Assembly: GCA_944324305.1 (NCBI GenBank)
Contig: CALUVV010000002.1
Coordinates: forward strand, 62,001 to 126,000
Origin: Candidatus Gastranaerophilales bacterium
GTDB lineage: Bacteria > Cyanobacteriota > Vampirovibrionia > Gastranaerophilales > Gastranaerophilaceae
Reading direction: 5' to 3'
DNA: 64,000 nucleotides
Shown: one piece after another, positions 1 to 64,000 of the stretch
Numbering within the stretch: position 1 is the stretch's first letter
Layout of the letters: every line of letters begins with the position of its first letter
Program-made: the position numbers and the translations under genes
Notes under the pieces: generated by a model
What the model saw: the letters and a program-made list of their open reading frames with translations, nothing else
Databases searched by the model: none
What the model was told of the DNA's origin: nothing

Positions 1-1379
1 TCTTTTGCAACAAAATATGTTACCCATAATTTTTTAGGAACAGATTCACCCAAAGCTGTGTAAGCCATGAGCTTTGATCTGTTATTACCGAGAACTTTTT
101 TAATTTCCGCATTAACATCAAAGTCATTTTGTTTATTTTGTTCTTCCTGCAGTCTTTTAATTTCCGCATCTGTCTGCTGAAGTTTTGCATTAACATCATC
201 AAGCAGAGTTTGTTTCTGTTTAGCTACCATAGGAACAACCATAAATGCAATTACAGCTGGAATTAAAAGCACAACAGCCGCTGCTGCCGCAACATTTCTT
301 GCCGCATTGGGAGAAATATCGAATTCAGTAGTTCCTAAAACAACATGCACAGGCTCATTAGGATCATCACTCGCTCCTTCGGTTGCAGAACCGCTCAGGA
401 AATTAAACTTAACCGGCATGCTTACATTGGAGCCTACGGCTATACCTATAGCTTCCAGAGAAATTTTATGTGCGGTTTCTTCCAAAACTTCCAAACTTAC
501 AGGCAGTGCATCCTGTTTTTTAAAGCTGTTATTTTCCCAGAAATTAACAATTCCGTCTGTCTGAAGTCTCTTGGAAAGAAGCTCCGCACTTACCATATCT
601 GTTTCTGAAATAACGTACAGATAATTTGCGGGATAGCTCATTAAAGTAATCTGCGCCGATGCGTTAATTGCGTTATAAATTTCATCGCCTTCGAATGACT
701 TAATCGCAAGAGGTTCTTCATAGTAATCAACGATATTTTTACCTATCATGGAACAGATTGAATATCCGCTTTGAGTTATAAGCATAAGGTTCCAGGATAT
801 GTTTTCTTTCATCTGTTCTTCTGCCAAGCCCGAAAAAGCCAGAGCTTTAAGAATTGAAGTCAAAGACATTTCAACGCCGGAAAGATTAGCTCCCAGTTCG
901 GTCAAAGCGTTTTTAATATCGTCAATAGTGTTCTTTTGAACAGCTGAATAAAAAAGCTTTCTCATATCGCCGGATTGAGAGTTATTAGCGTCAATCCAGC
1001 TGATTACAGGCTCATATCTTTTAAATATATATGACTGTTCAACTTCTGAAGTCAAAGCTTCCGTAACCGCATCATCCGCAAGAAGAAGCGGAAGTTCTTT
1101 GCTTCCGAAAAGAACCATCGGAAGGTTTAAAACAACGTTACTTTTTATATTAATTTTCAGTTCGGCAAAAAGTTCCGTAACTGCATTTTTAAAAGCTTCA
1201 ATATCAGCCAGTTCTCTTAAAGATTCATTATATTCAAGAGGTCTGTATGCATAATTTTTAACCGTACGGCTTGATGTATCAAGCTGTATAAGTTCCAGCC
1301 CCACACCGGGAGTAACGGACAAATATACCGTATCCTTACTGCCAACGCCCAACTGCGATAAAATACTGTTTAAATCCAT
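1..1379 (-). CDS. PilM/PilN-like type IV pilus inner-membrane assembly protein (C-terminus beyond window)
   Basis: Read directly from the minus strand; the frame is open from the ATG at 1379 to the window edge, about 459 residues, so the C-terminus is missing. The first ~340 residues begin with a VYLSVTPG strand, followed by an alternating strand/helix pattern like the actin-like fold of PilM/GspL. A hydrophobic segment follows (about residues 358-384, AAAAAVVLLIPAVIAF), then a Gln/Glu-rich coiled coil (about 387-430), and the start of a PilN-like periplasmic part. PilM and PilN normally form the inner-membrane alignment platform of type IV pili or type II secretion; here they seem fused, like GspL. 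It fits the many prepilin genes nearby. The family call is by fold pattern, not by a strong motif. Confidence 0.6.
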   Translation of the reverse strand, partial: MDLNSILSQLGVGSKDTVYLSVTPGVGLELIQLDTSSRTVKNYAYRPLEYNESLRELADIEAFKNAVTELFAELKINIKSNVVLNLPMVLFGSKELPLLLADDAVTEALTSEVEQSYIFKRYEPVISWIDANNSQSGDMRKLFYSAVQKNTIDDIKNALTELGANLSGVEMSLTSILKALAFSGLAEEQMKENISWNLMLITQSGYSICSMIGKNIVDYYEEPLAIKSFEGDEIYNAINASAQITLMSYPANYLYVISETDMVSAELLSKRLQTDGIVNFWENNSFKKQDALPVSLEVLEETAHKISLEAIGIAVGSNVSMPVKFNFLSGSATEGASDDPNEPVHVVLGTTEFDISPNAARNVAAAAAVVLLIPAVIAFMVVPMVAKQKQTLLDDVNAKLQQTDAEIKRLQEEQNKQNDFDVNAEIKKVLGNNRSKLMAYTALGESVPKKLWVTYFVAK

Positions 1380-1492
1380 AATATCTTTTTCTTACTATTT
1401 GTTTACTCTAATACATTTTTATTATACAATATATTTTATAAAGTTTCCAAATTTAACATAAATTTACACTAAACGTAGGAGAATTTACCCGA

Positions 1493-2413
1493 ATGAAAGA
1501 GCTGATTGATAAAATTAATAAATTAAAAAAAGAAAAAAATGCTGTTATTCTGGCACACTGTTATCAAAATGCTGAGATTGACGAAGTTGCCGATTATGTG
1601 GGTGATTCGTTGTATTTAAGCCAGATGGCGGCAAAAACCGATGCAGATATAATACTTTTTGCAGGGGTATATTTTATGGCACAGACTGCTAAAATCTTAT
1701 GCCCTGATAAAAAAGTGCTTCTCCCGCGTTTAGAATCAGGATGCCGCATGGCTGATATGATTACGTTAAATCAGCTCAGAGAATTTAAAAGCAAACATCC
1801 CGGCATTCCGACAGTATGCTATATAAATTCAACGGCAGAAGTCAAATCCGAATGTGATATATGCTGCACAAGTTCGAATGCCGTCAAAATTGTCGGAAGC
1901 CTTAATGCCGATAAAATATTATTTTTACCTGACACTTATCTGGGTAAATGGGTTGAAGAAAAGCTTGGAAATGTTGAAGTTATAACTTATCCCGGGTTTT
2001 GTCCGACACATTTGCAAATAAGACCCGAGGATATTACGGCTGCAAGGGAAAAATACCCTGATGCACCTGTTCTTGCACATCCGGAATGCCATCAATCAGT
2101 TACAAAACTTGCAGACTATGTCGGCTCAACAACAGGTATTATGAAATACGCGGTTGAAAGTGATAAAAAAAGATTTATTATTGCAACCGAAAAAGGCGTT
2201 GCAGACAGGTTAAAACGGGATTACCCCGATAAAGAATTTATTCTCATTAAAGAAAGTATTATCTGCCCGAATATGAAATGGCACAACTTAATTGATATTT
2301 ACAACGCTCTTGAAAAAGAAGAACACGAAATTACTGTAGACAAAGAAATTGCGGAACAAGCTTTAAAATGTATTGACAGAATGCTTGATGTATCAGCCGC
2401 AGGAGCAAAATAA
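1493..2413 (+). CDS. nadA: Quinolinate synthase NadA
   Basis: Condenses iminoaspartate with dihydroxyacetone phosphate to quinolinate, the first committed stage of de novo NAD synthesis. The 306-residue length is normal. The AH-x-YQ substrate motif is present (AHCYQ, residues 21-25), as are the three 4Fe-4S cysteines, C84 (SGCRMADM), C170 (GFCPTH) and C258 (ICPNM), and the HPEC motif near residue 196. AGGAGA lies about 10 nt before the ATG. The stop codon overlaps the next start (TAATG), so it is translationally coupled to the rRNA methyltransferase gene. No nadB or nadC is in the window, although NAD kinase is found at 15.2 kb. Confidence 0.95.
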   Translation: MKELIDKINKLKKEKNAVILAHCYQNAEIDEVADYVGDSLYLSQMAAKTDADIILFAGVYFMAQTAKILCPDKKVLLPRLESGCRMADMITLNQLREFKSKHPGIPTVCYINSTAEVKSECDICCTSSNAVKIVGSLNADKILFLPDTYLGKWVEEKLGNVEVITYPGFCPTHLQIRPEDITAAREKYPDAPVLAHPECHQSVTKLADYVGSTTGIMKYAVESDKKRFIIATEKGVADRLKRDYPDKEFILIKESIICPNMKWHNLIDIYNALEKEEHEITVDKEIAEQALKCIDRMLDVSAAGAK

Positions 2414-3147
2414 TGAATGATATAATTTACGGTAAAAATGCCGTTACGGAAGCATTGATTGCAGGCGACAGAGAAATAAACAAAATACTTATTTCTAAAA
2501 ATATTCACAGCGACAGCAAAATAAATAAAATAAAAGAACTTGCTCGGGAAAACGGAATTGTCTTTCAATTTGTAGCGAAAGAAAAATTCCTTCCGTATGC
2601 GGAGTTTAACCACCAGGGTATAATTGCACAGATTTCGCCCATAAAATATAAAGATTTGGATGATTTTCTTGAAGAAAAACATGAAAATGCATCTGTTGTA
2701 ATCCTCGACGGCGTTGAAGATTCTCATAATCTGGGAGCAATAATAAGAACTTGTGTTTGTGCAGGTGTTTCAGGTATAATAATACCGTCAAGACGCAACG
2801 TTCAGGTTAATGCTACCGTGGAAAAAACAAGTGCGGGAGCTATTAATCATATTCCGATAATAAAAGTAAACAGTCTTGTAAATGCCGTACAAAAATTAAA
2901 AAATTCAGACTGGTGGGTAGTTGCAGCAGACGCAAGTGCAAAAGATAATTATTACGATGTAAACTATAAAGATATGAATTTTGCTCTTATAATGGGGGCG
3001 GAGCACGCCGGAGTGTCAAAATCACTTCTTAAAGCTTCTGATTTTATCGTAAAAATCCCGATGTTAAAAGAGTTTAATTCGCTTAACGTTTCAAATGCAC
3101 TGAGCGCAATAATTTTTGAAACAGTTAGACAAAAATTGAAAAATTGA
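2413..3147 (+). CDS. rlmB: 23S rRNA 2'-O-ribose methyltransferase, TrmH/SpoU family (RlmB-like)
   Basis: SpoU-family enzyme that 2'-O-methylates a guanosine in 23S rRNA. Residues 1-75 form the substrate-binding domain (IIYGKNAVTEAL). The catalytic SPOUT knot follows, with motif 1 around DGVEDSHNLGAIIRT, motif 2 IMGAEHAGVS, and motif 3 KIPMLKEFNSLNVSNALS. The 244-residue length is typical of RlmB. It starts inside the nadA stop codon and is followed after 26 bp by the sigma factor gene, suggesting one nadA-rlmB-sigma operon. Family certain; the exact target nucleotide (RlmB versus a tRNA TrmH) is inferred from the N-terminal domain. Confidence 0.9.
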   Translation: MNDIIYGKNAVTEALIAGDREINKILISKNIHSDSKINKIKELARENGIVFQFVAKEKFLPYAEFNHQGIIAQISPIKYKDLDDFLEEKHENASVVILDGVEDSHNLGAIIRTCVCAGVSGIIIPSRRNVQVNATVEKTSAGAINHIPIIKVNSLVNAVQKLKNSDWWVVAADASAKDNYYDVNYKDMNFALIMGAEHAGVSKSLLKASDFIVKIPMLKEFNSLNVSNALSAIIFETVRQKLKN

Positions 3148-3173
3148 ATATAATATGTTCATAGGAGAGAGAG

Positions 3174-4172
3174 ATGAAAAAAGAACTCGAAAAATACGGT
3201 CTGCTTACTGAAGAAATTTCCGATGAGGATGTAAATTTTCATGAACTTGAAATGCCCGAAGAAGATGATGTTCTTGAAACGGTTGAAGATCCTAAAGTTC
3301 AGGAAAATTTATCAACGGTTAATTCTGACGACAGCGTGAGAATATATTTGCAACAGATCGGAAAAATTCCGCTTTTATCAGGCGAACAAGAACTTGAACT
3401 CGCTAAAAAAATATATGATGAACATGATGATTTTTCTAAAAATTTATTAGTAAATGCCAATTTAAGACTTGTTGTAAGCATTGCAAAAAAATATATAGGC
3501 CGCGGGCTTTCCTTTCTTGACCTGATACAGGAAGGAAATATGGGTTTAATGAAAGCTGCGGGAAGATTTGATTATACAAAAGGATACAAATTCTCGACTT
3601 ATGCCACATGGTGGATTCAGCAGTCAATTACACGTGCTATTGCAGATAAAGCAAGAATTATAAGACTTCCTATCCACATGATTGAGTCGCTCGGAAAAAT
3701 TCGCCGTGCTACAATTGATTTAACTACAGAACTCGGACATACTCCGACCAAGCAGGAAATTGCTTACCGGCTGGGAGTCCCCGTTAACAAGCTTACACAA
3801 ATTATTAAGTCTGCTCAATCTACAATCAGTATGGAAACACCTGCAAGCTCATCAGAAGATTCCTCAAAAATTGCTGACTTTATTGTTGATGAAGATTCTA
3901 TAGCTCCCGACAGCCGTGTTTCTCAGGAAAATCTGTTTGAGGACATTAGAAAAATGCTAAACCAATTAAGTCCTAAAGAACGTGACGTTTTAATTTTGCG
4001 CTACGGACTTGACAGTAACGGCAACAAAAAGACATTAGACGAAATCGGTTCTCAATACGGCGTTTCCCGTGAACGCATCAGACAGATTGAAAACCGTGCA
4101 ATCGCAAAACTGAAAAAACTTTGTAAAAACAAAAAACTTTCAGTAGGTCTTAAAAATTATTTTGGCGAGTAG
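3174..4172 (+). CDS. rpoD: RNA polymerase sigma-70 factor, RpoD/SigA type
   Basis: Promoter-recognition subunit of RNA polymerase. After a short acidic N-terminus (no full region 1.1) come region 1.2 ([16 protein letters not shown]), region 2 with [11 protein letters not shown], the core-binding [14 protein letters not shown] and the -10 recognition/melting helix [16 protein letters not shown], region 3 ([13 protein letters not shown]), and region 4 with the helix-turn-helix [13 protein letters not shown]. The 332-residue length suits a group 1 or group 2 factor. The near-consensus TTGnnn-N17-TATAAT promoters across this window are what such a factor would read. A strong AGGAGAGAG ribosome site precedes the ATG. 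Whether it is the primary sigma or a group 2 paralogue cannot be settled from one window. Confidence 0.9.
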
Positions 4173-4183
4173 CAAAAAATAAT

Positions 4184-4594
4184 ATGTACGGTTTTTATAA
4201 TTTCTGTTCCGAATTAAAACGACAGGATTATAAAAATATGAATTTAAATATAGGAGCATACAAAGCTGGCAGCAGCCCGATTACAAGATTTAAAACCGGT
4301 GAAAATGTTGAGAAACTGCTTAAAATTGCAGATCAAAACATTGGTTTTGAAGTACATAAAAGATTGAACAGAGAACAAGTTGTGAATTTGTTAAATCAAT
4401 TTGGCAAAACAGGTGAAAGGGCTCTTAAAGACTTGCCTTCTAATACAGACACTTTTCATTATTTTGCGGCTCATAATTCTATAGAAATCTGTTCAAATGA
4501 CAATAATGTACTTATCTTAGCAAAAAAAATTAAAGCTCCTATAAAAGAAATGATAAAATCTATTCCGGAAAGAATTAAAAGTTTTATTAAATAA
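4184..4594 (+). CDS. Small uncharacterised protein
   Basis: I do not recognise the family. The frame encodes up to 136 residues. The second ATG at 4238 (MNLNIGAYKAG) is a likely alternative start, because the first ATG lacks a ribosome site and the second has a GGA about 10 nt upstream. The N-terminal stretch ending in RFKTGENVEK resembles the short extension ending in F-x-G/T seen in several other unknown proteins of this window. The rest is mostly helical and basic at the C-terminus (KEMIKSIPERIK). It lies 12 bp after the sigma factor gene and ends at a strong bidirectional terminator, so it is probably the last gene of that operon. Confidence 0.65.
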   Translation: MYGFYNFCSELKRQDYKNMNLNIGAYKAGSSPITRFKTGENVEKLLKIADQNIGFEVHKRLNREQVVNLLNQFGKTGERALKDLPSNTDTFHYFAAHNSIEICSNDNNVLILAKKIKAPIKEMIKSIPERIKSFIK

Positions 4595-4627
4595 AAAAAT
4601 CACAGATTATTTAATCTGTGATTTTTT
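4594..4627. terminator. Bidirectional rho-independent terminator
   Basis: A perfect 16-bp inverted repeat with a 2-nt loop sits between two convergent genes. An A-run on the left and a T-run on the right let it end transcription from both sides. Confidence 0.85.
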
Positions 4628-4631
4628 ACTG

Positions 4632-5303
4632 CTAATACGTCATTTCCCAGTTATCATTCAATATTTTTCCGAAACAGCCGTACCAATTAGCAGAATCATT
4701 ACCGTTACAAGCTGCCTCAAAAATTGTTTCTCTGTCATCTTTACTTAATGGAGCAGATGAACCGTAGTCATCAATTATTCCGTTCTCGTAAACATACACG
4801 GCAAAAATATCTCTGCCGACTATGTTAGGTCCTTTTTGCCCGTTTATATCAAAATCAATACTAAAGAGAATATTAGCAAGCCCGGCAGATTTGTAGGCAT
4901 ATCCCAAAGAAGCACCGCTTGCAAGTGTTACATATCTGTTTAAATTCGTAGAAACTACTGCTCCGTTCATTTTTTTGTATTCGCCTGACATACAAGGGCT
5001 GCTATCAGTTCCGCAATCATTAGCAACTCTAAAATAGTTTTTTATAAATTCACCTATCTTATCATCTGAAACCAGTCCCGCCTCTTTAAGATTAACAGCA
5101 TTTTTATCGGTTTGATATTGAAGTAAAGCTTGTGACATTTCATTATAGAACTTATGCAGCTGGGTGACATAAGTTTTACGCTGATGATTTTGCATCAACG
5201 ATGGAACAGTCATTGCTGAAACAACACCTATAATACCTAAAGTCACCAAAACCTCTGCTAATGTAAAAGCAGAATTACAACTATAATTTTTGAATTTAGT
5301 CAT
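4632..5303 (-). CDS. Type IV pilin-like / pseudopilin prepilin
   Basis: A 223-residue prepilin-like protein. The leader MTKFKNYSCNSA precedes the cleavage/methylation motif FTLAEVLVTLGIIGVVSAM, whose +5 Glu and following hydrophobic helix define class III-type prepilins handled by PilD. The residue before the cleavage site is Ala rather than the usual Gly. A globular domain follows with paired cysteines (NDCGTDSSPC), the family motif D-x-NGQKGPNIVGRD, and the tail DNWEMTY shared with paralogues at 5.7 and 16.1 kb. It has no poly-G tract. It is a single-gene unit with its own promoter and terminator. Whether it builds a pilus, a pseudopilus or a surface adhesin is unknown. Confidence 0.85.
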   Translation of the reverse strand: MTKFKNYSCNSAFTLAEVLVTLGIIGVVSAMTVPSLMQNHQRKTYVTQLHKFYNEMSQALLQYQTDKNAVNLKEAGLVSDDKIGEFIKNYFRVANDCGTDSSPCMSGEYKKMNGAVVSTNLNRYVTLASGASLGYAYKSAGLANILFSIDFDINGQKGPNIVGRDIFAVYVYENGIIDDYGSSAPLSKDDRETIFEAACNGNDSANWYGCFGKILNDNWEMTY

Positions 5304-5344
5304 ACATAAAATTCCTTAATTCATATAATTAAATATATATATTT

Positions 5345-5374
5345 ATTATAAACGTATTAATATATTATTGTCAA
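5345..5374 (-). promoter_or_regulatory. Sigma-70 promoter for the prepilin gene at 4632-5303
   Basis: On the minus strand: TTGACA at 5374-5369, an 18-bp spacer, TATAAT at 5350-5345. It lies 42 nt upstream of the ATG, and AAGGA serves as the ribosome site. Confidence 0.65.
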
Positions 5375-5426
5375 GCAAAATAAACATATTTGTTGAAAAT
5401 AATTTAATATATGACATCATAATCTT

Positions 5427-5636
5427 ATGAGGATTGTTGTTGAAGTGAAAGAAAAACTTTACCAGAAAGGGTTGAGTTTAAAATATATTTCAGAGGAATT
5501 AAGCAAAAAATTAAACAAACCTTATTCTCTGGCAAATCTATCTAATAAATTAAGAAATGAGACAATAACATACAGAGAAATGAAATTAATAGCAGAAATT
5601 ATAGATTGTGAACTGGAATTAACCGATAAAAAGTAA
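5427..5636 (+). CDS. Small helical DNA-binding-like protein (DUF6471/Cro-like)
   Basis: A 69-residue protein. The pattern LYQKGLSLKYISEEL, then PYSLANLSNKLRNETITYREMKLIAEIIDCEL, resembles the four-helix core of small Cro/CI-like or DUF6471 helix-turn-helix proteins. Function unknown; a role as a small regulator is inference. The start ATGAGG has no clear ribosome site and the upstream region is very AT-rich. It sits alone between two prepilin genes that point leftward and shares a bidirectional terminator with the second. Confidence 0.6.
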   Translation: MRIVVEVKEKLYQKGLSLKYISEELSKKLNKPYSLANLSNKLRNETITYREMKLIAEIIDCELELTDKK

Positions 5637-5664
5637 AAAGGAGATTTTTAAATCTCCTTTTTTT
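5635..5664. terminator. Bidirectional rho-independent terminator
   Basis: Inverted repeat with arms AAAAAGGAGATTT and AAATCTCCTTTTT and a 2-nt loop, placed between convergent genes and touching the stop codon of the next prepilin gene. Confidence 0.85.
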
Positions 5665-6334
5665 AATAAGTCATTTCCCAGTTATCATTGAGAATTTTGC
5701 CGAAACAGCCGTACCAGCCGCCGGCGGTACTTCCATTACATACGTCATTAAAGCTTTTCTCTCTTTGTTCTTTTGAAAGGGTTGTAGAAGATGTATTATC
5801 TTTACTATAGTCATCTATTTTCCCATCATTATAAATATAAAGAGCAAACATATCACGTCCGACAATATTAGGCCCTTTCTGCCCGTTAGTATCAACAAAT
5901 AATCTAACAAGAATTAAACCATCATTAACGTCATCAGGATATTCATATTTTATTGAAGAACCGTTTGCTAAAACTATATGCCTGCCTCTTACTACAGGAT
6001 TGACGGAATTACCGTTCATATATTTGTATACTGAGCTTTCGGCAAAGCAAGGTGTAAATTCAGCACCGCAATCATCAATTATTTTAAAATATGTCTTAAA
6101 AAAAGTATCTGCAGCATCAGTTGAAATTAAACCTGCTTCACGCAAATTTACTGCGTTTTTATCAGTTTGGTATTGAATTAAAGCCTGTGATATTTCATTA
6201 TAAACTTTATGCAATTGAGTAACATAAGTTTTACGCTGATGATTCTGCATCAATGATGGAACAGTCATTGCAGATACTACACCTATGATACCTAAAGTTA
6301 CCAACACCTCTGATAGTGTAAACGCTCTTTTCAT
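5663..6334 (-). CDS. Type IV pilin-like prepilin, possible in-frame poly-G-containing N-terminal extension
   Basis: A 223-residue prepilin starting MKRAFTLSEVLVTLGIIGVVSAM, closely related to the gene at 4632-5303: same IQYQTDKNAVNLREAG segment, NGQKGPNIVGRD motif and DNWEMTY tail. The start at 6334 is supported by GGCGAGG 7 nt upstream and by a good promoter at 6374-6401. The frame is also open upstream to an ATG at 6463 with its own AGGAGCG site. That longer form would add about 43 residues, including R-G-G-G encoded by an 11-base G run. Both starts may be used. The upstream part resembles the leaders of the frame-off prepilins at 16.7, 25.4 and 51.1 kb, so it may be a remnant of such a leader. 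Confidence 0.85.
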   Translation of the reverse strand: MKRAFTLSEVLVTLGIIGVVSAMTVPSLMQNHQRKTYVTQLHKVYNEISQALIQYQTDKNAVNLREAGLISTDAADTFFKTYFKIIDDCGAEFTPCFAESSVYKYMNGNSVNPVVRGRHIVLANGSSIKYEYPDDVNDGLILVRLFVDTNGQKGPNIVGRDMFALYIYNDGKIDDYSKDNTSSTTLSKEQREKSFNDVCNGSTAGGWYGCFGKILNDNWEMTY

Positions 6335-6373
6335 AAAAAAACCTCGCCATAATTTGTGACAATATACATCACT

Positions 6374-6401
6374 ATTATAACAGATTTTTACTTTTTTACA
6401 A
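6374..6401 (-). promoter_or_regulatory. Internal promoter for the short prepilin form
   Basis: On the minus strand: TTGTAA at 6401-6396, a 16-bp spacer, TATAAT at 6379-6374, placed 39 nt upstream of the ATG at 6334 and inside the longer frame that begins at 6463. Confidence 0.6.
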
Positions 6402-6430
6402 CTTGTTAATTGAGAAGAAGCTTTTAGCTG

Positions 6431-6441
6431 CCCCCCCCCCC
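6431..6441 (-). repeat. Homopolymer tract of 11 G (coding strand)
   Basis: Eleven consecutive C on the plus strand, read as CGG GGG GGG GGG CAG in the extended prepilin frame. At 11 the frame stays open into MKRAFTL; at 10 it would meet TAA a few codons later. Runs of this length are not expected by chance in such AT-rich DNA. Confidence 0.9.
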
Positions 6442-6488
6442 GAGAAATACTAAACATTTTCATAATTCGCTCCTTTCTATTTATATTT

Positions 6489-6517
6489 AATATAAAGGAA
6501 AAGACCGAACTTTTCAA
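6489..6517 (-). promoter_or_regulatory. Promoter of the poly-G leader, overlapping the rpsA terminator
   Basis: On the minus strand: TTGAAA at 6517-6512, a 17-bp spacer, TATATT at 6494-6489. The -35 box lies in the loop and arm of the rpsA terminator hairpin. Confidence 0.55.
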
Positions 6518-6529
6518 GTTCGGTCTTTT
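6499..6529 (-). terminator. Rho-independent terminator of the ispH-rpsA operon
   Basis: 14-bp inverted repeat (AAAAGACCGAACTT and its complement) with a 3-nt loop, ending in a T-run on the minus strand, 17 nt past the rpsA stop codon. Confidence 0.85.
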
Positions 6530-6545
6530 TATATTTTATAATTAA

Positions 6546-7622
6546 CTATTCGGCATCTTTGTTAATATCTTTAATGCTCAGTGCAATTCTGTGTTCTTGA
6601 GGTGTAAATTTCTTAATAAGAACTTCCACACTGTCGCCGACTTTGAAAGTATTGAACGGATTAACGTTTTCTTCTGCCATTTCAGAAACAGGCAATAAGG
6701 CTTCTACGCCCGGGAAAATGTTAATGAATGCACCAAAACCTGTTACTTTATTAACAGTACCTTTGATGATTTGTCCTTCTTCAAATTGACCTTCAATTTG
6801 CTGCCACGGATCTTCGCCCATTCTTTTTAAAGATAATGAAATTCTCTTTAATTCGTTATCAATTTTAATAATTTTAACTTCGATTGTTTCGCCTAAAGAA
6901 ATTACATCTGAAGGATGTTTAATTCTTGACCATGAAATTTCAGAAATAGGAAGAAGCCCGTCGATACCGTTAATATCAACAAATGCACCGAAATCGGCAA
7001 TTCTTACAACTTCACCTTTAACAACCGCGCCCTCTTCAAGTTCTGATAAAATGTTATCAACAACTTGATCGCGCTGTTCGGCAACAGCTTGTCTCTGAGA
7101 TAGAATAAGTTTGTTTTTCTTAGGATCTGCTTCCAATACTTTAACTTCGATTTTAGTATCAATTAAACCGTCAAAAGGAGTACCTGTTCTTAACTGAGAA
7201 GAAGGAATAAAACCTTTTAAATCAGCAACATCAACTAATACACCGCCTTTAACGATTGATACAACTTTAGCAAGAATTGTATCGCCCTGAACTTTTGCAT
7301 CATTAAGCTGAGCCCAAGCTTGAGCAAATGCAAGTCTTTTAAGAGAAAGAAGCATACCGTCTTCATCATTTTCTTCTTTCAAAACATAAAATTCTTTTTC
7401 TTCACCGATTTCAAGATTATCAACACTTTCTGTAGAAGGAATTTCTTTATTCGGCAGGAAAGCTTCTGTTTTAGCACCTTTAACGCTGATTAAATAACCT
7501 TCGCTTTCTTTTTTTACGACAGTACCTTCAACGATATCAGCTACTGAATAAGATTTTGCGAAAGATTCTTCCAATAATCTTTCAAATTCATCTAAGTTTG
7601 TTTTTTCTAATGTTGTTGTCAT
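6546..7622 (-). CDS. rpsA: 30S ribosomal protein S1
   Basis: RNA-binding ribosomal protein that helps mRNA onto the 30S subunit. Four S1/OB repeats are visible at about residues 29-100, 116-186, 204-272 and 289-357. The last two carry classic cores (GEVVRIADFGAFVDI, GTVNKVTGFGAFINI); the first two are more diverged. The 358-residue length fits the shorter S1 proteins of cyanobacteria and Gram-positives rather than the six-domain enterobacterial form. It follows ispH by 5 bp, an arrangement known in Clostridia, where the two are adjacent or fused, and it is followed by a strong terminator. Confidence 0.93.
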   Translation of the reverse strand: MTTTLEKTNLDEFERLLEESFAKSYSVADIVEGTVVKKESEGYLISVKGAKTEAFLPNKEIPSTESVDNLEIGEEKEFYVLKEENDEDGMLLSLKRLAFAQAWAQLNDAKVQGDTILAKVVSIVKGGVLVDVADLKGFIPSSQLRTGTPFDGLIDTKIEVKVLEADPKKNKLILSQRQAVAEQRDQVVDNILSELEEGAVVKGEVVRIADFGAFVDINGIDGLLPISEISWSRIKHPSDVISLGETIEVKIIKIDNELKRISLSLKRMGEDPWQQIEGQFEEGQIIKGTVNKVTGFGAFINIFPGVEALLPVSEMAEENVNPFNTFKVGDSVEVLIKKFTPQEHRIALSIKDINKDAE

Positions 7623-7627
7623 TTTTA

Positions 7628-8497
7628 TTATATTTCCTTTCTAAGTTTTTTTATCACGTTTTCAATAATATTCTGCGGAGTTGAAGCTCCCGCAGTGACA
7701 GAAATACAATCGGCTTTTTCGATTAAATCACTGTAATTATCAAGTTCTTCATCTTTTTCAATATGAATTGTCGTTGTTATATCTTTTAAAATTTCAGCCA
7801 GGTGTGTAGTATTAGCACTTTTTTTAGAACCGGCTACTATCACCAAATCGCTTTCTCCTGCGAGTTCTCTTGCTTCTTTCTGTCTCATGGATGTACTCTG
7901 GCAAATTGTGTTGGCAATATGAATTTCTTTAGCAATTGAGGTTAAATATTCAACAATAGAATTTAAAGTAGTAAGTCTTTGAGTAGTTTGAACTACCACA
8001 CCTACCCGTTTATGGCTTTTAATTTGTACCTCGAAATCTTTCAATTGTTCAACGGAAGCGGCAACTACAACATTATCGCTCCATAATTCCGCATTGGCTC
8101 TTATCGCAATGACTTCGGGATGTTCTGATTTTCCGACAATTACGACAAAATAATTATCTTTTGCCAGTTCGATTGCCTTTTGCTGAACTTTTTTAACATC
8201 GGGGCAGGTTAAGTCAACAGGTTCGAACCCTGCTTTTTTAATTTTTTCAATAACCTGAGGACTTTCTCCATGACTTCTGATTACACAAATCCCTTCGCCA
8301 CGTTCGGGAATTTCGGTCAAAGTCTTAATCCCTAAGTTCTCAAGTTCATTGATTACCTGAGTATTATGAATAAGTTCTCCCAACACAAATACATTTTTGT
8401 CGGGGTTTTCGGCTTTTAATTTTTTAACGGTTTCAACGGCTCTTTTTACACCGTAGCAGAAACCTGCATATTTAGCTAGTTTAATTTCTTTCGGCAA
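7628..8497 (-). CDS. ispH: 4-hydroxy-3-methylbut-2-enyl diphosphate reductase IspH
   Basis: Final enzyme of the MEP isoprenoid pathway, making IPP and DMAPP from HMBPP with a 4Fe-4S cluster. The three cluster cysteines are C14 (GFCYGV), C98 (LTCPDVKK) and C199 (NTICQST). The substrate-binding histidines sit in IHNTQ, RSHGES and EHPE, and the SxN-type SANTTHL segment and GASTP near the C-terminus are present. The 289-residue length is standard. It is the first gene of an operon with rpsA. Confidence 0.95.
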   Translation of the reverse strand: MPKEIKLAKYAGFCYGVKRAVETVKKLKAENPDKNVFVLGELIHNTQVINELENLGIKTLTEIPERGEGICVIRSHGESPQVIEKIKKAGFEPVDLTCPDVKKVQQKAIELAKDNYFVVIVGKSEHPEVIAIRANAELWSDNVVVAASVEQLKDFEVQIKSHKRVGVVVQTTQRLTTLNSIVEYLTSIAKEIHIANTICQSTSMRQKEARELAGESDLVIVAGSKKSANTTHLAEILKDITTTIHIEKDEELDNYSDLIEKADCISVTAGASTPQNIIENVIKKLRKEI

Positions 8498-8586
8498 TTT
8501 AAAATTGTCTTCTTTCTATAAAACTCGCGATTATAAAACCGCTGTAAAAATATTAAAATATAAAAGCAGAAAAAAATCAAGAACAA

Positions 8587-8611
8587 AAAAGCCTCTTAAT
8601 AAAGAGACTTT
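8587..8611 (-). terminator. Rho-independent terminator of the 882-residue protein gene
   Basis: On the minus strand an AGTCTCTT / AAGAGGCT hairpin with an ATTA-type loop and one mismatch, followed by a six-T run, downstream of the stop codon at 8640. Confidence 0.75.
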
Positions 8612-8639
8612 CTGTTTTCACACCTGCAAATTTTTTACT

Positions 8640-11288
8640 TTATACCATTAAATTACCTTTTTTATCTTTAAGATAAATTTCTTTTGCATCAAACCCGTAA
8701 GGATTGGTAGTGTAAGAAGCATTATTTGCTTTTGTTTCATTCTCATATTCAATATCATGTTTTTTAGCTATATTTTGGTATCCTACATCGGAAACAGCTA
8801 AAAACTTAACGACATTAGTAATTTTATTGTTTACATCATTCGGCAGTCCCATTGAAAGAAGCATATCAGCTCTGTCTTTGTCTTTAACAATTGCATTAAA
8901 CAGATTAGCATCAGTTCTTGCAATCATTACGTAAATTGTTTTCTTTTGTGCACCGTTAGGAATTGAAGACAACAATTTTATTTTTTGTTCCAACGGAAGT
9001 TTTTTAAAGTAATTAGCAAAATATTCTCTTTTAACATCAGAAGGCAGTGCATTAAATTCACTTTGAGATAATTGAACACCGCTTGCAAGTCTTTCCTGTA
9101 AAGACAGGGTATCAGATGTTTGAGCAAATTCAATTAAATTATTTCTTGCAGCTGCTTCACCTGTAACTCTCGGAAGTTCTGTTTCCTGTAAACAAGCCGG
9201 AGAATTTTCAAGTTCTGTTACGGCTTTTTCAATTGCTTTCTGATTATTTGAAGCGTAAACAGCATCTAAAGCTTCCGACTGAACAGACATATCATAATCT
9301 TTAATATTACCTGCGGCATGTTCCTGAACTTCAGAATACTTAGACTGCATAATATCTTTATGCATAGCTAGTTGATTATCTTTATGACAATCCTTAATTT
9401 GGTCAGCTAAAACATTTAATTGCGAAATAGCTTCTTCTTTAGAAAAATCATTTTGTTCAAAACGATTTTTAAGTAACTTAAAACCTTCAGTTTGATTATC
9501 TTTATGAAAACGTGTTAATGTCTCATTCTCATTCATCGCTTTCGCAACTTCTTTATCCTGACTAAATTTTTCGGTCAACGGAAGCTGGTTATCCTTATGA
9601 GCTTCATCTAATCTGGAGCCGGCATCCTTACGAACTTCAAGGTTAGAATTATTATTAACATTTTCTAAAATAACTTTTTGAGCTTCAATATCCTGTTCAT
9701 TTTCAATCTCTGACAATGCATTATCGACGAGTTTACGTTGAATATTTTCAGATTTGGAAGACGAATATATATCTGATACTATTGCAAGTTTAGACATACT
9801 TAAGTTATCCATTGTATCAGATGCTAACATTTCTGCACGTTCAGGCTCGTCTGCAACCATATTTTCATGGGTAATTGCTAAAGTTTGAAGAGGTTTCTCT
9901 GATTTAATTTTATCAGCATTTATAACGTTTAATTCTGCAAGTCCGTCTTCTTTAGTTTGCATTAACTCGTTCACAGTCTCTTCATCGCTGTTTTCAACAA
10001 CATTTGAATGTACATCCGTAACAAGTTCTACGTTATCAGGGTTATACATTAACTCAAGAGTTAATTCGTTTATTAATTTAGCTTTTTCTTCCGGAGAAAG
10101 ATTTTCGCCAACTTTCTTTATATAGGCTCCGATTACAAAGTTTTTATCTTCGTCATTAACAGCAGCTTCAAAATCTTTTCCGAATTCAGATTTCTTCAAA
10201 GCATCTAAACGCCCGTAATTGACCTGTTTATCAGGATTTGCTGCTTTATATTTTGCTGCATGCACAAGTGCTAGCCCGCTTTGACTTTTAACTAACTTTC
10301 CTAAACGCTCGTAAACAGCTTGTTCAGTTTCATCAAGCGCAATACCTTTACTTTTCTTATTTTCTAAATATGCCAATTGAACTTCAATTTTGGTAGATTT
10401 TGACAGAATACCACCTTTACTAAACTTTTCGGAAATCTCACTTTCTGGTAAGTTGTAGTCAACACCGTCAACATATGTATTATCGCCTTTGTCTTTACAA
10501 GCTTGTATAACGGCTTTTGATAAAACATATTGATTTTCTAAATAATTATTTTGTTGCTGAGACAAATTGTCACTGTTAACACCAAACAAATATTCATGAA
10601 CAGCGTCAGCAATCTGTTCTTTACCTTTTTTGTTAAAGGTAGAAATATTTTCTTCCAAAAGATTAGCAGCCTGTAATTTAGTCATTTTCAGTTCAAACAA
10701 ATTGCTAATGCTTTTTGCATCATAGCGCTGATTTGGATCTTCTTTTTGTAAGTTACCTAACTCTTTCTTTATAAGATTATTTTGTTCATCTTGAGACAGT
10801 GCATCCCAGTCTGCTAAAGTTTTTTTAGAGCCATCTTCGGCATATAAAAATTTATTTTTTGCCAATTCTTGAGCATAAACATTTACTTTTTCTTTAACAG
10901 ATAATTTAGAATATTCATTATGATTGAAACCTGCCTGTTCTTCTTTTTGATAAGCAGAGTTATCATTAGTATGATTATCAGTTTGGTTCTTAGAAACACC
11001 ATTATTATCATTTTCATTTATACTGACAGAAGTATCAATAACAGCACTTTTTGCAATCTCAGCTTGTTTAACAGGATCCATACTATAGAAGTCAGGATAT
11101 TTGGCAACCAATAAATCAAGCTGTTCTCTGCTTATTTGTAATTTGGCACATAACTTTTCAATAACATCATCGTTGACAGAAAATACGCTAACATTACTTG
11201 ATCCAGAAGTATTGAAATTAGAAGTATTAGTAACGCCGGAATTAGAAACACTATTTATCTTAGGATTATTATTTATTTTAAAAGCCAT
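8640..11288 (-). CDS. Large helical repeat protein of unknown function
   Basis: I do not recognise the family. The start MAFKINNN at 11288 is preferred over the ATG 33 nt upstream because a GAGAG sits about 8 nt before it; this gives 882 residues. There is no signal peptide or membrane segment. After a Ser/Asn-rich N-terminus come long helices. The centre (about 440-660) has a HEAT/ARM-like rhythm, with short helices around KLAIVSDIYSSS and ALSEIENEQDIEAQ. The motif HKDNQ recurs at about residues 563, 594 and 634. A 15-bp inverted repeat lies just upstream. It may form an operon with the 370-residue gene upstream. A lineage-specific cytoplasmic scaffold is one guess, with little support. Confidence 0.8.
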   Translation of the reverse strand: MAFKINNNPKINSVSNSGVTNTSNFNTSGSSNVSVFSVNDDVIEKLCAKLQISREQLDLLVAKYPDFYSMDPVKQAEIAKSAVIDTSVSINENDNNGVSKNQTDNHTNDNSAYQKEEQAGFNHNEYSKLSVKEKVNVYAQELAKNKFLYAEDGSKKTLADWDALSQDEQNNLIKKELGNLQKEDPNQRYDAKSISNLFELKMTKLQAANLLEENISTFNKKGKEQIADAVHEYLFGVNSDNLSQQQNNYLENQYVLSKAVIQACKDKGDNTYVDGVDYNLPESEISEKFSKGGILSKSTKIEVQLAYLENKKSKGIALDETEQAVYERLGKLVKSQSGLALVHAAKYKAANPDKQVNYGRLDALKKSEFGKDFEAAVNDEDKNFVIGAYIKKVGENLSPEEKAKLINELTLELMYNPDNVELVTDVHSNVVENSDEETVNELMQTKEDGLAELNVINADKIKSEKPLQTLAITHENMVADEPERAEMLASDTMDNLSMSKLAIVSDIYSSSKSENIQRKLVDNALSEIENEQDIEAQKVILENVNNNSNLEVRKDAGSRLDEAHKDNQLPLTEKFSQDKEVAKAMNENETLTRFHKDNQTEGFKLLKNRFEQNDFSKEEAISQLNVLADQIKDCHKDNQLAMHKDIMQSKYSEVQEHAAGNIKDYDMSVQSEALDAVYASNNQKAIEKAVTELENSPACLQETELPRVTGEAAARNNLIEFAQTSDTLSLQERLASGVQLSQSEFNALPSDVKREYFANYFKKLPLEQKIKLLSSIPNGAQKKTIYVMIARTDANLFNAIVKDKDRADMLLSMGLPNDVNNKITNVVKFLAVSDVGYQNIAKKHDIEYENETKANNASYTTNPYGFDAKEIYLKDKKGNLMV

Positions 11289-11327
11289 GGAAAACTCTCT
11301 GTTTTTAAGTACTATACACATGTAAAA

Positions 11328-11366
11328 ACATGTAAAAACATTAGATTTCAGAATGTTTTTACATGT
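11328..11366. repeat. 15-bp inverted repeat with flanking direct copy
   Basis: ACATGTAAAAACATT and its perfect complement are separated by 9 nt, with an extra partial ACATGTAAAAA copy just to the left. It lies 40 nt before the start of the 882-residue gene and has no T-run, so an operator or RNA hairpin is more likely than a terminator. Confidence 0.7.
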
Positions 11367-11387
11367 TTACAAATATTTACATACGAA

Positions 11388-12500
11388 TTATTTTTCTTCA
11401 TCATGTACCGGCGATATTACACCTATATTCGTTAATAAATAATTAACAGTATCACTTGATCCAAGAACAGCTTTTCCAAGAACATCAGGATTTTTTTTCA
11501 TTAAATCTGCTAATCCAAACACAATAGTAGGATCTTCCAAACAATAACGCTTATTATTACCATCAAACAATACTATAGTCCCGGTTTGAAAAGATGAAGG
11601 CTTATCCGAGTATGGATTAAAAACATGATTATTAGCATATAACCACTGAATTCCTAACTCAGGATACCCATTTTTTTGATAAGTAATAAGTTCAACATCT
11701 TTATCACTACCGTGTGTAGAATAATAACGTAATTTGCCCACCGGTACACCATCTATTTCCACATCTCCTGATTCTATTAATTTGCCTTGAGGCTTATAAG
11801 GGACAGCATTTTTCATAATATCTTCTTTCCCCGCAACATTTTGGAAAGTTCCGTCTGTACTCGGTCTTATTGTTCTATTATGAGTAACTTTTTTAATGGC
11901 ATTATTATTACGCGGGTCATCAATTAATTTTTCAATATAATTAACAATGTCATCCTGATTATAATCAGTCGGCAAAGATTTCATACCGGAATCAACATGT
12001 ACTTGTTTAAATCCGAAATTAGATCCTTTGCTTTGATCATCAGATATTACCTGATAATTATATTGTGCAAGCTCTAGAACATCATGTGAAAGTTCTTTCT
12101 CAACATATTCATTATATAAAAGTTGTACAACTTTCTCAAATGTGCTAGCATCACCGTCAGTACTAATAAGATTTATTTTATAAGGACCATAATTTTTTGA
12201 TACAAAATTTTTAGATTCAATTACTACGCCTTTTTCATCTGCAGCTTCATTTACTGAATTTACATCATCTACTAATTCTATTGTATTTTTATTTATACTG
12301 AAATCATCCGTGTGTGTACCTTTTGCATCCATAACATTTAAAGGAGCCATTGTTAAAGCAGCCGCTAAAGGTACTGCTAATCTGTTAGATACAGGATTAG
12401 ATGAATGTCCGCTATTTGAATGCTTTTTCTTTTTTCCCTCAAAATTTAACTGATTGTAAGTTTTTACCAATGATACTGATGATACAGGTCTGATTGTCAT
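11388..12500 (-). CDS. Uncharacterised protein with hydrophobic N-terminal segment
   Basis: 370 residues, family not recognised. The first 25 residues (ending QLNFEGKKKK) form a polar extension closing on an F-x-G motif. A hydrophobic segment follows at about 41-56 (RLAVPLAAALTMAPLNV) that could be a late signal or membrane anchor. The remainder is an alpha/beta domain, with aromatic-rich strands near VGKLRYYSTHGSDKDVEL and PELGIQWLYANNHVFNPYS. It stands upstream of the 882-residue gene on the same strand, about 100 bp apart with an inverted repeat between. Function unknown; a secreted or envelope protein is possible. Confidence 0.75.
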   Translation of the reverse strand: MTIRPVSSVSLVKTYNQLNFEGKKKKHSNSGHSSNPVSNRLAVPLAAALTMAPLNVMDAKGTHTDDFSINKNTIELVDDVNSVNEAADEKGVVIESKNFVSKNYGPYKINLISTDGDASTFEKVVQLLYNEYVEKELSHDVLELAQYNYQVISDDQSKGSNFGFKQVHVDSGMKSLPTDYNQDDIVNYIEKLIDDPRNNNAIKKVTHNRTIRPSTDGTFQNVAGKEDIMKNAVPYKPQGKLIESGDVEIDGVPVGKLRYYSTHGSDKDVELITYQKNGYPELGIQWLYANNHVFNPYSDKPSSFQTGTIVLFDGNNKRYCLEDPTIVFGLADLMKKNPDVLGKAVLGSSDTVNYLLTNIGVISPVHDEEK

Positions 12501-12687
12501 AGTCGTTTTTACCCCTATTTTTTATTTTTACTTAAATTTTTCTTCGCTAAATTAAGGCAAGTCAAAAAAATTTTTTGCCACCTTATTTATTCATTAATTC
12601 CCTTTAAACCGTATTATATCAACTCATACAGGGATTTGTAAAATAGTATATACGATATTAACATTTTGTTACACTTGCGCCGTTTTT

Positions 12688-12716
12688 TTGTTTGTTGTAC
12701 GGTACATGTGTATATT
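12688..12716 (+). promoter_or_regulatory. Sigma-70 promoter of fba
   Basis: TTGTTT at 12688-12693, a 17-bp spacer, TATATT at 12711-12716, about 54 nt before the aldolase ATG. The rest of the 12501-12769 gap is AT-rich with no other gene. A short palindromic TGTACGGTACA lies within the spacer. Confidence 0.55.
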
Positions 12717-12769
12717 AAATGAAGCTTTATAGCGATGATATATATATCAGTAAAAGAAGGAGAACTCAA

Positions 12770-13729
12770 ATGAGTGAAAGAAAATTAGTTGGAACAGGAG
12801 AAATGTTCAAAAAAGCATTAGCCGGCGGTTATGCTATCGGTGCTTACAACGTTAACAACATGGAAATTTTGCAGGGTATTGCTGAAGCTGCAGAAGAAAC
12901 TCAATCACCTATTATCTTACAGGTTTCTGCAGGTGCAAGAAAATACGCTAACCAAACTTACTTAATCAAATTGGTTGAAGCTGCTCTGGCTACAACTACA
13001 GTACCTATCGCTTTACACTTAGACCACGGTGCTGATTTTGAAATTTGTAAAGCTTGTATTGACGGCGGTTTCTCATCTGTTATGATTGACGGTTCAAGAT
13101 TCCCGTTAGAAGAAAACATCAAATTAACTAAACAGGTTGTTGATTACGCTCATCCGCGCGGAGTTTCAGTTGAAGCCGAACTCGGTAAACTTGCAGGTGT
13201 TGAAGATGATGTTAAAGTTCACGCTAAAGATTCAACTTACACAGATCCTCAAGAAGCTGCAAGATTTGTTAAAGAAACAGGCTGTGATTCATTAGCTGTT
13301 GCTATCGGAACTTCTCACGGTGCTTACAAATTCTCAGGCGAAGCTAAATTAGACTTTGAAAGACTTGCTGAAATTAAAAAAGCTGTTAACGAAGCTGTAG
13401 GATACGACTTCCCGCTGGTATTGCACGGTTCATCTTCAGTTCCTGCCGAATTCGTTGCTAAATGCAACCAGTACGGCGGTCAATTACCGAACGCTCAAGG
13501 TGTTCCTGAAGATATGTTAGCTTATGCTTCTAAACACGGTGTTGCTAAAATTAACATCGATACTGACTTAAGATTAGCTATGACTTCAACAATCAGAGAA
13601 TTCTTTGTTGAACATCCTGAAAAATTCGACCCGCGCGAATATATGGGACCCGGCAGAACTGCAGTTAAAGAAATGGTTATACATAAAATGCGCGACGTTC
13701 TTGGTACAGCAGGTCACGCTCAAGATTAA
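12770..13729 (+). CDS. fba: Class II fructose-1,6-bisphosphate aldolase
   Basis: Zinc-dependent aldolase that interconverts fructose-1,6-bisphosphate with DHAP and glyceraldehyde-3-phosphate. The start MSERKLVG at 12770 is chosen because GAAGGAGA lies 7 nt upstream; the frame extends 17 codons further without a ribosome site. Signatures: AYNVNNME near the N-terminus, the zinc motif HLDHG, SVEAELGKLAG, IGTSHGAYK, LHGSSSVP and the phosphate-binding NIDTDLR. The 319 residues fit the shorter Fba class. It is monocistronic with a strong terminator. Codon choice looks more biased than in neighbours, as expected for a highly expressed glycolytic gene. Confidence 0.95.
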   Translation: MSERKLVGTGEMFKKALAGGYAIGAYNVNNMEILQGIAEAAEETQSPIILQVSAGARKYANQTYLIKLVEAALATTTVPIALHLDHGADFEICKACIDGGFSSVMIDGSRFPLEENIKLTKQVVDYAHPRGVSVEAELGKLAGVEDDVKVHAKDSTYTDPQEAARFVKETGCDSLAVAIGTSHGAYKFSGEAKLDFERLAEIKKAVNEAVGYDFPLVLHGSSSVPAEFVAKCNQYGGQLPNAQGVPEDMLAYASKHGVAKINIDTDLRLAMTSTIREFFVEHPEKFDPREYMGPGRTAVKEMVIHKMRDVLGTAGHAQD

Positions 13730-13747
13730 TAACATAATACGAAATAA

Positions 13748-13777
13748 AAAAAGAACCGACCAAAATCGGTTCTTTTT
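13748..13777 (+). terminator. Rho-independent terminator of fba
   Basis: 12-bp inverted repeat with the core GAACCGA, a 6-nt loop, then a T-run. Confidence 0.88.
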
Positions 13778-13795
13778 TGTTGTTTATACATAAAA

Positions 13796-13827
13796 TAAAA
13801 AGAGAACTGAGTTATCAGTCCTCTTTC
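13796..13827 (-). terminator. Rho-independent terminator of ftsZ
   Basis: On the minus strand GAGGACTGA pairs with TCAGTTCTC (one G-T pair) around a short loop, followed by TTTTTAT, about 40 nt past the ftsZ stop. Confidence 0.75.
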
Positions 13828-13863
13828 ATCTTTTTCATCTTCCAACTTAGTTAGTGTGATTTA

Positions 13864-15051
13864 TTACTTTTTCAAAAAATCCGGAATTTCAATGTTAGTG
13901 AAGCTTGGAGAAACTTCAGGCATTGAACTTCTTCTTACTGTATGCTGAGGCTGAGATGTTAAGTTAGAGTTTGAATTAAAAGTTCCGGCAAAGAAATCAG
14001 AAGCACTTAATTGTTTAACCTCTGTTTTTTCTTCGGGTTTCTGGCTTTTCATTTCAAAACCTGTTGCAATAACAGTAATTTGGATTTCACCTTGAATATT
14101 TTCATTAACGGCAGTACCGATAATTACGGTAGCATCATCATTTACTGCATCGTGAATAATATTAGCGGCATCTGAAATTTCATGAAGTGTCATATCAGGA
14201 CCGCCTGTTATATTAACGATTACACCAGTTGCGCCGTTGATTGAAGATTCAAGAAGCTGAGAGTTAATAGCGATTTCAGCAGCTTTAACAGCTCTGCCTT
14301 CGCCCTGACCGCGTCCGATACCCATAAGAGCGGAGCCTGATGCCTGCATAACACATTTAACATCGGCAAAGTCAACGTTAATAAGGCCGGGAACGGTAAT
14401 AATATCAGAAATACCTTGAACACCTCTTAAAAGAACTTCATCAACAATGATGAACGATTCGGTAAGTGAAACCTGTCTGTCAACAACTTGCAGCAATTTA
14501 TCATTAGGAACTACGATAACCGCATCAACAGCTTCTCTGAGCTTTTCTAAGCCCTGATTAGCCTGATTTTGTCTTTTACGTCCTTCCCAGGTAAAAGGTT
14601 TAGTAACAACGGCAATTGTTAAAATACCTAATTCTTTAGCGATTTTAGCAACTACGGGAGCTGCGCCTGTACCTGTTCCGCCGCCCATACCGGCAGTGAT
14701 AAACACCATATCAGCACCGTCTAAAGCTTCTGTTATTTCTTGTTGTGCTTCTTCCGCAGCTTTTTCACCTACTGAAGGGTCGCCGCCTGCACCGAGACCG
14801 GCTGTAGATTTAGCACCCAATTGAATTCTGTTTTTAGTCTGGCCGTATTCCAAGACTTGTAAATCTGTATTCATTAACCAGAACTCTACTCCCGAAAGTC
14901 CTGCTTTAATCATTCGGTTAACAGCATTACCGCCGCCGCCGCCGACACCGATAACTTTGATGTTGGTAGGGTTAATTGGAGACCTTTGAGTTTGATCATT
15001 GCTTGTTGTTTCATCTTTTTTAGCAAAGATATCTGATACGAAATTTTCCAC
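13864..15051 (-). CDS. ftsZ: Cell division GTPase FtsZ
   Basis: Tubulin homologue that polymerises into the Z-ring. A 30-residue N-terminal spacer precedes [17 protein letters not shown]. The tubulin signature GGGTGTG is at 123-129, followed by [11 protein letters not shown] in the T7 region. A poorly conserved linker follows, and the conserved C-terminal peptide IEIPDFLKK closes the 395-residue protein. The start is GTG (15051) with AGAGG 8 nt upstream. It is alone, not in a dcw cluster, although sepF lies 2 kb away. The ~165-bp 5' region is AT-rich and probably holds its promoter; I see no single clear match. Confidence 0.96.
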
Positions 15052-15188
15052 TTTTTTACCTCTTTTATGTAATTGTATAGTTGTCTATCTACAATAGTAT
15101 AATAACATACTATTTTAAATAGAAAAAAAGTACAATAATTTACCTGTAATTATGAACAAAATTTAATATAAATCGTCGTAACACAGAT

Positions 15189-15218
15189 ATATTAAGAAAA
15201 ACGGCATGCCCTTAATAT
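15189..15218. repeat. Inverted repeat enclosing a GGCATGCC palindrome
   Basis: ATATTAAG and CTTAATAT flank a 14-nt loop that contains GGCATGCC at 15203-15210. It begins at the nadK stop codon. There is no T-run, so terminator function is uncertain; the octamer recurs at 18.3 kb. Confidence 0.5.
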
Positions 15219-16018
15219 TATTTAACATAAGCCGGAGGCATAGCCCAGTGAAGTTTATTTCTTAAAATCGAATAAAACTCGGAATTTTCTAAGAGGGCAA
15301 GTTTTGCGGTATAATCTGATTTTACGATTTCAATTTCCGAGCTGAACTCGTAAAGTTCCTGACCGTCTGTGGAAAGAACGTATTTAGATTTATCATCCGT
15401 GCATACCGTAATTTTTTCGCAATCAGGGACTACAATCGGTCTTGCAGTAAGGGTATGCGGACATATAGGAACAATTACAAAGGCTTTTAAAGACGGATTT
15501 AATACAGGCCCGCCTGCTGAAAGTCCGTATGCTGTAGAGCCTGTAGGGGTGGCAACGATTATTCCGTCTGCCAGATAATCGCAAACGTATTTACCGTTTA
15601 TTTTTAATGAAAACCTTGAAGTTCTGCCAAGATCACGCCCTTTGATTACAAAATCGTTCAATGCCGTAAAATCAGAACTTTGCAGCATTATTCTGTCCTC
15701 AACAACAAACTTTCCGTCTAAAATTTCATCAACGGATTTTTCTATATCTTCTTTTGAAGATTGTGAAAGAAACCCCAATCGCCCGAGATTAATCCCGAAA
15801 ATCGGCGTCTTATATTTTGCATAAAATCTTGCGGTTTTTAAAATTGTTCCGTCGCCGCCGATTACAAAGACAAAATCAAAACCCTCTTTAAGCCCGTCAA
15901 TATTTAAAACTTCGGTATTTATACCTTTACTTGAAAGGATTTTGACCAGTTTATCTTTTACCTCAACCGAATGTGATATTTCCTGATTATAACAAACCGC
16001 AAAATTTTTCATTTTCAT
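15218..16018 (-). CDS. nadK: NAD kinase
   Basis: Phosphorylates NAD to NADP. Signatures: GGDGT at 54-58, FGINLGRLGFLSQ, the PTGSTAYGLSAGGPV loop, and the C-terminal PHTLTARPIV strand. The 266-residue length is normal. The ATG at 16018 lies only 9 nt past a TATATT -10 box (16033-16028) whose TTGCTT -35 box is 17 bp upstream. With no ribosome site visible, the transcript may be nearly leaderless; a second ATG follows at 16012. It stands alone between ftsZ and a prepilin gene, all on the minus strand. Confidence 0.93.
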   Translation of the reverse strand: MKMKNFAVCYNQEISHSVEVKDKLVKILSSKGINTEVLNIDGLKEGFDFVFVIGGDGTILKTARFYAKYKTPIFGINLGRLGFLSQSSKEDIEKSVDEILDGKFVVEDRIMLQSSDFTALNDFVIKGRDLGRTSRFSLKINGKYVCDYLADGIIVATPTGSTAYGLSAGGPVLNPSLKAFVIVPICPHTLTARPIVVPDCEKITVCTDDKSKYVLSTDGQELYEFSSEIEIVKSDYTAKLALLENSEFYSILRNKLHWAMPPAYVK

Positions 16019-16066
16019 AACGAAGAAAATATAGCATAATATCTGATTTTAAGCAAATTAAAAAAA

Positions 16067-16812
16067 TTAGTAATTCATCTCCCAATTATCATTAAGAATT
16101 TGTCCGAAAGGTTTCCAGTTAGCATCAGCTGCATTTCTTTCTTCTTTTGTCAGAGGCAATGAAACAGCATTGTAATTAAAAGTATCAATTGCCCCGCTGC
16201 TGTATACTGCCATATAAAAAGTATCTCTGCCAAGTATATTAGGACCTTTTTGCCCGTTAGTATCGACAAGAATATTCATAACTTTGCTTATTTTTCCGTC
16301 ATTCATATAAATAGGACGTACTGAGGCACCGTTTGCCAGAACAAAAGATGTATAGACGTGACCATCTAAAACATTTCCTTCATCTGTTGAATTTAAGTAT
16401 TTATATGAATCCGCAAAACAAGGAGTTAAAGAGTTTTCACAAGTTTGAACAATTTTGAAGTAATCAGTAATAAACTTTTGGGCTTCCGTATTTGAGTTAA
16501 TGCCTGCTTCGGCAAGATTTAGCGCATTTTTATCGGTCAAATACATCGTTACCGCCTGCTGAACCTCATTATAAACTTTATGTAATTGAGTTACATAAGT
16601 CTTTTTTTGATGATTTTGCATTAAAGAAGGCACTGTCATTGCGGAGACAACACCTATAATTCCAAGTGTTACTAACACTTCTGCCAATGTAAACGCGTGA
16701 GAAGAAGCTAAGAAACGCCCCCCCCCCGAACTGCTGCACAGGTAGATGCCTCAACACAAAAATTGTGAAACTTCTGATGTAATGGCATCTGTTTTGTTTC
16801 TTTCATTTTCAT
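16067..16812 (-). CDS. Phase-variable prepilin-like gene, frame currently broken at a poly-G tract
   Basis: The ATG at 16812 has AAAGGAGCAATT immediately upstream. It opens a leader containing KQMPL, KFHNFCVEASTCAAV and then R-G-G-G from a run of 10 G at 16727-16718. With 10 G the frame ends at TAG three codons later. With 11 or 8 G it continues through RFLASSHA into FTLAEVLVTLGIIGVVSAM and a ~207-residue prepilin body with ILGRD, NGQKGPN and the tail DNWEMNY. The total length is one base short of a multiple of three. The body shows no other disruption, so this looks like a switched-off intact gene rather than a decayed one. A miscounted tract is the main alternative. Confidence 0.8.
16718..16727 (-). 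repeat. Homopolymer tract of 10 G (coding strand)
   Basis: Ten consecutive C on the plus strand. On the coding strand it follows GCAGCAGTTC and precedes CGTTTCTTAG; one more G would restore the prepilin frame. Confidence 0.9.
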
Positions 16813-16832
16813 AATTGCTCCTTTCTTTATTT

Positions 16833-16861
16833 ATTATATCAAAAGTTCCTGACTATTTCAA
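16833..16861 (-). promoter_or_regulatory. Sigma-70 promoter of the prepilin gene at 16067-16812
   Basis: On the minus strand: TTGAAA at 16861-16856, a 17-bp spacer, TATAAT at 16838-16833, 20 nt before the ATG, with GGAG in between. A near-perfect promoter in front of a frame-off gene. Confidence 0.7.
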
Positions 16862-16872
16862 TAATATAATAT

Positions 16873-16898
16873 AAAAAAAAAGAGGCATTAAATGCCTC
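16873..16898 (-). terminator. Rho-independent terminator of yggS-sepF
   Basis: On the minus strand GAGGCAT pairs with ATGCCTC around a 3-nt loop, followed by nine T. Confidence 0.85.
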
Positions 16899-16936
16899 CT
16901 ATTCAACTATCTCTCTCTTTCTCATATTATTATTGA

Positions 16937-17440
16937 CTATTGTAAAGGAGCTCTCCACAATGAGTCATTAAATTTATTCTGGTTAGCATTAACGTCAACA
17001 GACAAAGTAACGTTGCTCGGAGTAAATACAAATACTAAATCACCGACTTTTTGCGGTTTGCCGTCAAGAGCGTGAGCAGCACCGCATACAAAGTCAATTG
17101 TTCTTTGTGATTGTTCTTTATCTAAAAGATGAAGGTTTAAAACGATTGTCTTTCTGTTTCTGAGATGTTGAACAATAGTAGCAGCATCTTCGAAAGAACG
17201 CGGTTCCATAACTTTAACTTCATAACCTTTAAAGTTAGGATGGCTTACAACTTTAATATCATTTGTTCTGTCAACTGACGGCTGCTGGAATGAATACTCC
17301 GGCTGAAGCGCCAAATTATCTTGAACAGGATAATCTTCATCAATTTCCTGAGCCATTTCATCAAAAATAGTTTCTCTCGGTTCAAATCCTTTTACTAAAA
17401 AATCTACTACTGATTTAATTTTGTCTGTTACTACTGCCAC
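16937..17440 (-). CDS. sepF: Cell division protein SepF
   Basis: Membrane-associated FtsZ partner that aids Z-ring and septum formation. The N-terminal ~20 residues (TDKIKSVVDFLVKGF) form an amphipathic helix like the SepF membrane anchor. An acidic linker follows, then the SepF core from about residue 70 (VKVMEPRSFEDAATIVQHLRN, VLNLHLLDKEQSQRTIDFVCGA, DLVFVFTPSNV). The 167-residue length is typical. It follows yggS by 22 bp, the arrangement known as ylmE-ylmF in Gram-positives and cyanobacteria. With ftsZ 2 kb away it forms a division neighbourhood. Confidence 0.93.
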   Translation of the reverse strand: MAVVTDKIKSVVDFLVKGFEPRETIFDEMAQEIDEDYPVQDNLALQPEYSFQQPSVDRTNDIKVVSHPNFKGYEVKVMEPRSFEDAATIVQHLRNRKTIVLNLHLLDKEQSQRTIDFVCGAAHALDGKPQKVGDLVFVFTPSNVTLSVDVNANQNKFNDSLWRAPLQ

Positions 17441-17462
17441 CGTTTTTCCTCCGTTTATCTTA

Positions 17463-18125
17463 CTATATAAATAATTTTCTACCTATCCTTAACATTGTTG
17501 CACCGTGTTTAACCGCAATTTTGTAATCCTGGCTCATTCCCATTGAAAGTTCTTTTAGAGAGCAGTTAAAATCTGTTTCAAGCTTGTTTCTGATTTGTGC
17601 AACTTCTTCAAACAGCCTGTTTAATTCATCTTCCGGCGCACCGAGCGGTGCCATATTCATCAATCCTGCAATATTTATATTGGGAAGCGATTTTATTGAG
17701 ATAAAAACGTCGAAAATTTCCTGTTTGGAAAACCCGAATTTCTGTTCTTCATCCGCGTTATTAACCTGAAGAAGAATATTCTGAACTTTCCCTGTGTTTT
17801 GAGCTTCATCCGATATAGCTTTTGCAAGTTTATACGAATCAACGGAATGTATATAATCAAAATTCGCCACAGCCTTTTTAACTTTATTGGTTTGAAGGTG
17901 TCCTATGAAATGAAATCTTGAATTATTTCTTACATCCGCGGGAAGATTATTAATCTTCGTGATTGCCTCAATTACTCTGGATTCTGCGAAATCTCTTAAT
18001 CCTGCATTATATGCTTCAATTATAGCGGTTTCATCAAAATATTTTGTAACTGCGATAATATTCGGTTTATAAGGTGCGATGTCTTCCTGTACACGTAAAA
18101 GATTTTCTCTGACTGTATGTTCCAT
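17463..18125 (-). CDS. yggS: YggS family pyridoxal-phosphate homeostasis protein
   Basis: PLP-binding protein of the alanine-racemase-like TIM-barrel fold involved in vitamin B6 and amino/keto acid balance. Signatures: IIAVTKYF with the PLP lysine, DFAESRVIEA, HFIGHLQTNKVK, IHSVDS, LLQVNNADEEQKFGF, and LSMGMSQDYKIAVKHGATMLRIGR. The 220 residues are the usual length. GGTAGGA precedes the ATG. It is the first gene of the yggS-sepF operon. Confidence 0.93.
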   Translation of the reverse strand: MEHTVRENLLRVQEDIAPYKPNIIAVTKYFDETAIIEAYNAGLRDFAESRVIEAITKINNLPADVRNNSRFHFIGHLQTNKVKKAVANFDYIHSVDSYKLAKAISDEAQNTGKVQNILLQVNNADEEQKFGFSKQEIFDVFISIKSLPNINIAGLMNMAPLGAPEDELNRLFEEVAQIRNKLETDFNCSLKELSMGMSQDYKIAVKHGATMLRIGRKLFI

Positions 18126-18167
18126 AAATAATCATCCTACCTCTACAAGAAGTTGAATATATTATTA

Positions 18168-18196
18168 ATTGTACTCTATACATCATGAGGGGACAA
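18168..18196 (-). promoter_or_regulatory. Sigma-70 promoter of yggS-sepF
   Basis: On the minus strand: TTGTCC at 18196-18191, a 17-bp spacer, TACAAT at 18173-18168, 42 nt before the yggS ATG. Confidence 0.55.
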
Positions 18197-18415
18197 CTTT
18201 TTTATTTTCAACCGTTCCTCCGCTTTTAATTTTTCCCCGAAACCATGATGAGGACATGATTTCAGCTGATTTAACATTTCTTCAAGTTTGGTTAATATTT
18301 TGTAATATTGTCTCTTTTGCGGCATGCCCGCAAATATTTTTGGCATGCCTCTGATGTATATTATCAGGATAAACCATATTTCAGCATATTTTATCCTTTA
18401 AATGCATGAGATTTT
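18197..18415. other. Divergent intergenic region with two GGCATGCC sites
   Basis: The 18126-18451 gap is the longest without a gene. Besides the two flanking promoters it contains the palindromic octamer GGCATGCC at 18321-18328 and 18342-18349, a 21-bp spacing (two helical turns), and two similar ATGAGGGGAC / ATGAGGAC elements at about 18185 and 18249. I see no open frame with a ribosome site here. An operator region is possible. Confidence 0.45.
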
Positions 18416-18445
18416 TTGATTTTTTTAAAGAAATCCGTATATAAT
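18416..18445 (+). promoter_or_regulatory. Promoter giving a probable leaderless mRNA
   Basis: TTGATT at 18416-18421, an 18-bp spacer, TATAAT at 18440-18445, then 6 nt and the ATG at 18452. The expected start site coincides with the start codon and there is no ribosome site. Confidence 0.6.
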
Positions 18446-18451
18446 CAGTTT

Positions 18452-19939
18452 ATGAATAATTTACTTAAAAAAGCATTTGAACTTCATTCAAAAGGCTGCC
18501 TGAACGAAGCGCAAGACATATACTACAAAATTATTAATATAAATCCGGATAATGCACAGGTTTTAAATTTACTCGGGATTATTAAACTTTCTCAAAATAA
18601 GCTCGACGAAGCTGAAAAGCTTATAAGTAAAGCAATTTCAATTAAAAAAGATGCATATTTTTACGAAAATCTTGCAATGGTTTATGAAGCAAAAGCGGAT
18701 TACAAAACAGAAATTAAAGTTCTTGAAGAAGCCCTGTTAAATGCACAATGCGGTTTTGAAATCTATTTTCTGCTGGGGCTTGCCTATAAAAACAATATAG
18801 AATACGAAAAGGCCGAACAGGCTTACCTGAAAGCCGTTGAATTAAACCCGAAATCCGAAAAAGCCTGTTATAATCTGGCAAGTTTGTATTTATTCCTGAA
18901 TAATCCGAATAAAGCAATTGAATATTTCAAAAAATGCCATGAGATAACCCCGGATGATAAAGAAGTACTATATTTTTTATCTCTCGGCTACTTTAGGATT
19001 AAAGATTACGAAACAGGTACAAAATATTTTGAAAACAGGCTCTGCAGAGGTACCGCAATTACGTCGCAGCAGGTCACGTATCCTAAATTAATAAAAAAAG
19101 CGGCTCTATGGCAGGGGGAAGATATTTCCGATAAAACATTATACACTTATTATGAAGCAGGGTTCGGAGACATGATAATGTTTGCAAGGTATATTCCCGA
19201 ACTTCAAAAACGCTGTAAGAAATTAATTATAAAACCTCAAAAGGAATTATCGCAGCTTTTCAGAGAAAATTTTGAAGGTGTTGAAGTTATGGATTTGTTT
19301 TATGATGAAGATAAAACCGATTTTGATGTACACATGCCGTTTCTGAGTGCTCCTTATGTTCTGGGTCTGAACAACCGCGAAATATTTATGCGTCACGACG
19401 GGTACTTAAAAGCAAAACCCGACAAAACCAAATATTACAAAGAAAATTTCTTTAATAATGATAAGTTCAAAATTGCGATTAAGTGGCAGGGAAACACGTA
19501 TTATGAAACCGACAGAGTTATAAATGTCGAAGCTTTTGCACCTCTTTTTGACCTGCCGAATGTAAAAATATATTCCGCACAGACGTTTGAAGGTTCGGAA
19601 GAATTTGAAAAACTTAACTCCAAATATGATATAACTGATTTGAGTAAAAGTTTTAAAGACTTTTCATATACTGCGGGTGCACTTGAAAATGTTGACCTTG
19701 TAATATGCAGCGACACATCTTTAGCACACCTTGCAGGTGCTATGGGAAAACCCTGTATTGTTCTTCTCCCTTATAATTATAATTGGAGATGGCATATGGA
19801 TTTATCTCATTGCGACTGGTACGACAGTGTTAAATTATTCAGGCTCGGTAAAAATGAAAGCTGGAATGATTTAATGATAAGAGTTGTAAATTCTTTAAAT
19901 ATAAACCGGCAAAAAAATTTTTGTTCCGATTTATATTAA
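18452..19939 (+). CDS. TPR-repeat protein with C-terminal GT9/GT41-like glycosyltransferase domain
   Basis: 495 residues from the ATG at 18452 (MNNLLKKAFELHSKG), chosen because the -10 box ends 6 nt before it. Residues 1-200 are about five to six TPRs (LNLLGIIKLSQNKLDEAEKL, ACYNLASLYLFLNNPNKAIEYF). From about residue 230 a Rossmann-type domain follows. Its C-terminal part IKWQGN, LVICSDTSLAHLAGAMGKPC and LLPYNYNWRWHMD matches the sugar-nucleotide site of GT9/TPR-glycosyltransferase fusions. Such proteins glycosylate proteins or envelope glycans; donor and target are unknown. Its stop lies 2 bp before the next start, so the two may be co-translated. Confidence 0.85.
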   Translation: MNNLLKKAFELHSKGCLNEAQDIYYKIININPDNAQVLNLLGIIKLSQNKLDEAEKLISKAISIKKDAYFYENLAMVYEAKADYKTEIKVLEEALLNAQCGFEIYFLLGLAYKNNIEYEKAEQAYLKAVELNPKSEKACYNLASLYLFLNNPNKAIEYFKKCHEITPDDKEVLYFLSLGYFRIKDYETGTKYFENRLCRGTAITSQQVTYPKLIKKAALWQGEDISDKTLYTYYEAGFGDMIMFARYIPELQKRCKKLIIKPQKELSQLFRENFEGVEVMDLFYDEDKTDFDVHMPFLSAPYVLGLNNREIFMRHDGYLKAKPDKTKYYKENFFNNDKFKIAIKWQGNTYYETDRVINVEAFAPLFDLPNVKIYSAQTFEGSEEFEKLNSKYDITDLSKSFKDFSYTAGALENVDLVICSDTSLAHLAGAMGKPCIVLLPYNYNWRWHMDLSHCDWYDSVKLFRLGKNESWNDLMIRVVNSLNINRQKNFCSDLY

Positions 19940-19941
19940 AT

Positions 19942-20889
19942 ATGAACATAATTAAACTCGGAATATTGCCCCCCCCCCGAACAGCAACTTTTTGCGGCAG
20001 CAGTACTGAATTCAGAAAAAAATATACACAAAGACTTGAAAATAATCAGCTTTCAGAAACAAGCATTTCAAATTTAAAAGGTTTGGCAAATGCTTTTTCT
20101 CAAGAAGGTCTTACTTATCAAGAGGTTTTAAAGGCTGCCAAATCCAATCCTTTTATACTTTTCCATAAACCTGCAACAATGGAGCATAACATAAGAGAAA
20201 CAGCGGAAAGGTTCAGCCAATACGGGCTTACCTCTGAAAAATATCTTCATTGTGCATTAAACTGTCCTGAACTGTTTTCTATTTCACCGGATACAGTTCA
20301 AAAAAACATAAATGAAACAGTAAAACTGTTTGAAAATTACGGGCTTACTACGGAAAGATATTTGCAAAGCGCACAAAACTCTTCTAATTTATTTACTTCC
20401 AAAGCTCAGACATTAAAGAAAAAAATTTATAAAATTTCTGATACATTAAACATTGCGACGTCTGATATACTAGAAATGCTTGTTAAACAGCCGTCGCAAT
20501 TTGCATGCAGTGAAAAAAATATTGTAAAAAAATACGAAATCTTTAAATATATAGAGGAAAATAAATACTTTGACGCAAATCAGTCTCTGCCGGGAGAAAG
20601 AGAACTGATGCAGTCTGTATTGCGGAAAAAGTTTACAAATTCAGCAGATACCGGCTATATGCAGCTATTAAGAAATAAGATTTCAAACGGATTGAAAAAA
20701 GGGAAAAAATTACCGCACTTTAATCTCGAAAGCAGCTTAATCGATTACATAAGGCAAAATAAGTCAAAAACTATAGACATAACTATAACAGACGGCAAAT
20801 ATGCAAAGGACTTTATAAAATTTGCCTCACGCCTGTCAAGGTACGCAGCAGGAAAAAATATATTTAAAATAGTTATTGCAGCAAAATAG
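19942..20889 (+). CDS. mTERF-like helical repeat protein with a poly-C tract at its start
   Basis: 315 residues from the ATG at 19942, 2 bp after the glycosyltransferase stop and without its own ribosome site. Residues 50-195 hold three to four tandem helical repeats of 39 residues: GLT at 56, 95 and 134; the hinge motif NPFILF, CPELFSIS, SSNLFTSK, PSQFAC at 69, 108, 147 and 184. The pattern (P-x-L-F after a helix, then two helices) recalls mTERF nucleic-acid-binding repeats. The C-terminal ~100 residues are a separate basic domain. The N-terminus carries P-P-P from a 10-base C run and then an F-x-G-like TATFCGSS. Function unknown. Confidence 0.75.
   Translation: MNIIKLGILPPPRTATFCGSSTEFRKKYTQRLENNQLSETSISNLKGLANAFSQEGLTYQEVLKAAKSNPFILFHKPATMEHNIRETAERFSQYGLTSEKYLHCALNCPELFSISPDTVQKNINETVKLFENYGLTTERYLQSAQNSSNLFTSKAQTLKKKIYKISDTLNIATSDILEMLVKQPSQFACSEKNIVKKYEIFKYIEENKYFDANQSLPGERELMQSVLRKKFTNSADTGYMQLLRNKISNGLKKGKKLPHFNLESSLIDYIRQNKSKTIDITITDGKYAKDFIKFASRLSRYAAGKNIFKIVIAAK
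19969..19978 (+). repeat. Homopolymer tract of 10 C in the start region of the repeat protein
   Basis: Codons 10-13 read CCC CCC CCC CGA, in frame. Any slip of one base would truncate the protein early. The tract is flanked by CGAAC on its right, as at 16.7 kb. Confidence 0.9.
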
Positions 20890-20897
20890 CCTTATTA

Positions 20898-21770
20898 TTA
20901 AGCTTTTTGGAAAATCATTACGTATTCGTGCTTAAAGATGAAGAAGCCGCCTGCAAGCGCTCTGTAACGCCATAAGTTTGCGGTTTTACCTTTTGCTCTT
21001 TCGTTGCCTTGAATATCTTTTACAATAATACCTTTGAGCTTAAATCCGAGATTCATCATTTTTGCCATGCACTCAAATCCCAGAGGCTGAACTTCTGAAT
21101 TTTTATAGCTGTCGCCGATGATTAGTGCTGCAAAACGGCCTTTTTCAAGCATATCGTAACCGTTTTTGGCAACTTTTGCAAACAATTCATAAAATTCTTC
21201 GGTTGTATCACAGTTAGATAAATCTTCTTTCTTATCAGAGAACTTGATAATGTCGTCATAAGGCGGATGAAGAATTAAGAACTGTGCTTTTTCCTCGCGC
21301 ATAATATCAAGGCTTGCCTGAACTTTTTCTTTAGCTTCTTCCGATGCGGAATCGGCACAGATAATACGAACATCCGTTACAAGCTGTTTCGGAGTAAATT
21401 TTTCAGAAACTTTTTCGGCAAGCTCGTCTTTGAGCTCAACACCTATACAGCGTCTGCCCATGTTAACGGCTTCTATACCAGAGGTTCCCGAGCCGAAAAA
21501 CAAATCAAGCACAACATCATTTTTCTTTGTAAATCTTTCATAAAGCTGCTGTGCAATCTGCGGAATATAATTCCCATGGTATTCGTTTGAGTGCCCGCCT
21601 TCTTTTAAGCGTGTCGGGAATTCCCACAAAGTATCAGTTTTAACATGGTCATACGCTTTCCAGTTATTCAAATCGATGTCACTGTATTTTGTGGTTTTGA
21701 CAGGTTTTACCACCTGCAAATCCGCTGCTTTAGAAGGTTTTAATTTTGTGTTAATTCTCGCTCTTGCCAA
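20898..21770 (-). CDS. Orphan DNA methyltransferase (N6-adenine / N4-cytosine type)
   Basis: 290 residues. The AdoMet-binding motif I (VLDLFFGSGTSGIEA, FGSGT at 92-96) comes before the catalytic motif IV HPPYDD (168-171). This order and the HPPY variant differ from the common TSPPY or DPPY of beta-class enzymes. The C-terminal region ends FIFKHEYVMIFQK, as in many modification methylases. The start codon is TTG (21770) with GGGAG 8 nt upstream. No restriction endonuclease gene is adjacent, so it is probably a solitary methylase acting in regulation or repair rather than defence. The recognition site cannot be predicted. Confidence 0.85.
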   Translation of the reverse strand: MARARINTKLKPSKAADLQVVKPVKTTKYSDIDLNNWKAYDHVKTDTLWEFPTRLKEGGHSNEYHGNYIPQIAQQLYERFTKKNDVVLDLFFGSGTSGIEAVNMGRRCIGVELKDELAEKVSEKFTPKQLVTDVRIICADSASEEAKEKVQASLDIMREEKAQFLILHPPYDDIIKFSDKKEDLSNCDTTEEFYELFAKVAKNGYDMLEKGRFAALIIGDSYKNSEVQPLGFECMAKMMNLGFKLKGIIVKDIQGNERAKGKTANLWRYRALAGGFFIFKHEYVMIFQKA

Positions 21771-21887
21771 GTCTTTTTCTCCCTATAAAAAATTTCTCTT
21801 TATAGCATCTTATAGAAATGTTTCAAATTTGTAATCAAACATTTAGATGAATTTGTGTTTGTTGTAGATTGAAAAACAGATGGAGGT

Positions 21888-22913
21888 ATGATGTTCGAGG
21901 GAGCATTTACACTAAGTGATTTTTACAGAATAGCAGGTTTTTTGCTTTCAATGTACGCCTGCGTTTCAAACGATATTATTCAAACTCTCGGAACTTTTTT
22001 AAGCGCTAATAAAAAAACTCCTTTTTATTATTTATGGGCGTTTTCGGTTATAGTTCTGGTTTTGACAATAGGTATAGGTTGGATAGTTAATGACGGAGAT
22101 ATGTCTTTCGGGCTTTTAACAAGAATTCCCGTTACGGAGCATTATACGTTCATATATCTTTTGCCGCCGATTATACTGATACTTTTGACACGCTGGGGAA
22201 TTCCGGTTGCAACAACATTTCTTGTGTTAAGCGTTTTTTCCGTAAGTGATGTTTCCGTAATCTGGATGATGCTTACAAAGTCGGTTCTGGGGTATGTAAT
22301 TGCATTTATAGCTGCGATTATTATTTATAATATTATCGGACGCCCTGTCGAAAGATATTTTTATTACACGCAGAAACGTTCGGGCGATGCAAAAATTTCT
22401 AAATGGTGGATGGCCGCAAAATGGTGTTCTACTGCATTTATTTGGTCGCAATGGCTTATGCAGGATTCCGCAAAACTTTTCATTTATCTGCCGAGAAAAG
22501 CTTCCGTTTGGGAATTGTTGTTTGTACTTTTATGTTTCACGATATTTCTCGGCTTTTTAACATATCAGCGCGGCGGAGATATTCAAAAAATCGTAAAGAT
22601 GAAAACGAATGTTCAAGACCCGCGTTCCGCAACAATTATTGATGTTATTTACGCATTCTTATTAATGTATTTCATAAACCTTAATAACGTTCCGATGTCA
22701 ACTACATGGGTATTTATCGGACTTCTTGCGGGGCGCGAGATAGCACTTTATCAAAGACTGCGCTTTGAATCACCGAAAAAAATGTATAAACATATTGTTA
22801 AGGATTTATATAAAGTTACACTGGGTTTAATCGTATCAATCGTGGTAGTTGTAATGCTTACACAGTTTGATTACGTTAAACACTTCTTTTTCTCTCATTT
22901 TATAGGAGGCTGA
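21888..22913 (+). CDS. Polytopic membrane protein, PiT-like phosphate permease relative
   Basis: 341 residues with about nine membrane helices. Two short motifs echo the duplicated signature of PiT inorganic phosphate transporters: CVSNDIIQTLGTFLSANKK near the N-terminus and NNVPMSTTWVFIGLLAGRE near residue 275. The rest is diverged, so transport of phosphate is only a suggestion. GGAGGT lies directly before ATGATG; the second ATG (21891) has slightly better spacing. It is followed 1 bp later by mutL, so the two are likely co-transcribed, although no functional link is obvious. Confidence 0.7.
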   Translation: MMFEGAFTLSDFYRIAGFLLSMYACVSNDIIQTLGTFLSANKKTPFYYLWAFSVIVLVLTIGIGWIVNDGDMSFGLLTRIPVTEHYTFIYLLPPIILILLTRWGIPVATTFLVLSVFSVSDVSVIWMMLTKSVLGYVIAFIAAIIIYNIIGRPVERYFYYTQKRSGDAKISKWWMAAKWCSTAFIWSQWLMQDSAKLFIYLPRKASVWELLFVLLCFTIFLGFLTYQRGGDIQKIVKMKTNVQDPRSATIIDVIYAFLLMYFINLNNVPMSTTWVFIGLLAGREIALYQRLRFESPKKMYKHIVKDLYKVTLGLIVSIVVVVMLTQFDYVKHFFFSHFIGG

Positions 22914-22914
22914 T

Positions 22915-24693
22915 ATGGCTAGGATTAAACAATTATCAAAACATTTAATAAATCAGATTGCAGCGGGCGAGGTTATAGAACGCCCCGCATCGGTAGTTAA
23001 AGAACTTGTTGAAAACTCGGTCGATGCAGGCTCTACCAAAATAAGCGTTGAGATTAACAATGACTGCCGCGATATAAGGGTTGCGGATAACGGATGCGGA
23101 ATTCACCCCGATGATATTATGCTTGCGTTTTCAAAACATGCGACAAGCAAAATCGCAACTGATGAAGATTTATTTGACATTCACACGCTCGGTTTCAGAG
23201 GAGAAGCATTATCAAGTATTATTTCAATTTCAAAACTGACCTGCACAACAAGAACAACTGAATTTGAAACAGGGACGAAAGTTAAATGCGAAAATTCAGA
23301 AGTTAAACAGGTTGAAACAGGCTGCGCAATAGGAACTATTATGGATATCAGGGATTTATTTTACAACATTCCCGCCCGTCTGAAATTTCTCAAAAGCCCG
23401 AATACGGAATTTTCATATATTCAGGAACTTGTCCAGTCGATTGCTCTTGCGCACCCCGAATGCTCTTTTGAGCTGAAAAAGAACGGGAAAACAGTTCTTA
23501 AAACATCAGGGCAAAACAATCTTCTGCAGACAGTAAAAGAAGTTTATTCTTCAGATGTAATATCAAATCTTAAAGAGGTTTTGAAAACAGATAACCTTGC
23601 GGGGCTTAAAATAAGCGGTTACGTAAGCACGCCGAATTACACGCGTTCAAGCAAAAAAAGTTATCATATTTATATAAATTCAAGAACCGTTAAATGTCCG
23701 ATTTTCCAAAAAGCAATAGACACTGCATACAAAAGCCTTATTGCAAGCGGCAAATATCCTTTTGCAGTGCTTAATCTGGAAATTCCGCCTTCTGACGTCG
23801 ATGTTAACGTGCATCCGACGAAAAAAGAAGTTCGCTATAAAAACACAAATCAAATATTTAACTTTATTTATACATCAATTCAGGCAGGTCTTGCAAATTA
23901 TGTAGAAAGGCAGATGCCGCAGCAATATGAAGCTCCCGTACATACAGTACAGGATAATGTTATAGACTTTGTACAGCCGAAAATGGAAAGTTCGGGAGAA
24001 GTTTTCTTTGATAAACAGGATGATACTGTCTACGTTTCGGATAAAGTTATGGAGCAGGAAGAAAGAACTCTTGAACAGCCTCAAAACGAAGATACCGAAC
24101 AAAAACAGTTTTTTGTTCCGGTTGAAAAAGAGCCTGAGCCCGAAGAAAATATAGTAGGCCAATACAAAAACACTTATATTCTTATAGAAAAAGAGGACGG
24201 TCTTGAAATTGTTGACCAGCACATTGCGGAAGAACGCTATATTTATGAAAAGCTAATGGCTGAAAAAAATATTGTATCACAAATGCTTTTCGTATCTGAT
24301 GTTGTTCCCGTATCTAGCACCGAAGCAGAACTTATCAAAGAAAATATAGATAAATTTGAAAAATTCGGTTTTGGAATAGAATTTCTAAAAGATAACGAAC
24401 TAATTTTCAGAAAAGTTCCGCAAATGATTGCAAAAGTTAATCCTAAAGAAATTCTTGCAGATATTTTGGAAAATATTGAAGGAAATATCGACAGGCTGGA
24501 AGAAAAGATTTTAATAACAACATCCTGCAAAGCTTCCGTTAAAGCAGGCACAAAGCTTTCCACCTGGCAGATGCAGGAAATAATTAAAAAATGGCGTACG
24601 ACAAAAATGCCGTATACCTGCCCTCACGGACGCCCGATTGTAAAATTCTTCCCGCATAAAGAAATTGCAAGCTTTTTCCAAAGGAATGCTTAA
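22915..24693 (+). CDS. mutL: DNA mismatch repair protein MutL (endonuclease type)
   Basis: 592 residues. The GHKL ATPase has the expected motifs: IAAGEVIERPASVVKELVENS, DNGCGI, HATSKI and TLGFRGEAL. The C-terminal domain carries the endonuclease metal motif DQHxxxE-x4-E in the form DQHIAEERYIYE (from about residue 434), SCKASVKAG, and CPHGRP, so this MutL should nick DNA itself, as in bacteria without MutH. A TAGGAGG site precedes the ATG. No mutS is adjacent. Its last 4 bases overlap the convergent prepilin gene. Mismatch-repair status would affect the mutation rate of the homopolymer tracts in this genome. Confidence 0.95.
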   Translation: MARIKQLSKHLINQIAAGEVIERPASVVKELVENSVDAGSTKISVEINNDCRDIRVADNGCGIHPDDIMLAFSKHATSKIATDEDLFDIHTLGFRGEALSSIISISKLTCTTRTTEFETGTKVKCENSEVKQVETGCAIGTIMDIRDLFYNIPARLKFLKSPNTEFSYIQELVQSIALAHPECSFELKKNGKTVLKTSGQNNLLQTVKEVYSSDVISNLKEVLKTDNLAGLKISGYVSTPNYTRSSKKSYHIYINSRTVKCPIFQKAIDTAYKSLIASGKYPFAVLNLEIPPSDVDVNVHPTKKEVRYKNTNQIFNFIYTSIQAGLANYVERQMPQQYEAPVHTVQDNVIDFVQPKMESSGEVFFDKQDDTVYVSDKVMEQEERTLEQPQNEDTEQKQFFVPVEKEPEPEENIVGQYKNTYILIEKEDGLEIVDQHIAEERYIYEKLMAEKNIVSQMLFVSDVVPVSSTEAELIKENIDKFEKFGFGIEFLKDNELIFRKVPQMIAKVNPKEILADILENIEGNIDRLEEKILITTSCKASVKAGTKLSTWQMQEIIKKWRTTKMPYTCPHGRPIVKFFPHKEIASFFQRNA

Positions 24694-25489
24694 AATTTTG
24701 TATATTCAAGTTTATCAATACCGGTAATTATATTTTTAAAGCTCACGCTGCCTTCCGGAGCCCAACTAGAATGAACAACTTTGTTTGTTTGAATTTTCAG
24801 AGTGTACGCATCTCTGCCAAACTGGTTAGGAAGCTTTGGCCCGTTAACATCAAAATACAAAGTTGCACAGTCTGTATGTGTAACAGTATTTGGGATATTA
24901 TTACCATTTTCATCTTTAATACACTCACCTGCCGAATTCTGCTTACAATCGGCTGCTGTTCTGATACACGCTGAATTTTGCTTAATGCCAATTATTGTAT
25001 TGTCGGGTAATATAAGTTTCGGATAATTAAAATTATTTACACCATTTTTAGAGGCAAATTTTAGACTGTAGAAAAAACGGTCACAGCCATCTGTATTTTT
25101 ATTTGGACAAACTTTGGCTCCGTTAAAATATTTTGCAAAATTTTTTGCAACCTCTTCACTGCTTTTGGATGTATCAAACAATGAAGTGTTAAAACCAACT
25201 TCTCCATTTTCTATCTGAGCAAGTAAAATTGCATTCTGAATTACAGAATATGCTTTTTTAGTTCTCGTAATCAATTCTTTTTCTTTGTAGTTATTTATCA
25301 AAGAAGGCAGGGTCATTGCGGCAACGACACCGATGATACCCAGAGTTATCAAAACCTCAGCTAATGTAAATGCAGGAGCAGAAGCTGCTAAACTGCCCCC
25401 CCCCCGGCTGCTACGCAGGTAGACACTTCAACACAAGCTTTATGAAACTTATTAAATTTATGTGCCTGTTTTGCGTTTAATCTTTTCAT
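24690..25489 (-). CDS. Phase-variable prepilin-like gene, frame currently broken at a poly-G tract
   Basis: The ATG at 25489 follows AAAGGAGCAATT. The leader contains KQAHKFNKFHKACVEV and STCVAA, then glycines from a run of 10 G at 25405-25396. With 10 G translation stops at TAG two codons after the tract; with 11 or 8 it continues SLAASAPA into FTLAEVLITLGIIGVVAAM and a body of ~220 residues. This body belongs to a different subfamily (LINNYKEKELITRTKKAYS, paired cysteines, FDVNGPKLPNQFGRDAYTL) from the 16.7-kb gene, although the leader is shared. The length is again one base short of a multiple of three. The body is otherwise intact. Confidence 0.8.
25396..25405 (-). repeat. Homopolymer tract of 10 G (coding strand)
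   Basis: Ten C on the plus strand between GTAGCAGCC and CAGTTTAGC (coding strand); 11 would restore the frame. Confidence 0.9.
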
Positions 25490-25512
25490 AATTGCTCCTT
25501 TCATTATAGTAA

Positions 25513-25561
25513 AAAAGTAGTTTGCTATCTTAATTATAACAAACTACTTTTACATTTGCAA
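25513..25561 (-). promoter_or_regulatory. Terminator of the DAHP synthase gene merged with the prepilin promoter
   Basis: On the minus strand AAAAGTAGTTTG (25551-25540) pairs with CAAACTACTTTT (25524-25513), followed by T-rich sequence: a terminator for the gene ending at 25573. TTGCAA (25561-25556), a 17-bp spacer and TATAAT (25538-25533) form a promoter whose spacer is the left arm and whose -10 lies in the loop. Confidence 0.7.
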
Positions 25562-25572
25562 TATTCGCTGCT

Positions 25573-26622
25573 TTATTGAACGTTTACTGATAAACAAGTT
25601 TTTTCATAATGAAGTCTGTTGTTAAACTGGTTAATTCTACCCATAACTTCTTTAAACATCGGGATAGGTAAGCTTTGTTTACCGTCAGAAAGTGCATTTT
25701 CAGGATCATGGTGAACTTCCATCATTATACCGTCAGCCCCGACAACAAGTCCTGCTTTTGCCATAGGCTCGATTAAATATCTCTGACCGGTGCCGTGGCT
25801 CGGGTCAACTATAATCGGCAAATGGGAATATTTTTTTATAACGGGGATAGATGCTATATCCATTACGTTACGCGTAAAAGCACTGTCAAAACTTCTAATA
25901 CCGCGTTCACAAAGTATTACGTTAGGATTTCCGTTATACATAATATGTTCCGCTGCAAGAAGAAATTCTCTTATTGTGCTTGCTAAGCCACGTTTCAAAA
26001 TTACAGGCTTTCTGCATCTTCCGACAGCATGAAGTAATTTGAAGTTTTGCACATTTCTTGCCCCGATTTGTAAAACATCTATGTATTCACACATCATATC
26101 CAAGTCTGATGCATCCATAACTTCAGAAACTGTCAATAATCCTGTTTCCTCACTCGCTCTTTTTAAATATTTCAGAGCTTTTTCACCGTAACCCTGAAAG
26201 TCATAAGGAGAAGTTCTCGGTTTAAAAGCCCCGCCTCTTAAAAATTCACATCCCATTTCTTTTGCGGCAAGAGCAACTTTAATAAGCCCGTCGTAATCTT
26301 CTTCGACCGAACAGGGACCTACCATGGAAACAGGTTTATTATTACCGCCTATTTTTACACCGTTTGCAAATTCTATGACCGTATCTTCGGGTTTTCTGTC
26401 ACGTGAAGCCAGTCTGAAAGGTTCTCTGATTATCTTAACTTCCTTAACGCCTTCAAAAGCTGCAATTCTGCCCGGTGTTACGGTTGTCTTATCTCCGATT
26501 GCGTCAATAACCGTATGAACCTGGCCTTGATTAAATCTTATGTCAAATCCGTTATCTTTAAGAAAATCAATTACTCTTTGCACCTGAACTTTGGTAGCGT
26601 TACGCTCCATAATTATAATCAT
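25573..26622 (-). CDS. aroF: 3-deoxy-7-phosphoheptulonate (DAHP) synthase, AroF/AroA(beta) type
   Basis: First step of the shikimate pathway: phosphoenolpyruvate plus erythrose-4-phosphate. The N-terminal ~75 residues are the ferredoxin-like regulatory domain of the type I-beta enzymes (KVQVQRVIDFLKDNGF, EGVKEVKIIREPF). The TIM barrel follows with GPCSVE, FLRGGAFKPRTSPYDFQG, LQIGARNVQNF, PVILKRGL, ILCERGIRSFD, DPSHGTGQR and MEVHHDPENALSDG. The 349 residues fit the family. GGAG precedes the ATG. It is monocistronic, with a terminator that doubles as the next gene's promoter. Confidence 0.94.
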   Translation of the reverse strand: MIIIMERNATKVQVQRVIDFLKDNGFDIRFNQGQVHTVIDAIGDKTTVTPGRIAAFEGVKEVKIIREPFRLASRDRKPEDTVIEFANGVKIGGNNKPVSMVGPCSVEEDYDGLIKVALAAKEMGCEFLRGGAFKPRTSPYDFQGYGEKALKYLKRASEETGLLTVSEVMDASDLDMMCEYIDVLQIGARNVQNFKLLHAVGRCRKPVILKRGLASTIREFLLAAEHIMYNGNPNVILCERGIRSFDSAFTRNVMDIASIPVIKKYSHLPIIVDPSHGTGQRYLIEPMAKAGLVVGADGIMMEVHHDPENALSDGKQSLPIPMFKEVMGRINQFNNRLHYEKTCLSVNVQ

Positions 26623-26688
26623 ATTTTTCTCCTGTAATTAGTGTTATCGGCAAGAATAAGTGTATCACGAACAATTTTTACAAACAAA

Positions 26689-27291
26689 CTATTTTGTTAA
26701 GCTCTTAACCTTTTTTAGCAAATTAACAGCGGGATAATATTCAGGCAGAATATAAATACAATCGTTAAGAGCTTTTTCGGCTTTTTCAAAATTCTTACGG
26801 TTATAATAAATAAAAGCCAGCAGGTAATGCAGTTCGGGATCATGATAAAAATAACTCCGTGCTCTGTCTAAAAAATACATCCCCTGCTCATCATACCCGT
26901 TATTATAAAATACACGGCCTATAAATTTATGGACTTCGGGATTTATCGTAAACATAAAGTCTGCATATCTTACAATTTTCTCTACATAATCACCTTTGAA
27001 AAAATTTATGAGTATGTTTAAATCAATTTCCAGGAAATTTCTTAATTCAAAATATGAAGGATACTCACGAATATCGGCTTCAATCATAGATATCATAAAA
27101 GAAGCCCAGTGAGCCCTGATATCATTTTGTTTTATTGCGTTAAAAAGATTTTTTGCTTTTTGAATATTGTCTGATAAAAGTTCAAAATAGGCGTTTTCAA
27201 GCATATATCCTTTTTTTACGAAAAATTGCCGACAGTCCGCATCAAGTTCCGTCAACAATTTTTCTTTAGCTTTTTTATAATCCGATATCAT
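26689..27291 (-). CDS. TPR-like helical protein of unknown function
   Basis: 200 residues, all helical, no signal peptide. TPR-type helix pairs are clearest in the C-terminal half (HKFIGRVFYNNGYDEQGMYFLDRARS, LHYLLAFIYYNRKNFEKAEKALNDCI). It lies 3 bp downstream of the exported TPR protein gene on the same strand, so the two are co-transcribed and may work as an inside/outside pair. Partner and process unknown. Confidence 0.75.
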   Translation of the reverse strand: MISDYKKAKEKLLTELDADCRQFFVKKGYMLENAYFELLSDNIQKAKNLFNAIKQNDIRAHWASFMISMIEADIREYPSYFELRNFLEIDLNILINFFKGDYVEKIVRYADFMFTINPEVHKFIGRVFYNNGYDEQGMYFLDRARSYFYHDPELHYLLAFIYYNRKNFEKAEKALNDCIYILPEYYPAVNLLKKVKSLTK

Positions 27292-27294
27292 ATA

Positions 27295-28311
27295 TTATTT
27301 GTCATTATCATTGTTAAAACTGAAATCTGCCATCATAGAATTCATCATCACAGCCTGCATAACCCGCGGGTCAATATTTTCACCTTTTTGCGTCTGTGAC
27401 ATAAGCATCGGAAGCATATTCATCATTGAATTTCCGTTATTATTATTGTTGTTTCCAAGAAGCATACTCATTTCAGCCATCTGCGGATTCTGATACTGTG
27501 CCATTTGAGCATACGGATTTTCAGATTGTACAGAGAGCATCAGACCTGCATCTCTTAAAGTTTTTATTGCCTTCAAAACTTCTTCATCACTCACCTGTGC
27601 GATTTTGTCAGTTTCTTTAGATGTTGATTTATTTTGGTCGAAGTCTTTAATTCTCTGAATGTCCTTATCTTCAAGATTTTCTTTTTTATTGATAGTTTCT
27701 TTAATATTAATTAATTGTTTTTGTTTAACCTGCTGGTTTAATTCCGGAGACAAACCGTTTCCGTACGGAGCATTAATAAATTTATCCAAATCATCCATTT
27801 CTTCAACAGGTGTTTCTTCCTCAGGCTGGCAGGCAGGGCCGTCAGTCAAGCAGTCTCTGCCTTTTGTCGCATAATCCACAAGGTATTCATTCGGATTAAG
27901 CGAAATAACTTTTTCATAAGCTTCAACAGCATCGTTTCTCATATCAACATGGGTGTAGGCCATAGCCATATAGTAATAAGCAAGAGCATTTGAAGGGTCT
28001 TTCTTTACCAGTGAAAATAATTCCTGAAGACATCCGGAGTAATTTCCCGCTTTATATTTTGCAACGGCACTGTTTAAATTTGCATTCGGATAATAGACCG
28101 TCTCTTTATCCAGATTTAGAGAAGAATTACCGCCTAAATCATTATCATCCTGCAATTGTGATTTCGGTTGAAACTTAGGACTTACTCTCGGTTCTTTTTT
28201 AGTCTGCTTAGAGCCGTTAATCGGTTCAAGCTTATCAACACCGGCAGAATAAACAACGGCAGAACTTAATGTTAACAATAAAGCTAATGTCCAAATAATC
28301 TTCTTATTCAT
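27295..28311 (-). CDS. Exported TPR protein
   Basis: 338 residues starting with a typical signal peptide (KKIIWTLALLLTLSSAVVYSAG, cleavage near 23). A Gln/Lys-rich spacer follows, then a TPR pair at about 78-150 (AVAKYKAGNYSGCLQELFSLV, ALAYYYMAMAYTHVDMRNDAVEAYEKV). The C-terminal half is charged and low in complexity and ends in a Met/Asn-rich tail with a run of six Asn. Probably periplasmic. First gene of a two-gene unit with the TPR-like gene at 26689. Confidence 0.8.
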   Translation of the reverse strand: MNKKIIWTLALLLTLSSAVVYSAGVDKLEPINGSKQTKKEPRVSPKFQPKSQLQDDNDLGGNSSLNLDKETVYYPNANLNSAVAKYKAGNYSGCLQELFSLVKKDPSNALAYYYMAMAYTHVDMRNDAVEAYEKVISLNPNEYLVDYATKGRDCLTDGPACQPEEETPVEEMDDLDKFINAPYGNGLSPELNQQVKQKQLINIKETINKKENLEDKDIQRIKDFDQNKSTSKETDKIAQVSDEEVLKAIKTLRDAGLMLSVQSENPYAQMAQYQNPQMAEMSMLLGNNNNNNGNSMMNMLPMLMSQTQKGENIDPRVMQAVMMNSMMADFSFNNDNDK

Positions 28312-28414
28312 ACGTACGTCCTTTTTTCTTTATTTTAATAATGTTTTTACATAAATCAAGCTTTTATCTTATTATATAACATTTTTTTTAATAATCATAG
28401 TGTAAATATATGAT

Positions 28415-28960
28415 TTATCTTAAAGCAAATTTGCAGCCGCAGTAGTTCTGCCTGTAAAGTCCGAGCTCGCGCGAAATTTTATTTGTTTTCAAAAAGCCGT
28501 CTTTTTTCTTAAAATCTATAGCAACATAATTTAAACCGTATTCAGCAGCAATTTTTTGACCTATGGAAGTTAATTTTGCAAAATTCTTATGCGGGCTTAT
28601 AACTATTGAGGTGGTAAAGTTTTCTATTCCGTTTGCTTTTGCAAATTCAGCGGTTTTCAAAAGGCGGAGTTCAAAACATTTATCACATCTTTTGCCTTTT
28701 TCGGGTTCATCTTCAAGACCTGAAACCGCACAGTAGTATTCATCGGGATTATATTCAGCCTCAATTAGCTGGCAGCCGAAATAAGAACATAATATTCTTT
28801 CTGCTTCAAGGCGTTTTTGATATTCACTATAAGGGTAGATATTCGGATTATAAAAATACGAAATAACCTGATATCCCGTATCTTGTAAAAAAGATACAGG
28901 ATATCCGGAACATATTGCACAACAGGTGTGAAGAACTATTTTATCTTTTTTCGGCTCCAA
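28415..28960 (-). CDS. queH: Epoxyqueuosine reductase QueH
   Basis: Performs the last step of queuosine tRNA modification, reducing epoxyqueuosine with Fe-S clusters, replacing QueG in many anaerobes. Signatures of the family (DUF208): HTCCAICSG near the N-terminus, YNPNIYPYSEYQKRL, RCDKCFELRL and the C-terminal YCGCKF, giving the expected cysteine sets. The 181-residue length is typical. Its start overlaps the end of the VKOR-DsbA gene by 20 bp, so it is translationally coupled to it. Confidence 0.92.
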   Translation of the reverse strand: MEPKKDKIVLHTCCAICSGYPVSFLQDTGYQVISYFYNPNIYPYSEYQKRLEAERILCSYFGCQLIEAEYNPDEYYCAVSGLEDEPEKGKRCDKCFELRLLKTAEFAKANGIENFTTSIVISPHKNFAKLTSIGQKIAAEYGLNYVAIDFKKKDGFLKTNKISRELGLYRQNYCGCKFALR

Positions 28961-30134
28961 GTTTCTCCACCCACTCTTTATACTCTTTATATGTTTTTAT
29001 GCCGACATAAGCTTCATTATTAATCATAGTTGACGGAGTGCCTTGAATTCCTCTTTTATAAGCGTCGTCAATTTGAGCTTTAATTTCTTTTGCCGTTTCG
29101 GGGCTGTTTGCGTCCTGTTGAAGTTTTTCGGTATCAAAGCCCATTTCTGCGGCATATTTTAAAACAGCTTCTTCGGTTTGGGGAGTTTTCTCAAAAAGCA
29201 TATTATTCATTTCCCAAAATCTTCTCTGTTTTTCTGCAGCTATGGCATATTTCGCATCTATACAGGAGCCGTCATGAAAAGGTGCCTGCAAATATCCGTT
29301 GCAGGATGTATCAAGCGGTAAATTTCTGTGAACGATTTTTATCCCCTTCATTTCTTTTGCAAGCTTATGCATCATTACATTATGCACGGGGCATATCGGA
29401 CACTGATAATCCGAATATGTATACACGATTACTTTTGCATCCTCATCGCCTAAAATGTTTCCTTTAACGGCGTATTTATTTTTCTTTTGCATAAATTCTT
29501 TAAATTCATATTGCCTTTTTACCTGAGGCGCGAATTTGAAAGTTACGCGTGTGTAAGTCAAAAATCCTGCAGCAGCAAGCATAACAACGATGAACGCAAT
29601 TAAATACTTTTTAATTTTAACCGCATCGACAAAGTCAAGAAAACTTTGTTTAACGGATTTCACAAAACCTCCGTTTTTAAAATCCGCCGCAATACAGCCT
29701 ATTAACAGGTTCAATATATATGTAAACGCACAAAGCACACACAATTTTTTAATTTCAAACAAGCTTAGACAAAGTAAAACCATTGAAATTAAAAATGAAA
29801 TTAAACCGAGTGAAGCAATATAATCCAATGGATTTTTAAATACTTCCATAAATTTAAAAAGTTTGAAGTTTTTAAGCTTTTGCGCAAATAACATTAAGAA
29901 AACAAACGAATAAAAGAACATTCCCCAGTAAGCAAGAGGAATTCCCAGAAACTGCGCCTCAGTAGTTCTTGCAATACCATCGCAGTCTATAAAATCATTT
30001 ACCGAGCAAAAACTTGATAACGCATACGGGTTAAAATTCGCATTGTAATAAATTATTGCAAGTTTAATGGTTGTTATAAAACCAATCGCGGCAATTATAC
30101 CAATTGCAATTTTTTTCTTAGTCTCTTTTTGCAT
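28941..30134 (-). CDS. VKOR-DsbA fusion, disulfide-bond forming membrane protein
   Basis: Oxidative folding enzyme joining a membrane quinone-linked VKOR domain to a periplasmic thiol oxidase. The start at 30134 (MQKETKKK) has GGAG upstream. The VKOR part has about five helices, with the loop cysteines C43 and C51 and the redox pair C132-C135 (LCVLC). After a linker helix, a DsbA-like thioredoxin domain carries CPIC (245-248) and the cis-proline GTPST. VKOR-thioredoxin fusions are typical of cyanobacteria; here the partner is DsbA-like. Many exported proteins in this window, including the prepilins, have paired cysteines that could be its substrates. Confidence 0.9.
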   Translation of the reverse strand: MQKETKKKIAIGIIAAIGFITTIKLAIIYYNANFNPYALSSFCSVNDFIDCDGIARTTEAQFLGIPLAYWGMFFYSFVFLMLFAQKLKNFKLFKFMEVFKNPLDYIASLGLISFLISMVLLCLSLFEIKKLCVLCAFTYILNLLIGCIAADFKNGGFVKSVKQSFLDFVDAVKIKKYLIAFIVVMLAAAGFLTYTRVTFKFAPQVKRQYEFKEFMQKKNKYAVKGNILGDEDAKVIVYTYSDYQCPICPVHNVMMHKLAKEMKGIKIVHRNLPLDTSCNGYLQAPFHDGSCIDAKYAIAAEKQRRFWEMNNMLFEKTPQTEEAVLKYAAEMGFDTEKLQQDANSPETAKEIKAQIDDAYKRGIQGTPSTMINNEAYVGIKTYKEYKEWVEKLGAEKR

Positions 30135-30253
30135 ACATACTTCTCCTATTATAAAACCATAATACAATTTTAGTTAACATAAATCAATAGCATAAAGCAG
30201 AAGAAATAAATCATCCGTTCGGGTAATTCATATTTCCATAAATTATCGTAAAC

Positions 30254-30282
30254 TTGAATAAATTCACATTTTATGATATATT
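30254..30282 (+). promoter_or_regulatory. Sigma-70 promoter of the MshEN-like gene
   Basis: TTGAAT at 30254-30259, a 17-bp spacer, TATATT at 30277-30282, 33 nt before the TTG start codon. Confidence 0.55.
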
Positions 30283-30315
30283 ATAATATATAAAGATTGT
30301 TAACGCGAGGTTGAT

Positions 30316-31071
30316 TTGAAAAAGAATATTCTTGATTTATTTTTGGAAAAAGTTTTAAATGTGCCTTTATGGATTAAACAGGTTATCTATTTAAAATTGG
30401 GCAGTGAAATGCGTGAAATGGCTTGTGAGGATTTTCTCAGAAATCATCCGGATGATATATTTTCCACTTTTGTTCCGACATTGACGTTCAAAGGAAAAAC
30501 CGAGCTGACTGAAAGAAAATGCGGTCTTGATAACAATATTTATAATTTCCTTCAGGGATGCGCAAATGAATACAGCATGCTTGAAATTTCAGTTAATACC
30601 TTCCTGTCTATGGAAGAAGTTGCAAAGTATTATGAACTCTGTCTTGAACAAAACTTTATAAAAGTACCCGAGTCAAAAGAAATTCATGCTATGGCAGGAT
30701 ATATTGCAGGTAAATTCAGAACAGGCGAATATTTTAAACAAAAAGGAGTAATCTCCGTTGACCAGCTGCAGCAGGCAATTCTTGCAAATAGAGATGCTCA
30801 GGAAGCCGGTACGCCTAAAAAATTCGGTGAAATTCTTATTCAACTGGGTTTTGTAACGGAAGATGACATTAAAGCACTTGTTGTGTTGAAAGAAGAAGCT
30901 AAAAAACGTTTTATTCTTGACTACAACACAGTTCCGAAACCGGAAACAACTTTTTCTAACGATAATCAGAAGTATGAAGAAGAAATCGCAAATCTCAAAG
31001 ATGAAAATTTGAAATTAAAACGTAAAATGCTTCAGCTTTTGGAACTGGTAAAACGCAACGGACATCAGTAA
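30316..31071 (+). CDS. Protein with GspE/PilB N-terminal (MshEN-like) domain and C-terminal coiled coil
   Basis: 251 residues. The start codon is TTG with GCGAGG about 6 nt upstream. Residues 1-130 are an unrecognised helical domain. Residues ~133-195 (GEYFKQKGVISVDQLQQAIL, KKFGEILIQLGFVTEDDIKALV) match the duplicated helix pattern of the MshEN domain that binds cyclic-di-GMP in some pilus ATPases. A coiled coil (about 222-247) ends the protein. No ATPase domain is present. A regulatory role in pilus or surface behaviour is an inference, consistent with the many prepilins here. Confidence 0.7.
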   Translation: MKKNILDLFLEKVLNVPLWIKQVIYLKLGSEMREMACEDFLRNHPDDIFSTFVPTLTFKGKTELTERKCGLDNNIYNFLQGCANEYSMLEISVNTFLSMEEVAKYYELCLEQNFIKVPESKEIHAMAGYIAGKFRTGEYFKQKGVISVDQLQQAILANRDAQEAGTPKKFGEILIQLGFVTEDDIKALVVLKEEAKKRFILDYNTVPKPETTFSNDNQKYEEEIANLKDENLKLKRKMLQLLELVKRNGHQ

Positions 31072-32361
31072 TTAATTTTTTAATTTAATCTTGCCGTTAA
31101 ACCATTCATTAACCTGAGTATTATATTCAGTTTTTACATTTTTATACGAATTTTTCGGGATAATATTGTTATGCGCTTCTAAACTCATAAAATAAAGTCC
31201 TCGATTGTATACATTTTGTGCTGATTTTAAAATGTCTGCAGGAATGCTGCCGTTATAAATTCGGCTTGCATGAGAAATTTCAAACAACCTGCGTTTATCA
31301 AGGCCGCTCAAGTATTTTCTTAATGTTTTTCCGTCTTTTTCAATCACAAACATTCTTTTATCTTTAAATTTATTTGTATATTCTTTTAATTTTTCGGGGG
31401 AACTGAATTTCATAACCGAATAATCAGTATCCATTTTTGAAATTGCTGATTTGTAATCACCTTTTTGCAATGCATTAATCAGTCCCTGACGATTTTCAAA
31501 TAATGTTTCGCCTCTGTTAAAAACAAAATCCATAACGGAATCTTTAAGCGGCTGCGGCATTTTCTTATATGCACCGTCGCCGATAAGTGCCCTGACATTT
31601 TGTTCTCTGTCAAGCAAATCCTGTGCAAGCATAGTATAAATCTGGGTATCCGAAAGAGTTTTGCCCGAATATTTTTTTATTTCTTCCGCACTTAGAGCAT
31701 GGCCTATGCCTATTGTTTTAACACCGTTTTTATCCGTATATATTTTGTTATGTTTTTCTTCCAGCTTTTCAAGTGCTGTCAGGTATTCAACGCTTAATCC
31801 CGCAGCTTTTGCCGCATCATTAATATTTTTTACATTTTTGGCTGTTCTTTTTTCTGGGATTTTAACTGTTTCACCGATTTTAAGATTTTTTTCATCCAGA
31901 GAATTAAGCTTTAATAAAGCTTCTGCGGAAACACCGAATTTCCCGGCAATTGATGCTGCAGTATCGCCTTTTTTAATTGTATAATCAGGATTTTTAGTTA
32001 TTTTAACGAATTTATTACGTGCATTTTCTCTTGAAATTTCTTCATCAGAAATTTCTCTGTACATTTGAAAACCTGAATTGTTTGTATTTGCAGATTTCGG
32101 AAATATTGTTGCGGAAGATTTTTCGGGAATTTTTAAATTTTGGCCTGATGAAATTATATCACTTTTCAAACCGTTAGCTTCTTTTAAAGCTTCAACCGAA
32201 ACTCCGTGAGATTTTGCGATAGAATATAACGTTTCGCCTGCTTTAACTTTATAATAAGACGGCGCTTGTTTTTTATTCTTATTATTATTGTTTTCGGTTT
32301 TTTCTTCGGAAGAAAAGCCGAAAAAGTTTGTTATTAACTTCCAAATATCAAAATCCGACAT
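31072..32361 (-). CDS. LysM-repeat GH24 lysozyme-like muramidase
   Basis: 429 residues. Two LysM modules (YYKVKAGETLYSIAKSHGVS at about 36, YTIKKGDTAASIAGKFGVS at about 120) precede a T4-lysozyme-type GH24 domain. Its active-site region reads LEKLEEKHNKIYTDKNG followed by TIGIGHAL, with the catalytic Glu in the first segment. No signal peptide or membrane segment is seen, although the substrate is periplasmic peptidoglycan. The ATG abuts the stop codon of the amidase gene, so the two wall hydrolases are translated together. A phage origin is possible, but no other phage genes are nearby. Confidence 0.85.
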   Translation of the reverse strand: MSDFDIWKLITNFFGFSSEEKTENNNNKNKKQAPSYYKVKAGETLYSIAKSHGVSVEALKEANGLKSDIISSGQNLKIPEKSSATIFPKSANTNNSGFQMYREISDEEISRENARNKFVKITKNPDYTIKKGDTAASIAGKFGVSAEALLKLNSLDEKNLKIGETVKIPEKRTAKNVKNINDAAKAAGLSVEYLTALEKLEEKHNKIYTDKNGVKTIGIGHALSAEEIKKYSGKTLSDTQIYTMLAQDLLDREQNVRALIGDGAYKKMPQPLKDSVMDFVFNRGETLFENRQGLINALQKGDYKSAISKMDTDYSVMKFSSPEKLKEYTNKFKDKRMFVIEKDGKTLRKYLSGLDKRRLFEISHASRIYNGSIPADILKSAQNVYNRGLYFMSLEAHNNIIPKNSYKNVKTEYNTQVNEWFNGKIKLKN

Positions 32362-34155
32362 TTAATTTTCACCTTGCTGTTTAAGAGTTTCTTCAATTGC
32401 ATCCGCAACGCATTTCATATATTTTTTCTGGTCATAGCTTGACAATAAAGAGTTCGTAATCTCTCCGTTTGCAATATTGCCTATTTCCAGCAAAGATGAA
32501 GTTACACCTTTAGCTGCATTATTAACATATAAATTATCGTGTGTTACATCGGGAGTTAAAGCCATAAAGCCTTTTTGAAGATGTTTATTAATATTTTCCG
32601 ATAACTTTTTATCAATGTCTTTTGTGTAACGTACGGTGCACATTCTTGATTTCGGTTTTTCTTTTGCAGATTCGACATGGACTGAAAGAAAAAGCATATC
32701 GGTTTTATCTGTATCGCTTATTAACTCTCTGAGTTCATCGGAGCCTTTCTTGCCTTCCATAAGGCTTTCAAGGTAATGTTGTTTTGCCATTCCGCCGTTT
32801 CTTACAGCTCCTGACACAAAAACGACATTTGCACCTCTGCTTCTGAGTTCATCCGATAATTTATCAACAAAACTTTGTGCAACGCGCCATTCTTCAATAG
32901 GCATTTCTTTACCTTCGGCATTTTTAACCGATAAAACCGTACCCGGGTCAAAGTAACCGTTATTTTGCTGATAGCCGCCATGACCTGAATTAAGTATTAC
33001 AACTTTACCGTTAAGATCGCCTGTTCCTGTGCTGCCACGTAATTCCGTCATAGCTTCTATTTTTTTTGTTTCTGTATTATAGTTTGGCAAAGGTCTTACG
33101 ATATAAGGATTTTCGACTTTGCTAAAACCTTTATCACGTTTACCGCTGCTTATTGCCCAGCTTTTCAGGGTGCCTGCCGTTACATATTTACCGCTTCCGT
33201 CTTTTATTGAGGTAAGAGTAGCACTTGTAATATCTTCACTGTTACCGCCGTTTGAGGTTTTTAGAACTTCATCGGAAAAATTTTTTCCTTGCGGCTTATA
33301 ATCAGTCATTTCGTTAATCATTTCGTCAAGCTTATCTGTGCTTACCATACCGATAAATTTTTTGAATTCTTTATCCAGTTCGGCTTTAAACTCCTGTCTT
33401 TTAGCGGGTGTAGAAGCGTTAGTCTGCTTTGCCAGATTATCATAAACCGTCATAACCGCATCTTTTCTCAGCTCCTTAGAGCTCATAACTTCCGAACAAA
33501 TTGCATTAATCAAAGATTCATCATTGTCAGTCAATTCATCGTAAGCTTTTATAACTTGTTTAGCGTTTTTTTCATTAATCTGTAAAAATGCTTTGCTGAA
33601 ATCTTCCTTGCCGACAGCTCCGATATTAGAAGAAACAGCATTTCTGATCTGTTCAGCAATTTCATTCGGGGCTGCAGGCTGTTCTTTAGAAATTTCCGTT
33701 TTTTGAGCTGCAGGCTTTTTTACCGCTGCCGTAGTTTTTTGCGTTTCCTTTTGTTTAACAGGCTTTTTCTTAGACGGGTAAACATAGAAATATTCATCTT
33801 TTGACGGCTTATAGTTTTTTGGAAGTCCGTTTAATTTCAACAGTTCTTCCAATGTCATTCCGTTTTGTACGGCAAGATAATTTAAACCTTTTCCGTCAGG
33901 GATTTTAGCGTGAGGAACATTTTTTATAATCTGTCCTTTTACAAGGGTATCTTTAGTAAGCCCTGTCAGATTTTTAAATTCCGACAAAGACATATTAAAC
34001 TTACGGGCAATTGCCGTTAGTCCCTTTTCATCTCCGCTTACGGTAACTATATACTCACCTTTTGCTCTTGCGTCTTTTTTAAGCTTTTCCGTATCAGAAC
34101 TTTCTTTCGTTTCCGTTATAGAATTTGTACCCGTACCTTTTATCTCAAATAACAT
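32362..34155 (-). CDS. LysM-repeat N-acetylmuramoyl-L-alanine amidase (Amidase_3)
   Basis: 597 residues. Two LysM-like modules (GLTAIARKFNMSLSEFKNLTG, LNYLAVQNGMTLEELLKLNG) are followed by a Lys/Thr/Pro linker and a ~170-residue helical region. The C-terminal amidase has the zinc ligands of the family: NSGHGG, Glu in IEEWRVAQ, His in LFLSVHVES, and the catalytic Glu in LLEIGNIAN. It cleaves the amide bond between muramic acid and the stem peptide. Like its partner it has no signal peptide. It is the first gene of the two-gene operon and is preceded by a long terminator hairpin. Confidence 0.87.
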   Translation of the reverse strand: MLFEIKGTGTNSITETKESSDTEKLKKDARAKGEYIVTVSGDEKGLTAIARKFNMSLSEFKNLTGLTKDTLVKGQIIKNVPHAKIPDGKGLNYLAVQNGMTLEELLKLNGLPKNYKPSKDEYFYVYPSKKKPVKQKETQKTTAAVKKPAAQKTEISKEQPAAPNEIAEQIRNAVSSNIGAVGKEDFSKAFLQINEKNAKQVIKAYDELTDNDESLINAICSEVMSSKELRKDAVMTVYDNLAKQTNASTPAKRQEFKAELDKEFKKFIGMVSTDKLDEMINEMTDYKPQGKNFSDEVLKTSNGGNSEDITSATLTSIKDGSGKYVTAGTLKSWAISSGKRDKGFSKVENPYIVRPLPNYNTETKKIEAMTELRGSTGTGDLNGKVVILNSGHGGYQQNNGYFDPGTVLSVKNAEGKEMPIEEWRVAQSFVDKLSDELRSRGANVVFVSGAVRNGGMAKQHYLESLMEGKKGSDELRELISDTDKTDMLFLSVHVESAKEKPKSRMCTVRYTKDIDKKLSENINKHLQKGFMALTPDVTHDNLYVNNAAKGVTSSLLEIGNIANGEITNSLLSSYDQKKYMKCVADAIEETLKQQGEN

Positions 34156-34183
34156 AAATTTCCCATTCTTTTACACACATAAA

Positions 34184-34228
34184 AAATAACGGCATCTTCT
34201 AAAACATTCTTTAGAAAATACCGTTATT
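34184..34228 (-). terminator. Rho-independent terminator of upp
   Basis: A long hairpin of about 18 bp with two mismatches (AAATAACGG...CCGTTATTT, inner TTCTAAA/TTTAGAA), followed by a T-run on the minus strand. Confidence 0.75.
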
Positions 34229-34253
34229 TATTTATATTTGTTAACAATTAAGA

Positions 34254-34904
34254 TTAAGTATTAAAAATTCTGTCGCCGGCATCTCCCATTCCGGGAACGA
34301 TATACCCTTTTTCATTCAGGCATTCGTCAACGGCAGCCGTTATAATTTCAATTTCGGGGTAATGTTTTTGAATATTTTCAATACCCTGCGGTGCCGCAAT
34401 TATACAGATTACTTTAATATTATCAATGGGAATGCCTTTATCGGCATATAATTTAATTGCTTCTATAAGAGAATTTCCCGTTGCAAGCATAGGGTCGGTA
34501 ATATAAATATAAAACTTTTCCGGATTGGGAGCTTCCATAGGAACTTTGTTGTAATACCAGACAGGTTTTAAAGTTTTTTCATCCCTGTACATTCCGATAT
34601 GTCTTATACAAGCCTGAGGGAGAATATCAATTGCTTCATCAGTAAAAATTAAGCCTGCACGCAATATCGGAGAGATAATAAGGTTTATATCAGGATCTAC
34701 CGTTTTTGCCGTAAAAGTCATTAAAGGAGTTGTTACATCTTTATCAACAAGAGGAAGGTTTTTTGCTGCTTCATATAAAAGGCATCTTGTAATCTTTCTG
34801 GTTGCAATTCTTACGCCCTGACTGTCAGTATTTTTGTCGCGCATTGTGCATAAATTTAAAAGAACAACAGGATTATTTATTATTCTGACTTTCTCTTTGT
34901 TCAT
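34254..34904 (-). CDS. upp: Uracil phosphoribosyltransferase
   Basis: Salvages uracil with PRPP to UMP. Signatures: RDKNTDSQGVRIATRKITR, ISPILRAGLIFTDE, HIGMYRDEKTLKPVWYYNK, the PRPP loop YITDPMLATGNSLIEAI and the uracil-binding VPGMGDAGDRIF. The 216 residues are standard. GGAGTT precedes the ATG. The gene begins 32 bp inside the end of the MCE-domain gene, so it is co-transcribed with it; no functional link is obvious. Confidence 0.93.
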   Translation of the reverse strand: MNKEKVRIINNPVVLLNLCTMRDKNTDSQGVRIATRKITRCLLYEAAKNLPLVDKDVTTPLMTFTAKTVDPDINLIISPILRAGLIFTDEAIDILPQACIRHIGMYRDEKTLKPVWYYNKVPMEAPNPEKFYIYITDPMLATGNSLIEAIKLYADKGIPIDNIKVICIIAAPQGIENIQKHYPEIEIITAAVDECLNEKGYIVPGMGDAGDRIFNT

Positions 34905-35505
34905 TTTTAACTCCTTCTTTTCTTATATCCGAAAACTCTTTTATCCATTTATCCAAAAGTGTCATATTGCTTTGTATTTCGACGGTATTAATGCCTTTGC
35001 TCATATCAACGGCACCTGTTTCTTTTGCAAAAAACGATAACTTGGTTGTTATGGAACCTATTTTATCAAACATATCATTCAAAAGACCTAAAGAATCATG
35101 AAGCCTTTTAGGATTTTCAATAACAATTAATTTATTAGAGGCAATACTTTCATCTGTCGGGGGATAAATTTCAAGTGATTTTGACCCGCCCATTCCGTTA
35201 AACTCAACAGTCGCGATTGAGCCTTTAGGTAAAACAACATCTTTATCGGTTATAACAATTTTTAAATAAACATCATTAGCTACAATTTTAACTTTTTCAA
35301 TGTAACCGACCTGAACCCCCATAAATTTTACCGGGGAACCTGCGATTAAACCGTCAACATCAGGCATAAAAAGCTGATAAGTAACAAGTTCTTTTTCCTT
35401 GTGGTAATAATGAATTCTTACACCTGCAATAACCGCACACAATATAAGAAACCAAATCCCGAATTCTAACAAAATATATTTATGAATTCCGTCGAAAATT
35501 TTCAT
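34873..35505 (-). CDS. MCE-domain (MlaD-like) lipid transport protein
   Basis: 210 residues from the ATG at 35505 (MKIFDGIHKYILLEFG). One N-terminal membrane helix (about 9-27) is followed by a single MCE domain (FMPDVDGLIAGSPVKFMGVQVGYIEKVKI, GSIATVEFNGMGGSKSLEIYP), then a short helical tail. MlaD-type proteins shuttle phospholipids between membranes. The permease and ATPase are not nearby; an MlaA-like protein is encoded at 52 kb. The -10 box TATAAT (35517-35512) ends 6 nt before the ATG and no ribosome site is present, so the mRNA is probably leaderless. Confidence 0.88.
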   Translation of the reverse strand: MKIFDGIHKYILLEFGIWFLILCAVIAGVRIHYYHKEKELVTYQLFMPDVDGLIAGSPVKFMGVQVGYIEKVKIVANDVYLKIVITDKDVVLPKGSIATVEFNGMGGSKSLEIYPPTDESIASNKLIVIENPKRLHDSLGLLNDMFDKIGSITTKLSFFAKETGAVDMSKGINTVEIQSNMTLLDKWIKEFSDIRKEGVKNEQRESQNNK

Positions 35506-35511
35506 AAGCCG

Positions 35512-35540
35512 ATTATACAACAATACATGTTTTTTTGCCA
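35512..35540 (-). promoter_or_regulatory. Leaderless-type promoter of the MCE gene
   Basis: On the minus strand: TGGCAA (35540-35535), a 17-bp spacer, TATAAT (35517-35512), then 6 nt and the ATG. The -35 box is poor, the -10 perfect. Confidence 0.5.
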
Positions 35541-35605
35541 CTTGCCAAAAAAGTTTTTGTATTATAGTATAATTATATAAAAAACAAAAAGTGAGGTTTT
35601 AACTT

Positions 35606-35848
35606 ATGATGGATCAGATAATAAGAGTTGCATGGGATTTAAACGAAAATACCGACAACAGATATCAATTAGTTTACGAAATTGCCGAGCTTGCTAAAAA
35701 GCTTGTAGACGAAAATCAGGCTAAAAAAGCTCATGATGATTTTAATTTCGAAGAAAATTTCGATACAACTTATAAGAAAGAAAATCCTGTTGAACATGCA
35801 ATTATGGTTAAAGCGGCAGAAGCTGATGACGACCGCTTAGTAGGTTAG
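35606..35848 (+). CDS. rpoZ: Probable RNA polymerase omega subunit
   Basis: An 80-residue protein. The order DNRYQLVYEIAELAKKLVDE, then PVEHAIMVKAAEADDDRL, matches the omega pattern (R-Y-x-LV-x-x-A-x-x-A-K, then P-V-x-x-A), with a longer insertion between the helices than usual. Omega helps assemble the beta-prime subunit. Sequence similarity is modest, so a different small helical protein is possible. GTGAGG precedes the ATG by 9 nt. It is divergent from the MCE gene and followed by a perfect terminator. Confidence 0.6.
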   Translation: MMDQIIRVAWDLNENTDNRYQLVYEIAELAKKLVDENQAKKAHDDFNFEENFDTTYKKENPVEHAIMVKAAEADDDRLVG

Positions 35849-35881
35849 TGCGGGAAAGCACATCCGTATACGGTTTATTAT

Positions 35882-35909
35882 AAAAAGTTAGAGTTAACTC
35901 TAACTTTTT
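35882..35909 (+). terminator. Rho-independent terminator
   Basis: A perfect 28-nt palindrome with core GTTAGAGTT and a closing T-run, downstream of the omega-like gene. Confidence 0.8.
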
Positions 35910-35928
35910 TAGTGAAAAGGGGTATTAT

Positions 35929-36729
35929 ATGCAGAAAACAATTGAATTTATCAATGAAAAAACAAACAATTTTAAACCTGAAACCGGTATTATATTAGGG
36001 TCGGGATTAGGAGAACTTGCCGATGAATACTGCGATTTTGCCATTCCTTATAATGACATCCCTGATTTTATAAAGTCAACGGTGCACGGTCATAAAGGCA
36101 GACTTGTTTTTTCGGAAATTCAGGATAAAAAAATTGTTATGATGCAGGGAAGAAACCATTTTTACGAAGGACATTCAATGCGTGAAATAACTTATCCCGT
36201 TAAGGTTATGAAAGCTCTCGGAGTTAAAACGCTTATTCTTACGAACGCAGCAGGAGCGGTAAATGAAAGTTTTAAACCGGCTGATTTAATGCTTATAACC
36301 GACCACATAAACAATATGGGCTCCAATCCTTTAATAGGTCCGAATGATGATGCGCTCGGCGAACGTTTCCCCGATATGACGGAAGTCTATAAAAAAACAT
36401 TAATCACAACTGCCGAAAAATGTGCGAATAAGCTCGGAATTGAGGTTAAAAAAGGCGTATACTGGGCAAATTCCGGTCCCTCTTATGAAACTCCCGCAGA
36501 AATTAAAATGATAAGAAAACTCGGAGGAGATGCAGTCGGAATGTCAACTGTTCCCGAAGCAACAGTTGCAAATTACTGCGGAATGAACGTGCTCGGCATA
36601 AGCTGTATTACAAACGCAGCAAGCTCGGATACAAGCGGAAAGCTTTCTCATGAAGAAGTTATTGAAGCTGCAGACAGCGCAAAAGCAAAGTTTAAATCTT
36701 TAATATTGGAAATTCTCAAAAATATATAG
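35929..36729 (+). CDS. punA: Purine nucleoside phosphorylase (type I, trimeric)
   Basis: Cleaves inosine and guanosine with phosphate to base plus ribose-1-phosphate. Signatures: GIILGSGLGELADEY, VHGHKGRLVF, MQGRNHFYEGHSMREITYPVKVM, LILTNAAGAVN, WANSGPSYETPAEI, GMSTVPE and ISCITNAASS. The 266 residues match the family. AAAAGGGG precedes the ATG. It is a single-gene unit between two terminators. With upp at 34.2 kb it gives this region nucleobase salvage capacity. Confidence 0.95.
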   Translation: MQKTIEFINEKTNNFKPETGIILGSGLGELADEYCDFAIPYNDIPDFIKSTVHGHKGRLVFSEIQDKKIVMMQGRNHFYEGHSMREITYPVKVMKALGVKTLILTNAAGAVNESFKPADLMLITDHINNMGSNPLIGPNDDALGERFPDMTEVYKKTLITTAEKCANKLGIEVKKGVYWANSGPSYETPAEIKMIRKLGGDAVGMSTVPEATVANYCGMNVLGISCITNAASSDTSGKLSHEEVIEAADSAKAKFKSLILEILKNI

Positions 36730-36732
36730 CAA

Positions 36733-36754
36733 AAAGCCCGCAGATGCGGGCTTT
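36733..36754 (+). terminator. Rho-independent terminator of punA
   Basis: AAAGCCCGC and GCGGGCTTT around a 4-nt loop, followed by CTTTCTTT. It may also serve the convergent gene at 36778. Confidence 0.8.
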
Positions 36755-36777
36755 CTTTCTTCAATATGTATTATTAT

Positions 36778-37512
36778 TTATGATTTTTTGTTTCCGCAGC
36801 ATAAATATGTAACAGCTCCGAGTACGGCCGCTCCAACGGCGCCATAGATTAATGCAGCTTTACCCTGAATACTTTTTGCCGCTTTTTTAATTGCTTTTCC
36901 CATTCCTTCTTCACAGTCAACAAACTGTTTTTTACTGCTGTCCCAGAACTGTTCGAAAAGATTTTTGGCAACTTTTCTATTTAGTTCGTCTCCTTCATTT
37001 TTTATTGCCTGTTTTATTTCATCAAGTGATTTACCTGCATATTGTTTATCAAAATTTTCACTTACAACTTGTTTCAGTTCTTCATAATTTGATGTTTTAC
37101 GAACTTTATCCGCATATTCGGGAGATGCCTGAATTCCCAATGCTTCAAAATTTTCCGACAAATGCTCTGTAATACCCTTGAATGTTTCAAAATCAACATC
37201 TTTTGAACCTTCAAATATTTTATTTACAAATCCGTTTTTTAATTCATCCACAGTTTTTGCATTTGCAACTAAATCCCTGTAGCCTTTAAATTCTTTTTCC
37301 AAAGCTTTCGTTAATTCTTTTTCTTCAGGTGACATTGCTTCTTTAATATTTTTGTCCATTTTCTTTATAAAACTGTCGGTCGGTGCGCCGTCTTTTAAAT
37401 ACGGTTTTGAATACCATCCTGCAGCCGCGCCCGCGCCTCCGCCGGCTAATGCTGCTGCCGATGTATATAACCCTGTATTACTGTTGGATCCGTTTACACT
37501 TTCTACTGCCAT
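36778..37512 (-). CDS. Membrane-anchored helical protein of unknown function
   Basis: 244 residues, family not recognised. A Gly/Ala-rich hydrophobic stretch lies at about 16-33 (TSAAALAGGGAGAAAGW), followed by a long charged helical middle. A C-terminal membrane segment (ALIYGAVGAAVLGAVTYLCCG) ends in two cysteines, suggesting tail anchoring. A similar Gly/Ala anchor style occurs in the divergent gene at 37790. The gene's upstream region holds a pentanucleotide repeat (ATCCT x4) about 80 nt before the ATG, which could modulate expression. Confidence 0.75.
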   Translation of the reverse strand: MAVESVNGSNSNTGLYTSAAALAGGGAGAAAGWYSKPYLKDGAPTDSFIKKMDKNIKEAMSPEEKELTKALEKEFKGYRDLVANAKTVDELKNGFVNKIFEGSKDVDFETFKGITEHLSENFEALGIQASPEYADKVRKTSNYEELKQVVSENFDKQYAGKSLDEIKQAIKNEGDELNRKVAKNLFEQFWDSSKKQFVDCEEGMGKAIKKAAKSIQGKAALIYGAVGAAVLGAVTYLCCGNKKS

Positions 37513-37592
37513 AATCTTTTACCTTTCTTTAATTGCTGCTACACAAATAATTAAAGAATAAACAGTCGAAAATGTTGCTATGGGCGCATCGC

Positions 37593-37614
37593 ATCCTATC
37601 CTATCCTATCCTAT
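37593..37614. repeat. Pentanucleotide tandem repeat (ATCCT x4 plus AT)
   Basis: Four perfect ATCCT units in the 277-bp region between divergent genes starting at 37512 (minus) and 37790 (plus). Unit-number changes would alter promoter or operator spacing without touching a reading frame. Confidence 0.85.
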
Positions 37615-37789
37615 GAGACAGTATAACTGAATTTCAGACATTTTAAAATTCAACTTTACATTTTGTTACAAGTAAAGACAAACATCACATTCTACATTTT
37701 TGTTAAATACTGTAAATTTTGTATATACTCACACTTGTCAAAAAATTTTGTTCAGTTAAAAATACATGACGGGAAGGAAAAATAAAGAT

Positions 37790-40288
37790 ATGTTAGTAGG
37801 AAAAAGATTAACTTACGATGTGGTGAAGCAGCGACAGAAGTCAACCGGAGAATTATCTCCAAAACATGTTCCTCTTTCTTCCGAGTTCATGTCCTTAAAA
37901 AATAATATAAACGAGAGACCTTTAAAAAGTATTTCAACCGATTTATCTTTTAAAGGTCTTTCTTTTAGGGGAGAAAATAAACCCGCCCCGAAAGACGATA
38001 AAATGAAACCCCTGCTTTATACTGTCGGAGCATTAATTGCAACGGGACTTGCTTTAAGATTTGCTCCGAGTTACAAAAAAGCGGGTGAATACAGCGTTAA
38101 CGAATTTTTGCAATTTGCAAAAAAACATACGGGTATTCAAAAAATTTCCGAAACAGGAGAAAAAATTGAAACCTCAATAGGGCAGGAATTGTATGAAAGC
38201 ATCAGAGATTCCAAACTTACCAAAAATATGGTTGAAATAGACGGTGACAAAATCACTTTTCACAAAAAAACCATACCGCAATTAATTTGGGACGGATTGA
38301 TTTATCCGGTTAAAATTTTACCCGCCGATATTCTCAACGGGATTGTAACACTGGCAGGAAAAATAAAACCTTTCAAAGGCTGGGCGGAAAAAACACTTCA
38401 GCAGCCGTTCTTCAAATCTATAAGACAACGCTCAAAAGTTGATGCAAAAGTAAACTCTCTACGCGGACTTTTTGAAACAATGAAGGATTTGAAAGGCAAA
38501 CCTGAAGAAGAAATTGCATCAAAAGTATTCCAACGCTCGGTAAAAATGTTTGACCCGAAAACAGGCAACTACGATACGAAACATGAACGATCCTTAAATC
38601 GTTTAGTTTCAGGGCTTCCGCCCGCAATATTCCTTGCAAACGATGCTTATAACTTATCACGTATGATGGATGATGATAAAAATTCCGCATCTCACGAACA
38701 AAAAGTAAGGTTTAAGCAGGAAATGGCAAGAATAGGTTTTAATGCATACATAACCCTTGTAACATTAGGTGCATTAAATAAATATATTAATAATTCAAAA
38801 ATGGGTATTATGCTTATGACAGCATTAACAACCCTTACAACAGAAGCATTCTCCCGTGTAATCAACGGTAAACATATTACAAGACTTACACCTGAAGAAG
38901 CCAGAGCGGAAAATGAAAAAAATCACGCTCCCGAAGCTGAAATTAAACCTGATTTATCGTTTAAAGCATCAGAAAATAAAAAAGAAGATAAAGAAAAAGC
39001 ACAAAAACCGCTTCTGTCGCTTGACACAGTATTGAAAGCAGTAGGATTGATTATCGGCGGAGGTTTTGCGGTAAAAGGCTTAAGAAAAATTCCTGCAATT
39101 GAAAAATCCTGGAAAGGCTTCTCGGGCTTCTTTAAAAAACATTATTCGGATATTACTCAAATAAAAGATTACAGAATTTCTCAGGAGAAATTTAACGAAA
39201 TAACAAATGTTCTTGACAAAAACGGATTTAATAACCTCGCGCAAGAATACAGAAATATTGCAAAAACCGCTGCAAATGAGGACGGTACAATAAGCCTCGG
39301 CGCAAGAGACAAGAAAACCAAACCGATTGTTGACTTTTTCCTTGCTCCTTTCAGATTTGTATGGAAATACGGAACACTCCCTTATACATTCATCGATGAC
39401 GCAATTAAATCATTAGGCAAAAAATCAAGCTTCTTAAAATTAGATATTAAAGATAAGAACACTCTTAAATCTATTGTAAATAATTATGCAAAAGAAAAAA
39501 ATATAGCAGATACAAAAAATCTTGAAGATTTTATTCAAAAAGTTTCAAGCGGAAAAATCGCAAAAGATACAAAACTTTCAGCTGATGAAATCGATCTTTT
39601 AAGAAGAATTTCAAATGTATCTTCTCTTGCAAAAAGTATTGAAAATATTGGTCATCAGGCTGCCAAGAAAAATTTAGCGCCAAAAGAATTCCAATCTTAT
39701 GTAAAAGATAATATACTTAAATCGTTTAACGTAGACACAATGTCTAACGTATCTAACAGTGAACTTTCAAATATGGCAAAAACAGCAGCACTCGCTGCTA
39801 CAATATGGTTCCTGATGACAGACAACTACAACATGGTTATGCTGAAATCAAACGGTAACGATGTTGAAGGTGCCAAAACCAAATTTAAAGAAAGATTTGT
39901 TCAGGAAGGTTCGAGATTATTCTATCAAACTCTGTTGATTGACTTATTTAACAGTACATTCAGCAAACAATACCACCAATCTCTATTTGGTATGAGCTGG
40001 ATTACATTTACGAATACTACAATCGGAGAATGGCTGACCAGAAAATCAGTAGGTGTTCCTGTAGGCACGCATTCACGCGACCAGCTTATAGAACTGGAAG
40101 AAAAACAAAATAATGCAAAAGGTTTCACAAGAAAATACTATGACTTTATGAAACGCCTGACAGGCAAACGTTCTATAAAAACTTATGAAGTTGCTCCTAA
40201 AAACGCACCGAAATCATCAGAACAAAAAACTGTACAAGAAATAAATTTCACAAATAATAGTACATTTAACAAATTGATTAAAGGATAA
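37790..40288 (+). CDS. Large lineage-specific membrane protein with internal duplication
   Basis: 832 residues from ATG 37790 (MLVGKRLTYD); the frame extends 8 codons further but only this start has GGAAGGA upstream, though at ~11 nt. An ~85-residue soluble N-terminus ends in LSFKGLSFRG. Two halves then repeat a layout: F-x-G-like motif, basic linker, membrane segment (PLLYTVGALIATGLAL / LLSLDTVLKAVGLIIGGGFAV), helical domain, amphipathic WDGLIYPVKILPADIL / PFRFVWKYGTLPYTFID, and further hydrophobic helices. Family not recognised. It forms an operon with the small membrane gene 4 bp downstream. A role in the cell envelope is the most that can be said. Confidence 0.8.
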   Translation: MLVGKRLTYDVVKQRQKSTGELSPKHVPLSSEFMSLKNNINERPLKSISTDLSFKGLSFRGENKPAPKDDKMKPLLYTVGALIATGLALRFAPSYKKAGEYSVNEFLQFAKKHTGIQKISETGEKIETSIGQELYESIRDSKLTKNMVEIDGDKITFHKKTIPQLIWDGLIYPVKILPADILNGIVTLAGKIKPFKGWAEKTLQQPFFKSIRQRSKVDAKVNSLRGLFETMKDLKGKPEEEIASKVFQRSVKMFDPKTGNYDTKHERSLNRLVSGLPPAIFLANDAYNLSRMMDDDKNSASHEQKVRFKQEMARIGFNAYITLVTLGALNKYINNSKMGIMLMTALTTLTTEAFSRVINGKHITRLTPEEARAENEKNHAPEAEIKPDLSFKASENKKEDKEKAQKPLLSLDTVLKAVGLIIGGGFAVKGLRKIPAIEKSWKGFSGFFKKHYSDITQIKDYRISQEKFNEITNVLDKNGFNNLAQEYRNIAKTAANEDGTISLGARDKKTKPIVDFFLAPFRFVWKYGTLPYTFIDDAIKSLGKKSSFLKLDIKDKNTLKSIVNNYAKEKNIADTKNLEDFIQKVSSGKIAKDTKLSADEIDLLRRISNVSSLAKSIENIGHQAAKKNLAPKEFQSYVKDNILKSFNVDTMSNVSNSELSNMAKTAALAATIWFLMTDNYNMVMLKSNGNDVEGAKTKFKERFVQEGSRLFYQTLLIDLFNSTFSKQYHQSLFGMSWITFTNTTIGEWLTRKSVGVPVGTHSRDQLIELEEKQNNAKGFTRKYYDFMKRLTGKRSIKTYEVAPKNAPKSSEQKTVQEINFTNNSTFNKLIKG

Positions 40289-40292
40289 TTAA

Positions 40293-40706
40293 ATGATTTC
40301 AGCAGTTAGTCCATCCGATAATAATAAACGCAACATAATTCTTGCATCTGCCGGCGGCATCGCCTGGGGCGGGAAAGAAGTATATAATACATTTTCAAAA
40401 ATTAAAGACAGCAAAGAAACTTACAAAAACTTGATGATTGGATTTTATTACGGTCATGAAAAAAGTTTTGAAAAAGATTTAAGAAAACAAAATATCCCTG
40501 AACTTGAAATAAAAAACAGTACAGATAATTACAAAAAAATTCGTAAACAGCAGATTGAAAAATTCAAATCCGACTGTCGGACAAATATACAAAAAATAAA
40601 AAAATACGCACCTTTTAAAGTTTCTGCAAAAATTATCGGCGGTGCCGCAATAGGCTTAGGTATAAGCTATTGTATTTCTTATATTAATAAACATTTACAA
40701 AAATAA
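40293..40706 (+). CDS. Small membrane protein, partner of the 832-residue protein
   Basis: 137 residues, not recognised. A weakly hydrophobic Gly/Ala segment near 14-28 (IILASAGGIAWGG) and a clearer one near 112-130 (AKIIGGAAIGLGISYCISYI) flank a basic helical middle (KKIRKQQIEKFKSD). It starts 4 bp after the stop of the large membrane protein gene and probably acts with it. It is convergent with plsY. Confidence 0.7.
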   Translation: MISAVSPSDNNKRNIILASAGGIAWGGKEVYNTFSKIKDSKETYKNLMIGFYYGHEKSFEKDLRKQNIPELEIKNSTDNYKKIRKQQIEKFKSDCRTNIQKIKKYAPFKVSAKIIGGAAIGLGISYCISYINKHLQK

Positions 40707-40713
40707 TTATATG

Positions 40714-41319
40714 TTATCTCACCTTATTTTCTTCGCCTTTGATAAGTCTTTGAATATTCGAACGGTGAAGCCAGATAATATACAAAGCCCCCAGAGTGCA
40801 ATAGCATATATATGCGGCAGGAGCTTTAAAAGCCCACATTATAAAAGGCGAAAGAGAAAGAGCAATAATTGAACCTACAGAAACATATCTTGTAAAAAAT
40901 GTTATTACAGCCCAAACAGCGGCAATAATTAATCCAACCTGCCAGTTTAGTGCCAAAATTGTGCCTACACCTGATGCTACGGATTTTCCGCCCGTAAATT
41001 TTAAAAATACAGATTTGCTGTGGCCGAGAATTACTGCAACCGCGGCTAAAACAGGCAAAAGTCCTATTCCGGTAAAGGATTTAGCAAACATTGCAGCAAG
41101 AACAACAGGAAGCGCGCCTTTAAACGCATCAAGAAGCAATGTTATAAAGAACCATTTTTTACCCATAACTCTTTTGACATTTGTAGCTCCCGTAGAACCT
41201 GAACCGATAGTTCTGATATCCTGCCCCGTAAAAGCTTTTACAATAATATACCCTGTAGGTATTGAACCTATAATATAAGCACTTATAACTACAGCCAGCA
41301 ATTCAAATATTTTTTCCAT
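40714..41319 (-). CDS. plsY: Acyl-phosphate glycerol-3-phosphate acyltransferase PlsY
   Basis: Integral membrane enzyme that transfers acyl groups from acyl phosphate to glycerol-3-phosphate, the first step of phospholipid synthesis. The start at 41319 (MEKIFELL) has AGGAGAG upstream. Signatures: GSIPTGYIIVKAFTGQDIRTIGSGSTGATNV, LDAFKGALPV, ILGHSKSVFLKFTGGKSVASGVG, and the C-terminal HRSNIQRLIKGEE. It has about five membrane helices; 201 residues is standard. Confidence 0.95.
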   Translation of the reverse strand: MEKIFELLAVVISAYIIGSIPTGYIIVKAFTGQDIRTIGSGSTGATNVKRVMGKKWFFITLLLDAFKGALPVVLAAMFAKSFTGIGLLPVLAAVAVILGHSKSVFLKFTGGKSVASGVGTILALNWQVGLIIAAVWAVITFFTRYVSVGSIIALSLSPFIMWAFKAPAAYICYCTLGALYIIWLHRSNIQRLIKGEENKVR

Positions 41320-41358
41320 AATTTCTTCTCTCCTGTAAAACAAATTATATCAGGGACG

Positions 41359-41386
41359 TTGTAATAATTCAATAATCAATTATAAT
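41359..41386 (+). promoter_or_regulatory. Leaderless-type promoter
   Basis: TTGTAA at 41359-41364, a 16-bp spacer, TATAAT at 41381-41386, then 7 nt and the ATG at 41394; no ribosome site. Confidence 0.6.
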
Positions 41387-41393
41387 ATTAATA

Positions 41394-42191
41394 ATGAAAA
41401 AGTTTTTTATTTTTTTAATATGTTTTCAGATGATCTCAATGCCGGTGTTCGCGGAATACGATTTCAGCGATGAGGCACAGGCGGAATTTGACAGGCAAAA
41501 ATTTCAACAGCTTCACCCCGCTGACTTCACAAAAAAGAATAACAGAACTGAAATAAAAAATAATATAAATGATTACACGCCCGTTCAGAAGGAGTTAATC
41601 AATAACTCTTTTGAACTTCCTCATCAACAGCCGATTAGCGGATATGTCGTAAAAATTCCTGAAGGTACAACATTCCCTATAACATTTGATTCGGGAATAA
41701 GCTCGGGAAGCTTGGAAAAAAACGACAAGCTTACGGCAAAATTAACACGTGATTTTGTATATAACAGCATTTTAATCGCTCCTGCAGGAAGTCTGGTATA
41801 CGGAAGCGCAACAGATGCAAAAAATGCAGGTTATGCATACGGAAGCGGAGCATTAGAGATAAATTTTAACGAAATACTTACGCCTGACGGAAATTTAATC
41901 AATATTTCAACGGAAAAAATTTATATGGAAGCCGGAAGCGAACGCGCTAAAAAAATGACGCGCGATGTTGTTATAGGAGCTTTAGGAAGTATGCTTGTCG
42001 GGGCTGCATTTACAGCACTGAGCGGCAGTGATGACTGGGGAAGGAATATGTTAATATACGGCGGTATCGGTGCGGCAGGCGGCGGAATCCGCGGAGCAAT
42101 GCAAAGAGGGAAAGATATTGATATTCCTGACGGAACAACTATAGAATTGAAATTGATACAGCCTCTTACGGTTACTCCTTATAAAATTTAA
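41394..42191 (+). CDS. Secreted protein with TrbI/VirB10-like beta domain
   Basis: 265 residues. Signal peptide KKFFIFLICFQMISMPVFA, then a charged spacer. From about residue 80 the strand pattern (GYVVKIPEGTTFPITFDSGISSG, NDKLTAKLTRDFVYNSILIAPAGSLVYGSATDAKNAG, LEINFNEILTPDGNLINIS) resembles the C-terminal barrel of VirB10/TrbI proteins. A Gly-rich hydrophobic segment (VIGALGSMLVGAAFTALSG and IYGGIGAAGGGIRG) is inserted before the last strand. No conjugation genes are nearby, so an envelope structural role is more likely. The mRNA appears leaderless. Confidence 0.65.
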   Translation: MKKFFIFLICFQMISMPVFAEYDFSDEAQAEFDRQKFQQLHPADFTKKNNRTEIKNNINDYTPVQKELINNSFELPHQQPISGYVVKIPEGTTFPITFDSGISSGSLEKNDKLTAKLTRDFVYNSILIAPAGSLVYGSATDAKNAGYAYGSGALEINFNEILTPDGNLINISTEKIYMEAGSERAKKMTRDVVIGALGSMLVGAAFTALSGSDDWGRNMLIYGGIGAAGGGIRGAMQRGKDIDIPDGTTIELKLIQPLTVTPYKI

Positions 42192-42194
42192 AAA

Positions 42195-42521
42195 TTACTC
42201 TTTCAATAAACTTTTTATAACATTATAAACAATGACAAGTTTTTCATTGTCATTATTCAGATGGTCAAGTTTCTTATCAATTTCTTTTCTTAATTCATCT
42301 TCCATTTTTAAGTGGTCGGTGGCAAAAAGTTCTTCAAGCGTTGTATCAAGAGCTTTAACAAGTTTGTCTATTGTTTCGGCTGACACAAAATTTTCCCCTG
42401 TTTCAATTCCGCTCATCGCGCGCTGTGATAAATCAACGGCTTCCGCAAGTTCTTCCTGTGTAAGCCCTCGATTTACGCGCATTCTTTTTATTTTTTTCCC
42501 GAATTCTTGTTTTACACCCAT
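42195..42521 (-). CDS. XRE-family transcriptional regulator
   Basis: 108 residues. The N-terminal ~65 residues are a Cro/CI helix-turn-helix (FGKKIKRMRVNRGLTQEELAEAVDLSQRAMSGIETGENFVSAETIDKLVKALD). The rest is a charged helical tail likely used for dimerisation. Targets are unknown. It is divergent from the 239-residue unknown at 42730 with a ~208-bp AT-rich region between, a plausible place for autoregulation. A related regulator is at 47.8 kb. Confidence 0.88.
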   Translation of the reverse strand: MGVKQEFGKKIKRMRVNRGLTQEELAEAVDLSQRAMSGIETGENFVSAETIDKLVKALDTTLEELFATDHLKMEDELRKEIDKKLDHLNNDNEKLVIVYNVIKSLLKE

Positions 42522-42729
42522 TTTCAGTTCTTAAAGATTTAACTTTAGCACTTTCAAGTATTGTACATTAAGTTTTGTTAATCCGGAATGCATTGTCAAT
42601 TCTATATTTTACTAATTTATACTTTTAACTTCGTAAAATTTAGCAAATTTGAAATTTCGCTGGTTTTTATAAAGGAGTAAGGGAAAATCTATTTTCAAAA
42701 GGAAAGTAAGCATAGAAAGGAAAATTATT

Positions 42730-43449
42730 ATGTCAATCGGAAAAATCATGGGAAAAATTGTTAAAATCTTACCGAAAGCAGAAGGTTCTGCAGGAAAAAT
42801 CACATTAGGACGCACACAATTAACAGAACTTGCAAAGCAGGATAAGCAAGCAGGTAAATTAATACAAAAAACTCTGGAAAATGCAAAAGAACCCGCACTT
42901 GATATAGCATACAAAGCGGAAGCAAATTATGCAATCGCAGGAATGAAAGTTCGTGACGGTAAAAAAGTTATCGGACAAGGAGCAGTGTCAATTACAAATC
43001 CCGGCTCATCAGAAGCTGTAGTAAAATATCGGGCATCGGCAGGACAAACATTACAGGCAAACGGATTTGTAGACGGCGGAAAAGTTGCAGACGGTAAGGA
43101 TATTGCAGCCGGTTTCTCACGCAAAGGCGGAAAAGTTACATTAGTTGAATCCGTAGGGCAGGCAGCAAGACATCATATAGAAGTTGACGAACAAGGTATT
43201 GTGGATTTAGCCAAAGAACTTGATGCTCAAAAATTTCTGGAAACCTATACAAAAGCCGCAAAAAATCTTCAGAAAACTTTAGACGAAGCAATGGTTGATA
43301 TTAGAAAAGGTTTAAGAGGTGAAACTCCTAAAGCAGAGAAAGTTACCAAAACTTCGCTCCCGAAAAAAAGTTTGGAACAGCCAGCAAAATTTGTCAAATG
43401 GAAAAGCAACCCTTACCCCTCCAAATGGGAAAAGGAATTAAACAAATAA
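42730..43449 (+). CDS. Uncharacterised protein
   Basis: 239 residues, not recognised. No signal peptide or membrane helix. It has a basic N-terminus (GKIMGKIVKILPKAEG), a central mixed region with many short Gly-turns (GMKVRDGKKVIGQGAVSITNPGS, DGGKVADGKDIAAGFSRKGGKVTLVES) suggestive of a beta-rich domain, then helices and a Lys/Pro-rich tail ending KWKSNPYPSKWEKELNK. AAAGGAAAA lies before the ATG. A strong terminator follows. Confidence 0.75.
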   Translation: MSIGKIMGKIVKILPKAEGSAGKITLGRTQLTELAKQDKQAGKLIQKTLENAKEPALDIAYKAEANYAIAGMKVRDGKKVIGQGAVSITNPGSSEAVVKYRASAGQTLQANGFVDGGKVADGKDIAAGFSRKGGKVTLVESVGQAARHHIEVDEQGIVDLAKELDAQKFLETYTKAAKNLQKTLDEAMVDIRKGLRGETPKAEKVTKTSLPKKSLEQPAKFVKWKSNPYPSKWEKELNK

Positions 43450-43450
43450 T

Positions 43451-43474
43451 AAAAAGGGGCATAAGCCCCTTTTT
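43451..43474 (+). terminator. Rho-independent terminator
   Basis: AAAAAGGGGC and GCCCCTTTTT around ATAA, directly after the stop codon at 43449. Confidence 0.88.
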
Positions 43475-43493
43475 TAATACTCAATATTTTCAT

Positions 43494-43522
43494 TTGCAGA
43501 TATAACAAAAATATGTTATATT
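43494..43522 (+). promoter_or_regulatory. Leaderless-type promoter of the vWA / FHA / TonB cluster
   Basis: TTGCAG at 43494-43499, a 17-bp spacer, TATATT at 43517-43522, then 6 nt and the ATG at 43529; no ribosome site. Confidence 0.6.
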
Positions 43523-43528
43523 TTATTT

Positions 43529-44203
43529 ATGAAGTTAAACAAAAGATTAGTTACATTAGGATTATTAATACTGATATTATCAGTTGCTTTAAAATTTATC
43601 TGGGCGGGATTAAGACAAATTAAAGTAGATGATTTTCACCCTGCAGCGGTTATTTTTGTTGTAGATTCATCTGCATCTAACCAAAAATATTTACCTGACC
43701 AGAAAAAAACTTTAAGACAAATTTGTAACCTTCTTGACCCTGAAGATCAAATTAAAATATTAAGAGTTTCCGAAGATGCATATCTTATTTATGAAGGAAG
43801 CCCTATGAACGGAAGCACGATAACAAAATCAATGGACGCTTTTACCCAATATGATAAAAATGATTACGGTACTGCATACGGCGTCGGCTTAAAAAAAGCT
43901 TTTTCACATGCTCTTACAATGAAAAAAGGCGGTTATGTGCCTGCAGTTGTTGTTATAGGAGATCTCGAAAATGAAGGAGCAATTGAAAAGCAGATTAATT
44001 GGGAAACTCTGCCTTCTAATGTTCAAAATGTAAAAAAATATGCTCCTGATATCTCAATGATGTTTCTTGACGCACATCCTGCTAAACTTGATTTAGCAAA
44101 AGAAAAGCTTACACCCGTTCTCGGGGAAAATCATCTCATTGTTGCCCCGAAACAGAATATTGACAAGTCTATAAGAAGATTTCTTCACGCAATAGGAAGA
44201 TAA
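43529..44203 (+). CDS. Membrane-anchored von Willebrand factor A-like protein
   Basis: 224 residues. One N-terminal membrane helix (LVTLGLLILILSVALKFIWAG), then a vWA-type domain: IFVVDSSASN with the D-x-S-x-S metal site at about 45-49, alternating strands and helices (VVVIGDLENE, ISMMFLDAH). The domain probably faces the periplasm. vWA domains bind partner proteins through a metal ion. First gene of a run of seven co-directional genes with short gaps, next to an FHA-like membrane protein and TonB-like proteins. Confidence 0.78.
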   Translation: MKLNKRLVTLGLLILILSVALKFIWAGLRQIKVDDFHPAAVIFVVDSSASNQKYLPDQKKTLRQICNLLDPEDQIKILRVSEDAYLIYEGSPMNGSTITKSMDAFTQYDKNDYGTAYGVGLKKAFSHALTMKKGGYVPAVVVIGDLENEGAIEKQINWETLPSNVQNVKKYAPDISMMFLDAHPAKLDLAKEKLTPVLGENHLIVAPKQNIDKSIRRFLHAIGR

Positions 44204-44224
44204 TAATAAAAAAGAGGATAATTA

Positions 44225-45841
44225 ATGGCTATAGTAATTTCATCAACACAAGGCGAAAAAGTTTTCAGAAATAAAGACGTCATAAGTATCGGAACAAATC
44301 CTAACTGTGATGTAATTTTAAACACAGGGTACGATGTATTACTTACTCTTGAGTACAATCCTGCCGAAAATAAATGTGTTATTATAAATACTTTTAAAAG
44401 TGATAAAGTTCTTTTTAAAGGACAGCCTATAAAAAAAGTTGAAGTCGCAAGTGTATGTAAACTTATGTTTGCTGAAACAGAGGAATTTATAAGCGTTAAA
44501 TTGATTGCGGAAGCTCCGGTTACGCATACAAAAACAGTAACTTCTATCGGTAAAGAAGATTTAACCGAAGATGATATAAAAGGCTTGTACGGCAAAGACG
44601 TTAACGCCGTTACTAAAGTTAAGCTTGAAAAACAAAAAGAGGATTTGGAAAATGCACGTGTTTCTATTATTAAACAGGTTGCATTCCATATTAATGACCT
44701 GAAACAGAAACTTTCAACAAATTCAAAAACAAGTATATTTTTGCATGTTGCAATGTTTTTAAGCTCAATGGTATGTGCTTTCGGGGTATCGAATTACCTT
44801 ATGGGGCTTACCATTAAAGAATCAGCAAACTTCCTGCATCTTCCTACAAATATTAAAGTCTGGGGAGTTTATACCATATTGATTTACGGAATTTGCCTGC
44901 TTTTAAAACAGGGCATATATTTATATCTTCAAAGCAATATTCAAAAAGAAATGTCAAAATCTGCAAAACTCGGGCAGAGCTTTATGCTTATTTTTTCATT
45001 AATCTTTGTGCTCGGAATTTATGTCGTAAACCTTGTTTATTACATGAATTTGAATGATTTTATGACATTTGCAATATTTATTTCATTCTTCTTCTCGGGC
45101 ATTATGGCAGTTCTTGCAATCAGCTGCGGATATTTCAAGTGTAACGGCATGGAATGGACTATGACACTTGATAAATATGAATACAGAGAAGATTTTGAAA
45201 GTGTTATAAAATCTTACAGACAGTGGATTGAAAGATATATAAACAGTTTAAGCAATTCAAAGCTTCAATACATAAGAGATAAAATGTTTAACCTTCAGCT
45301 TATATCCGTAGGCGAAACTGTTGTCGGAATACTGACAGCTCCGTTTCTGGCATACGGTGTGTCAAACACGCTGGCAATGTGTTTCCCCGAAGCTGCAGGC
45401 TGGGTCAGAATTTCAGGTTTGAGAATAAGCCCTGTGTTTTTAACTCTTGCGACATTTTTGATTATTTTTGCATTCTTCTCATTTGTAAATGCGTTTCTAT
45501 GCACAAAAAAAATTCAGGGTTCGCAGGTAATCAAGCAGGACGGTTTTTCGGATTACCAGCATCATGGAGTTACGATTTACGGTCTTGAAGGGGTAAGAAG
45601 ATTGAATTCCGAAAAGACCCGCTCTATGACAATTGCCTGTGCAATTATATTTATTGAATTTGCAATGAACATATCCTACTTTATGACTGAAATCGGCGGC
45701 GACATGCAGGGTATGTTTTTAAGTTTGGTTGCGGCACTTGTTCCTACAGCCCTTTTGATTGCGGAAACAATGATGTTAAGCCAGACAAAATTTGATATTT
45801 ATGCTTGCGACGAACTGTTATCAAAAGTAGATAAAGATTAG
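44225..45841 (+). CDS. Polytopic membrane protein with N-terminal FHA-like domain
   Basis: 538 residues. The first ~100 residues are beta-rich with VISIGTNPNCDVIL, resembling the FHA core (iGR-x-x-x-cdi) but with Thr for the usual Arg, so phosphopeptide binding is doubtful. A coiled helix (about 135-165) leads into about eight membrane segments in two groups (170-310 and 355-525), separated by a charged loop. Overall family not recognised. It sits 21 bp after the vWA gene and 1 bp before a TonB-like gene. A ribosome site AGAGGA precedes the ATG. Confidence 0.7.
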   Translation: MAIVISSTQGEKVFRNKDVISIGTNPNCDVILNTGYDVLLTLEYNPAENKCVIINTFKSDKVLFKGQPIKKVEVASVCKLMFAETEEFISVKLIAEAPVTHTKTVTSIGKEDLTEDDIKGLYGKDVNAVTKVKLEKQKEDLENARVSIIKQVAFHINDLKQKLSTNSKTSIFLHVAMFLSSMVCAFGVSNYLMGLTIKESANFLHLPTNIKVWGVYTILIYGICLLLKQGIYLYLQSNIQKEMSKSAKLGQSFMLIFSLIFVLGIYVVNLVYYMNLNDFMTFAIFISFFFSGIMAVLAISCGYFKCNGMEWTMTLDKYEYREDFESVIKSYRQWIERYINSLSNSKLQYIRDKMFNLQLISVGETVVGILTAPFLAYGVSNTLAMCFPEAAGWVRISGLRISPVFLTLATFLIIFAFFSFVNAFLCTKKIQGSQVIKQDGFSDYQHHGVTIYGLEGVRRLNSEKTRSMTIACAIIFIEFAMNISYFMTEIGGDMQGMFLSLVAALVPTALLIAETMMLSQTKFDIYACDELLSKVDKD

Positions 45842-45842
45842 T

Positions 45843-46637
45843 ATGGATATTTTAAAAGTATTTGTAATAATTGCATTTATTATAGCAACTATTTGCACAA
45901 TTAAATTTCATCCTGAAATGCACCACCCGATGATAATTGAAGATGCAGATTTTAAGCTGACAAGAATAAGCGATACTATTTCCGCAAAGAATATCCCCGT
46001 AAGCCAGCCCGTAAAACAGAAAGAAGTAAAAGTTCAGCCGCAACAGACAAAGCAGGTACAGCCTCAAACTAAATATATTGAAACAAAAGAAGTTAAACCT
46101 GTAAAATCAGAAAAAAGAATTAAGCGTGAACCTTCACCGGAAGAAACTTCACAAATTGAACTGCTGCAAAGAATAATTAAAGAAGCGGAAAAAGAAACAG
46201 CCTCAGAACCCCCTGTACAACCTCAGACCTTACAACCTCAAAAAACTAACAACAGCAATTTCAAAAATCCTTATATGACCGAACAGGAAGAAATAATTGC
46301 CTGGAACAAATGGAGAAGCAACATCCAAAACCGGATTATGAAAGATTCAAATATTGACTATGCACCTTTAGGAACACTGTTTTTATTTACCTTCGTAGTC
46401 GACAAGTTCGGAAATGTTTCTAATATCAAAGTCGAATGTTCAAATCCTGCATATATGGATGTGGCCAGAGATAATGTAAAACCGGCCATCGCTAAATTAC
46501 AAAAACAACCTATATTGAATTTTCCGAAAGGTACACAAAGAACTTCAACGGTCGTAACAGGTTTATTCCTGATAGGTACACAGGAAAGATATTCAACACC
46601 TAATGATTTTTCTGATTTTGAAAGGGTAACATACTGA
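45843..46637 (+). CDS. TonB/TolA-like energy-transducer protein
   Basis: 264 residues with the three-part TonB layout: one N-terminal membrane helix (DILKVFVIIAFIIATICTI), a long Gln/Pro/Lys-rich periplasmic linker (about 45-145), and a C-terminal domain of TonB/TolA fold (AWNKWRSNIQNRIM, LFLFTFVVDKFGNVSNIKVECSNP, VVTGLFLIG). Such proteins pass proton-motive force to the outer membrane through ExbB/ExbD or TolQ/R, none of which is seen here; the FHA-like polytopic protein could be the partner, an inference. The stop TGA overlaps the next ATG. Confidence 0.8.
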   Translation: MDILKVFVIIAFIIATICTIKFHPEMHHPMIIEDADFKLTRISDTISAKNIPVSQPVKQKEVKVQPQQTKQVQPQTKYIETKEVKPVKSEKRIKREPSPEETSQIELLQRIIKEAEKETASEPPVQPQTLQPQKTNNSNFKNPYMTEQEEIIAWNKWRSNIQNRIMKDSNIDYAPLGTLFLFTFVVDKFGNVSNIKVECSNPAYMDVARDNVKPAIAKLQKQPILNFPKGTQRTSTVVTGLFLIGTQERYSTPNDFSDFERVTY

Positions 46638-46777
46638 TGAACGGAACAAAAATTGCGTTAATATCTGTTATAGTGCTGGTAATATTAGCTTTATCAACCG
46701 CAGTTATTGCTAATATAAAACCCAAAATGCACAAAACAATTATGCTGGAAAATATTATTTTTAAAAGGAGTAAGTAG
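46637..46777 (+). CDS. 46-residue single-helix membrane protein
   Basis: Too short for a routine gene list but well supported. The ATG at 46637 overlaps the TonB-like gene's stop (TGATG). One membrane helix (ALISVIVLVILALSTAVIA) is followed by NIKPKMHKTIMLENIIFK. This tail aligns with KFHPEMHHPMIIEDADFK, which directly follows the membrane helix of the TonB-like protein, so it is probably a shortened paralogue of that N-terminus. Its last codons contain the ribosome site of the next gene. Confidence 0.7.
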   Translation: MNGTKIALISVIVLVILALSTAVIANIKPKMHKTIMLENIIFKRSK

Positions 46778-46956
46778 TGTTCGGAATAATTTGTACTATG
46801 CTTTGCATATTACTGGAAATTCCTTTTGCAATAAAATTTGTAAAAGCAAAGCAAAATTTTGATATTATAAGGCAGACTGCAATTTTAATTATTATGATTA
46901 TTATTGCACTTTTATTTTTCGGAATTTATAAAATAGGATTATTTGTGATAAGATAA
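46777..46956 (+). CDS. 59-residue two-helix membrane protein (GTG start)
   Basis: GTG at 46777 overlaps the TAG stop of the preceding small gene; AAAGGAG lies 6 nt upstream. Two hydrophobic segments (MFGIICTMLCILLEIPFAI and AILIIMIIIALLFFGIY) are joined by a short basic loop. No family recognised. The tight overlap and ribosome site support translation. It ends 7 bp before the next gene. Confidence 0.65.
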   Translation: MFGIICTMLCILLEIPFAIKFVKAKQNFDIIRQTAILIIMIIIALLFFGIYKIGLFVIR

Positions 46957-46963
46957 ATTTGTT

Positions 46964-47380
46964 ATGTACAGATGTAAAGAATGCAAAGCTGAATATAGAA
47001 CAAAGGTTGAATACTGCGACTGCGGCAATAACAGTTTTGATTATATTGAAGAAGCCGTACAGCAGCAAATTAAAACGCCTTTGACTCTCGAGCAGAAATC
47101 CGAATTAGTATCAAGGATATTTTTTGCGTTATGTATAATTTTGTCAATTTTAATTTGGATGATACCTGTAGGTAAAGCACCCGCCAAAAAACAGACTTCA
47201 AAACCCGCAAAACAAAAACCTGCAGTATCAAAGACAATTCCTGACATCAATAAAATTTGGGATGATACACCGCTTTATCAACCGATAAAACGCGGGCAGC
47301 AGACGGAAGTTAACAGGACGGCATACCCGCTTCCTTTAACGCCAACGCCTGCTGACTATGCCAGGCAAAACGGCAATTAA
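46964..47380 (+). CDS. Zinc-ribbon membrane protein with proline-rich tail
   Basis: 138 residues. An N-terminal zinc-ribbon (YRCKECKAEYRTKVEYCDCG, four to five cysteines), one membrane helix at about 49-67 (VSRIFFALCIILSILIWMI), then a Lys/Pro-rich stretch like a TonB periplasmic linker. It stops at 47380 inside the start of the next gene, which carries a TonB C-terminal domain but no membrane helix. Together they would make one normal TonB-like protein, so either they are two coupled subunits or a frameshift separates them. Confidence 0.7.
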   Translation: MYRCKECKAEYRTKVEYCDCGNNSFDYIEEAVQQQIKTPLTLEQKSELVSRIFFALCIILSILIWMIPVGKAPAKKQTSKPAKQKPAVSKTIPDINKIWDDTPLYQPIKRGQQTEVNRTAYPLPLTPTPADYARQNGN

Positions 47381-47813
47381 TAATAATTTAAAACCCAAAC
47401 ACATACAACATCAGCCTGAACCGAAAGCAGCAAAAACAGCTGTTGAAGTTGTTCAGCCGAAAAAAGAAATTATTACGGAGCCCCCAAAACCTGCACAGCC
47501 TGCATATAATCCGAACAGTCCCGTAATGCTAAGATATAAAAATAATTTACGTGCGGCTTTATTCTCAAAATTTGCAGTAGGAAGTATTCAAGGCTCGGGC
47601 GAATGTTCCATAAGTTTTTCAGTGGACAGAACAGGCAAAATTATAAACAGAAAGTTTACTAAAGAATCTTCAAATAAAGGATTGAACGATACAGTCTATT
47701 ATATGTTAATGAGCGTTCCCCGTTTCTCTCCCCCGCCTGACGAATATAACGGAGAAACAATCCGAATGAACTTTAAAATAAACAACGGAGATTACGAAAT
47801 AACAATATTTTAG
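47358..47813 (+). CDS. TonB/TolA C-terminal domain protein lacking a membrane anchor
   Basis: 151 residues from the ATG at 47358, which overlaps the previous frame by 23 bp. A Pro/Lys linker (about 10-50) leads to a TonB/TolA C-terminal fold (MLRYKNNLRAALFSKF, GECSISFSVDRTGKIINRKF, VPRFSPPPDEYNG). There is no signal peptide or anchor of its own, so it should be inactive as a lone polypeptide unless it is joined to the upstream zinc-ribbon/membrane part by frameshifting. The frame is open upstream only back to 47340, which limits where a shift could occur. Confidence 0.7.
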   Translation: MPGKTAINNNLKPKHIQHQPEPKAAKTAVEVVQPKKEIITEPPKPAQPAYNPNSPVMLRYKNNLRAALFSKFAVGSIQGSGECSISFSVDRTGKIINRKFTKESSNKGLNDTVYYMLMSVPRFSPPPDEYNGETIRMNFKINNGDYEITIF

Positions 47814-48142
47814 AATGCGGATAAAATTCTGTATATCAGTCTTATTTCATCATCATCAGCATTATCTACAATTTTATGCAGGCTTTCTTTTATTTCATTA
47901 ACAGGTTTAAAATGGTTATACATATATAACTGGTAAGGCTCAACCTCAAGAGCTTCTGCAATTTTTTCAAGGTTTTCATCCGACGGATGATACAAACCGG
48001 TTTCAATTTTACTGATGCTTGTAGAACCTAAGTCTGTAAGCTCTGCAAGATATTCCTGCGTATAGTGTTTTTTTATACGTAATTCTTTAATTCTTTTACC
48101 GAGCAATTTTTTTAAGTTTGACATATTTTTATTTTCTTTCAT
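47810..48142 (-). CDS. XRE-family transcriptional regulator
   Basis: 110 residues from the ATG at 48142 (MKENKN); an in-frame ATG at 48124 (MSNLKK) and a longer upstream frame are alternatives, and no clear ribosome site decides. The Cro/CI helix-turn-helix is clear (LLGKRIKELRIKKHYTQEYLAELTDLGSTSISKIETGLYHPS), followed by a helical tail like that of the 42.2-kb regulator. A perfect 11-bp inverted repeat (48168-48198) lies between it and the divergent prepilin gene and covers the latter's -35 box, so it probably represses that prepilin and itself. It overlaps the end of the TonB-domain gene by 4 bp. Confidence 0.82.
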   Translation of the reverse strand: MKENKNMSNLKKLLGKRIKELRIKKHYTQEYLAELTDLGSTSISKIETGLYHPSDENLEKIAEALEVEPYQLYMYNHFKPVNEIKESLHKIVDNADDDEIRLIYRILSAF

Positions 48143-48167
48143 AGTTACAGTCTTGTTAATTAACTTT

Positions 48168-48198
48168 AACAGCAAAATTAACTTGACATTTTGCTGTT
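48168..48198. promoter_or_regulatory. Operator-like inverted repeat over the prepilin promoter
   Basis: AACAGCAAAAT and ATTTTGCTGTT, 11 bp each, perfect, 9 nt apart (centre-to-centre 20 bp, two helical turns). The right arm overlaps TTGACA of the + strand promoter. Confidence 0.7.
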
Positions 48199-48211
48199 TA
48201 GCACCTATACT
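48183..48211 (+). promoter_or_regulatory. Consensus sigma-70 promoter of the prepilin gene at 48277
   Basis: TTGACA at 48183-48188, a 17-bp spacer, TATACT at 48206-48211; about 60 nt of 5' leader with AAGGAG before the ATG. Confidence 0.75.
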
Positions 48212-48276
48212 TTCTGTAAAAGAGCAATTAAACATTAAAAATTTGCGGTATTATAACAAGTCAAGGAGATAAAAAT

Positions 48277-48930
48277 ATGAAAATAACAAACGGTTTCACG
48301 CTTGCAGAAATATTAATAACACTTGGTATTATAGGTGTTGTTGCCGCAATTACTTTACCTTCAATAATATCAAGCTGCAAAAAACAGGTAATAAAAACGG
48401 GATTTAAAAAAGCTTACTCAGTAATCTCACAGGCATATAATCTTGCATTCACGGATCTGGGGTATCCTACAAACTGTCATTACGGGGATTACGGAGAAGG
48501 CCATCAAGGCAGTGAATGTCCTCTCCTCAAAGAAGCTGTTGAAAACAGATTACAAACAGTAAAAATATGTAAAGGTCATATTTTTTCAGATGGCTGCGTT
48601 CCGGAATATACAGATCAAAAATCTTTAGGATTAGGCAGTGGTTGTTACGGAATGACCAGATCTGAACTTGAAAGCCATTCAACAGCTTATGTTTTGTCTG
48701 ACGGTCTGATATTATTTCTATACGGCACCGATACCCCGTCAGGCATTATAGGCTCGCCTGCTTTGATTTATGCGGATGTTAACGGGCGAAAGGGACCTAA
48801 TAAATGGGGACATGATGTATTTGGCTTCAAATTAGTAACTGCAACGTCAGACGTACCCAAAATAGAACCGGGGAGCCATTGCTTTGTTAAAGAACATGGA
48901 GCTTATGATATTGAGGACATTATAAACTGA
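48277..48930 (+). CDS. Type IV pilin-like prepilin (intact, probably regulated)
   Basis: 217 residues with a textbook leader, MKITNG, cleaved before FTLAEILITLGIIGVVAAITL. The body differs from the DNWEMTY subfamily: KKAYSVISQAYNLAF, eight cysteines, and the motif ADVNGRKGPNKWGHDVFGF, which still matches the family's D-x-NG-x-KGPN. No poly-G tract; control appears transcriptional, through the operator-like repeat shared with the divergent XRE regulator. It converges with, and overlaps by 11 bp, the next gene. Confidence 0.87.
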   Translation: MKITNGFTLAEILITLGIIGVVAAITLPSIISSCKKQVIKTGFKKAYSVISQAYNLAFTDLGYPTNCHYGDYGEGHQGSECPLLKEAVENRLQTVKICKGHIFSDGCVPEYTDQKSLGLGSGCYGMTRSELESHSTAYVLSDGLILFLYGTDTPSGIIGSPALIYADVNGRKGPNKWGHDVFGFKLVTATSDVPKIEPGSHCFVKEHGAYDIEDIIN

Positions 48931-49660
48931 AGTTAAAATTCAGAATAATAACAATTTCTTCGTTAAAAAAGTCTTTCGGGAAAGGTTTAAAAGGAGCAGC
49001 AGTTTTTATTGCCGCACCGGCATTATCATCAAGAGCTTTAATTTTGGAAGACTTTAAAATTCTGCATTTTTTTACGGAGCCGTCTTTATTTAGAGTTAAA
49101 GCCATCTGAACCAGCAAATCTTTCTGCCCTTTTGCAAGAATATCAATTTGTTTTCTCGGAGGTACTTTCCAGCTTTTTATAACTTTTTCTTTTACTTCTT
49201 TGACGTAAGGGGAGTAATCAACATATTTTCCTGTTGAACTGAATATAAAAGCCTCTTTGTCGGAAACAAAAATCTGAACTGCATGCAAGCTTCCGGAAGG
49301 ATAATCATAAATAATTCTGCATTTCATAAGTTCCGGACGTCTGAAAGATATATATTTAAGTTCATTTGTTTCTGCATTAAATATAAGCTCAGCCCCGCTG
49401 TATTTTACATAATAATAAGCTTTATTCTGCGTTCCGTCATCTTTTACAAGTGTAAAATCATGGTAATATTTCGGATATTTATCCGTTTTTATAACAGGCT
49501 TAATTTTGCTGAAAATAACAGCAAGAGTTTCGTTAACTTTTTCATAAGCCTCACTTTGAGCAGGCTGCAAAAATTCAGGCTCAATTTTTACATAATTTGA
49601 AGCCAAAACATTCGATGACATCAAAAATAATATCGAACACAATATAAATAACTTTTTCAT
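48920..49660 (-). CDS. Exported protein with TonB C-terminal domain
   Basis: 246 residues from the ATG at 49660 (GGAG upstream). Signal peptide KKLFILCSILFLMSSNVLA, a ~120-residue beta-rich central domain (YYYVKYSGAELIFNAETNELKYISFRRPE), then a TonB-type C-terminal fold (VKEKVIKSWKVPPRKQ, LLVQMALTLNKDGSVKKCRILKSS, LDDNAGAAIKTAAPFKPFPKDF). No membrane anchor remains after processing, so it is not a classical TonB. It stands close to the other TonB-domain genes at 45.8-47.8 kb but points the other way. Confidence 0.78.
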   Translation of the reverse strand: MKKLFILCSILFLMSSNVLASNYVKIEPEFLQPAQSEAYEKVNETLAVIFSKIKPVIKTDKYPKYYHDFTLVKDDGTQNKAYYYVKYSGAELIFNAETNELKYISFRRPELMKCRIIYDYPSGSLHAVQIFVSDKEAFIFSSTGKYVDYSPYVKEVKEKVIKSWKVPPRKQIDILAKGQKDLLVQMALTLNKDGSVKKCRILKSSKIKALDDNAGAAIKTAAPFKPFPKDFFNEEIVIILNFNFSL

Positions 49661-49789
49661 AATATAACTCCAATAAAAATTATACCATAAACATAGAATA
49701 ATTGACAATTTATGGCTTTTTACTAAAAAAAATTATTTAAGAAATGTAAAAAAGTTATGTAGAAACTTAAAGAATAGCAGAAAAATTCC

Positions 49790-49819
49790 GTCAATATTTT
49801 TGTGAAAGAGAATATTGAC
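49790..49819. repeat. 9-bp inverted repeat upstream of the Gln-rich protein gene
   Basis: GTCAATATT and AATATTGAC separated by 12 nt, 62 nt before the ATG at 49881. Operator or 5' hairpin. Confidence 0.5.
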
Positions 49820-49880
49820 TTCGGTCAAAAAAACATTAAAAGGAGTAGAAAGCAGTACAGAAAGATTAAAGGATAAGTGT

Positions 49881-50375
49881 ATGACATCAATCAGTTCAAT
49901 CAACGGTGCATCTGCAGCGGTATCAACCTATAAATGCGACGAACTGAGTTCTTCTACAAAGCAGAAACTTGAGGCACTCGGGATTGACCCTGCATCAGTA
50001 ACTTCAGAGGCGCAGGCACAGGCATTGATTGCGCAGGCGGAAGCAACAAAACATCAACAAAATTCGGGACAGCAGCAACAAGGAGGTAATTCATCAGAGC
50101 AAGAGCTTATGTCAGAAGCTAAAGACCTTGCATCAACAGTTGGCGTAACAGTTTCATCGAACGATACATTGGATGATATTATTGACAATATTTCCGCAGA
50201 AATTCAGGTTATGCTGAATTCTCAGGATCAGTCAAAAGTATCTGCAGCACAAGGTTATCAGTCACAACTCGCAAGTATTTCAGACAGAGCGGACACAATA
50301 CAAACAACACAACAGAATATTTTTAATGCAATGGATATGATATCTGTAAGCAACAAATATGCTTTGGGCTTATAG
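49881..50375 (+). CDS. Small Ser/Gln-rich protein of unknown function
   Basis: 164 residues from the ATG at 49881 (MTSISSINGASAA) with AAAGGAT 6 nt upstream; the frame extends further but without a good start. It has a low-complexity N-terminal half (Ala/Gln/Ser, including EATKHQQNSGQQQQGGNSS) and a helical C-terminal half (TLDDIIDNISAEIQVMLNSQ, QYQ-type heptads, TIQTTQQNIFNAMDMI). It has no signal peptide and few aromatics, the composition of a filament or secreted helical subunit. Not recognised. Single gene with its own terminator. Confidence 0.72.
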   Translation: MTSISSINGASAAVSTYKCDELSSSTKQKLEALGIDPASVTSEAQAQALIAQAEATKHQQNSGQQQQGGNSSEQELMSEAKDLASTVGVTVSSNDTLDDIIDNISAEIQVMLNSQDQSKVSAAQGYQSQLASISDRADTIQTTQQNIFNAMDMISVSNKYALGL

Positions 50376-50413
50376 AAGGAGTTTTCAGAGAAACTTATAT
50401 TTAAAAAATTTGG

Positions 50414-50441
50414 AAAGGCTTTCATTTTTATGAAAGCCTTT
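50414..50441 (+). terminator. Rho-independent terminator
   Basis: AAAGGCTTTCAT and its complement around TTTT, then TTAAG; placed between convergent genes and probably shared. Confidence 0.8.
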
Positions 50442-50450
50442 TAAGTATAT

Positions 50451-51226
50451 TTACCATGGATAATCCTTAGATATCTGCCAGCCGTCTTTCATAATTAATG
50501 CAGCACACTGTTTCCCGTCTGTTTTGCATGAACGCAGGTTTGACGATCTTAAATAAGTATCACCTAAAGGCACAAATTTATTGTTTTTTCCTACCCAGAA
50601 AATAAATGCATCCTTACCCCAGATATTTGTTTTTCTGTTGCCGTCCGTATCAATATACACCAATAATTCACCGGCTGAATTTCTTGTGAAAAAATAAGTT
50701 AGTGAATCAGCCATCTCAATCATATAATATTTCTTAGAAAGTGAAGATAAGTTTGTATTGGTTTCTCCCTGAGAGGTATAATAAACCGAATATCCCAAAT
50801 CCCCTAAAGACGCATACTTAGCAGATATTACATTACTCAAATACGGAAGAATATAAGTTTCAACATCATTTATTACTTTGGTGTGCTCTTTATCATTAGC
50901 CTCACTATCTGTTGCCAGACTGTCCCATACGCTTATATCACCATAATCAACCTGTGCACGAATAAATGCCTGTGAAATGGTAGTATAACCTTTTTTCAAA
51001 CGGGAAAGATTTTCTAACCTTTTATGATTTCCTATCACAGCAGGCATCGTCAAAGCCGCAACAACACCTATTATTCCTAAAGTAATCAAGACCTCTGCCA
51101 AGGTAAATGCAGGTTTAGGAGCTACAGAACTGCCCCCCCCCCGACTGCTACGCAGGCAGATACCTCAACACAAAAGTTGTGAAACTTTTCATATAACGGC
51201 ATCTGTTTTGCTTCTGTAGTTTTCAT
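50451..51226 (-). CDS. Phase-variable prepilin-like gene, frame currently broken at a poly-G tract
   Basis: The ATG at 51226 follows GAAAGGAGAAAAT. The leader (KQMPLYEKFHNFCVEV, SACVAV) runs into glycines from 10 G at 51142-51133. At 10 the frame ends at TAG after A-V-L; at 11 or 8 it reads through SSVAPKPA into FTLAEVLITLGIIGVVAALTM and a ~216-residue body with paired cysteines, IDTDGNRKTNIWGKDAFIF and a KDGWQISKDYPW tail. The length is one base short of a multiple of three. The leader is closest to that of the 16.7-kb gene although the bodies differ. No other disruption is visible. Confidence 0.8.
51133..51142 (-). repeat. Homopolymer tract of 10 G (coding strand)
   Basis: Ten C on the plus strand between GTAGCAGTC and CAGTTCTGTAG (coding strand). 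Confidence 0.9.
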
Positions 51227-51252
51227 ATTTTCTCCTTTCGTTATTACATTCT

Positions 51253-51281
51253 ATTATACAAGTGTTTTTAATATTTTACAA
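51253..51281 (-). promoter_or_regulatory. Sigma-70 promoter of the 50451-51226 prepilin, inside the end of maa
   Basis: On the minus strand: TTGTAA (51281-51276), a 17-bp spacer, TATAAT (51258-51253). The -10 box contains the stop codon of the acetyltransferase gene. Confidence 0.65.
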
Positions 51282-51811
51282 GGTGTGCCTGCTGCTATTA
51301 CGTTTGAAGGAATATCTTTAGTCACGACGCTTCCTGCGCCTATAACTACATTATCTCCGATTGTAACCCCCGGCATAACACATACATGCCCGCCAATCCA
51401 AACGTTGTTTCCGATTTTTATTGGATAAGCATATTCCAATCCTGCATTACGCTGTTTTGCATCTACAGGATGACCTGCAGTATAAAATCCGCAAAAAGGC
51501 CCGATAAAAACATTATCCCCGAACGTAACTTTAGCGGGATCAAGAATTACACAATTATGGTTTGAATAGAAGTTGTCACCGATTTCTATATTATAACCGT
51601 AGTCACACCAGAAGTCCTGCTCTATCCAAAAATTTTTACCTGTTTTACCGATTATTTGGCGGAGTAATTCTTTTCTTTCTTCGGTTTTATCGGGTGATAA
51701 AGCATTATAGCGGCTGCATAAGCACTTACATTTAATTCTTTCGTCCGCAAGTTCTTTATCGTAGTTTGCATCATACATCAGACCATTTAACATTTTTTCT
51801 TTTTCTCTCAT
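51254..51811 (-). CDS. maa: Maltose/galactoside-type O-acetyltransferase
   Basis: 185-residue left-handed beta-helix acetyltransferase of the Maa/LacA/NodL group, moving acetyl from acetyl-CoA to a sugar hydroxyl. It has the N-terminal helical cap (MLNGLMYDANYDKELADERIKCK), IEQDFWCDYGYNIEIGDNFYSNHNCVILD, the catalytic His in TAGHPVD, and hexapeptide repeats IGNNVWIGGHVCVMPGVTIGDNVVIGAGSVVTKDIP. AGGAG precedes the ATG. Probably a cytoplasmic sugar detoxification or envelope-sugar enzyme; the substrate cannot be told. Confidence 0.92.
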   Translation of the reverse strand: MREKEKMLNGLMYDANYDKELADERIKCKCLCSRYNALSPDKTEERKELLRQIIGKTGKNFWIEQDFWCDYGYNIEIGDNFYSNHNCVILDPAKVTFGDNVFIGPFCGFYTAGHPVDAKQRNAGLEYAYPIKIGNNVWIGGHVCVMPGVTIGDNVVIGAGSVVTKDIPSNVIAAGTPCKILKTLV

Positions 51812-51855
51812 AACTTTAACTCCTCTTTATGGCATGAAATAATAACACAAAAAAT

Positions 51856-51930
51856 ATCCTGACGAGTAATGAAGTTTCTTTACCCGTAAAAAAAAATAAA
51901 AAAGTTAAACAATCAGAAAAAAGTCAGGAT
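51856..51930 (+). promoter_or_regulatory. Possible RNA structure masking the MlaA-hydrolase ribosome site
   Basis: ATCCTGAC (51856-51863) is complementary to GTCAGGAT (51923-51930), and the latter contains the AGGAT ribosome site. A second, overlapping stem ACGAGTAA / TTACCCGT (one mismatch) begins at 51862, so the two stems compete. Inference only. Confidence 0.35.
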
Positions 51931-51934
51931 AATC

Positions 51935-54043
51935 ATGATAAAAAAAATATTAATTGTGTTAATTGTATTATTGAATGTAATAAATGCATCTTACGCGGAA
52001 GAACTCGTAAAACAGCAGAGCAAATACCCCGATTACTCTTATATTTACCTGGGAGCGGATAAATATGAAAAAATGAACAGAAAAGTATTTAATTTCAATC
52101 TTGGATTAAACAAATATGCAATACGTCCCGTACATATCCTGTGGTGTTCAATAATGCCGGAATACGGCATCGAAAGAATTCACACCGCATACAAAAATAT
52201 AGAATACCCGAAAAGATTAATCAGCAGCCTTATACAAAAAGACTTTAAGTCATCCGGCACGGAAACAGTTCGTTTTCTTACGAATACGACAATCGGGATA
52301 GGCGGAATGTTTGATCCGGCAAAGAGATTTTTTAAGATAGACCCCGTAAATGAAGATATGGAACAGGCTTTGACAAAATGCAAATGTAATTCGGGGTCAT
52401 ATATTGTTCTTCCTGTCATGAACGGCACAACTGCAAGAGGTGTTGCGGGAAAAATACTTGATACGTCACTAAACCCGACAACATATGTAGGAACCCCGAT
52501 ATTAGCAATGGTTAAAGCAGGTTTAACGGTAAACAGAACTTCATACATGCAGCCTTTTATAAAAATGATAGAATCCACTTATGCAGACCCTTACGAAATA
52601 GCAAAAAAAATGTACGGGATTGATAATTATATAAAATGCAACAATCTGGACAGAAAAGAAACACTTGAAAAAGGTTTTAAAGCCGCAGAAGAAGAACCGG
52701 ATAACGAACTTGTCGAAAATACACTGGATATGAGAGGCAAACATGAGGATGAAAATCAAAGCGATGAAAAATTAACCGTAGCGGAAATTATAAAAGGCGG
52801 AACAAATATAGATAACATTATTTTAAAAAGTTATAACCTTGAAAATTCCAAGCTTATGGCAGATATGCTTCTGTACGGTTATAACCCTCAAAATCCCGTT
52901 GTAGATTCGATGAGAACAGCTCTTTTTGACATGCCCGAAGTTGATGCTTCCGTCTGGAACGAACTTTCAATCTGGAACAGAAGTTTCAGCAAGAGAATTA
53001 AAACTTCGGCAGTGAATATTACGCCCGAAAAGGAAAATTATAAATTTAAATATATTATGCAAAAAGACAAAAACTCTCCCGTCGCGATTATTTATCCGTC
53101 AATAGGAGAAGGAATAACATCACGCCATTCCGTTATACTTGCAAAAATCTTCTATGATGAAGGTTACTCGGTAATTATTCAGGGAAGCCACTTTCAGTGG
53201 GAATTTGTAAAAAGCATGCCTGACAGCTACAAACCGGGAATACCTTCGCAGGACGCGGAATATCTTAAAACCGTTACAACCAAAATTGTTGAAAGCCTTG
53301 AAAATAAATACAATTGCAAATTCAGCGGCAAAACCGTAATAGGCACTTCTTTCGGCGCGCTGACAACACTTTTCCTTGCAGACAAAGAATATAAAAACAA
53401 TACATTAAATATTACAAAGTATATTTCAATATGCCCGCCTATAGAACTTGTATATGCAATGCAACAGGTTGATAAAAACAGCGAGGAATGGGACAAAAAT
53501 CCTGATGACTTAAAAAACAGAGCAGCCGTTACGGCAGCAAAAGTCATTCAGCTTTCCGACATGAAAGATGCCGATAAAGATATAAAGATTTCGGTACTGC
53601 CGTTTACGGAAGAAGAAGGAAAACTTATTACGGGCTTTATTATGCATCAGAAACTTTCGGATTTGATTTTTACACTGGAAAAGACACCGAAAAATAAAAA
53701 AACAGATATTTATAACACCATAAATAACATGAATTACAGAGATTACACAGAAAAATACCTTCTCGGCGATAAATACAAATCGCTGGAAGATTTAGGAAAC
53801 GAAGCCAGTCTTTTATCTCTTGCGGACTTTCTTGAAAACAGCACAAATTATAAAATTTATCATACTCTGGACGATTATCTGGTTAATCAAAAACAGTTAA
53901 AACAGCTTAAAATATACACGGGCAAGAAAACCGTACTTCTAAGCAACGGCGCACATCTGGGATTTTTATACAAACCTGAATTTCTTGAGGATTTGAAAAA
54001 GGAAATCTCGCTTAAAACAAAAACGGCATCGGCAAAAAATTAA
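51935..54043 (+). CDS. MlaA (VacJ)-alpha/beta hydrolase fusion protein
   Basis: 702 residues. Signal peptide KKILIVLIVLLNVINASYA without a lipobox cysteine. Residues ~45-235 form the MlaA/VacJ domain (DKYEKMNRKVFNFNLGLNKYAI, RLISSLIQKDFKSSGTETVRFL, TIGIGGMFDPA, ILDTSLNPTTYVG), which in diderms extracts misplaced phospholipid from the outer membrane. From about 375 an alpha/beta hydrolase follows (VAIIYPSIGEG, Ser nucleophile in GTSFGAL near residue 470, a late HLGF histidine near the C-terminus). Joining the two suggests lipid extraction coupled to hydrolysis. Normal MlaA is ~250 residues. Its end overlaps the convergent nucleotidyltransferase gene by 4 bp. Confidence 0.8.
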   Translation: MIKKILIVLIVLLNVINASYAEELVKQQSKYPDYSYIYLGADKYEKMNRKVFNFNLGLNKYAIRPVHILWCSIMPEYGIERIHTAYKNIEYPKRLISSLIQKDFKSSGTETVRFLTNTTIGIGGMFDPAKRFFKIDPVNEDMEQALTKCKCNSGSYIVLPVMNGTTARGVAGKILDTSLNPTTYVGTPILAMVKAGLTVNRTSYMQPFIKMIESTYADPYEIAKKMYGIDNYIKCNNLDRKETLEKGFKAAEEEPDNELVENTLDMRGKHEDENQSDEKLTVAEIIKGGTNIDNIILKSYNLENSKLMADMLLYGYNPQNPVVDSMRTALFDMPEVDASVWNELSIWNRSFSKRIKTSAVNITPEKENYKFKYIMQKDKNSPVAIIYPSIGEGITSRHSVILAKIFYDEGYSVIIQGSHFQWEFVKSMPDSYKPGIPSQDAEYLKTVTTKIVESLENKYNCKFSGKTVIGTSFGALTTLFLADKEYKNNTLNITKYISICPPIELVYAMQQVDKNSEEWDKNPDDLKNRAAVTAAKVIQLSDMKDADKDIKISVLPFTEEEGKLITGFIMHQKLSDLIFTLEKTPKNKKTDIYNTINNMNYRDYTEKYLLGDKYKSLEDLGNEASLLSLADFLENSTNYKIYHTLDDYLVNQKQLKQLKIYTGKKTVLLSNGAHLGFLYKPEFLEDLKKEISLKTKTASAKN

Positions 54044-54696
54044 ATATATCTGCCTGCCCAGCTAATAATCTTTTCAAAATAAAAATCCGAATTTTCGGTA
54101 ATATTCAATGATTCCCAATTCATATTTACGAGAAGAATTTCTTTATCTTCACCGTCAAGCTTTGCTAACAAATCCTTTTTTGTCTCTATATATTCCGTAT
54201 TGCGGACATAGTAAACGGCCTGCAGTATAAAGAATACACTCTTGTAACCCTGATATAAAACATCAATATTCCCGTTTTCAAAAAGATAACCATGGCACAT
54301 TTGATGGTACAGGTTTGCCGTATTGATTTTGACGGAATCCAAAATATCATTCCTTTTTAATATGGGAATGAAATCATATAAATTTCCATGCAAAGATACC
54401 GTATCATTTGCAAGCTGAAAAAGGTCAAATTTAGGCCAGTTATAAATCTCTCTTTCTCCCGAAACAAATCCGCAGACTTTTTCATGAAAAGGCATTGAAC
54501 GGACTATTTTTTTGTACTCCGTCAAATCTTCAAAAGCCAGCCTGTCGAGTATAATAACTATATCTATATCGCTGTTTTCTTTTGCCTCGCCGCGCTTATA
54601 ACTGCCCTGCAGTCCGACAAATTTTATACGTCTGCTGAAGTGGTCAAATAATTTTTTTGTAAAGTCTTGAAGCCAAGTTTCAATGTTGAATTCCAT
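54040..54696 (-). CDS. Nucleotidyltransferase-domain protein
   Basis: 218 residues from the ATG at 54696 (MEFNIETW). This start is chosen because TATAAT ends 6 nt upstream; a longer frame would run through the promoter. The pol-beta-type signature GLQGSYKRGEAKENSDIDIVII is complete (GS, then D-x-D), with a third acidic residue expected near FDLFQ. A helical HEPN-like C-terminal half follows (NLYHQMCHGYLFENG, YQGYKSVFFILQAVYYV). Resembles stand-alone nucleotidyltransferases of unknown substrate; a toxin-antitoxin or antibiotic-modifying role is possible but unsupported. Confidence 0.82.
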   Translation of the reverse strand: MEFNIETWLQDFTKKLFDHFSRRIKFVGLQGSYKRGEAKENSDIDIVIILDRLAFEDLTEYKKIVRSMPFHEKVCGFVSGEREIYNWPKFDLFQLANDTVSLHGNLYDFIPILKRNDILDSVKINTANLYHQMCHGYLFENGNIDVLYQGYKSVFFILQAVYYVRNTEYIETKKDLLAKLDGEDKEILLVNMNWESLNITENSDFYFEKIISWAGRYI

Positions 54697-54702
54697 AAAA
54701 AA

Positions 54703-54731
54703 ATTATAATAGTTATTTTGCAAAATATCAA
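54703..54731 (-). promoter_or_regulatory. Leaderless-type promoter of the nucleotidyltransferase gene
   Basis: On the minus strand: TTGATA (54731-54726), a 17-bp spacer, TATAAT (54708-54703), six T, then the ATG. Confidence 0.65.
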
Positions 54732-54733
54732 CA

Positions 54734-55318
54734 TTAAAATATTTTAGGGAAAATGCGCCCCGTCTGCTTCATATAATCCGAATATTCCGCTCCGAATTCT
54801 CCGAGCATCATTTTTTCTTCATTGAATACTCTTGTAAAATACAAAAATCCCCAAGTTACAAGTCCGAATACAAGAACAAACCAATTAGACGCGGCAATCC
54901 CCGTAAAGAAAACCCATAACCAGCACTGGGTATACATAGGGTGTCTTATATATTTATAAACACCTGTTTTAATAAGTTTTTGTTCTTCCTTAATCTCCAG
55001 AACCGGCGACCAGTTATCGCTGAGTTCTTTATGAATATAATAAAAGAATACAGCATCGGCAATTAAGCCCATAACCCCTAAAATACGAATATAAACAGGC
55101 AGGTTCATATCAAATTTTACAAACACATTTGAAAAAACGAAAATCATCGGAACAAGCACCATTCCAAGCCACGCGATAAATACTTTAAATTTTTCATAAG
55201 ACAGATTTTCGGATTTGATATTCTGTTTAAGCTTACATTTTTTCATAAACGGCATACGTATTAAGCCGTAAATAATAAGTGATACAAATATAACAGTTTT
55301 AAAAATATAAGCTTCCAT
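54734..55318 (-). CDS. Isoprenylcysteine carboxyl methyltransferase (ICMT)-family membrane protein
   Basis: 194 residues, four to five membrane helices. The C-terminal signature of the family is clear: LIKTGVYKYIRHPMYTQCWLWVFFTG, then FNEEKMMLGEFGAEYSDYMKQTGRIFP. Bacterial members methylate lipids or small isoprenoid substrates; the actual substrate is unknown. AGAGGTAAAT lies before the ATG. It sits between the nucleotidyltransferase and CDGSH genes on the same strand, but each seems separately transcribed. Confidence 0.85.
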   Translation of the reverse strand: MEAYIFKTVIFVSLIIYGLIRMPFMKKCKLKQNIKSENLSYEKFKVFIAWLGMVLVPMIFVFSNVFVKFDMNLPVYIRILGVMGLIADAVFFYYIHKELSDNWSPVLEIKEEQKLIKTGVYKYIRHPMYTQCWLWVFFTGIAASNWFVLVFGLVTWGFLYFTRVFNEEKMMLGEFGAEYSDYMKQTGRIFPKIF

Positions 55319-55385
55319 ATTTACCTCTTAAAAGTTAGCCTTGCCTAATATTATAAAACTATTTTCATATTTGTCAACCCGTTTT

Positions 55386-56072
55386 TTATTTTTCCGCTTT
55401 AAAATTTTTGTGCTTGTGAGAGCAGTCGCAGAACGGTTTATTAGCGGAATTTCCGCACCTGCATAATGTCTGCTTGTTACGTATTTCATAACTTTTACCG
55501 TCCGCGCTTTCAACCCTTATATTCCCTTGAAGCCATAACGGCCCGCTTATTTTAAGACAGGGGTCTTCCAGAATTGAAACAGCTTTAGGAAGTTCTTTTT
55601 CAAGCAAATTTCCTTCTTTATCATACATAATCAGCCTGCCCGAAGGACACAAATCAGCTTCTTTAATTGCAAGTTTATCACTTTCTTCATCTCCTTTTAA
55701 TATAAGCTCCCAAATCGTTCCCGAAGCATCGCAAAATCTTGCAAGCGCGCAGTATTTTTCATTATCTGCCAGTATTAAATTTTTTCCTTCATATTTTATT
55801 GCATTCTTAATTAAGGGCTCAAACGAAGCCGTTTCAGTTCCGTCAAAACCGTTCTCAATATGCGAGCCGTCGCAAAACGGTGATGATTTTGTTTTTCCAC
55901 ACCTGCAAAGGCATACAGGTTCGGATTTTACCTCAAAAATCCTTCCTTCCGCATAATCAAACGCAATACAGTCTTTATCAGAGATAATTATTTTTTCGTT
56001 AATAAAAGGCTTGCCGTATACAAAATAAGGTCCGTCTTTTGTAACTTTTATATAAATTTCGTTATCTGCCAT
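55386..56072 (-). CDS. Double CDGSH iron-sulfur protein with central ferredoxin-like domain
   Basis: 228 residues. Two CDGSH 2Fe-2S motifs: C56, C58, C67 and H71 (CRCGKTKSSPFCDGSH), and C204, C206, C215 and H219 (CRCGNSANKPFCDCSH). The second has Cys for the usual Gly beside the ligand. Between them lies a region with CALARFCDASGTIWELI and LCPSGRL, like the divergent ferredoxin domain found with CDGSH modules in bacteria. Role in redox or iron-sulfur handling is inferred from the domains. Single gene divergent from ldh. Confidence 0.85.
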   Translation of the reverse strand: MADNEIYIKVTKDGPYFVYGKPFINEKIIISDKDCIAFDYAEGRIFEVKSEPVCLCRCGKTKSSPFCDGSHIENGFDGTETASFEPLIKNAIKYEGKNLILADNEKYCALARFCDASGTIWELILKGDEESDKLAIKEADLCPSGRLIMYDKEGNLLEKELPKAVSILEDPCLKISGPLWLQGNIRVESADGKSYEIRNKQTLCRCGNSANKPFCDCSHKHKNFKAEK

Positions 56073-56205
56073 TATCCGCCCCTATACAATAATATAACCG
56101 TTTATCATTAATATTATCGCCCGGCAGACTATATAGTAATTTACAAAAGTACGATAAATATAGTAATATAATTTCAGCAATACATAATTTGAAAGGGGTA
56201 TATAT

Positions 56206-57180
56206 ATGGAAAGAACAAGGGATTGCATTAACTGTGTAAATTACAGAAAAGCAGTTATGATAGGCTGCGGTTTTGTGGGTTCGGCATCAGCATTCAGCCT
56301 TATGCAGAGCGGTTTGTTTAACGAGCTTGTAATGATAGATGCAGACAGAAAAAGAGCGGAAGGGGAAGCCTGGGACATAAGCCACGGGGTGCCGTTTGCA
56401 AGACCCATGAAAATTTATGCGGGAGATTACGATGATATAACAGATGCCTCAATTGTTATTGTTACGGCAGGAGCAAACCAGCAGCCCGGAGAAACAAGAC
56501 TTGACCTTGTACAGAAAAATATAAAAATATTTGAATCAATTATACCCGAAATTTCAAAAAGGGATTTCAAGGGAATTCTGCTGATTGTGTCTAATCCTGT
56601 CGACATTCTCACCTATGCCGCAATCAAATTAAGCGGTCTGCCGCAAAACAGGGTAATAGGTTCCGGAACAGTTCTAGATACGGCGAGATTGAAATATGCA
56701 ATCGGCGGACATTTAAACGTAGACAGCAGAAGTGTTCACGCATTTATAATAGGAGAACATGGCGACAGTGAAATTGCAGCTTTCAGCAGTGCAAACGTTT
56801 CAGGGGTTCCGCTGAATACATTCTGCGAAATGCGCGGACATTACGACCACAAGTCTGCTACCGAAAAAATTGCCGAAGATGTTAAAAACAGCGCATACGA
56901 AATTATTTCAAGGAAAAAAGCCACAAATTACGGCATTGCAATGTCCGTAAAAAGAATTTGCGAAGCAATTGTCAGAGATGAAAAATCAATTCTTCCCGTT
57001 TCATCAATGATGCAGGGAGAATACGGGATTAACGATGTAGTACTGAGTATGCCCGCAGTAGTCGGTAAAAACGGAGTAGAAACTCATATTCCGATTTCTC
57101 TGAATAAAGGCGAAATTGAGAATTTGCATAAATCGGCAGATACATTAAAAAATATTTTAAAAGAAAATAATTTACTGTAA
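56206..57180 (+). CDS. ldh: L-lactate dehydrogenase
   Basis: Reduces pyruvate to L-lactate with NADH, a fermentation end step. 324 residues. Signatures: the Rossmann loop GCGFVGSASAF, the NAD-selecting acid MIDAD, the mobile loop GANQQPGETRLDL, whose Gln marks lactate rather than malate specificity, SNPVDILTY, GSGTVLDTARLKYAI and the active-site GEHGDSE. The N-terminal extension MERTRDCINCVNYRK is slightly longer than usual. GAAAGGGG precedes the ATG. TTTACA (56140-56145) with TAATAT 18 bp downstream is a plausible promoter. Confidence 0.95.
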   Translation: MERTRDCINCVNYRKAVMIGCGFVGSASAFSLMQSGLFNELVMIDADRKRAEGEAWDISHGVPFARPMKIYAGDYDDITDASIVIVTAGANQQPGETRLDLVQKNIKIFESIIPEISKRDFKGILLIVSNPVDILTYAAIKLSGLPQNRVIGSGTVLDTARLKYAIGGHLNVDSRSVHAFIIGEHGDSEIAAFSSANVSGVPLNTFCEMRGHYDHKSATEKIAEDVKNSAYEIISRKKATNYGIAMSVKRICEAIVRDEKSILPVSSMMQGEYGINDVVLSMPAVVGKNGVETHIPISLNKGEIENLHKSADTLKNILKENNLL

Positions 57181-57220
57181 AAAGCGGTACTTCAAATGGT
57201 TGATTAATTGCGCGCCTTAA

Positions 57221-57269
57221 TTGACAGGACAGCAATAATATTCTAAAATTTTTAGTAGAAAATTCTACT
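57221..57269 (+). promoter_or_regulatory. Promoter and operator-like repeat of the RND efflux operon
   Basis: TTGACA (57221-57226), a 17-bp spacer, TAAAAT (57244-57249). AGTAGAA / TTCTACT, a perfect 7-bp inverted repeat with a 2-nt centre (57254-57269), covers the expected transcription start, the usual place for a TetR- or MarR-type repressor. Confidence 0.65.
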
Positions 57270-57303
57270 GTAATATACATCCGTGAAAAAATTGGAGAGA
57301 AGT

Positions 57304-58455
57304 ATGAAATATCAAATGACCAGAAAAAAATGGGCAATATTAATATTAACAGTTATCATAGTACCTATTATTTATAATAAGACATCAGGTTTTATAGCAG
57401 GCATAATCCAGAGACAGGCTATGAAAATGCCCAAAGAAGTAGAAGTTGACAATCCGCATATTGAAGCAGTAAATGTTTCGGCAGAATCTACAGGACGTGT
57501 GGAAGCAAAATATTCGGTAGATGTTATTGCAAGAGTTCCCGGATTTTTGCTGAAAAAGTATTTTAAAGAAGGCGATTTTGTAAAAAAAGGCCAGCTTCTT
57601 TTCCAAATCGATCCAAGAGAATATCAAATCGAAGTGAATAATTCACAGGCAAATGTTAATCAGTACAGTGCTCTTTTACGCAATGCACAACAGGAATTGA
57701 ACCGTGCAAATGCACTTGTAAAAGAAGATTTAATAAGCCGTTCGGATGTTGACCAGAGCCTGGCATCAAGAAATCAGAACAAAGCCTTGTATGATGCAGC
57801 AAGACAACAGCTTGAGCTCGCAAAAGTTAATTTAGGCTACACGGCAATTAAGTCTCCGATTGACGGACGTATCGGAAAAGTTAATATTACGGAAGGAAAC
57901 TATGTTACTGCGACTTCAGGCTCACTTGTAAATATTTCAAGCGTTAACCCTGTTTATGTAACTTTCAGCCTAAAAGGCGATGACTTTGTAAAACTTTTAA
58001 AAGCAAGCAATCACTTTAAAGATGCTCAGGTAAAAGTACAATTTGACGACGGAACATGGTATGACAAAACAGGAACAATTAATTTTGTAGATAACAAAAT
58101 TGATAAGGATTCAGGCTCGGTTACAATGCGCGCAACTTTTGATAACACAAAAAGCTGGCTTGTCCCCGGAGCTTATATGAAAGTGCAAATTACAGCCCCC
58201 AAACTGGTTAAGTTTATGACAGTACCGCAATCCTGCACAAAAGGCGACGCAATGAGCGGATATTACGTCTGGGCGGTTGAAGATAACAAAGCCGTTAAGA
58301 AAAATATTAAAGTTTCAGATGCCGTAGATAACAACTGGATTGTTGACAGCGGTCTTAATCTTAACGATACAATCGTTGTTACGGGGATACAAAATATTTC
58401 TGCGGAAGGACAAAAATTAAAACCTATCAGTAAGTCGGAAACTAAAGCTCAATAG
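57304..58455 (+). CDS. RND efflux periplasmic adaptor (AcrA/MdtA type)
   Basis: 383 residues from the ATG at 57304 with GGAGAGAAGT upstream (an in-frame GTG 21 nt earlier is less likely). An N-terminal membrane anchor ([15 protein letters not shown]) rather than a lipobox. Then the barrel-sandwich and lipoyl parts ([42 protein letters not shown]), a helical hairpin ([17 protein letters not shown]), the second lipoyl half ([19 protein letters not shown]), and the beta-barrel and membrane-proximal domains. It bridges the inner-membrane pump and the outer-membrane channel. First gene of an adaptor-pump-channel operon. Confidence 0.93.
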
Positions 58456-58466
58456 CAGGTAAGATA

Positions 58467-61400
58467 ATGAAAAAAATATTTGATAAAGATAAACTGTTCT
58501 TTTTTATACTGAAACCAAGATTTGCGTTAGTAATATCAGTGTGTATAGTTATTCTTGGCTTAATCTCGCTTTTAAGTCTTAAGCAGGAAAGCTACCCCGA
58601 TGTAACTCCGCCTCAGGTAAGGGTGTCGGCATCATATCAGGGTGCCAGTGCCGAAGTTATTGAATCTTCGGTTGCGACCGTGTTGGAGAATAAACTTAAC
58701 GGTGTTGAAAATATGACTTATATGACGTCAACTTCAACAGACGGAAGTTACAGTTTAACATTATACTTTAAGGTCGGAACAGACAAAAATATTAACCTGA
58801 TGAATGTTCAGAACTTAATCCAAAGAGTACAGTCACAACTGCCCGAAGAAGTTCAAAGAACAGGTGTAACAGCAATCAGCCGTTCATCCGGTTCAGGCGC
58901 GATTATCTTAACCTTATATCCCGAATACGGCAACTGGTCACAATTAGACTTAACAAACTACGGTTCTATTTATATTAAAGATGAACTTAAACGTGTGGAA
59001 GGCGTTGCTGACGTAAACGTTTTCGGCGGCGGAAATTACTCTATGAGAATTTGGCTTGACCCGCAAAAAATGGCAGGTATGAATATTTCCGTAAGCGAAG
59101 TACAGACAGCAATAAAAAATCAAAACACACAGGTTGCAACGGGTGCACTGGGTCAGCTTCCGACAGACGAAGCCCAAGCTTTACAATTAACCCTGAAAAC
59201 ACCTGGCAGACTTGATGATGTTAAACAGTTTGAAAATATAGTTATCCGCTCAAACACTGACGGTTCAAATGTTAAAATAAAAGATATAGCACGCGTGGAA
59301 CTCGGAGCGGAATCCTATTCAAACCTCGGTCTTGTTAACGGGAAACCGTCTGCCGTTGTTGTTATATCACAGCTTCCCGACGCTAACATAATTAACCTTT
59401 CGAAAGCTGTAAAAGCTAAAGTTAATGAAATAAATTCAAGATTAACCAACGGCATCAAAATTCAGTATGTAAAAGATGATGCGGACTTCATCCACGAATC
59501 TATGAAAGAAGTTGAATTTACAATTCTTTTAACCGCATTAATCGTTGTAATAATTATCTTCCTGTTTTTAGGCGACGGAATGGCAACACTTGTTCCCTGT
59601 GCAACAATTCCGGTTTCATTAATCGGAACATTCTTTGCGCTCAAAGCTTTCGGAATGACAATTAACCTTCTTTCGCTGTTCGCTCTTGTACTGGCAGTAG
59701 GTGTTGTTGTAGACGACGCCATTGTTGTTATCGAAAACGTTAAACGCCACATCGAAGAAGGCAAATCGGCAATTATTGCAACACAGCTTACAATGGAAGA
59801 AGTAGGTTTTGCCCTTGTTGCAATGGCTCTCGTATTAATGGCAGTATTCGTACCTATTATATTTATGACAGGTATGACAGGGGTTATGTATAAACAGTTT
59901 GCGGTTTGTATTGCGGTTTCAATCGCAATTTCAGCAATCTGCGCTTTAACATTATCTCCCGCAATGTGCTCGCACTTTTTGGGACAGGAAAAAACGGAAC
60001 ACGATTATTCCAAATTCCCGTGGCTTAAACATATTGAAAATATTAAAGAAAGAATTAATAAAAAAACTTCTGTTCTTGTTGTTAAGTTCAATGAAATGTT
60101 TACAAAAGTAGAAGACTTTTACATGGAATATGTTACAAAGTTTGTATATAACAAAAAGCTTGTTGCAATATTCTATGTAAGTATAGTTCTTTTAACTCTT
60201 TTATCATTCAAAACCATTTCAACAGGTTTTATCCCTGATGAAGATCAAGGTGTTCTTATTGCAAGTATTACCCTTCCTGACGGTGCTTCTCTTTCAAGAA
60301 CGGAAACCGTTGCAAGAAAATTTGTTGATGAAATTAAAGATATTCCCGGTATTAACCCCGAAAAATTAACCGTGTTCGGCGGTGACGGGGCTGTAAACTC
60401 GGCTAACGTAATTATACAGCTTTTGGATTACAGCGAAAGAAAAATGAATCCCGTAAAATGGATTTCATATAAAATTAAAGGCAAAGAAACAGACCTGTCA
60501 CACACTGCAGTTTTAAATCAGGTCAGAATGGTAGCTACAAACACTAAAGAAGCCCAAATTCAAGCTTTTTCTCCACCTGCGATTAACGGTATGAGTATGA
60601 TGGGCGGTTTTGAATTCCAGATGCTTTCACAGGGTGAATATACTCCGCAGGAAATGGAAAGCTGGGCAAATAAACTAGTTGCGGCAGCAAATCAGAACCC
60701 TTCACTATCAAGCGTTTATACATCATTCCAGGCAAATGTGCCTCAATATATTGTAGAAATTGATTATGAAAAGGCTCTTGCTCAAAATGTGGATCTTCAA
60801 GAGTTATACTCAACACTTTCTTCAATGCTCGGAACATATTACGTTAACGACTTTAACAAATATGACAGGGTGTTTAAGGTTCAAATGCAGGCTGAAAGCC
60901 GTTTCAGAAACAAAGCAACCGATTTGTCGGGTATATATGTAAAAAACAACAACGGTGTAATGGTTCCGATACTCTCAATAGTTAAATTAAAACAAACTGT
61001 AGGTACAGCATCAATTTCAAGATACAACCAGTATAAATCCGTTCAAGTTCAGGGACAGCAGGCCGCAGGTAAAAGCTCCGGCGATGCAATGGCTGCAATG
61101 GAAGAAGTCGCAAAACAGGTGCTTCCTTCCGACATGACATTTGATTGGTCAGGTACCTCAGCTCAGGAACGTGAAGCTTCAGGACAAACAGCTATAATTG
61201 TAGGAATGGCTTTGATATTTGTATATCTGTTCCTTGTTGCATTGTACGAAAGCTACACAATTCCGATTGCCGTATTGCTAATATCCCCGATTGCCGCACT
61301 CGGAGCATTAATATTCCAGATGATGATTAACCAATCATTTGATATTTACTCACAGGTCGGTATGATTACATTAATCGGTCTTGCGGCAAAACAATCAATT

Positions 61401-61718
61401 CTTATTGTAGAATTTGCAAAAGAAGAACATGAAAAACACGGACTTTCAGTTAAAGATGCGGCAATCAGAGCCGCTAAGCTGAGGTTCAGGGCTATTATGA
61501 TGACCGAACTCGCATTTATTATAGGTGTTTTACCGATGATATTTGCAACCGGTGCAGGAGCAAATTCAAGAATTTCCGTAGGTTCAACCGTATTCGGCGG
61601 TATGATTGCCGCCTGTACGCTCGGGGCAGTATTAACTCCCGCATTCTACGTAATTGTTCAGGAATTCGTTGACCTGTTCCCTAAAAAAGAAATTACCGAA
61701 AAAGATTTGGAGATATAA
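58467..61718 (+). CDS. RND (HAE1/AcrB-type) multidrug efflux pump
   Basis: 1083 residues, the full RND layout: TM1 ([18 protein letters not shown]), a large porter domain, TM2-6 with [18 protein letters not shown] holding the two proton-relay aspartates of TM4, a second porter domain starting [18 protein letters not shown], and TM8-12 with the essential lysine-bearing [15 protein letters not shown]. The periplasmic docking region is intact. Proton-driven export of drugs or lipophiles; the substrate cannot be predicted. Spaced 11 bp from the adaptor gene and 6 bp from the tolC-like gene. Confidence 0.95.
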
Positions 61719-61724
61719 ATTACA

Positions 61725-63242
61725 ATGAAAAAGATTTTGAATACGTTTTTAATATGTTCGGTTTTAACTCTTTCAACCACGCCCGTAATTGCTAAGGGAT
61801 GGTTTGGAAAAGATAAAAAACCGAAAGAAAAAGAAAAACAAAAAGTAGAAATCGTAAAACCTGATAAGGATAAGCCGAATATCAGACGTGAAATAAAAAA
61901 AGATAAAGAAAACGCCATTCATAAAAAAGAATCCTCACAGGAAGCCGAAGGAATGTACGAAACAAAATTCCCCGTAATAAACAGTCAGATAGAATACTCT
62001 GATATGAACGGCGAAGTAACACTCAGCGACTGTATTAAACTTGCGATAACACATCACCCGACGATTATGTCTGCTATCAGCAATGCCGAAATCTACAAAA
62101 CCATGGTAGGTCAGGCCTGGTCTAACTACTTTCCTACTCTGAGTGCAGGCGTAAGCTATTCCAGAAACGATATGCTTATGACAAATCCGGGTTATGCAAG
62201 AATGATGTCGCAAAAATATAACATGTATTATGCGCCTACGGTTTCCGCAAATATGCTTTTATTCGATTTCGGTAAAACAAAAGCCAATGCGGATCTGGCA
62301 CAGAGAACTTATGAATCTTCAAGATTTGATGCAGAAACAAGTATTGAGCTTGTAATATATAATGTAAAAGTTGCATATTACAACCTTGTGTTTGCTGAAA
62401 TTCAAAAATCAGTATACGAAGATACAGTAAAAGACTTTGAATTACAGTTAAAGCAGGCTAAAGCACAATATGACATCGGAAGAAAAGCAAAAATTGATGT
62501 TACAACGGCTGAATACAACCTCGGAAATGCCAAAGTTAATTTGATTAAAGCAAAAAATACGCTTGAATTGGCTGCCGCCGAACTTGCAAACGCAGTGGGT
62601 ATTCCGGAACTTGAAAACGTTATTCTTAAAGACAAACTTAACTCAAAAGCATATAACGTAAACTTCCCTGATTTGCTTAAAACAGCAGAGGCATCAAGAC
62701 CCGCACTTTTATCATCAAAAAAACTTATGGATGCAGCAGAATTAAATGTGAGAGCCGCAAAAAGATCATTCGCTCCCGATTTAAGCGCATTCGGGTCATT
62801 TGATCAGGGCGGACGCCAAATCGACAGTGATTACGGATATTCCGTCGGTGTTCAGCTGAATTATACAGCGTTAAACCTTATGCTTCTCAAAAAACAGGTT
62901 GATCAGGCTAAAGCCGAATATAAAAAAGCTGTTGCGGATTATGAACAACAAAAACAAAACGTTTATCTGGAAGTTAAAAGCGCATATATAAGCCTTCTGA
63001 ATTCTCATGACAGTATTGAAGTATCCAAGCTTGCTCTCCAGCAGGCAAAAGAACGTCAGTATCAGGCATTCAGAAGATATCAGGTAGGTTTGGGAGATGC
63101 TATAGAATTTAAAGATGCCGAAAACTCATACCTGAATGCACAACTTGATTATTATTCCAATCTGTTAAATTATAATATTAACGCAGCAGAACTTGAACGT
63201 GTAATAGGCGCCCCTATAAAAGAATCAGATATTGACTTATAG
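61725..63242 (+). CDS. TolC-family outer-membrane efflux channel
   Basis: 505 residues. Signal peptide KKILNTFLICSVLTLSTTPVIA, then an unusual Lys-rich extension (about 25-75, GWFGKDKKPKEKEKQK and further), then two outer-membrane efflux repeats: LSDCIKLAITHHPTIMSA and a long helical hairpin (SVYEDTVKDFELQLKQAKAQYDIGRKAKIDV), repeated from about residue 310 (ASRPALLSSKKLMDAAELNVRAAK, YQVGLGDAIEFKDAENSYLNAQLDYY). It completes the tripartite pump. The basic extension is not part of the canonical fold. Confidence 0.92.
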   Translation: MKKILNTFLICSVLTLSTTPVIAKGWFGKDKKPKEKEKQKVEIVKPDKDKPNIRREIKKDKENAIHKKESSQEAEGMYETKFPVINSQIEYSDMNGEVTLSDCIKLAITHHPTIMSAISNAEIYKTMVGQAWSNYFPTLSAGVSYSRNDMLMTNPGYARMMSQKYNMYYAPTVSANMLLFDFGKTKANADLAQRTYESSRFDAETSIELVIYNVKVAYYNLVFAEIQKSVYEDTVKDFELQLKQAKAQYDIGRKAKIDVTTAEYNLGNAKVNLIKAKNTLELAAAELANAVGIPELENVILKDKLNSKAYNVNFPDLLKTAEASRPALLSSKKLMDAAELNVRAAKRSFAPDLSAFGSFDQGGRQIDSDYGYSVGVQLNYTALNLMLLKKQVDQAKAEYKKAVADYEQQKQNVYLEVKSAYISLLNSHDSIEVSKLALQQAKERQYQAFRRYQVGLGDAIEFKDAENSYLNAQLDYYSNLLNYNINAAELERVIGAPIKESDIDL

Positions 63243-63264
63243 TTAAATCAAGAGGAAATAAAAA

Positions 63265-64000
63265 TTGAATAGACGCGTAAAAGGTATATTGAACGGTGCG
63301 ATAGCATCAGCCAGTTACGGAACAAACCCGTTATTTGCCCTGCCGCTTTTTGCAGCCGGAATAGGAGTTAATTCCGTACTTTTTTACAGGTACGCTTTAG
63401 CGGTTGTAATTTACGGTTTGTGGTTAAAGTTTGTAAAAAAAACAGCATTAAACATTTCACGTAAAGAATTTTTACCTCTTTTAATTCTCGGAATATTCTT
63501 CTCATTATCATCTTTAACGCTTTATGATGCATTCAACTATATAGAAGCAGGTATTGCCTGTACTATTTTATTTATTTATCCTGTACTTGTTGCTGTTATC
63601 ATGGCTTTATTTTTTAAGGAAAAAATTACAAAAACCGTAATTTCTTCAATTCTGCTGACTTCTGCCGGAATTATATTATTATACAAAGGGAAAACCGGTT
63701 TAAGTTTAAACTTATACGGTGTAGGTATAGTTTTTCTTTCGGCTTTACTGTACGCACTTTATATAGTAGGGGTTAAAAATATAAAAGCTGTAAAACATAT
63801 TAACAGGGCAAAAATGAGCTTTTACGTTATGTTATTCGGGCTTCTGGTTTATATTGTAAATCTCAAATTCTGCACGCAGCTGCAAATTATGGACAAACCG
63901 TATTTATGGCTTCTTGCAATCGGGCTTTCCATATTTCCGACAATAATTTCTCTTGAAACAATTACAATATCAATCAAACTTGTCGGTTCAACCACAACAG
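63265..64000 (+). CDS. EamA/DMT-superfamily transporter (C-terminus beyond window)
   Basis: Open to the window edge, about 245 residues visible. The start is TTG at 63265 with AAGAGGAAAT upstream. Eight membrane segments in the EamA pattern: GAIASASYGTNPLFALPLF, FYRYALAVVIYGLW, ILGIFFSLSSLTLYDAFNYIEAGIACTILFIYPVLVAVIMALFFKE region, and the second repeat from GVGIVFLSALLYALYIVG. It follows the tolC-like gene by 22 bp, so it may be the fourth gene of the efflux operon. Likely exports a metabolite. Confidence 0.85.
   Translation, partial: MNRRVKGILNGAIASASYGTNPLFALPLFAAGIGVNSVLFYRYALAVVIYGLWLKFVKKTALNISRKEFLPLLILGIFFSLSSLTLYDAFNYIEAGIACTILFIYPVLVAVIMALFFKEKITKTVISSILLTSAGIILLYKGKTGLSLNLYGVGIVFLSALLYALYIVGVKNIKAVKHINRAKMSFYVMLFGLLVYIVNLKFCTQLQIMDKPYLWLLAIGLSIFPTIISLETITISIKLVGSTTT

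Follow-up and report, generated by a model that had tools for sequence, protein, structure and literature searches.

Among surface structures that switch by changes in short repeats, the opa genes of Neisseria form a large family controlled by slipped-strand switching of pentamer repeats and are found in mixed frames. In the same genus, pilS cassettes are recombined into pilE, which is a single expression locus with a G4 upstream. In Campylobacter, glycosyltransferases are among the targets of poly-G/C switching. Campylobacter strains carry 5-81 such loci, with poly-G lengths that are mainly 9 and 10 with some spread (9G 53%, 10G 26%), and ON/OFF states in a larger isolate set were near neutral drift (PMC6321876). 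Sortase-pilus genes of Bifidobacterium carry an N-terminal G tract, are OFF as annotated, and are switched ON by slippage in a subset of the population (PMC9187656).

We analyzed a 64-kb stretch of Candidatus Gastranaerophilales DNA (hereafter the window; 35% GC), which contains a prepilin gene interrupted by a G tract at 51.1 kb (Table 1). The leader of this gene, MKTTEAKQMPLYEKFHNFCVEVSACVAV, ends directly 5' of ten G. On the 3' side, the sequence continues as CAGTTCTGTAG... and then ...PAFTLAEVLITLGIIGVVAALTMP..., and is open as far as the stop at 50451. With ten G, the leader frame reads V-G-G-G-A-V-L-stop, and with 11 or 8 G it continues through the body to give a protein of 258 aa. In the body, the prepilin N-terminal methylation motif scores above the cut-off of NCBIfam TIGR02532 and slightly under that of Pfam N_methyl (PF07963), and the prepilin has a class III signal (short hydrophilic leader, cleavage site, F-T-L-x-E, and hydrophobic helix). 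Its long-leader type was found joined to different bodies elsewhere. A sequence-only reading of the window had placed a minus-strand G10 between a leader with ribosome-binding site and ATG and an intact prepilin body, had predicted that 11 or 8 G would fuse the two, and had seen no other lesion in the gene, and on all these points our analysis agrees with it. As in slipped-strand loci, a long homopolymer thus lies in or near the 5' coding region and other lengths are in frame.

Table 1. Features of the prepilin locus at 51.1 kb and positions of the other long G runs in the window
Feature	Position	Strand	State or basis
G10 tract, TC-G10-CA, C-flanked	51133..51142	-	prepilin OFF at 10, ON at 11 or 8
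Leader ORF from ATG 51226 up to the tract, long-leader type ...FHNFCVEVSACVAV	51143..51226	-	
Ribosome-binding site GAAAGGAG	51232..51239	-	read from sequence
Prepilin body A/FTLAEVLITLGIIGVVAALTMP..., intact until stop	50451..51131	-	sequence and profile match
Second prepilin switch, G10, leader ATG about 25489	25396..25405	-	OFF by one
Third prepilin switch, G10, leader ATG about 16812	16718..16727	-	OFF by one
Prepilin switch with G11, leader ATG 6463	6431..6441	-	in frame, ON state
G10, read as C10 near the start of a plus-strand ORF of ~310 aa (MNIIKLGIL-PPP-...)	19969..19978	-	

The long G runs of the window measure 10, 10, 10, 10, and 11 bases; every one of them lies on the minus strand with C on either side (C...C), and G or C runs of 6-9 were absent from the window. 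A CG10CAGT-like word was observed 5 times against 0.26 expected from shuffles, and the set of long runs is far above chance. The counterpart of the second prepilin switch in the close species G004 is likewise G10 (97.8% over 511 nt). The body of the third occurs in G004 (L350/L351) with an unrelated leader up to the tract, and the G004 locus related to the G11 prepilin has G10. The plus-strand ORF at 19969..19978 is in frame at 10 (default ON). The window also contains prepilins that are tract-free and have ordinary leaders, one at 48277-48930 (+) and one starting near 5267 (-). This kind, which is presumably constitutive, makes up 15 of 100 prepilins in the 854-kb sample described below.

The source genome (G000, 2.2 Mb) contains 540 overlapping G8 words, corresponding to roughly 160-180 tracts; the number of runs of ten G expected from its base composition is ~0.1. 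Tracts were analyzed in a sample of 854 kb (GC 35.7%) consisting of the window and 40 stretches of this genome, chosen towards tract-rich regions. Among the 108 runs of at least 8 G in this sample, 105 were exactly 10, two were 11, and one was 8. C was present on both sides of 107 of them, and the base after the flanking C was A or G in all except two. We found no tracts interrupted by a substitution, including near-matches with one internal mismatch. An AGCT box was located approximately 5-20 bases downstream of the tract in 59/69 sense prepilins, 9/16 antisense prepilins, and 10/23 other cases, over a background of 5%. In some leaders, the tract was immediately preceded on its 5' side by a CTACGCACGTAG-type block, whether the copy was sense or antisense (14 of 15 occurrences). 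Single-strand folding around the tract was no better than that of shuffles, and a hairpin at the tract was rejected on this basis.

The tracts are fully polarized. On the strand with positive GC skew the sample contained 107 G10/G11 runs and no C10, and runs of 5-6 read on the same strand displayed a weak general skew only. This polarity is independent of gene direction, and lagging-strand genes have C10 on the coding strand (16 of the 85 classified prepilins in the sample). In relatives with long contigs, the tract strand changes at few places. In G007:C1 it flips at 277-349 kb, which is the cumulative GC-skew minimum (origin), and terminus-type switches were found in G026:C2 (210-305 kb), G019:C11 (758-964 kb), and G000:C3 (123-163 kb). 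Because the flips occur at the GC-skew origin and at the terminus, the G run lies on the leading strand. The dnaA gene (G000:C1:105055) is away from both the polarity switch and the GC-skew origin in the genus; an origin adjoining dnaA was therefore rejected and GC skew was used to place the origin.

Prepilin-linked tracts follow a strict frame rule. In the sample, 83 of the 86 such tracts (counted as G10 or C10) were G10, OFF, and in need of exactly +1, the exceptions being a G8 (ON), the G11 at position 6431 of the window (ON), and one G10 framed differently. The same +1 is required where the mRNA carries C10, as in the 16 antisense prepilins. Genus-wide, the ON length equals 2 mod 3 in about 210 of 216 prepilin tracts (these sets partly overlap). 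In other species, G9 copies need -1, and are therefore off in the other sense, and G11 copies are in frame. The broad length spread and mixed ON/OFF states of slipped-strand loci were not found, 97% of the tracts being exactly 10 and 83/86 OFF, and the conserved frame offset with a selected downstream ORF is a property of programmed recoding. By contrast, tracts deep in non-prepilin genes are mostly in frame at 10. These genes, named from their sequences without family searches, encode a DPM-type glycosyltransferase, glycogen synthase (glgA), an epimerase, a matrixin-like protease, and membrane proteins; glycosyltransferases, epimerases, and membrane proteins are typical phase-variable classes, and glgA is a housekeeping-type gene with a possible default-ON switch. 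This suggests that the frame encodes a default, with leaders set to OFF and deep tracts to ON.

The prepilin bodies behind the tracts are maintained. All but one of the 85 tract-bearing bodies are at least 191 aa, like tract-free bodies, and the pooled pN/pS was 0.16 across 18 G000-G004 prepilin body pairs, in nearly all of which both members are OFF-frame. Because the bodies are of intact length and under purifying selection, the OFF genes are not pseudogenes. The genome also encodes a prepilin peptidase (PF06750, 2.9e-35, G000:C1:102988) and has 158 prepilin motif matches. In a few prepilin leaders (L069:3343 of G000, L097, and L399), a second, truncated signal is present (FTLAEGATHV...), which looks as if a repeat had been inserted into the FTLAE codons.

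We searched for the YC-G10-CR word in 33 genomes of the genus and found it in 29 (1-125 copies), with 0 copies in G013, G024, G027, and G029; it was absent from 25 genomes of other genera. Over the 33 genomes, YC-Gn-CR lengths were G9 in 49 cases, G10 in 1153, and G11 in 69, a G10 share of 91% compared to 97% in G000. Matching named records were 'Candidatus Gastranaerophilales' MAGs, uncultured MAGs, and 'Fusobacterium sp. CAG:439', and the pattern recurs in MAGs of different projects. Tract-poor species are scattered on the glgA tree, which suggests repeated loss. They can nevertheless be rich in prepilin motif matches (89 in G029, 114 in G022, and 85 in G002), and in G029 and G022 the prepilins that were read begin with short, ordinary leaders that are in frame (MKKxxA/FTLAE). 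The sister species G002 has 26 poly-G runs in 436 kb (L408-L427, L403, L404), which are 7-16 long, have mixed flanks, and lie on both strands. Because these tracts are ordinary, the CG10C regime is arguably not simply the natural poly-G equilibrium of the lineage. One prepilin leader with an in-frame G11 that does not match the YC...CR word was seen in G034, another genus of the family (L400:1719), and the tract habit may be older than the genus. Loss of mismatch repair was rejected as the cause since MutS1 is present in the genus. Carriage by phage was also rejected: the 62 viral-contig matches were single and scattered, and the extended motif was present in only one, a 52% GC contig.

Comparison of close species was used to follow tract length and origin. 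One locus has G10 in one and G11 in the other of G000 and G004 (L048:4436 and L039:433), a difference that would break that ORF. Nearly all G000-G004 tract pairs with >85% identity share length 10, and therefore slippage may be rare. In glycosyltransferase orthologues, tcg-ggc-gga-aag-cag of one species corresponds to tcg-ggg-ggg-ggg-cag in others, and the N-terminal linker of glgA (L195-L224) has an in-frame C10 in many species, in two codon phases, that is gone in others. These two comparisons indicate that the deep copies arose by constant-length substitution and not by insertion. With the thresholds used, we found 33 pairs of near-identical bodies with unrelated leaders and 10 pairs of shared leaders with unrelated bodies, the change falling exactly at the tract in both sets, which shows shuffling of leaders and bodies with breakpoints at the tract. 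Within G000:C3, 2 near-identical regions (L059:11656 and L060:about 9738) part exactly at TC/GG, with the G10 element in one only; L362:18116 of G004 was grouped with this divergence. The L368:9907 region of G004 (-) contains a tandem tract copy, CAATTC-G11-AATCTGATTTAGCAATTC-G10-CAATCTG, that appears to be a recent local duplication at the tract. A putative length polymorphism in one MAG, in two contigs starting at a tract (L255/L307), was rejected as they have an 87-nt repeat in common.

The explanation we consider probable is a default-OFF, slippage-switched prepilin repertoire on a standardized, replication-polarized CG10C cassette. Such a cassette would consist of the CG10C word, usually YC-G10-CR followed by the AGCT box, placed between a leader with promoter, RBS, and ATG and a prepilin body. 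At the resting length of ten G the leader would be one base short, keeping the prepilin OFF by default, and a replication slip of +1 (or -2) would produce 11 (or 8) G and turn it ON in a small fraction of cells. A genome holds well over 100 such genes, of which any one cell would show a small selection that changes. Genes with deep tracts would be framed oppositely, ON at 10, and the tract would also be the joint where leaders and bodies are recombined. The prepilins are OFF at G10. That DNA slippage is the switch is suggested by the G9, G11, and G8 alleles and by one change between species; from the frequency of G11 and G8 we infer that the ON frequency may be a few per cent, and the rarity of in-frame lengths is consistent with a stochastic display of few pilins per cell. 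A process at the DNA level is favoured by the replication polarity and by the fact that C10 genes have the same offset. The proposal of slipped-strand phase variation made from the single gene is supported in part, since it agrees with a poly-G run that switches the frame of a surface-filament subunit whose body is intact and selected, but the single-gene view missed a genus-wide standard with fixed C...C flanks, near-fixed length, and replication-strand polarity. The exact length of 10, the C flanks, and the strand polarity are not accounted for by simple slippage or by the contingency-locus models that we found. We put forward tentatively that CG10C is a dedicated DNA element, in which a replication-strand-specific process would hold the ten G, the C flanks, and the leading-strand position, and which would act as both frame switch and recombination joint to give a combinatorial default-OFF leader-body repertoire of more than 100 pilins per genome.

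The main rival for the switching and display steps is recoding by RNA polymerase or the ribosome, in which the DNA would stay at G10/C10 and slippage of the polymerase (+G) or of the ribosome (-1) would generate a fixed fraction of full-length protein. This process would be expected to leave conserved bodies and, in about 210/216 prepilin loci of several species, a single length and a single frame offset, as observed. C10 mRNAs also need +1, however, and neither a ribosomal slippage site specific to G nor one at rG would fit them. Moreover, replication-strand polarity has no reason under an RNA mechanism, efficient slippage would damage the conserved genes that are in frame at 10, and natural G9 and G11 alleles exist. 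We therefore regard programmed recoding as unlikely. A second rival is that some process tied to replication or to copying (such as recombination specific to one strand, gene conversion among the copies, or a REP-like mobile element) maintains the CG10C word for its own sake, the frame offset of the prepilins being a secondary use or a consequence. This would fit the leading-strand ratio of 107 to 0 whatever the gene direction, with its flips at the GC-skew origin and terminus, and the C flanks of 107/108 tracts. It would also fit the AGCT box near non-prepilin tracts (10/23 vs 5%), the CTACGCACGTAG-type block 5' of sense and antisense tracts alike (14/15), the lack of interrupted copies, the breakpoints at the tract, including the TC/GG divergence in one genome, and the sister species G002, whose tracts are without these properties. 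However, CG10C could not be linked to any transposase, reverse transcriptase, or recombinase; a motif scan of 39% of the genome gave no reverse transcriptase or HUH candidate, and both enzyme types were set aside for that portion, in which one tyrosine recombinase was found. The glycosyltransferase and glgA copies arose by constant-length substitution, single strands fold no better than shuffles, and such a process alone leaves the off-by-one framing of prepilins unexplained. Such separate maintenance of the word is possible but doubtful.

A word of chromosome architecture or DNA uptake, similar to KOPS, Chi, or DUS, would likewise be short, iterated, G-rich, and polarized on the leading strand, and the tract did arise by substitution within coding sequence. 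The KOPS, Chi, and uptake words known so far are not as long or lack strict polarity. This reading is disfavoured and appears quite improbable, because the word has 0 copies in the congeners G013, G024, G027, and G029, clustering at the terminus is not visible, near-matches with one internal mismatch are absent, unlike in words built by point mutation, and the prepilin frame rule is left unexplained. The sequence-only reading had also considered a miscounted homopolymer, in which case the true tract would have 11 G. Homopolymers pose difficulties for sequencing, and reads can degenerate on passing through G tracts (PMC9187656), but exactly 10 is the in-frame length in glgA, the DPM-type glycosyltransferase, the epimerase, and others, and for the first 2 this holds in several genomes. 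A systematic miscount is ruled out, because those genes would be broken by an undercount. In addition, G8, G9, and G11 are resolved at other loci and the pattern recurs in MAGs from different projects, making a sequencing or assembly error extremely improbable.

If the slippage-switched repertoire is right, non-photosynthetic relatives of cyanobacteria that are a common gut lineage would hold a phase-variable repertoire that is among the largest known. Nearly all of it would be kept off by default, and the reading frame itself would encode that default. Annotation pipelines would then call most such genes broken or misplace their starts. Our literature search, of incomplete coverage, did not turn up any account of Gastranaerophilales that deals with phase variation or poly-G tracts, and in the literature we found no description of a link between tract orientation and replication direction for contingency loci. 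This link offers a direct way into the question of how the stability of homopolymers depends on replication.

Among published cases, the pilus switch of Bifidobacterium comes closest, and in scale the Campylobacter phasome does. In B. breve, bbr_0113 and bbr_1889 likewise have G10-G11 near the start of a pilus gene, where a slip by one fuses the ORFs in a gut commensal (PMC9187656). However, the Bifidobacterium switch involves one or two loci per genome, variable lengths, and sortase rather than prepilin pili, lacks fixed C flanks and leader/body shuffling, and replication-strand polarity is not reported for it (PMC9187656). The Campylobacter phasome shares a low-GC genome, long G runs in coding sequences, and frameshift ON/OFF switching (PMC6321876), whereas the Gastranaerophilales genome has ~160-180 loci, 97% of exactly 10 and with 96% of prepilins OFF, and their strand is set by replication. 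Programmed transcriptional slippage in insertion sequences (PMC1088944) resembles our case in its homopolymer, fixed frame offset, and conserved downstream ORF, but the bacterial cases known so far involve A/T runs, and here the run is G or C depending on the gene strand. Compared to Neisseria opa and pilE/pilS, the homopolymer here is at once the frame switch and the leader/body junction. Altogether, the system differs from the Bifidobacterium and Campylobacter cases in how many copies it has, in its uniform tract length, in a default-OFF convention, in replication polarity, and in having the tract as leader/body joint.
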